Below are positions 1-20,513 of a stretch of 20,513 nt of DNA, piece by piece. How positions within the stretch are numbered: the first letter of the stretch is position 1; each line of letters begins with the position of its first letter. The translations under genes and the position numbers were made by a program. Source of the DNA: a virus; IMG/VR virus record IMGVR_UViG_3300042907_000824, positions 1 through 20,513 of that record; one strand, written 5' to 3'. A model generated the notes under the pieces. The model saw only the letters and a program-made list of their open reading frames with translations, made no database searches and was not told where the DNA came from.

Positions 1-57
1 GTTGTTGCGATCGCAGCTGAAGGATATTTAATTAAGAACGATGGTAGTGCTGCATAA
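1..57 (+). CDS. 3' end of an upstream gene (partial)
   Basis: The first 18 codons of the window are open in frame 1 and end in TAA at 55-57; the visible C-terminus ends EGYLIKNDGSAA. The stop overlaps the ATG of the next gene (TAATG at 55-59), which is the coupling style used by real genes throughout the window, so I read this as the tail of a virion gene. Too little is visible to name a product. A capsid or scaffold-type gene would fit its place just before the adaptor genes, but that is only inference from gene order. Confidence 0.6.
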   Translation, partial: VVAIAAEGYLIKNDGSAA

Positions 58-302
58 TGGAAATGATGGTATGGAATATCGTGCTGTCTTTTATGGTAGC
101 TATTATGGGTTTTTTACTTAAAGCTAAATTTGAAGATTTAGATAGGCTTAGTATTTTACTTAATCGAACGAGAGAGGAGATAGCGCGTGACCACATCACT
201 CGTGCAGAAGTTAGAGCTGACATTGAAAAGATTATGGAACGGTTTGATGACGGGTTTAAACGCCTTGAAGAAAAAATTGATAAACTTGCTGAAAAGCAAT
301 AA
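57..302 (+). CDS. Small membrane-anchored coiled-coil protein
   Basis: The protein has 81 residues. Residues about 4-21 form one strongly hydrophobic segment ending in a Lys, predicted to cross the membrane. The rest is highly charged, with heptad-like helices (residues about 55-80, rich in Glu, Lys and Leu) that look like a coiled coil. The start at 57 overlaps the previous stop (TAATG), which supports it over the later ATGs at 63 and 66. Small proteins of this shape are common in structural regions of aquatic phages, but I know of no demonstrated function. A role in genome ejection or membrane contact is possible but unproven. The next gene begins 15 nt later with its own ribosome site. Confidence 0.8.
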   Translation: MEMMVWNIVLSFMVAIMGFLLKAKFEDLDRLSILLNRTREEIARDHITRAEVRADIEKIMERFDDGFKRLEEKIDKLAEKQ

Positions 303-317
303 CTAAGGAGATATATC

Positions 318-524
318 ATGGCAGGAAGAGGAATGGGTGCAGCAACTGGCGGTGGCGGTTGTGTTGAAAAAGGTCCTAAAAACAAGATGGTAAAGGGCAC
401 TAGCAAAACAACAGGTCCAGTGTTTTTGGCTAAAGGTGGCGATGTAAGTCCACGCAAACGTATGGCCATGGGCATGGAAGATGGTGGTAGTGCTAAAAAA
501 ATGAAAAAAGGTGGCAGCTGCTAA
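318..524 (+). CDS. Small basic Gly/Lys-rich protein
   Basis: The protein has 68 residues and is low in complexity: Gly, Lys, Ser and Met dominate, with clusters such as SPRKRMAMGM and a C-terminal KKMKKGG run. The net charge is strongly positive. The ATG follows AAGGAG at 305-310 with a 7-nt spacer, one of the better ribosome sites in the window. The stop directly abuts the ATG of the next gene at 525. Proteins of this type occur near capsid and adaptor genes in marine phages. The composition suggests a disordered, possibly nucleic-acid-binding internal virion protein, but no domain is recognisable and the function is unknown. Confidence 0.8.
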   Translation: MAGRGMGAATGGGGCVEKGPKNKMVKGTSKTTGPVFLAKGGDVSPRKRMAMGMEDGGSAKKMKKGGSC

Positions 525-1199
525 ATGGCTACTTCAGGCACCACGGTATTTGATTTACAGATTGACGAGCTCGTAGAAGAGGCTTTTGAACGTTGCGGCA
601 TGCAAATGACCAACGGTAATCAGCTTAAGACAGCTCGCCGATCTCTCAATCTAATGTTTTTAGAATGGGCAAACCGTGGCCTGAACCTTTGGACAATTGA
701 ACTAGCCACAGCTAATTTATCCGTTGGTCAAACAGAAGTGGTTTTAGATACTGATACAGTTAACGTTTTATCGGCGGTAATTAGAGATAACTCTCAAAGT
801 CCTCCAGTAGACATTGTTATTGACCGTATTAGCCGTGCTGAATACCTGCACATACCTGACAAAACAACGCAGTCACGTCCTGCTCAGTTATATGTAGAGC
901 GTACAAATGTGCCTAAGGTATACCTATACCCCGCACCTAATGCCACTAATTTGTATCAACTTAGATACTATAGAATTAAACGGATGGACGATGCAGGCGC
1001 GTACTCTAATACTGCTGACGTTAACTTTCGCTTCCTGCCTTGTTTAGCGGCAGGATTAGCCTATTACCTATCGCTTAAATTTACTCCGGAACGCACACAA
1101 GCCTTGAAAAGCTTGTATGAAGAAGAGTTTGCAAGAGCAGCGGCAGAAGATAGGGATACAGCAAGCGTTTACTTTGTTCCAGCCGTAATGGGATATTAA
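525..1199 (+). CDS. Head-tail adaptor / tail accessory protein (P22 gp4-like)
   Basis: The protein has 224 residues. The N-terminal helical part (about 10-55, with TARRSLNLMFLEWANRG) followed by a beta-rich middle and a C-terminal helix (about 175-205) matches the pattern I recognise in tail accessory/adaptor proteins of podovirus-like phages, which sit under the portal and extend the connector. The start codon directly follows the previous stop (TAA at 522-524, ATG at 525). The neighbours support this: a zinc-ribbon-like protein and a second adaptor-like protein follow, and a nozzle-like protein closes the window. The assignment rests on remembered family resemblance, not on an invariant catalytic motif, so the exact place in the tail is uncertain. 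Confidence 0.65.
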   Translation: MATSGTTVFDLQIDELVEEAFERCGMQMTNGNQLKTARRSLNLMFLEWANRGLNLWTIELATANLSVGQTEVVLDTDTVNVLSAVIRDNSQSPPVDIVIDRISRAEYLHIPDKTTQSRPAQLYVERTNVPKVYLYPAPNATNLYQLRYYRIKRMDDAGAYSNTADVNFRFLPCLAAGLAYYLSLKFTPERTQALKSLYEEEFARAAAEDRDTASVYFVPAVMGY

Positions 1200-1200
1200 T

Positions 1201-1551
1201 GTGGCATATGCATCCGGTAAATACGCGTTTGGGTTATGCGATTACTGCGGTCAGCGTTATCCCTTTAACGTACTGCGTAAAAACTGGCGTGGATTTAAAG
1301 TCTGCCCAGACGACTACGAGCCTAAAGAGCCTCAACTAGAGCCTCTACAGTTTGTAGCAGATGCAATAACCCTAGAGCAGCCTCGCCCTGATCGTGTAGA
1401 ACCAATGGTTGTGTATGTAGGCGCTCCAGGGGATACGGCCTTTCAAAGCAGAGGAAGTGCAACAAATACAAACGACATGCGGCCCTCTGTTTTAGATAGT
1501 ATAATCATAGCTAGAGGGTCTGTGGGAACAGTTACGGTGGAAATAGCATGA
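1201..1551 (+). CDS. Zinc-ribbon-like small phage protein
   Basis: The protein has 116 residues and starts with GTG one base after the previous stop. The N-terminus carries CDYC (Cys13, Cys16), then an aromatic/basic stretch (NWRGFKVC) to Cys35 and CPDDYEPKEPQ. This is the pattern of a small rubredoxin-like zinc ribbon frequent between adaptor genes of podovirus-like phages. Only three cysteines are present. Where many relatives read CPxC, this one reads CPDD, so an Asp may be the fourth ligand or metal binding may be lost. The C-terminal half is Thr/Val-rich with no recognisable motif. The 3' end overlaps the next gene by four bases (ATGA at 1548). Its role in the virion is unknown. Confidence 0.75.
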   Translation: MAYASGKYAFGLCDYCGQRYPFNVLRKNWRGFKVCPDDYEPKEPQLEPLQFVADAITLEQPRPDRVEPMVVYVGAPGDTAFQSRGSATNTNDMRPSVLDSIIIARGSVGTVTVEIA

Positions 1552-2201
1552 CATATGATGAATTAGTCACAAATATCAGGAATTACACGGAAGTAGATGC
1601 TAACGTATTTACGACCCCCGTAATTAACACCTTCATTACAATGGCCGAGAACAGGATGCTTCGGGACATTGACTTGGACGTGTACAAGCTAGAGGTTACG
1701 GGTAACATGACCTCTGGCAATAAGTTCTTGACGGCTCCTTCAGACCTGTTGACACACCGTTACATGATGATTACTAAAGACGGAGAGCAGATATTCCTAG
1801 AATTCCGTGACACGTCTTTTATGAAAGAATATTGGCCTGATGGCGCTGTCACAGGCACTCCTCGTTTCTACTCCGTGTGGGACCAGAACTCTTTTTACAT
1901 TGCCCCTACTCCAGATGAAGCTTATGTGGTTGAAATGGGCTACATCCGCAAGCCTGCTACGCTATCTCCATTGACACCTGAAACATGGATTAGCCAAAAA
2001 GCTCCTGAAGCCCTATTGTATGCCTGCTTGATACAAGCATATAGCTATACTAAAGGCCCAGGCGAGATGACTGCTTACTTTGAGAACAGTTATAAACAAG
2101 CTATTCAAGGTCTTGGTGTTGAACAACAAGGTCGTCGTCGTCGTGATGAGTACCGCGATGGTATGGCAAGACTTGTGGTGTCGTCACCTTCACCTAATTA
2201 A
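1548..2201 (+). CDS. Phage adaptor-like / tail completion protein (SU10-type)
   Basis: The protein has 217 residues. It begins with a short helical region (MTYDELVTNIRNYTEV..., MAENRMLRDIDLDVY), a beta-rich core with the motif PSDLLTHRYM and a TPRFYSVWDQNSFYIAP hairpin, then a C-terminal helix and an Arg-rich RRRR stretch (residues about 196-199). This arrangement is typical of the adaptor/completion proteins that many aquatic podoviruses and SU10-like phages encode close to the portal region. The ATGA overlap with the zinc-ribbon-like gene indicates translational coupling. The basic tail could contact DNA in the connector, which is inference. I am confident that it is a virion connector-region protein and less so about the exact position. 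Confidence 0.7.
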   Translation: MTYDELVTNIRNYTEVDANVFTTPVINTFITMAENRMLRDIDLDVYKLEVTGNMTSGNKFLTAPSDLLTHRYMMITKDGEQIFLEFRDTSFMKEYWPDGAVTGTPRFYSVWDQNSFYIAPTPDEAYVVEMGYIRKPATLSPLTPETWISQKAPEALLYACLIQAYSYTKGPGEMTAYFENSYKQAIQGLGVEQQGRRRRDEYRDGMARLVVSSPSPN

Positions 2202-2210
2202 GGATTATAA

Positions 2211-2642
2211 ATGGCTATTATTCAAGCAATGTGCAATTCCTTTAAAAAGGAAGCCTTACAAGGGCTGCATAACTTTGATGTGGTTGGAGGAGATACGTTT
2301 AAGCTTGCTCTGTATACCAATGCAGCTGATTTATCCGCAGCTACTACGGTATACACTGCATCGGGTGAAGTGGCAGCCAGTGGCAGCTACGTAGCAGGCG
2401 GAGGCGCGCTTGTCAATGGCGGCGTAACCTACACAGGAACGACAGCGTTTGTTAATTTCGAAGACCTATCTTTTACAGGAACCACTATTACGGCGTTTGG
2501 CGCTTTGATATACAACTTCTCTAAAGGCAATAGGGCAGTGGCCGTTCTCAATTTTGGTGCAAATAAAACTTCAATAAGTAGCACATTTACTGTAAGATTT
2601 CCACCTGACAACGCAACTAGCGCAATTATTAGGTTTGATTAA
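2211..2642 (+). CDS. Structural protein, copy 1 of a duplicated pair
   Basis: The protein has 143 residues. Its N-terminus MAIIQAMCNSFKKE is a short helix, followed by a beta-rich, Ala/Thr/Gly-rich body (FKLALYTNAADL, TTVYTASGEV, FVNFEDLSFTGTTI) and a short C-terminus ending TSAIIRFD. It is clearly paralogous to the protein at 2932-3366, which has the same start, LALYT(N/S)AAD block, YT(A/S)(A/S)GEV block, F(E/A)DL(S/T)F block and ending. Proteins of this family are widespread in aquatic phage structural regions. A decoration, connector or fibre-base role would fit the size and beta content, but I do not know a proven function. An AGGA-type ribosome site lies about 8 nt upstream of the ATG. 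Confidence 0.8.
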   Translation: MAIIQAMCNSFKKEALQGLHNFDVVGGDTFKLALYTNAADLSAATTVYTASGEVAASGSYVAGGGALVNGGVTYTGTTAFVNFEDLSFTGTTITAFGALIYNFSKGNRAVAVLNFGANKTSISSTFTVRFPPDNATSAIIRFD

Positions 2643-2645
2643 TTA

Positions 2646-2930
2646 ATGCAGATATCCGCACACACAGGATTAGGGCAACTAGAAGTACGTACGACGAGCA
2701 GGCGTGGTTTTACTCCGGCTGAAATAGCGGATAAAGCCGTGCAAAAAATATTGTTTGTAGGCGAAAACCTTCATCCTGCAATTAAAGAACAAGCTATTGC
2801 TTATCAAGACCAGATAAGGGTTATTCTGGAGTACTACATTAAAGAAGCAATTAAATCGGATAGAACAACCTTAATCAATTTACTTAATTCCTCCGGCCAT
2901 CCGGAACTAATACCATTATTGGAGATATAA
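2646..2930 (+). CDS. Conserved hypothetical, mostly helical
   Basis: The protein has 94 residues. Residues about 24-94 read as three or four amphipathic helices (FTPAEIADKAVQKIL, HPAIKEQAIAYQDQI, RVILEYYIKEAIKSD, TTLINLLN). There is no signal peptide or membrane segment. It starts 3 nt after the previous stop without a strong ribosome site, so translation is probably coupled. It separates the two copies of the duplicated structural gene. Similar small helical proteins occur at this place in cyanophage- and pelagiphage-like genomes. No function is known to me; a small connector or assembly factor is possible. Confidence 0.7.
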   Translation: MQISAHTGLGQLEVRTTSRRGFTPAEIADKAVQKILFVGENLHPAIKEQAIAYQDQIRVILEYYIKEAIKSDRTTLINLLNSSGHPELIPLLEI

Positions 2931-2931
2931 C

Positions 2932-3366
2932 ATGGCTATTTCTCAGGCTATTTGCGACAGTTTCAAACAAGAGTTGTTTGAGGCCGTGCATAACTTTTCT
3001 GCCCCAGGTGGCAACACTTTCTTTTTAGCGTTGTACACGTCTGCTGCAGACATTGGCGCAGCTACAACAGCTTACACATCCGCAGGCGAAGTATCGTCTA
3101 CAGGCACTAATTATCCTGCAGCAGGTAGTGCATTGACCAGTTTGGGCGTAGGCCTTGCTAGTTCAACAGCATTCTTGGATTTCGCTGACCTTACATTCCC
3201 TAACGTTACATTAACAGCCCGTGGCTGCTTAATCTATAACAACACGGAAGCAGGCAAGTCAGTTGCAGCGTTTGACTTTGGCTCTGATAAAACAGCTACA
3301 GACGGTGACTTTACGGTCATCTTCCCAGCGGCTACTGCCACTACTGCGGTTATCCGTTTAGTATAG
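2932..3366 (+). CDS. Structural protein, copy 2 of a duplicated pair
   Basis: The protein has 144 residues and is paralogous to the product of 2211-2642 over its whole length. Shared features are the MAI(I/S)QA(M/I)C N-terminus with a following F and K(K/Q)E, the FxLALYTxAADxxAATT block, a YTSAGEV block, FADLTF and a Thr/Ala-rich ending TTAVIRL. Divergence between the copies is substantial in the linkers (for example GTNYPAAGSALTSLG), so the duplication is not recent. A GGAG ribosome motif sits just before the ATG. It is probably a beta-rich virion protein with the same kind of role as copy 1. Two different copies could occupy different symmetry environments, which is inference. Confidence 0.8.
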   Translation: MAISQAICDSFKQELFEAVHNFSAPGGNTFFLALYTSAADIGAATTAYTSAGEVSSTGTNYPAAGSALTSLGVGLASSTAFLDFADLTFPNVTLTARGCLIYNNTEAGKSVAAFDFGSDKTATDGDFTVIFPAATATTAVIRLV

Positions 3367-3367
3367 T

Positions 3368-3745
3368 ATGCCTTTAGTAGTCTCGGATAGAGTCAGGGAA
3401 GTAACAGTGGTGTCGGGCACAGGCCCGGCCACTCCTACTGGCGCCTTCTCTGGATACGTATCGTTTGCTGATGCCATCGGTGACGGCAATACTACTTACT
3501 ACACGATTACAGACAACGTCAACTTTGAATGGGAAGTGGGCGTAGGCACACTAGTAGGCGGTTCTCTTGACCGTCAAATCATTCTTAAAAGCTCCAATAA
3601 CAATCTTATTGTGGACTTTGCCCCAGGTTCTAAGGAAATGTTTTGTACCCTTCCTGCAGAACGGGCTGTAATGAACAATCCCGACGGCTCCCTTATTTAT
3701 GACCCTGCTGGGTCAGCCATTTTATACGCAATTGCATTGGGCTAA
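3368..3745 (+). CDS. Small virion protein of a widespread phage family
   Basis: The protein has 125 residues and is beta-rich. It carries a pattern I recognise from many phage fibre and baseplate-region genes: SDRVREVTVVSGTGP, an YVSFADAIGDGNTTYY(T/C)I block, WEVGVGTLVGG and an ending about payload-like DPAGSAILYAIALG. In relatives this block forms a short beta domain found near fibres, often as a stand-alone gene as here. The ATG begins one base after the previous stop, with no clear ribosome site, so translation is likely coupled. Its function is unproven; a tail or fibre attachment role is inferred from its neighbours, which lead directly into the large fibre at 4294. Confidence 0.7.
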   Translation: MPLVVSDRVREVTVVSGTGPATPTGAFSGYVSFADAIGDGNTTYYTITDNVNFEWEVGVGTLVGGSLDRQIILKSSNNNLIVDFAPGSKEMFCTLPAERAVMNNPDGSLIYDPAGSAILYAIALG

Positions 3746-3747
3746 TC

Positions 3748-4062
3748 ATGTCGACTTTTAAAAGTAATGCGACCAGGAATTTAGGAGCTACTCCTACCAC
3801 TTTATACACGGCTATAAGTGGTACAGTAGTGATCGGTCTAAACGCCGCAAACGTTTACGCCACCGAATTACCTATTGACGTCTGGCATAAAAGAGGTTCT
3901 AATAACACCTATATCCTTAAGCAGTTCCGGGTAGGTCCAGGTCAAACTGAAGAGCTCATGAAAGGCAATAAGATAGTGTTAGAAACAGGGGATGAATTAG
4001 TTGCGTCCACTGCCATCAGTAATGGGTTTGATATCCTAGTTTCAGTGCTGGAAGGGGTCTAG
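3748..4062 (+). CDS. Small beta-rich virion protein
   Basis: The protein has 104 residues. After a short lead it reads as a compact beta sandwich: TTLYTAISGTVVIGLNAANV, LPIDVWHKRG, TYILKQFRVGPGQTEELM, GNKIVLETGDELVAS and FDILVSVLEGV. There are no cysteines, signal peptide or membrane segment. The architecture resembles small virion proteins encoded near baseplate or fibre genes of T4-like cyanophages. The intergenic gap to the previous gene is 2 nt and to the next gene 1 nt, so it is part of the same translational unit. Function is not known beyond likely virion association. Confidence 0.7.
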   Translation: MSTFKSNATRNLGATPTTLYTAISGTVVIGLNAANVYATELPIDVWHKRGSNNTYILKQFRVGPGQTEELMKGNKIVLETGDELVASTAISNGFDILVSVLEGV

Positions 4063-4063
4063 T

Positions 4064-4297
4064 ATGAGTGGCTTTTACGAAGGTACAGATCTAGCAAATA
4101 AAACCTTTTATGGTTTTAGGTTATTTCAAAATACCGGTGATTTAAACGTAGATGTTATTAGCGGTAATGGCGTAGTTTCACTCCCTGAGCCAGGATATAT
4201 CATTGGACCTAATGAGTATCAGGCATGGGTTTGGTCAACAGGTACCTATCAGTTCCAATGGGGAGCTAAGGGTCATTTAGAGATGGTGTTCATATGA
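4064..4297 (+). CDS. Small aromatic-rich hypothetical virion protein
   Basis: The protein has 77 residues and is rich in Tyr, Phe, Trp and Gly (FYEGTDLANKTFYGFRLFQN, YQAWVWSTGTYQFQWG). It is probably a small all-beta protein without membrane segments. It sits between the small beta sandwich at 3748 and the giant fibre at 4294, overlapping the latter by four bases (ATGA at 4294-4297). I recognise comparable sequences in T4-like cyanophage fibre regions, but no activity is known. Its position suggests a fibre attachment or accessory protein, which is inference only. Confidence 0.65.
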   Translation: MSGFYEGTDLANKTFYGFRLFQNTGDLNVDVISGNGVVSLPEPGYIIGPNEYQAWVWSTGTYQFQWGAKGHLEMVFI

Positions 4298-7200
4298 CGA
4301 CAATTGTAGATTTAGGTAAGTTAAGATTTTATTGGGCAGGCAACTATGATGAAGCTACCCAATATGAATTAAACGACGTAGTTCGATACGGCGGTAACGT
4401 TTATGCGTATATTAACGTAGTACGGACTATCGGTACTATTCCTACGGATGTTACGTACTGGGCCCTCATGGTTGAGGGCATTAACTTTATTGGTGAATGG
4501 ACTGACGCAACGCAGTACTTCATTGGCGATGCAGTTGCCTACGGTTCTACCGTATATGTAGCTCTAGTCGATAACATCGATGTTCAACCTGATACTAACC
4601 CGTCTACTTGGTCACAATTCGTTGAAGCTATTCAATGGGAAGGTGATTATGTAGCTACTACAACATACCAACCAAACGACGTAGTTAAATACGGCGGTAG
4701 CGCATTTATTGCAATTCAAACAACGAACAACAACGACCCAACAAACACTACATACTGGCAACAGTTTGTAACTGGTATTTCACCAGAAGGTGTCTATAAC
4801 AATACAACAGCCTATGTGCCAAATGATATTGTTGCTTATGGCGCAAATCTATACATAGCTACCGCAAACACGACAGGTAATCTACCTATCAATACCGGTT
4901 TCTGGCAACCGTTCATCTCCGCATTTGAAAATCGCGGTGCATGGGCAACAAGTACCTTATATTATGAAAATGATTTAGTTCAGTACGGTGCATATACCTA
5001 TGCATGTCAGATACAAAACACATCAGGTGTATTCGCAACTGACCTAGCTGCAGGCAAGTGGTCAGTATTTGTAACCGGTCTACGTCAACGCGGTGAATGG
5101 GTTACAGGTACACAGTATCTACCCTATGATATCGTTACTTATGGCGGCAATACATATTCATGCCTGATATTAAACAACTCAGGTACCTTCGCGACTGACT
5201 TAGCCGCTGGTAAATGGGAAATCTTTAACGGCGGTATTCGTTGGAGAGGCGCATGGACACCTACAACACAGTATTTAGTTAACGATTTAGTGCGAAACGT
5301 AGGCTCAACCTACATTGCAACGGAAGACTTTACTTCAGGATCTAACTTTAGCGTTGAATACGATGCAGGTAAGTGGGTGTTCTTTGCTCAAGGTGGCGCG
5401 GATATTCTTCCGGTAATTACACCAGGCTTAGAAGGCTACTCTTTATCAGTAGCTTCTAACGGTATTGATATTGAGTGGATAAATGCCTCTGGTTCAGATA
5501 ACGTCTACTATGTATCTGTAGATGGCGACGATGCCAACCCAGGTACAAGCTTGGCCTTACCTTTCGCAACTAGTCAAGCTGCCGTTGCGGCCGCTTCAGC
5601 AGGTAATGCCACAATCTTTGTTAAAACGGGTACATACAGTGAAGCATTGCTTCCGATTGTAGTTCCTCCAAACACAGCGATTGTAGGGGATAATCAACGT
5701 ACAGTTAACGTTCAACCTGCTGCTGGTTTGGCTGCAGATGGCATAACACCTAATGCTCAGTCAACAATGTGGGCAATGTCAAACGGTTCTATATTGAACA
5801 AAATGACATTTAAAGGTATGACGGGTTGGGTTCCAGGATCTGTCCCTGCGGATATTACAACCTCTGTAATTAAGGGTGTTGTAGTAGGTTTCAATCCAGC
5901 TTCTCCAGTCACATCTAAATCACCATATGTTCTAGAATGTGCTGCTATATGTACAGGTGCTGTTGGCGCATACGTAGATGGTGACGTACATGCAACAGGC
6001 TTTAAGTCCATGTTGTTCCACGGGTACACCATAATCAGTGATAACGGTATAGGTTACTATGTTAGAGACCAAGGTAAAGCTGAGATTGTTTCTTGCTTTA
6101 CTTACTATTGCTATTTTGGCTATGCCACAACTGGCGGTGGTTTTATCCGCGCATTGAATGGTAATAACAGCTACGGTACATGGGGCGTACAGTCCTCTGG
6201 TTATGACGTAGATGAAGTTCCCGTAACAGGTACGTTATATGGTATTCAACTTCAAACTACTACAGACCCTATTAATATAGGCTTTGCACCGGGCAGTACG
6301 GTAACAGGTGAAACGTCAGGTGCGGTTGCTACTGTAACTAACTTACAGGCTTCAGCCGGTAAGGTATACGTTAATTATGGTTCAGGATCTGTTCCTTTTG
6401 TTAATGGTGAAACTATCAATGATGGAGTAGGCAACACTTTAGTTATAGCAGGCGGAGGCGTAACCGGTCAAAAAGGCATGTTATTAGTTGTAGATAACCT
6501 TACTGCAGAGCCTTTGCAAGGTGCAAGTATTCAATTAACAGGTGATCCATACTCTTACGTTATTCAGTCTGTATCAGGTACGTATGTGGATACGTCAAGC
6601 GTGATGTTTATTGCATTGGCCCAAGAAAAACCAGATCCATCTCCGGATAACACAGGCATATCGATCCGCTATCTATATTCACAAATTCGCTTAACAGGGC
6701 ATGACTTTTTGGATATTGGTACTGGTGGTGTTGTCACTACTAACTACCCAAATAATCCACTACAGCCTCCTGCACAAGGCAATGAAGTTGACGAGATATT
6801 CCCAGGCCGTGTTTACTATGTGTCTACTGACCAAAACGGTAATTTCCGTGTAGGTGAGTATTTCACTGTAGACCAAGGTACGGGTACTGCAACCTTAAAT
6901 GCCAACGCGTTTAACTTGTCTGGTTTGACATCATTACGTTTAGGATCTATTGGTGCGCAATTAGGTGAGCAGATTAATGAGTTCTCATCTGATGCTACTT
7001 TAGGCGGAGATAATCCAACTAACGTAGCTGTTCCAACTGAGTATGCGGTTAAAACGTATGTTGATACACGTGTACCACAGGCTCTACCTACCTCTGTAGG
7101 AAACGAAGGGGAGGTACTTACAAGTAATGGTTCGACAGTTTCATGGGCTTTAGCGATTGCTGATCAAACAGATAATTCCGGTAAATACTTAACCACTAAC

Positions 7201-7521
7201 GGTACTACAACCTCATGGAATACAATATCAGTTACACCACAGTGGACTACTAAATCAGCAAACTACACTGCGGTGGCTGGAGATAACTTGTTCTGTAATA
7301 CATCATCAGGTATATTTACAATAACTTTGCCTGCCACACCAGCAGTCAACAGCAGCGTTAGAATTGTAGATTTAGCAGGTACGTTTAACTCCAGGCCCTT
7401 AAACGTTGCTAGAAATGGGGAATTACTGATGGGTTTAACTCAAGATATGAGTCTAAACGTGGTTAATGCGTCTATTACTTTAGTATACTCTGGCTCTACA
7501 TACGGCTGGCGCTTGGTCTAA
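4294..7521 (+). CDS. Large mosaic tail-fibre/tailspike-like protein
   Basis: The protein has 1075 residues. Residues 11-368 are seven tandem ~50-residue repeats of the type W(t)xxTxYxxND(v/l)VxYG..YxA......W, resembling small carbohydrate-binding modules. Residues about 405-700 start with YYVSVDGDDANPGTS, a DUF1565-like opening of a right-handed beta-helix, followed by many short beta repeats. Around 840-910, DQNGNFRVGEYF, LNANAFNLSGL and PTEYAVKTYVDT match a block known from T4-like cyanophage virion proteins. The last ~90 residues (SANYTAVAGDN..., SGSTYGWRLV) form a common fibre C-terminal domain. The likely role is host-surface polysaccharide recognition, perhaps with depolymerase-like fold features; no catalytic residues can be assigned from sequence alone. 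The gene overlaps its predecessor by four bases. Confidence 0.85.
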   Translation: MTTIVDLGKLRFYWAGNYDEATQYELNDVVRYGGNVYAYINVVRTIGTIPTDVTYWALMVEGINFIGEWTDATQYFIGDAVAYGSTVYVALVDNIDVQPDTNPSTWSQFVEAIQWEGDYVATTTYQPNDVVKYGGSAFIAIQTTNNNDPTNTTYWQQFVTGISPEGVYNNTTAYVPNDIVAYGANLYIATANTTGNLPINTGFWQPFISAFENRGAWATSTLYYENDLVQYGAYTYACQIQNTSGVFATDLAAGKWSVFVTGLRQRGEWVTGTQYLPYDIVTYGGNTYSCLILNNSGTFATDLAAGKWEIFNGGIRWRGAWTPTTQYLVNDLVRNVGSTYIATEDFTSGSNFSVEYDAGKWVFFAQGGADILPVITPGLEGYSLSVASNGIDIEWINASGSDNVYYVSVDGDDANPGTSLALPFATSQAAVAAASAGNATIFVKTGTYSEALLPIVVPPNTAIVGDNQRTVNVQPAAGLAADGITPNAQSTMWAMSNGSILNKMTFKGMTGWVPGSVPADITTSVIKGVVVGFNPASPVTSKSPYVLECAAICTGAVGAYVDGDVHATGFKSMLFHGYTIISDNGIGYYVRDQGKAEIVSCFTYYCYFGYATTGGGFIRALNGNNSYGTWGVQSSGYDVDEVPVTGTLYGIQLQTTTDPINIGFAPGSTVTGETSGAVATVTNLQASAGKVYVNYGSGSVPFVNGETINDGVGNTLVIAGGGVTGQKGMLLVVDNLTAEPLQGASIQLTGDPYSYVIQSVSGTYVDTSSVMFIALAQEKPDPSPDNTGISIRYLYSQIRLTGHDFLDIGTGGVVTTNYPNNPLQPPAQGNEVDEIFPGRVYYVSTDQNGNFRVGEYFTVDQGTGTATLNANAFNLSGLTSLRLGSIGAQLGEQINEFSSDATLGGDNPTNVAVPTEYAVKTYVDTRVPQALPTSVGNEGEVLTSNGSTVSWALAIADQTDNSGKYLTTNGTTTSWNTISVTPQWTTKSANYTAVAGDNLFCNTSSGIFTITLPATPAVNSSVRIVDLAGTFNSRPLNVARNGELLMGLTQDMSLNVVNASITLVYSGSTYGWRLV
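4324..5397 (+). repeat. Seven ~50-codon tandem repeats within the large fibre gene
   Basis: Seven consecutive units of 49-53 codons encode residues 11-368. Each contains a Trp/Tyr near its start, a T.Y..ND.V.YG core (YELNDVVRYGG, YQPNDVVKYGG, YVPNDIVAYGA, YLPYDIVTYGG and similar) and a closing W. Units 5 and 6 are the closest pair and share FATDLAAGKW. The DNA copies have diverged, so this is an old internal duplication rather than a recent expansion. The pattern resembles carbohydrate-binding modules of chitinase-type enzymes. Confidence 0.85.
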
Positions 7522-7538
7522 TATAAAGGTAAGTAAAT

Positions 7539-8915
7539 ATGTCAAACTTAGCACAATTCGTAGGGTATAGAGAAATACCGTTAGTACCAACATACAGCGA
7601 GCCAGCGTTTTGTACTTCTGGGTACGGACAACAGGCAGTTATGACGTACAACCAGGCATCGCAAATGATGTCCTTTCCTCAGTGGCCTGGCGGAGAAATG
7701 GAAACTTCTTCTTATTTCAATCAAAACTGGAATAGCCAACCCTCTTCAAACAATGGTTGGCAATATGCAGGCACTACTTTAACCGGTATGCACGGGCATA
7801 TGTTTACAAATGCTACAATTAGTTCAGAAACTTTGACAGCCTCTTCTATGTCTATAACTGGGGTGAATCAACCTAGCGGATCCATATATGGTTGTTTAAA
7901 TAGTCAATCAACTGGAATTTGGGTTAATAAAACAAAGCGGGATAATTTATGTATCCAGCGGGCTAATAACGCTTCGGACTACAGTTCATATATAAGCACA
8001 ACCCAGATTTCAACTGTTGGATATGGAGCTTTTTTTACGCCAATATCGTCTACCAGAGATTTTAGTGGGTACGGAAATGGCCCTACAAATGGATATAACA
8101 CCACAAGATCTTATGGTTGTGTGGGGTACAACGAAACTACAAAAATGTGGGTTATTGCGGCAAATGCTGCAAACGGGGCGGGGGCAACTATAAATGTTTA
8201 TAAAAACATTAACCCACCTACTTTAGCTAATACAAACGACCAGACATTTTGGAATCAATTTAATCACAGCTCTAAAATTACTATCACGTTTACAACGCCA
8301 AGTGTTACAGCAACACATGATTACCAGCATTATAAATTAATTCCTTTGGATAACGGGGATATTGCCCTGGTATGGAAGCAAGAAGGAACTTCTATCCGTT
8401 ATTTTATGTTTGTAGGCAATGCTGGAGTTAACTCTACGTCATGGACATTTTCTGGAACGGCCTTACTTACTATAAACACAACCACTTCATATCATGACAG
8501 TGACTGGGTTAACCACGATTTCATGCCAGCAATGATGTCTCCAGACGGTAAATACGTATTTGTTTGGACTCAATATTATTATTATCAAACTGGTATATGC
8601 GGTATGGCAATAAGAGTATCTGATGGTGCTGTCAGGTATATTAACTTTGCAGATTCTAGCGATTCTTACGCCCCTGTTTTTTTACGAAAAAATACTTTGT
8701 GCCTTGGGTATAGCGTTAATGCGGACAGTGGACGTGGTCAATCTTTGTATCATTATGATCTTGATAATATGTTTGTACGAGTTGCTACAAACTACGGAAA
8801 CATAACTAACTATAAAGTAGAAGCTAACATTGAGTCGCAATACACATCTACATGCTACCCAATGATTTGGCAACAAACAAACTATCTACCTAACTTTATC
8901 CGTGGCGTTTTTTAA
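7539..8915 (+). CDS. Fibre-region protein, paralogue A of a tandem pair
   Basis: The protein has 458 residues, is rich in Ser, Thr, Asn and Tyr, and has no recognised domain. It shares its whole length with the next gene: an MSNL start, EPAFCT, SGWQYAG(T) like block, HGH, GIWVNKTKRDNLC, GYNETTKMWV, QFNHSSKIT, IPLDNG, GVNSTSWT, a DGKYV(F/V)V block with TQYYYY, IRVSDG, and an STCYPMIW...RGVF ending. The alternating beta pattern would suit a beta-propeller or a beta-rich fibre tip. Its place between the giant fibre and the bilin cassette suggests a receptor-binding or virion-surface role, which is inference. The ATG follows a moderate AAGG-type ribosome site. Confidence 0.8.
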   Translation: MSNLAQFVGYREIPLVPTYSEPAFCTSGYGQQAVMTYNQASQMMSFPQWPGGEMETSSYFNQNWNSQPSSNNGWQYAGTTLTGMHGHMFTNATISSETLTASSMSITGVNQPSGSIYGCLNSQSTGIWVNKTKRDNLCIQRANNASDYSSYISTTQISTVGYGAFFTPISSTRDFSGYGNGPTNGYNTTRSYGCVGYNETTKMWVIAANAANGAGATINVYKNINPPTLANTNDQTFWNQFNHSSKITITFTTPSVTATHDYQHYKLIPLDNGDIALVWKQEGTSIRYFMFVGNAGVNSTSWTFSGTALLTINTTTSYHDSDWVNHDFMPAMMSPDGKYVFVWTQYYYYQTGICGMAIRVSDGAVRYINFADSSDSYAPVFLRKNTLCLGYSVNADSGRGQSLYHYDLDNMFVRVATNYGNITNYKVEANIESQYTSTCYPMIWQQTNYLPNFIRGVF

Positions 8916-8923
8916 GGAAAATT

Positions 8924-10273
8924 ATGTCTAATTTAATTACTTTTGCGGGTGCAAACTATAACCCACCGCTTATCCCTGCCGCCTGCGAAGCAGCTTTTTG
9001 TACAGCCTCTACATCGTCAAATATATTTATCTGGAACCATAGCAAACAACTTATGGGTAGGGTTTCTGCAGCAAGCGGGGAAATGGCATCCTCAGGAGTA
9101 TGGAATAGCAGTTGGGCTAGTACACCCTCTTCAAGCAGTGGTTGGCAATATGCAGGTACTTCTCAAGCAGGCCCACATGGCCACCATTATCTAAACATGA
9201 GTGTTTCTGCTGATACGGCATTTAAAGCTACCTCATACTATACTCAAAACTACCAATATTCCACAAACTATTTAATGGGTGCAATTAATAGCCGCGCCAC
9301 TGGAATCTGGGTTAATAAAACTAAACGAGATAATCTATGCTTACAGCGTGTTAATAACCAAAACACTTATCTGTACCGTACTCAAATTTCTTCTTTAGGG
9401 TCGGGAGCTTTATTAGCCCCTTTTACGTCTACGGGGGATATGACTGGTGACACCACTGCAGGAACTGCAAATGGGTACAACACATTACAGACTCAAGGTC
9501 TAGTAGGGTACAACGAAACTACAAAAATGTGGGTGGTAGGTCAACAAGTATCTGGTGCTTCGGTACAGGTATTTGTATATAAAAATATTTCTGCGCCATC
9601 TCTTACATCCGATTCAACATACTGGAGCCAGTTTAACCACAGTGCAAAAATAACAGTTAACTTTAGTCTGCAATCCCCTAGTGACTCTTATGACTATTCT
9701 TCGTGGAAAATTATTCCGTTAGACAACGGTAATATTGTTATCATTTCAAAATCTGCAGGTAGTTTTATAAACTATACACTTTTAACTGGTAACGATGGGG
9801 TTAATTCGACATCATGGACTGCATCTTCCGTTCAAAATCTTGGTATTACAACTTCATACAACAACACGGCTTGGCAAGATAACTTACCAGCTTTCGTAAC
9901 GTATGACGGGAAATATGTAGTCGTTTATACTCAATATTACTATTATTTCTCCGGCTGGGTGGGCTATATTATTAGAGTGTCAGATGGGAAACGTTTAACC
10001 ATTGCACATAATGATACGACATACTCCTATAACTCGGTTATGATAGGAGATAATAAGATGATGATAAGTTACGGAACAAACTCTGATGGTGGATCAGGTC
10101 AATCTATTTTTGAGTACGATATTGGCTATTTAATGGACAGATACGCTACTGGAACATCTGTTGTATCTTTCTATACCCAGACACAAATTGATAACCCATC
10201 TTCAAGTACTTGTTACCCCATGATCTGGACTATGCCGTCACCCGTACCAACATATAATAGAGGAGTATTTTAA
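8924..10273 (+). CDS. Fibre-region protein, paralogue B of a tandem pair
   Basis: The protein has 449 residues and is a full-length paralogue of the preceding gene, 8 nt downstream of it. It has the same landmarks in the same order: AAFCT near the N-terminus, SGWQYAGTSQAGPHGHH, GIWVNKTKRDNLCLQRVNN, GYNETTKMWVVG, QFNHSAKITVNF, IPLDNGNIV, GVNSTSWTAS, YDGKYVVVYTQYYYY, IRVSDGK and STCYPMIW...RGVF. The variable stretches between these blocks have diverged strongly, as expected for surface loops under receptor selection. No catalytic motif is visible. AAGGAAA just upstream of the ATG can serve as a ribosome site. Its stop overlaps the start of the next gene (TAATG). Confidence 0.8.
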   Translation: MSNLITFAGANYNPPLIPAACEAAFCTASTSSNIFIWNHSKQLMGRVSAASGEMASSGVWNSSWASTPSSSSGWQYAGTSQAGPHGHHYLNMSVSADTAFKATSYYTQNYQYSTNYLMGAINSRATGIWVNKTKRDNLCLQRVNNQNTYLYRTQISSLGSGALLAPFTSTGDMTGDTTAGTANGYNTLQTQGLVGYNETTKMWVVGQQVSGASVQVFVYKNISAPSLTSDSTYWSQFNHSAKITVNFSLQSPSDSYDYSSWKIIPLDNGNIVIISKSAGSFINYTLLTGNDGVNSTSWTASSVQNLGITTSYNNTAWQDNLPAFVTYDGKYVVVYTQYYYYFSGWVGYIIRVSDGKRLTIAHNDTTYSYNSVMIGDNKMMISYGTNSDGGSGQSIFEYDIGYLMDRYATGTSVVSFYTQTQIDNPSSSTCYPMIWTMPSPVPTYNRGVF

Positions 10274-10503
10274 TGGCTACAAAACTTAACTTTACATTTA
10301 ACGGTTTAGCAGAAATTGTTGAAGACGGTGAATACAGCGTAAAAATTACGTCTAAAATTCCACATAGATTTTCTTTAGTGGATGGAAAAGTTGTTGACAA
10401 ATATGATGGAATTTCAGACGCAGATGTAGTTAAAGCGGATTACGCTGCTGCAGTTGCTTTGGCTACAGAACAAAACGTAGAACCTCCACCACAGCCTTTC
10501 TAA
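10273..10503 (+). CDS. Small hypothetical protein between fibre and bilin genes
   Basis: The protein has 76 residues. Its first half is beta-like (LNFTFNGLAEIVEDGEYSVKIT, HRFSLVDGKVV), then a short helix (DADVVKADYAAAVALATEQ) and a proline-rich end. It overlaps both neighbours through TAATG junctions at 10271-10275 and 10501-10505, so it is translationally coupled to the fibre paralogue upstream and the heme oxygenase downstream. I recognise no family. By position it could be a small fibre accessory or assembly protein, but nothing in the sequence proves that. Confidence 0.7.
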   Translation: MATKLNFTFNGLAEIVEDGEYSVKITSKIPHRFSLVDGKVVDKYDGISDADVVKADYAAAVALATEQNVEPPPQPF

Positions 10504-11036
10504 TGGCACTAAGAGACTTAATTAAAGCAAACCACGACAAAGCGGAATCCCACCGCTTTGTTCGTATTCTATTGTCTGGCGACATAACAAAAGAAGTTTA
10601 TGTTGAGTTGCTGTTCAATCAATTGCTTTGCTACTCAAAATTAGAGTCATTAGCTAAGCACTTTGGATTGCTAGAAGGCTTTGAGGAAATTTGTCGTGCT
10701 GAACATATCGAAACGGATCTCATAGAACTAGGTGGTACCTCAAAAGTTTACCCATCGACTATGGCTTATTTAGAGTATTTAAACTCAGTAGGCCCTAAGA
10801 TATTGCTAGCACACATATACATTCGTCACTTCGGTGACTTATACGGCGGTCAAATAATTAAGAAAGCTGTGCCAGGTAGTGGTAAAATGTACGAGTTTGA
10901 AGACCGCAATGGATTGATTGCTAAAGTACGTGAACGTCTATCAGATGAATTAGGCGAAGAAGCTAATAGAGCTATCGAATTTAACTTGCAACTTTTTGAA
11001 GAGATTGCAAATGAGCACAATATTCCAACAACTTGA
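10503..11036 (+). CDS. hemO: Heme oxygenase (biliverdin-forming)
   Basis: The protein has 177 residues, all-helical and shorter than typical heme oxygenases (about 200-240). Heme oxygenase opens heme with O2 and reductant to biliverdin IX-alpha, CO and Fe2+. Two family signatures are clear: an N-terminal helix KANHDKAESHRF whose His11 aligns with the proximal heme ligand (His25 of human HO-1), and the distal-helix block LLAHIYIRHFGDLYGGQIIKK, in which GDLYGGQ (111-117) matches GDLSGGQ and Asp112 matches the oxygen-activating Asp140 of HO-1. The C-terminal NLQLFEEI also matches the family. The start overlaps the previous stop (TAATG). The 3' end overlaps the bilin reductase, so both products are probably made together. 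The electron donor, presumably host ferredoxin, is not encoded here. Confidence 0.88.
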   Translation: MALRDLIKANHDKAESHRFVRILLSGDITKEVYVELLFNQLLCYSKLESLAKHFGLLEGFEEICRAEHIETDLIELGGTSKVYPSTMAYLEYLNSVGPKILLAHIYIRHFGDLYGGQIIKKAVPGSGKMYEFEDRNGLIAKVRERLSDELGEEANRAIEFNLQLFEEIANEHNIPTT

Positions 11037-11715
11037 TGGCCTTGCAGATAAACTAAAAGCAGTCCTATCACAGTATGATGCAGTAGACGAAGGCCACAAC
11101 TTTGAGTGGCCTAATTACGTTTATAAGAGCGCAAAATTCCGCAGGGCACATTTAGACATCATTGATGTAAGGGAGTCTAAAAAGCTCTACATGATGCACC
11201 TATGTGTATTTCCTCACATCAACGATCCATCTCCAATATACGGCTTTGACATTGTAGCTGGCCCTAACAAGGTGACAGGTGCGTTCCACGACTTTAGCCC
11301 CGTATCAGAAGGTCATCCTATGGGTGAATGGTTCAAGAAGCGTGTAGCATTATACAAGTGGAAACGCGAACGCGAACTGCCAGAGTGGGCCAGAAAGATA
11401 TTTAGTCCAAGCATTATTACAGCTACGAACATCCAAACACAAGACGAACTAGAGCGCATGTGTGATTTAGTGTTTGCCAACTTGATTTACTATTTGAATA
11501 ACATTGGCGAAACAACGGCTAACGATTATACTAGTGCCCATAACTGGTACTGTTTCAATCAAAAACAAAACCCACACACTCCTCGTGTTATGGAAGCATT
11601 AGGGCTAGATGTAGAGAACGTTAAGATGTTTATTAAAGACTGCTTATTCCCTGAACTAAAAGGTGCTAAGTCCATTTGGACCGAGGTAATGGCCGCTTAC
11701 GGAGCGGGTAAATAG
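11011..11715 (+). CDS. pcyX: Ferredoxin-dependent bilin reductase, PcyA/PcyX type
   Basis: From the ATG at 11011 the protein has 234 residues. A TTG at 10996 would add five residues, but GAAGAG six bases before the ATG favours 11011. The enzyme reduces biliverdin using ferredoxin. Family marks are FRRAHLDI, MMHLCVFP, YGFDIVAGPNKVTGAFHDFSP and RELPEWA, aligning with PcyA. His63 matches PcyA His88 and Asp80 matches Asp105, with identical 17-residue spacing. Asp49 takes the place of catalytic Glu76, and the Asp49-His63 stretch is two residues longer than in PcyA. This closeness to PcyA, not PebS, together with an adjacent heme oxygenase in a phage, fits PcyX, described from uncultured viruses as making phycoerythrobilin in a four-electron reduction. 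PcyA-like activity (phycocyanobilin) remains possible. It overlaps the heme oxygenase by 26 nt. Confidence 0.85.
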   Translation: MSTIFQQLDGLADKLKAVLSQYDAVDEGHNFEWPNYVYKSAKFRRAHLDIIDVRESKKLYMMHLCVFPHINDPSPIYGFDIVAGPNKVTGAFHDFSPVSEGHPMGEWFKKRVALYKWKRERELPEWARKIFSPSIITATNIQTQDELERMCDLVFANLIYYLNNIGETTANDYTSAHNWYCFNQKQNPHTPRVMEALGLDVENVKMFIKDCLFPELKGAKSIWTEVMAAYGAGK

Positions 11716-12665
11716 TGTTTGGATTCGCGTCCTTTGCTCAGTTACCTTTTGCCTCATTACCGGCAACGGGTATTCCTGCCCAAGCGGCTTTAACTGGGCA
11801 ACAGCTAAATGCGTTTGTTTCTTCTCTTGCTATCAGAGGCGAAGGATTCACTAATTTAACGGGTCAACAGCTAAATGCCTACACAGGCAATATGCGTGCC
11901 AAGTTTGGCTACTTCTTGACCAGTCAGGTCTTATCTGGGACCGTTTCAAATCTATCGGTTAAGGGTAAGGCCTCAACCGTCCTTTTAAATCAAGTCCTAC
12001 AGAGCTATTTAGAAGACCTTGACACTGTGGCTGGCGCCTACGCCGTCGTACTGGCTCAAGTTCTTAATATTTCGGTAGAAGATGTTGCAACAATCGCAAA
12101 AGCAACTACTACGGTCTCTGGACAAGAATTAAATTCATTTATAAATGATGTTGCTGCTTCTGCTCAGGCTACTGGAACTATTTCAGGTATTGCGGCTGAG
12201 TTTACGCAGGAAGATTTAAAAATTGTCATCGGTTATTTATTGACTGGCATTACAATGTCGTCTGCGGTACAATCTCTAAACGTCTCTGGTAAAGCCACTA
12301 CACAAGTTACAGGCTCTGTACTTACCAGCACGCTCAATAGTGTATTTGGTAAGGCCAATGCAAGAGGCTTCACCACATCTCAACTATTAAATATTTACGA
12401 AGGTAATATTAGTGCGTCAGGTAAAGCATCTGTTCGCTTAGACAGCCTAGAAGCTGTTATTATCATCGATAACGTATTAGTATGGGGCGTAGTGCCCGAT
12501 GACCAAAACCCAGATTGGGAAGTGGTCGATGACAGTCAAACCGAGGTTTGGGCTTCTGTAAATTCTGAGCAAACGACTACATGGATTGTTCCTGTAGTAG
12601 ATCCTACTGATTGGGTTATAGTAGACGATTCAGAGGATGAGGACTGGACAGAAGTAATACATTAA
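11715..12665 (+). CDS. Virion protein with ~22-residue repeats and acidic Trp-rich tail
   Basis: The protein has 316 residues and starts with GTG overlapping the pcyX stop (TAGTG at 11713-11717). Residues about 27-241 contain a ~22-residue periodic repeat around a (T/S)(G/S)Q(x)L(N/x) motif: TGQQLNA at 27 and 49, TSQVLSG at 69, LNQVLQS at 91, LAQVLNI at 113, SGQELNS at 135, TGSVLTS at 199 and TSQLLNI at 221. The final ~65 residues are acidic and Trp-rich (LVWGVVPDDQNPDWEVVDD, DWVIVDDSEDEDWTEV). I recognise this repeat-plus-WxxV/D-tail layout from virion proteins of T4-like cyanophages and other marine phages. It probably forms an elongated beta structure in a fibre or baseplate. There is no enzymatic signature. 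Confidence 0.75.
   Translation: MFGFASFAQLPFASLPATGIPAQAALTGQQLNAFVSSLAIRGEGFTNLTGQQLNAYTGNMRAKFGYFLTSQVLSGTVSNLSVKGKASTVLLNQVLQSYLEDLDTVAGAYAVVLAQVLNISVEDVATIAKATTTVSGQELNSFINDVAASAQATGTISGIAAEFTQEDLKIVIGYLLTGITMSSAVQSLNVSGKATTQVTGSVLTSTLNSVFGKANARGFTTSQLLNIYEGNISASGKASVRLDSLEAVIIIDNVLVWGVVPDDQNPDWEVVDDSQTEVWASVNSEQTTTWIVPVVDPTDWVIVDDSEDEDWTEVIH
11793..12437 (+). repeat. ~66-bp-period coding repeat
   Basis: This segment encodes about ten units of a ~22-residue repeat in the 316-residue virion protein. The first two units are also similar as DNA (caacagctaaatgc occurs at both), while later units have diverged. The regular 22-residue spacing of the Q-L-N/x motif (27, 49, 69, 91, 113, 135, then 199 and 221) suggests a solenoid-like or triple-beta fold built by duplication. 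Confidence 0.7.
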
Positions 12666-12684
12666 GTTTTTAAGGGAGTAAGGC

Positions 12685-13356
12685 ATGCCTTCAAATTATA
12701 GTCAGTTGAAGATTCAGTTAATGGCCACAGGGGAAAACTCTGGTACGTGGGGTGATGTCACCAACACGAACCTGGGTACCGCCATTGAGGACGCCATTGC
12801 AGGCTATGGCACCGCTGAATTTGCGGCAAATGCTGAGTTAGAACTCCCTTGGTTAGATACCAACGGCTATCAAGTAGCCCGTAATCTGGTGCTAAACGTA
12901 ACGTCTTCTGTTACTCTAGTAGGTACTCAAAACCTTGTTGTGCCTACGTTTGAGAAGCAATATCTTATCTACAATAACACTACTGGCGGACAAAGCATAA
13001 CGGTTAAAACCGCTGCTGGCACAGGTGTTGTAGTACCAAATGGCAGTAAAGTGTCTTTGTATGTGGATGGCACTGACGTCATCCCTGCAATAAATTCACT
13101 GCCTTTATCTGCTACTACCACGGTAAAACTACCTACTACAGACGGTAGTAACGGGTCCTTATTGTCTACAAACGGAACGGGTGTGCTGAGCTGGGTCCAA
13201 GTTGCCCCAGGCGTTAACAACATTGGCTACCAATTCCACAGAACATCAGAAATGACAACTACACGTTGCAGCTTTCTGACTCTGGCAAACACATATTCCA
13301 CCCTGCTGCGGATACAACAGCTAGAACCTGGACAATCCCCGCCAATTCAAGCGTAG
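12685..13356 (+). CDS. Tail/fibre-region protein, N-terminal part before a frameshift
   Basis: The reading frame gives 223 residues from an ATG with AAGGGAG at 12672-12678. Residues 1-~181 match a widespread phage virion protein: MPSNYSQLKIQLMATGENSGTWG, TNTNLGTAIEDAI, then beta-rich repeats and NGTGVLSWVQVAPGVNNIGYQ. After about residue 181 the frame loses family character (FHRTSEMTTTRCSFLTLANTY...) and stops at 13356. The expected continuation (IPQNIRNDNYTLQLSDSGKHIFHP...) is present in the -1 frame from about 13233. The native product would therefore be about 288 residues ending at 13553, and this frame is truncated with an unrelated ~42-residue tail. Either the genome has a real one-base loss, or the sequence contains an indel error. 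Confidence 0.8.
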   Translation: MPSNYSQLKIQLMATGENSGTWGDVTNTNLGTAIEDAIAGYGTAEFAANAELELPWLDTNGYQVARNLVLNVTSSVTLVGTQNLVVPTFEKQYLIYNNTTGGQSITVKTAAGTGVVVPNGSKVSLYVDGTDVIPAINSLPLSATTTVKLPTTDGSNGSLLSTNGTGVLSWVQVAPGVNNIGYQFHRTSEMTTTRCSFLTLANTYSTLLRIQQLEPGQSPPIQA

Positions 13357-13553
13357 CCTTTCCAATAGGCACCGCCATTGGCTTTATAACGGATGCAGGT
13401 GCAGGCGCTATTACTATTGCTATTAACTCCGATACGTTAATTGCGGCAGGCACAGGCTTGACAGGTAGCCGGACTTTAGCTACAAATAGCATTGCAACAG
13501 CAATCAAGATTACCAGCACTAGCTGGATTATCAGTGGGGTTCTATTAACATGA
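13266..13553 (+). CDS. C-terminal part of the same protein, in the -1 frame
   Basis: The frame is open from 13218 to the TGA at 13551-13553; the coordinates given start at its first plausible start codon (TTG at 13266). It encodes QLSDSGKHIFHPAADTTART WTIPANSSVAFPIGTAIGF and an ending SWIISGVLLT. I know this as the conserved C-terminal domain that normally follows directly on the N-terminal part encoded at 12685. No ribosome site precedes it, so it is most likely the detached second half of one gene, not an independent gene. Its stop overlaps the next start (ATGA at 13550), the junction expected for the true end of the full-length gene. Confidence 0.6.
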   Translation: MQLSDSGKHIFHPAADTTARTWTIPANSSVAFPIGTAIGFITDAGAGAITIAINSDTLIAAGTGLTGSRTLATNSIATAIKITSTSWIISGVLLT

Positions 13554-15508
13554 GTGGCATTCTGCAAATGGTTTTTGCAGCTACATCGGGTTCTGGCCCG
13601 ATTAATACCGTTGCGCCTGTTGTAACAGGCACGGCACAGGTACGTCAGACTCTTTCATGTACTCAAGGCACATGGGTAAGTCCTACTCCTATTTCAGGTT
13701 ATGCCTATCAATGGCAACACGGAACTACTAATATTCCAGGGGCCACGTCCAGTACATATACGATTAGCTATCTGTATTCAGGTGAAACCATACGTTGTAT
13801 TGTTACGGCAACCAGTTCAAGTGGCTCTACAGGCTTTCCAAGTAATGCCTCTGCTGCTGTTGCGGCAACTACACCATTGGCTCCTACTATCGGTACCGCA
13901 ACTTCTCCGACCAATACGTCGGGCTTAGTTCAGTTTGTACCTAATTCGGACAACGGCGGTTCAGTGGTCACGTCCTACACGGCTACATCTTCTCCAGGCG
14001 GTATAACTGGAACAGCGGCGGGCACGCCTATTACCGTTAATGGTTTGACTACTGGAACCTACTATAACTTCACTGTATACGCTACCAACTCTGCAGGTAA
14101 CAGCCCCTCAAGTGGCGTAAGTAATGATATCTTACCGGGCGCAAGTGCACCTGCTAATACCGTTGCACCAAGCATATCAGGTACGGCTCAGGCTCACCAG
14201 TATCTGTCTTCTTCCACAGGTAGCTGGACAGGTATTCCTACTCCTACGTATTCTTACCAATGGCAGGAAGCTGGAGGCACTAACATTCCGGGAGAAACAG
14301 GAAGCAGCATATACCTTATGGGATATAACGTAGGCACTGTCGTTAGATGCAGAGTAACCGCAACTAACGTAGGAGGGTCTGCCATAGCCTATACTGCGTA
14401 TAGCTCTACTATTACCGCAAATACTCCATTAGCACCCTATGGAGTATCCGCATCTTATACCGAGACACCTACCCCAAGAGTTGGGGTAACTTTTTACCCA
14501 AGTGACAATGGCGGCTCCGCGGTAACGCAATATACGATAAAAGGACGTGACGCAGGTGGATTCGTATTTACTACGCAAACAACTACTTCAACTAATGACG
14601 TGAGCGTTCCATTTCAATATGGTGCCGATATATATTACACCGTAACTGCTACTAATAGTATTGGAACCAGTACCGACAGCTCCCCAAGCAATACCTTATA
14701 TATAACTCGCCCAGTGGTATACAACTTATTATTTATGGTGGCGGGTGGCGGCGCTGGCGGGTCCAATAGGGCCGGTGGTGGTGGAGGCGGTCGAGTATGG
14801 GACTATGATTCCTCTATGTACGTAGGTCAAGTATATACGGTTAGTGTAGGTGCAGGAGGAACTTCCGTTGCAAATGCTAATGGAGGTAATGGTGGATCCA
14901 CCACCTTTACAGGCATGGGAGTAAGTATAAGCATAGCAGGCGGTGGCGGTGGCGGTAAGATAGCTGTAGGAGGTAACTCTGGAGGGTCAGGAGGCGGAGC
15001 AGGATTCCCTAGCACCGTAGGACTATCAGGAGGCGCTGCTAGTGGCAGTTATGGCGCTGGGTTTGCTGGAGCAGATGCCTATGTCACTACCGGAGGCGGA
15101 GGCGGGGCATCTGAGACACCTTACTCCCCTACAGGAAGTGGTGCAAGCGGTACGGGGGGAAGCGGAGGCCAAGGAATAACCTTTGATAATGTCATAATTA
15201 GTATGCCTGTATGTGGATCCGGGGGTGGAGGCGGAGGCGGCACTACTGCAGGAGGCCCAGGTGGATCCAATGCCGGAGCAGGGGGTAAAAGTGGTGTTGC
15301 AGGGGGTAGCGCTGGTCCATACTATGGTGGCGGTGGTGGGGGCGGCGGTGCCAGCACCTCTATTAAAGGGGGGAATGGAGGAAGCGGTGTATTCATTTTA
15401 ATGGTACCTACTGCAGATTATACGGGCGTCGTTACAGGAGCAGTTGTCTCTACTAATGCGGGCTACACCATTATGGAATTCTATACTTCAGGGACCTATA
15501 CAGCATGA
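13550..15508 (+). CDS. Ig/Fn3-domain adhesin with glycine-rich tip
   Basis: The protein has 652 residues. The domain order by sequence is: Ig-like (about 18-106, with YAYQW and TIRCIVTATSS), Fn3-like (about 109-195, PLAPTIGTAT...YYNFTVYATNSAGN), a second Ig-like (about 203-290, YSYQWQ and VVRCRVTATN), a second Fn3-like (about 293-385), then a glycine-rich region (about 390-622) with many GGGGG runs, and a short closing segment (GVFILMVP, YTIMEFYTSGTY). The glycine-rich part resembles the polyglycine-type receptor-binding tips of some phage adhesins such as S16 gp38. Its likely role is host-surface recognition. It overlaps its neighbours by ATGA junctions at both ends. No signal peptide is present, as expected for a virion protein. 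Confidence 0.8.
   Translation: MSGILQMVFAATSGSGPINTVAPVVTGTAQVRQTLSCTQGTWVSPTPISGYAYQWQHGTTNIPGATSSTYTISYLYSGETIRCIVTATSSSGSTGFPSNASAAVAATTPLAPTIGTATSPTNTSGLVQFVPNSDNGGSVVTSYTATSSPGGITGTAAGTPITVNGLTTGTYYNFTVYATNSAGNSPSSGVSNDILPGASAPANTVAPSISGTAQAHQYLSSSTGSWTGIPTPTYSYQWQEAGGTNIPGETGSSIYLMGYNVGTVVRCRVTATNVGGSAIAYTAYSSTITANTPLAPYGVSASYTETPTPRVGVTFYPSDNGGSAVTQYTIKGRDAGGFVFTTQTTTSTNDVSVPFQYGADIYYTVTATNSIGTSTDSSPSNTLYITRPVVYNLLFMVAGGGAGGSNRAGGGGGGRVWDYDSSMYVGQVYTVSVGAGGTSVANANGGNGGSTTFTGMGVSISIAGGGGGGKIAVGGNSGGSGGGAGFPSTVGLSGGAASGSYGAGFAGADAYVTTGGGGGASETPYSPTGSGASGTGGSGGQGITFDNVIISMPVCGSGGGGGGGTTAGGPGGSNAGAGGKSGVAGGSAGPYYGGGGGGGGASTSIKGGNGGSGVFILMVPTADYTGVVTGAVVSTNAGYTIMEFYTSGTYTA
14716..15415 (+). 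repeat. Low-complexity glycine-rich coding region
   Basis: This part of the adhesin gene is dominated by GGN codons in runs of up to seven or eight glycines (near 14775-14795, 14938-14958, 15218-15240 and 15325-15350), separated by short variable loops. The runs use mixed GGA, GGC, GGT and GGG codons, so they are similar but not identical as DNA. Such tracts allow unequal recombination between loops and commonly vary in phage receptor-binding tips. Confidence 0.8.
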
Positions 15509-15882
15509 GTCACTTCGCACAAGTAGAAAATGGTATTGTTATTAATGTCCTTGTAATTGAGCAAGAAGTCATAGACACGGGTCTTTTTGGCGATCCGTCG
15601 TCCTGGGTCCAAACATCTTATAACACGTCTGGTAATGTGCATTACGGTCAAGATGGCTTGCCTGATGGGGGCGTTGCACTTCGAGCTAATTATGCTGGCG
15701 TGGGCTTTACCTACGATGCAGATAACGATGTGTTTTATCCACCCAAGCCGGAATACGCTTCATGGACCTTGAACCACGAAACATGGACCTGGGAAGCCCC
15801 TGTACCAATGCCTGTAGACGAAACAGGGGAAAAGGTATATTACTGGGATGAAGAGTCATTATCTTGGAGGGAGTATGTATGA
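15505..15882 (+). CDS. Small conserved phage protein following the adhesin
   Basis: The protein has 125 residues. The N-terminus MSHFAQVENGIVINVLVI, the block GDPSSWVQTSYNT, PDGGVALRANYAGVGFTYD and the ending YPPKPEYASWTLN...WEAPVPMP...YYWDEE are hallmarks of a small protein I know from T4-like cyanophages and many other aquatic phages, usually placed beside fibre genes. The function is not established; a fibre-tip subunit or fibre assembly helper is plausible because it directly follows the adhesin with an ATGA overlap (15505-15508). Its own stop overlaps the next gene's start (ATGA at 15879-15882). Confidence 0.8.
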   Translation: MSHFAQVENGIVINVLVIEQEVIDTGLFGDPSSWVQTSYNTSGNVHYGQDGLPDGGVALRANYAGVGFTYDADNDVFYPPKPEYASWTLNHETWTWEAPVPMPVDETGEKVYYWDEESLSWREYV

Positions 15883-16349
15883 ACTGGCTTAAGCGATTAG
15901 CAGTTATAATTTTATTCATACCTCTGTTTTCACAGGCAGATCAGACAACCATTAACTACAAAGGCCAGCCAGTAGGTTCGGCCATGGCACCCAGCATGTC
16001 TGCGTTTAGTCAGGATGTCTGTGGTATTGGCGTCAGTGGTGCTGTCAATGGCGGTGTAATTTCTATTGCTGGCGGCACGATGATTACTGACAACAATTGC
16101 GTACGATTACGCTGGGCTAAGTTCTTAAGTGACAGTGGCCTAAAGGTTGCGGCAGTTTCATTAGCTTGTGCAGCTGCCCATGAAAACTGGGTGGCAATGG
16201 AAATGTCGGGTTCGCCTTGTCCTATAGGCGGTGCTATTGGTGATGCAGCTAGAAAGGCTTGGTATGATTTACATCCACAATGGTTTGAGGAAATATACGG
16301 TAAAGATTTCGTTCTTATCACTCCTCTGCCTGATTCTTCTAAGGAGTAG
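15879..16349 (+). CDS. Sec-exported small phage protein
   Basis: The protein has 156 residues from the ATG at 15879. A TTG at 15864 is possible, but GGAGGG at 15867-15872, six bases before the ATG, selects 15879. A classical signal peptide is visible: MNWLKRLAVIILFIPLFSQA, with likely cleavage before DQ. The mature part has a Ser/Gly-rich middle (VCGIGVSGAVNGGVISIAGG), three further cysteines and a helix AARKAWYDLHPQWFEE. Proteins of this layout precede the lysis genes in several proteobacterial and marine phages; their role is unknown. Periplasmic location is inferred from the signal peptide. The last ~86 bases overlap the next gene in another frame. Confidence 0.75.
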   Translation: MNWLKRLAVIILFIPLFSQADQTTINYKGQPVGSAMAPSMSAFSQDVCGIGVSGAVNGGVISIAGGTMITDNNCVRLRWAKFLSDSGLKVAAVSLACAAAHENWVAMEMSGSPCPIGGAIGDAARKAWYDLHPQWFEEIYGKDFVLITPLPDSSKE

Positions 16350-17679
16350 TTATGTTTATGCGTATTGTGCAGCAAGTCAATGGTCTAATTACGGGCCTGT
16401 TTACAACAGTTTATTCGTCGGTGAAGGCACAACTCTTGCTGCTTGTCAGCAAATTGCGTGTCAGTATTACCCAGGCATACCTGAATGTGGTCAACCAGTT
16501 ACGCCGACTCCTCCAGCTTGTTCTGACAGCGTTGAGTTCCAATCCCTTAGCTGTGGCCCTAATCAAAGCGGTTCAGTCAATCAAAGCCGCACTTATCTCT
16601 GTCAAAGCCAGTCTTACACAGGTTGGGTCACTACTTCAAACAATTGTACGGACAACCCCCCAACCTGCACCTACAGCGCCGTCACCGAAGAAAGGCAAGC
16701 CTGTGGGAATAACCAAGTCGGCTCGGTCACGTACAAAAGGGAGCAAAACTGCCCCGACCCCTACGGCTCCCCAGTCGACTCCGGCTGGTTTGAAATTGCA
16801 AGATCGTGTGAACCAGCTCCTGCAACGTGCCAAAGCTCTGCTGAAAATAGGGGCGTAAGTTGTCCCGTAAACTTTTCTGGCTCAATTACAGAGACCAATA
16901 CCTACACTTGTCCAGATCCCTACGGGAATCCTGTGGCAAGTGGCTGGGTTACGTCAAGCAATTCCTGTACGCCAGATCCAGCAACCTGCATAACTTCAAC
17001 GCAAGTGCAGACACTAGCTTGTCAAGAGGGATTCGTAGGGTCAATAACACAAAACAGAACGTCATCTTGTGCGACACCGTACAGCGAGCCTATGTGGTCG
17101 GACTGGGCAACAACACAAGATACTTGCGTAATGAGCGCGACCAATCCAACAAATATGAGCAGTCCGGTCAATCCAGCGAGCCCATTAAGTTTGCCACCAC
17201 CGCCCCCACCGGAACCACCGCCACCGCCCCCAGAACCACCTCCGGCAGAGGCAGCTCCTCCTCCAGAGGCACCGCCAGCAGAAGCAGCACCGCCTCCGGC
17301 AGCGGCTCCAGCATCATCTTCAACGTCAGTGCCAACGTCACAGCCCACCGTGAATACGACTCCGTTGCCGACCACCTCTGGTGGCAGTACGCAGAGTACA
17401 CCGCAGCAAATACCGAAAGGCAAGGAACTAGTCCCAGGGTTTGGACTAGTAATGAGCCTAGATATTTTAAACAAGCCGATGCAGAATCAAGAGATGCAGT
17501 TGAACGACGCACTGGCATACCAGCAGGAGTTACCATATGAGCTTAGAGGAAATCAAGGAGCCCTTCTCCAACTTATCACCGAAAGCAATATTTCTGACGC
17601 TTTCAATAATCTTGCCAATGATAGGTGGGACAGCCTACGTAGGAATAACGACTTACAACCGAGTTATAGCGGCGACTGA
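16264..17679 (+). CDS. Sec-exported Cys-repeat, proline-rich protein
   Basis: From ATG 16264 the protein has 471 residues; GAAAGG at 16252-16257 supports this start, which lies inside the previous gene. A signal peptide (core ISFLSLLCLILL, likely cleavage after SSYVYA) is followed by a Cys-rich head, four ~53-residue repeats (residues about 86-288) with the pattern C....(Q/R)xxxC...(x)GS(V/I)t..r...C(P)......GW.....C, then a long proline/alanine linker (about 311-350) and a polar C-terminal domain. The repeats recall thrombospondin-like modules and imply disulfide bonds in the periplasm. The last 143 bases overlap the next gene. The function is unknown; exported, wall-spanning geometry beside the holin/endolysin suggests a part in lysis or envelope contact, which is inference. 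Confidence 0.75.
   Translation: MIYIHNGLRKYTVKISFLSLLCLILLRSSYVYAYCAASQWSNYGPVYNSLFVGEGTTLAACQQIACQYYPGIPECGQPVTPTPPACSDSVEFQSLSCGPNQSGSVNQSRTYLCQSQSYTGWVTTSNNCTDNPPTCTYSAVTEERQACGNNQVGSVTYKREQNCPDPYGSPVDSGWFEIARSCEPAPATCQSSAENRGVSCPVNFSGSITETNTYTCPDPYGNPVASGWVTSSNSCTPDPATCITSTQVQTLACQEGFVGSITQNRTSSCATPYSEPMWSDWATTQDTCVMSATNPTNMSSPVNPASPLSLPPPPPPEPPPPPPEPPPAEAAPPPEAPPAEAAPPPAAAPASSSTSVPTSQPTVNTTPLPTTSGGSTQSTPQQIPKGKELVPGFGLVMSLDILNKPMQNQEMQLNDALAYQQELPYELRGNQGALLQLITESNISDAFNNLANDRWDSLRRNNDLQPSYSGD
16341..16346 (+). promoter_or_regulatory. Shine-Dalgarno for an alternative-frame ORF
   Basis: AAGGAG lies five bases before an ATG at 16352, which opens a 168-codon frame not used by the Cys-repeat gene. 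It directly precedes the stop (TAG at 16347-16349) of the exported protein. It is as good a ribosome site as any in the window, yet the ATG it serves lies within another gene. Confidence 0.6.
16352..16858 (+). CDS. Candidate overprinted ORF inside the Cys-repeat gene
   Basis: An ATG with an ideal AAGGAG ribosome site opens 168 codons in the +1 frame relative to the Cys-repeat gene. The predicted product has a long Leu/Val/Ile-rich amphipathic helical half (residues 1-~100, e.g. AQLLLLVSKLRVSITQAYL), then a basic Lys/Arg/Pro/Thr-rich segment (PSPKKGKPVG...) and a closing amphipathic helix (RVNQLLQRAKALLKIG). It has no homologue that I recognise. The openness is partly explained by the Cys-repeat frame, which has few codons with T in the second position and so generates few stops in this frame. 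It could be a real overlapping gene, perhaps membrane-active given its lysis neighbourhood, or chance. I rate it as a candidate. Confidence 0.35.
   Translation: MFMRIVQQVNGLITGLFTTVYSSVKAQLLLLVSKLRVSITQAYLNVVNQLRRLLQLVLTALSSNPLAVALIKAVQSIKAALISVKASLTQVGSLLQTIVRTTPQPAPTAPSPKKGKPVGITKSARSRTKGSKTAPTPTAPQSTPAGLKLQDRVNQLLQRAKALLKIGA
16519..17127 (+). repeat. Four ~53-codon Cys-containing repeats
   Basis: Four consecutive units in the exported 471-residue protein each carry an (A/L)C or SC pair, a GS(V/I) turn, a short Arg/Thr strand ending in C, and a GW(V/F) or DWA block ending in C. Units 2 and 3 are most alike (CPDPYG(S/N)PV(D/A)SGW in both). They are protein-level repeats, already diverged as DNA. 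Confidence 0.8.
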
Positions 17680-18007
17680 AGCTATTGAGGCTGCCAAGCC
17701 TTATGATGATGCTGAATTACGTGCAGAAGTAAACGCGTTAAAAGTGCAGCTTGCCGCACAACAACAGTCTGTAAACACTGTTAAAGATGGCATGGTTACA
17801 ACGTCTAACCAACTTGTGTCTATGCAAGAAAAAGTGTCTAACGCTTTAGGTACTGCTAACGAAGCCAAGGCCATTACAAACGGCAATGTTCGTGAGACTG
17901 CAGCGTCTTTACTCGGTGTGCGTGAGGAAATGAAAGCCACCCGTGAAGGCATTGAATCACAACTTAAAGCTCTTAAACGGGCGACCAGCAACCCACTAGG
18001 AAATTAA
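17537..18007 (+). CDS. Membrane-anchored coiled-coil protein (spanin-like topology)
   Basis: The protein has 156 residues. AGGAG at 17525-17529, seven bases before the ATG, supports this start, which lies within the 3' end of the Cys-repeat gene (143-nt overlap in another frame). Residues about 15-37 (KAIFLTLSIILPMIGGTAYVGI) form one transmembrane segment after a short charged N-terminus. Residues about 55-150 are heptad-rich helix (DDAELRAEVNALKVQLAAQ, LVSMQEKVSNAL, VREEMKATREGIESQLKAL). The topology is N-in with a long periplasmic coiled coil, as in inner-membrane spanins, and it sits directly before the holin and endolysin. I call it spanin-like by shape and place only; no outer-membrane lipoprotein partner with a lipobox is visible. 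Confidence 0.75.
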   Translation: MSLEEIKEPFSNLSPKAIFLTLSIILPMIGGTAYVGITTYNRVIAATEAIEAAKPYDDAELRAEVNALKVQLAAQQQSVNTVKDGMVTTSNQLVSMQEKVSNALGTANEAKAITNGNVRETAASLLGVREEMKATREGIESQLKALKRATSNPLGN

Positions 18008-18009
18008 TT

Positions 18010-18507
18010 ATGTTATCTATTATCTCAGGTTTATTAGGTATTGGATCTTCTGCCCTACCAAGTATCTTAGGTTTCTTTCAACAGAAAGGCGACCAAAAAC
18101 ATGAAATGGCTATGGCTCGTTTGCAGACAGAACGTGAAGCTGCTATGGCTGCCGCTGGCTATGCCTCACAAGAAAAGATTGAGGCCATCAAGTTAGATGA
18201 GATTGAGGTTCAAACTTACGCGCAAGAACGCGAGGCTTTGTATACCCACGACATGAAAATGATGGACAAGGCTTCTCAAGGTGTTGTAGACTTGAACGCT
18301 AAAGTTCGCCCATACATTGCATTCACCTTTGTTGGTTTGCTAGTACTAGTTGATTTGGTAGGCCTTGGCTGGGCTATCTATACTGGTGTAGAATTTACTA
18401 CTGCAATGGGCTTAGTGTTTTCCGATGACGAAATGGCGATTGTAAGCTCAATTATTGGCTTCTACTTTGGTTCACGTCAATGGGAAAAGCATCGTGAAGG
18501 CAAGTAA
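18010..18507 (+). CDS. Putative three-helix holin
   Basis: The protein has 165 residues. A hydrophobic N-terminal segment (about 2-23), a long charged amphipathic middle, then two C-terminal transmembrane segments (about 101-124, PYIAFTFVGLLVLVDLVGLG, and about 142-155) and a short ending FYFGSRQWEKHREGK. This arrangement and the GFYFGSRxxEK ending match the 3-TM holin family (PF11351), which forms inner-membrane lesions releasing endolysin. The gene directly precedes a GH24 endolysin whose start overlaps its last codons, which is the standard holin-endolysin pairing. Function is inferred from family and context. Confidence 0.8.
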   Translation: MLSIISGLLGIGSSALPSILGFFQQKGDQKHEMAMARLQTEREAAMAAAGYASQEKIEAIKLDEIEVQTYAQEREALYTHDMKMMDKASQGVVDLNAKVRPYIAFTFVGLLVLVDLVGLGWAIYTGVEFTTAMGLVFSDDEMAIVSSIIGFYFGSRQWEKHREGK

Positions 18508-18988
18508 AGAACTACTTAAAATGCTGAAGCACCATGAGGGCGTTAGGTATAAACCATACCAATGTCCGGCTAAACTCTGGACTATAGGCGTCGGGAGTGT
18601 AATGTATCCTGAGCAAGCAAAGATACCGTCAAGTGTAGAGGGCATGGCCAGACGTAAAGCATGGCCATTAAAGCCTGAAGACAATCGCAGATGGAGTGAG
18701 GAAGAAGTTGACAAGTTACTGGCTAAGGATGTCGCCCGATTTGAACGAGGGCTTGAACGTTATTTACCTATACGACTTTCACAGAATGAATACGATGCTA
18801 TTCTTAGCTTTTGCTTTAATCTTGGTCTTGGTACATTTCAGCGGTCAACCCTCCGTCAGGCGCTTTTGCGTGGGGATAAAGCAGGTGCTATTCAAAGCCT
18901 TCTCAAGTATAATAAAGCCGGTGGTAAAGTCCTCAAAGGGCTAGACAATCGCCGCAAAGACGAAGCAGCTTTATTTAGGAAAGAATAA
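18494..18988 (+). CDS. Endolysin, GH24 lysozyme (T4/P22 type)
   Basis: From the GTG at 18494 the protein has 164 residues. The frame is open further upstream, but this start gives the usual length and overlaps the holin by 14 nt; GGGAAAAG just upstream is a weak ribosome site. It cleaves beta-1,4 bonds of peptidoglycan glycan strands. The catalytic pattern E-x8-(D/C)-x5-T is complete: Glu15 in HHEG, Cys24 and Thr30 in LWTIGVG. The later blocks SFCFNLGLGTFQRSTLRQ and GLDNRRKDEAALF also match the family. There is no signal peptide or SAR segment at the N-terminus, so release must depend on the holin just upstream. Confidence 0.88.
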   Translation: MKASKELLKMLKHHEGVRYKPYQCPAKLWTIGVGSVMYPEQAKIPSSVEGMARRKAWPLKPEDNRRWSEEEVDKLLAKDVARFERGLERYLPIRLSQNEYDAILSFCFNLGLGTFQRSTLRQALLRGDKAGAIQSLLKYNKAGGKVLKGLDNRRKDEAALFRKE

Positions 18989-18989
18989 C

Positions 18990-20513
18990 ATGCCATTATT
19001 ACGTTTAGCTTTAAAGCCTGGTATTGACAAACAAAACACCGAATACGGTGCCGAAGGCGGCTGGACGGATTGTGACTACGTGCGTTTCCAATATGGCCTG
19101 CCAGAGAAGACTGGTGGCTGGATTCATTTTAATGATGAGGCCCAATACCTAATTGGTATGCCTAGTGAAGTATTTACATGGAACGCCTTGAACGGTGTTC
19201 CTTACTCAATTATAGGCACTGACAGGAAGCTATACGCTTTTATTAATAGTAGCTGGGTGGATGTCACCCCTATTCGTTATGTAGATACTTCTGCTTCTTT
19301 TGATACCGTAGACACAAGCAATGTAGTGACTGTAAACAGCATCGTCCATGGCGCAAGTCCCGGCGACTTTGTTACGTTTACAGGTGTTACAGGTAATCCA
19401 GGCGGTATCCCAAATGCCAGTCTTGCTCAAGAATTTGAAATACAAAACGTACTAGGCGATAACGCCTATACTATATTGTCTCCTGTTCCAGCAACTGCTA
19501 CGGTATTGGACGCAGGAAATGCAACAGCCACATATCAAATCAGCGTTGGTTCTGACCTTAGCTACTTTAACTACGGCTGGGGCACAGCAACCTGGGGTCT
19601 TTCTACATGGGGCACGCCCCGCGAATCAGGGACCACTAAAGGCAAGTCTCTCCTATCTCGCGTATGGCAGTTTGACTCGTACGGTGAAAATGTTATCTGT
19701 CAATTAGTAGGTGGCGGAACATACATTTGGGAGATAGCTGGAGGAATCGTATCTAGGGCCCACCAAATTGTAGGCGCACCTACTACTAGTACTTATGCTT
19801 TGATTTCTACTCCTGATCGCCACTTAGTCTGCTTTGGTACAGAGACCGTAATTGGTGACGATACAACACAAGACCCTATGTATGTAAGGTTTTCTAACCA
19901 GGAAGACATCGGCTCTTTTGAGGCTTCTGCCACTAACACGGCAGGGGGTCAACGTCTTAACGATGGTAGTCGGATTATTTCCTCTATTCGTTCACGTGGT
20001 CAAATGCTCATATTCACAGATACTGCCTTACACGGGATGCAGTACATTGGCCCTCCATACACGTTTGGTTTCTCTCAATTAGGTTCTAATTGTGGTTGTA
20101 TCGGACCTCATGCAGCGGTGGACGTAAACGGCGTAGCCATGTGGATGGGCGTTGAGGCATTCTATGTGTTTGATGGTACGGTTAAAAAAATCGCATGTAC
20201 TGTTCAAGACTACATATTTAATGACATTAATCTAATTCAGGCTCAAAAAGTAACGGCAGGCGTAAACTCCCAGTTTAATGAGGTTACATGGTGGTATTGC
20301 TCATTTACTTCTGATTACATTGACAGATACGTATCCTTTAACTATCTTGAAAATACATGGGCTATTGGCACTATGCCTAGAACAGCTTGGGTAGACGTAG
20401 GTACTTACTCAAGGCCCGTGGCCACAGAGTACTTCTACGATAGCGATGCAACGCCTGTTGACCCTATACAAGGGCTAACGGCAGGTAGGTCACTTGTCTA
20501 TACCCAAGAAACA
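18990..20513 (+). CDS. Tail nozzle / tubular protein (partial, runs off the window)
   Basis: The frame is open from the ATG at 18990 for 508 codons to the window edge, with no stop. The start MPLLRLALKPGIDKQNTEYG and the block GGWTDCDYVRFQYGLPEKTGGW match a very common protein of podovirus-like phages that forms the tail nozzle or tubular part (P22 gp10 / T7 gp12-like role). Further on it is beta-rich, with a propeller-like rhythm (WGTATWGLSTWGTPR, TYIWEIAGG, DRHLVCFG, GQMLIFTDTALHGMQYIGPPYTF, VAMWMGVEAFYVFDGTVKKI, NYLENTWAIG). Placement right after the lysis genes, away from the adaptor-like genes at 525-2201, is unusual. The ATG lies one base after the endolysin stop. Confidence 0.8.
   Translation, partial: MPLLRLALKPGIDKQNTEYGAEGGWTDCDYVRFQYGLPEKTGGWIHFNDEAQYLIGMPSEVFTWNALNGVPYSIIGTDRKLYAFINSSWVDVTPIRYVDTSASFDTVDTSNVVTVNSIVHGASPGDFVTFTGVTGNPGGIPNASLAQEFEIQNVLGDNAYTILSPVPATATVLDAGNATATYQISVGSDLSYFNYGWGTATWGLSTWGTPRESGTTKGKSLLSRVWQFDSYGENVICQLVGGGTYIWEIAGGIVSRAHQIVGAPTTSTYALISTPDRHLVCFGTETVIGDDTTQDPMYVRFSNQEDIGSFEASATNTAGGQRLNDGSRIISSIRSRGQMLIFTDTALHGMQYIGPPYTFGFSQLGSNCGCIGPHAAVDVNGVAMWMGVEAFYVFDGTVKKIACTVQDYIFNDINLIQAQKVTAGVNSQFNEVTWWYCSFTSDYIDRYVSFNYLENTWAIGTMPRTAWVDVGTYSRPVATEYFYDSDATPVDPIQGLTAGRSLVYTQET

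Follow-up and report, generated by a model that had tools for sequence, protein, structure and literature searches.

The DNA analyzed here, referred to as the window, comprises the whole 20,513 bases of an IMG/VR virus record (IMGVR_UViG_3300042907_000824); positions 8198 to 28714 of a longer record of 49,248 bases (IMGVR_UViG_3300042384_000415) match it at 99.97% identity. Two overlapping genes, predicted to encode a heme oxygenase (HO) and a PcyX-type ferredoxin-dependent bilin reductase (FDBR), lie downstream of a tail fibre gene. The following features were assigned:

1548 to 2201, + strand: SU10-type adaptor protein (PF24175, E 7.3e-27), backbone marker and control query
3748 to 4062, + strand: small ORF of 104 aa ahead of the fibre, member of the shared block (family in 25 of 29 fibre loci)
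4064 to 4297, + strand: small ORF of 77 aa immediately 5' of the fibre, member of the shared block (family in 27 of 29 fibre loci)
4294 to 7521, + strand: tail fibre of 1075 aa, cassette-linked family (phrog_9851 tail fiber, E 2.8e-216)
7539 to 8915, + strand: 458-aa protein between fibre and HO, clusters with the following protein as a paralogue
8924 to 10273, + strand: 449-aa protein, paralogue of the 458-aa protein, in one cluster with it
10273 to 10503, + strand: 76-aa ORF, stop overlaps the HO start (family in 5 of 29 fibre loci)
10503 to 11036, + strand: HO of 177 aa (PF01126, fold model, invariant residues)
11011 to 11715, + strand: PcyX-type FDBR of 234 aa (PF05996, 5owg match, tree, model)
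11715 to 12665, + strand: 316-aa ORF, starts on the final base of the PcyX stop (family in 14 of 97 loci)
18990 to 20513, + strand: virion structural/stabilisation protein (phrog_3287), cut by the window end, backbone marker and control query

The reading frames of HO and reductase overlap by 26 bases when the reductase start is taken as ATG 11011; the frame from TTG 10996 is longer than needed. Furthermore, the stop codon of the 76-aa ORF and the ATG of HO share one base, as do the stop codon of the reductase and the GTG of the 316-aa ORF, and these one-base overlaps on both sides of the pair suggest coupled translation. Both genes were thus found intact and overlapping where the original prediction had placed them. 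The neighbourhood consists of structural genes on the same strand, with adaptor proteins 5' and a phage lysozyme and the stabilisation protein farther 3'; Pfam matches, PHROG matches and neighbour comparison agreed on the late or tail-region setting that had been proposed. Promoter-like sites were not in excess (14 as compared to 25.6 in shuffled sequences).

Pfam matches were absent for the ORFs of 104, 77 and 449 aa, and both Pfam and PHROG matches for those of 458, 76 and 316 aa. The 316-aa ORF, used as query in the viral scan, yielded 15 relatives, all weak. Neither of the 458/449-aa paralogues (7539 to 10273) was found in any other phage among the 27 locus entries compared. At about position 13230 the window is without four bases that the near-identical record G001 has, and a single 290-aa ORF of G001 spans the place of two ORFs of the window (12685 to 13553).

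HO matched PF01126 with an E-value of 3.1e-18, and its best solved relatives by sequence were HO-2 and Synechocystis HO-1. An AlphaFold model built from 32 viral HOs had a mean pLDDT of 93.2; its top fold match was HO-1 (1we1; E 5.5e-7, TMq 0.82). The protein carries the marks of the HO-1 type, namely an all-helical fold, His11 and the distal motif GDLYGGQ (GDxxGGQ) with Asp112, so that the proximal histidine and the GDLxGGQ motif predicted earlier were both present. His11, Asp112, Gly115 and Gly116 are invariant across the 32 viral HOs. By analogy with His25 and Asp140 of HO-1 we assign heme ligation to His11 and the role of distal acid to Asp112.

The reductase matched PF05996 (E 2.8e-19, with the sequence taken from 11014) and contains the PcyA-like motifs YGFDIVAGP and MMHLCVFP noted before. 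A phmmer search against solved structures returned PcyX_EBK42635 (5owg), known from ocean metagenomes, with E 1.2e-59 and PcyA with 1.7e-15. The structural model (pLDDT 89.9) likewise matched 5owg best (E 2.6e-13, 36% identity in the structural alignment), followed by PcyA and then, with weaker E-values, PebB, PebA and PebS. A maximum-likelihood tree was calculated from 81 sequences of an initial 119, after viral rows with 85% or higher identity to a retained row had been taken out. It placed the reductase within a 58-row clade of viral PcyX (100/99) together with 5owg and the enzyme of the pelagimyophage Mosig, and paired it with that of locus L003 (100/99). PcyX_EBK42635 itself, although of the same family and viral clade, is 36% identical to the window reductase and sits next to the Mosig enzyme instead; presumably it, too, has an HO partner. 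The sister of the viral clade is formed by alphaproteobacterial PcyA, from four Roseomonadaceae and one Acetobacteraceae MAG; cyanobacterial and cyanophage PcyA are more distant, and PebA, PebB and PebS stand outside on long branches. The branch of PebS is very long and its exact place unsure, yet it lies off the PcyA/PcyX side of the tree.

Residues of 5owg were counted by hand from its first Met, Asp55 being the Asp of HLD and Asp86 that of GFD. Asp49 of the window reductase aligns with Asp55 (chain position 63), His63 is equivalent to His69 and Asp80 to Asp86, so the Asp/His/Asp set of PcyX_EBK42635 is preserved; all three residues are invariant in 33 viral reductases. Asp occupies the Asp55 place in all 87 viral sequences in which our text pattern was matched, the pattern being unmatched in 9 of 96. 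At the place of PcyA Glu76 the window has Asp, and the six cyanophage PcyA of the alignment have Glu. The reductase is without Glu76 and is placed outside all PcyA sampled, whether from cyanobacteria, cyanophages or alphaproteobacteria; it did not group with PebS of P-SSM2 either. Judged by best structural match, clade membership and the Asp at the Asp55 place, the reductase is PcyX, as the original prediction had claimed in setting it apart from PebS; the branching with host PcyA that might have overturned this assignment did not appear. The placement agrees with the "AX" lineage described in PMC10151467. Because Asp49, His63 and Asp80 are invariant and cyanophage PcyA has Glu, phycoerythrobilin (PEB) is the expected product of HO and PcyX acting together.

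Relatives of the reductase were numerous, with 27 in a first viral scan and at least 584 in a profile scan. From these, 97 viral loci were compiled; eight second-scan copies of contigs already included were removed and near-copies were otherwise still counted. Of these loci, 96 had a called PcyX and 92 a called HO, and four of the five PcyX loci without HO start at a contig edge, the exception being L120. HO lies 5' of PcyX on the same strand in all 91 loci with both ORFs called, directly adjacent in 83 and with one ORF between them in eight; in the T4-like loci L010 and L017 an extra 286-aa ORF occupies this place. Divergence of HO and PcyX was correlated (Mantel r 0.65 for 80 loci; the highest of 1000 shuffles gave 0.11). 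Compared with L003, pN and pS were 0.115 and 0.757 for HO and 0.143 and 0.824 for PcyX, pS being saturated; both genes are under purifying selection. The many viral relatives and the low pN as compared to pS argue that the pair is not a product of chance.

Among GenBank phages the window reductase matched 21 records, 20 of cyanophages and that of the Pelagibacter phage Mosig, which is the only PcyX-type record in this collection. A scan of genome contigs with PcyX patterns gave no relatives. With PcyA/PcyX patterns 52 loci were obtained, three of which are PcyX (L126, L127, L128) on phage-like contigs in MAGs labeled Halobacteroidaceae, Neomarinimicrobiota and Rickettsiales, respectively; these are probably phage contigs binned into MAGs. 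Read by eye, PcyX in these three loci stands beside HO and ClpS-like and Hsp20-like genes, with DnaK in L126 and a nitrilase-like gene between HO and PcyX in L127 and L128. Another locus, L177 on a 188-kb contig (NZ_RMVE01000006.1) of a Nonlabens xiamenensis assembly, encodes a reductase falling among cyanophage PcyA; both the contig size and this placement point to cyanophage DNA in a bacterial assembly. A plasmid search gave no match, and a PebS beside the HO of virus AG-345-F15 was looked for and not found.

No near DNA match to the window phage was found among GenBank phages. Four of its replication proteins are 74-82% identical to those of Phage DSL-LC04 (OR003939), an uncultured lake phage with Pseudomonadota as predicted host (PMC10611076). 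Identity of the DNA polymerase is 79% to DSL-LC04, 53% to HTVC023P and 47% to HTVC027P, and that of the stabilisation protein 59-61% to DSL-LC04 and 40% to the two Pelagibacter phages HTVC023P and HTVC027P, which are cultured pelagiphages and the next relatives after DSL-LC04. The backbone of the window phage is podovirus-like and related to lake phage DSL-LC04, a member of the same phage family, and to the HTVC023P pelagiphages. The DSL-LC04 genome has other fibre and lectin genes in the slot that the window fills with fibre and cassette, and the complete genomes of DSL-LC04, HTVC023P and HTVC027P did not appear in the set of phage records matched by FDBR or HO.

The G+C content of the longer record is 0.454 and does not imply a low-G+C SAR11 host; tRNAs suitable for host prediction were absent from the window. 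Reading the ORF list of the 49-kb record by eye, we recognized no photosynthesis genes, and a phytochrome PHY domain was found in none of 40 related phage records, most of them fragments. Of the strains tested with Mosig, HTCC1062 alone was lysed (PMC9004378). Given Mosig, the polymerase relatives, the lack of recognizable photosynthesis genes and the PHY domain result, a heterotrophic pseudomonadote is the most probable host, rather than a cyanobacterium. In the earlier assignment of such cassettes to uncultured, non-cyanophage viruses, "uncultured" fails in one case, since Mosig is a cultured SAR11 phage that has the pair.

The tail fibre proved to be tied to the cassette. It belongs to a cluster present in 15 of the 27 locus entries compared, the window and the long record both counted. 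The viral collection was scanned with the fibre protein alone and the best 80 loci were examined. Among these, 28 fibre relatives had at least 8 kb after the fibre gene (own record L192 excluded), and 27 carried HO and PcyX, in 26 of the 28 both downstream of the fibre and on the same strand; in L199 PcyX precedes the fibre, apart from HO, and L249 has the fibre and neither gene. At a limit of 5 kb both genes were present in 35 of 38 fibre loci among the same 80, L270 having the fibre without the cassette and L228 HO only. When fibres were clustered at 90% identity, the cassette accompanied 19 of 20 clusters including the own record and 18 of the 19 others. Starting from the reductase, 50 PcyX loci extend 5.9 kb or more upstream; 36 of them show a fibre match (in L012 and L080 to its N-terminal part only) and 14 show none, so that the tie is not absolute. 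Fibre and PcyX divergence showed a moderate correlation (r 0.38, n = 30), reached by 0 of 2000 shuffles.

Control queries behaved differently. The sister branch of the fibre, found in cyanophages and retrieved with the S-CAM1 fibre as query, contained neither HO nor FDBR in any of 44 loci (18 clusters) offering 8 kb or more. The adaptor gene sits 2 kb 5' of the fibre; of its relatives at 75-100% identity, own record left out, 17 extend 9.5 kb or more downstream, and HO, PcyX and fibre were each absent from all 17. At 5.5 kb the fibre was present in 1 of 22 adaptor relatives: L489 (adaptor identity 78%) has the linked fibre, and its contig stops about 7 kb past the adaptor gene, before the place of the cassette. 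As a third control, 28 of 80 loci with stabilisation-protein relatives were searched as whole records; FDBR was found in one and the fibre in none, in a search that had no positive record for the fibre. This control is weak, as upstream sequence extends to 9 kb in only 8 of the 28 records and to 11.5 kb, the distance of the fibre in the window, in 4; we rely on the adaptor control in its place. FDBR was absent from the eight records reaching 9 kb, and the single record with FDBR (G060) ends 1.3 kb before HO.

Since the linked fibre relatives differ in this way from a cassette-free sister branch and from backbone relatives, fibre and cassette are read as one block, which seems to travel between phages. 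Outside the block, the 29 fibre loci fall into six backbone groups if two shared families are required and into three if one is; T4-like neck genes in L227 and L236 mark two of the groups. With two shared families one loose group holds 20 of the 29 loci and the window stands alone; independent transfers are therefore fewer than loci. The G+C content of HO-PcyX is 0.411 as compared to 0.462 for the phage outside the window, which fits an acquired block but does not prove it. A limited search found no literature on a linkage of fibre, HO and PcyX.

The best explanation, in which we have good confidence, is that HO and PcyX form an auxiliary phage cassette, the last part of a block that appears to move from one backbone to another. 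The block would consist of two small ORFs, the tail fibre, variable genes (tail-chaperone, tail or 2OG-Fe(II)-oxygenase genes), HO and PcyX, and the DSL-LC04-like phage of the window would most likely have acquired it by transfer as a unit. Alternatively, the linkage may reflect common descent, or a habit of auxiliary genes to settle near fibres, with no connection to host or function. In many phages the fibre region is a variable island, and 20 of the 29 fibre loci belong to one loose backbone group. However, both fibre and cassette are missing from the 17 informative backbone relatives of the window, the block is common to T4-like and DSL-LC04-like phages, the cassette is missing from all 44 sister-branch loci, and fibre and PcyX diverge in a correlated manner. 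We therefore regard this alternative as rather unlikely, though it retains appreciable weight.

Cassettes of this kind are already in print, and that of the window is a new member and an ordinary PcyX cassette. The closest cultured counterpart is found in Mosig (EXVC030M; HO QOI69018, FDBR QOI69017), in which HO and PcyX are adjacent and overlapping as in the window and a related fibre lies about 6 kb upstream of HO; the reductases are 46.6% identical. Unlike the window phage, Mosig is T4-like, has a 141-kb genome and an annotated ferrochelatase, and carries several 2OG-Fe(II) oxygenases between its fibre and HO, where none was recognized in the window. Marine viral HemO and PcyX had already been related to Mosig, and gp13-bearing contigs placed with pelagimyophages; the available part of that report does not mention a DSL-LC04-type backbone (PMC11480375). 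The cassette of the window thus sits in a phage type for which we have seen no earlier report. A freshwater phage, CB_2, not thought to infect cyanobacteria, also has HO beside a reductase of the PcyA/PcyX branch, in a cassette of hemO, pcyA/X and alaS (PMC11480375). The 49-kb record is without an alaS match (TIGR01821). Matches occurred in 2 of 40 related records tested, mostly fragments: G038 and G046, the records of L088 and L118, encode a 5-aminolevulinate synthase far above the family cut-off, as in valaS phages.

As for function, HO would open heme using oxygen and electrons, yielding biliverdin IXalpha, Fe2+ and CO, and PcyX would reduce biliverdin with four electrons from reduced host ferredoxin via 15,16-dihydrobiliverdin to PEB. 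Late in infection, host heme may thus be dismantled and its iron freed, with PcyX drawing off biliverdin. This purpose, with PcyX as biliverdin sink and a linkage to the fibre through shared hosts, is put forward tentatively; we favor it since no bilin acceptor was recognized and cyanobacteria are improbable hosts. An iron-supply role has been considered earlier (PMC11480375). A shared-host island would account best for the linkage: the fibre would fix the host and the cassette would pay in that host only. The conserved active site of PcyX exceeds what release of iron needs, which speaks against iron as the only purpose.

It also speaks for use of the bilin itself, PEB or an intermediate serving as ligand or chromophore of a host photoreceptor, a globin or another protein. 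The invariance of the PcyX active-site residues in 33 viral sequences suggests that the reduced product matters, and bilin-binding globins occur in heterotrophic bacteria (PMC10151467). On the other hand, the PHY domain was missing from all 40 related phage records, and no conserved acceptor was recognized beside the cassette in the phage loci compared. Use of the bilin is on balance unlikely.

A further reading, which we consider improbable, makes fibre and cassette one functional mobile unit across phage families, with the heme-to-bilin pathway working for the tail: HO and PcyX would supply a bilin ligand, supply Fe2+ for 2OG oxygenases that modify the fibre, or remove receptor heme. Three specific candidates were set aside. 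Covalent attachment of bilin to the fibre was considered for Cys 549, 601 and 606, conserved in 100, 99 and 88% of 81 sequences; they are not specific to the branch, for when these three positions were compared in three cyanophage fibres lacking the cassette, 8 of the 9 places held Cys as well, and so they are no sign of a bilin site. An iron-bearing fibre was not supported, 83 of 85 fibre sequences having no HxH motif. In the genes behind the fibre HxH occurred 13 times where 8.1 were expected in 21 selected cassette loci, no clear excess, and 6 times where 8.4 were expected in 17 selected loci of the cyanophage branch. The 2OG-Fe(II) oxygenases were likewise rejected as reason for the linkage: several relatives have them between fibre and HO, but none was recognized there in the window, and cyanophage fibres have them nearby too.

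The reductase could still function as PcyA and make phycocyanobilin (PCB). Its clade is sister to PcyA in the tree, and the CB_2 enzyme, first named PcyA/X, produced PCB. That enzyme is regarded as a true PcyA, probably owing to its lack of the PcyX-specific Asp55 (PMC11480375); the window reductase, by contrast, has Asp49 at this place and groups within PcyX alongside the characterized enzyme, which makes PCB as its product very improbable. PEB is also the product of cyanophage PebS (PMC11480375), and the activity of PcyX was below that of PebS in Synechococcus (PMC13197396). Cyanophage PebS (P-SSM2) and PcyA are phage-borne FDBRs like the window reductase but lie outside the PcyX clade and serve phages of cyanobacterial hosts. 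A light-harvesting pathway in a cyanobacterial host, as proposed for the HO and bilin reductases of cyanophages, in which HO, PcyA and PebS do occur, is scarcely credible here, as the known or predicted hosts of the backbone relatives are Pseudomonadota, the sole PcyX-type GenBank phage record is a Pelagibacter phage, and none of the 44 loci in the cyanophage branch of this fibre has the cassette.

Why viruses of heterotrophs should make a light-harvesting pigment is a puzzle, and the co-occurrence has been called "still enigmatic" (PMC11480375). The near-constant tie of the cassette to one fibre subfamily, which neither the sister branch nor the backbone relatives show, offers a handle on the purpose of the pathway. 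If the pathway pays in one host group and the fibre is the marker of that group, the receptor of this fibre would point to the host; alternatively, the tie may mean that the pathway serves the tail. Both the host-marker and the tail-service reading can be tested on the cultured phage Mosig.
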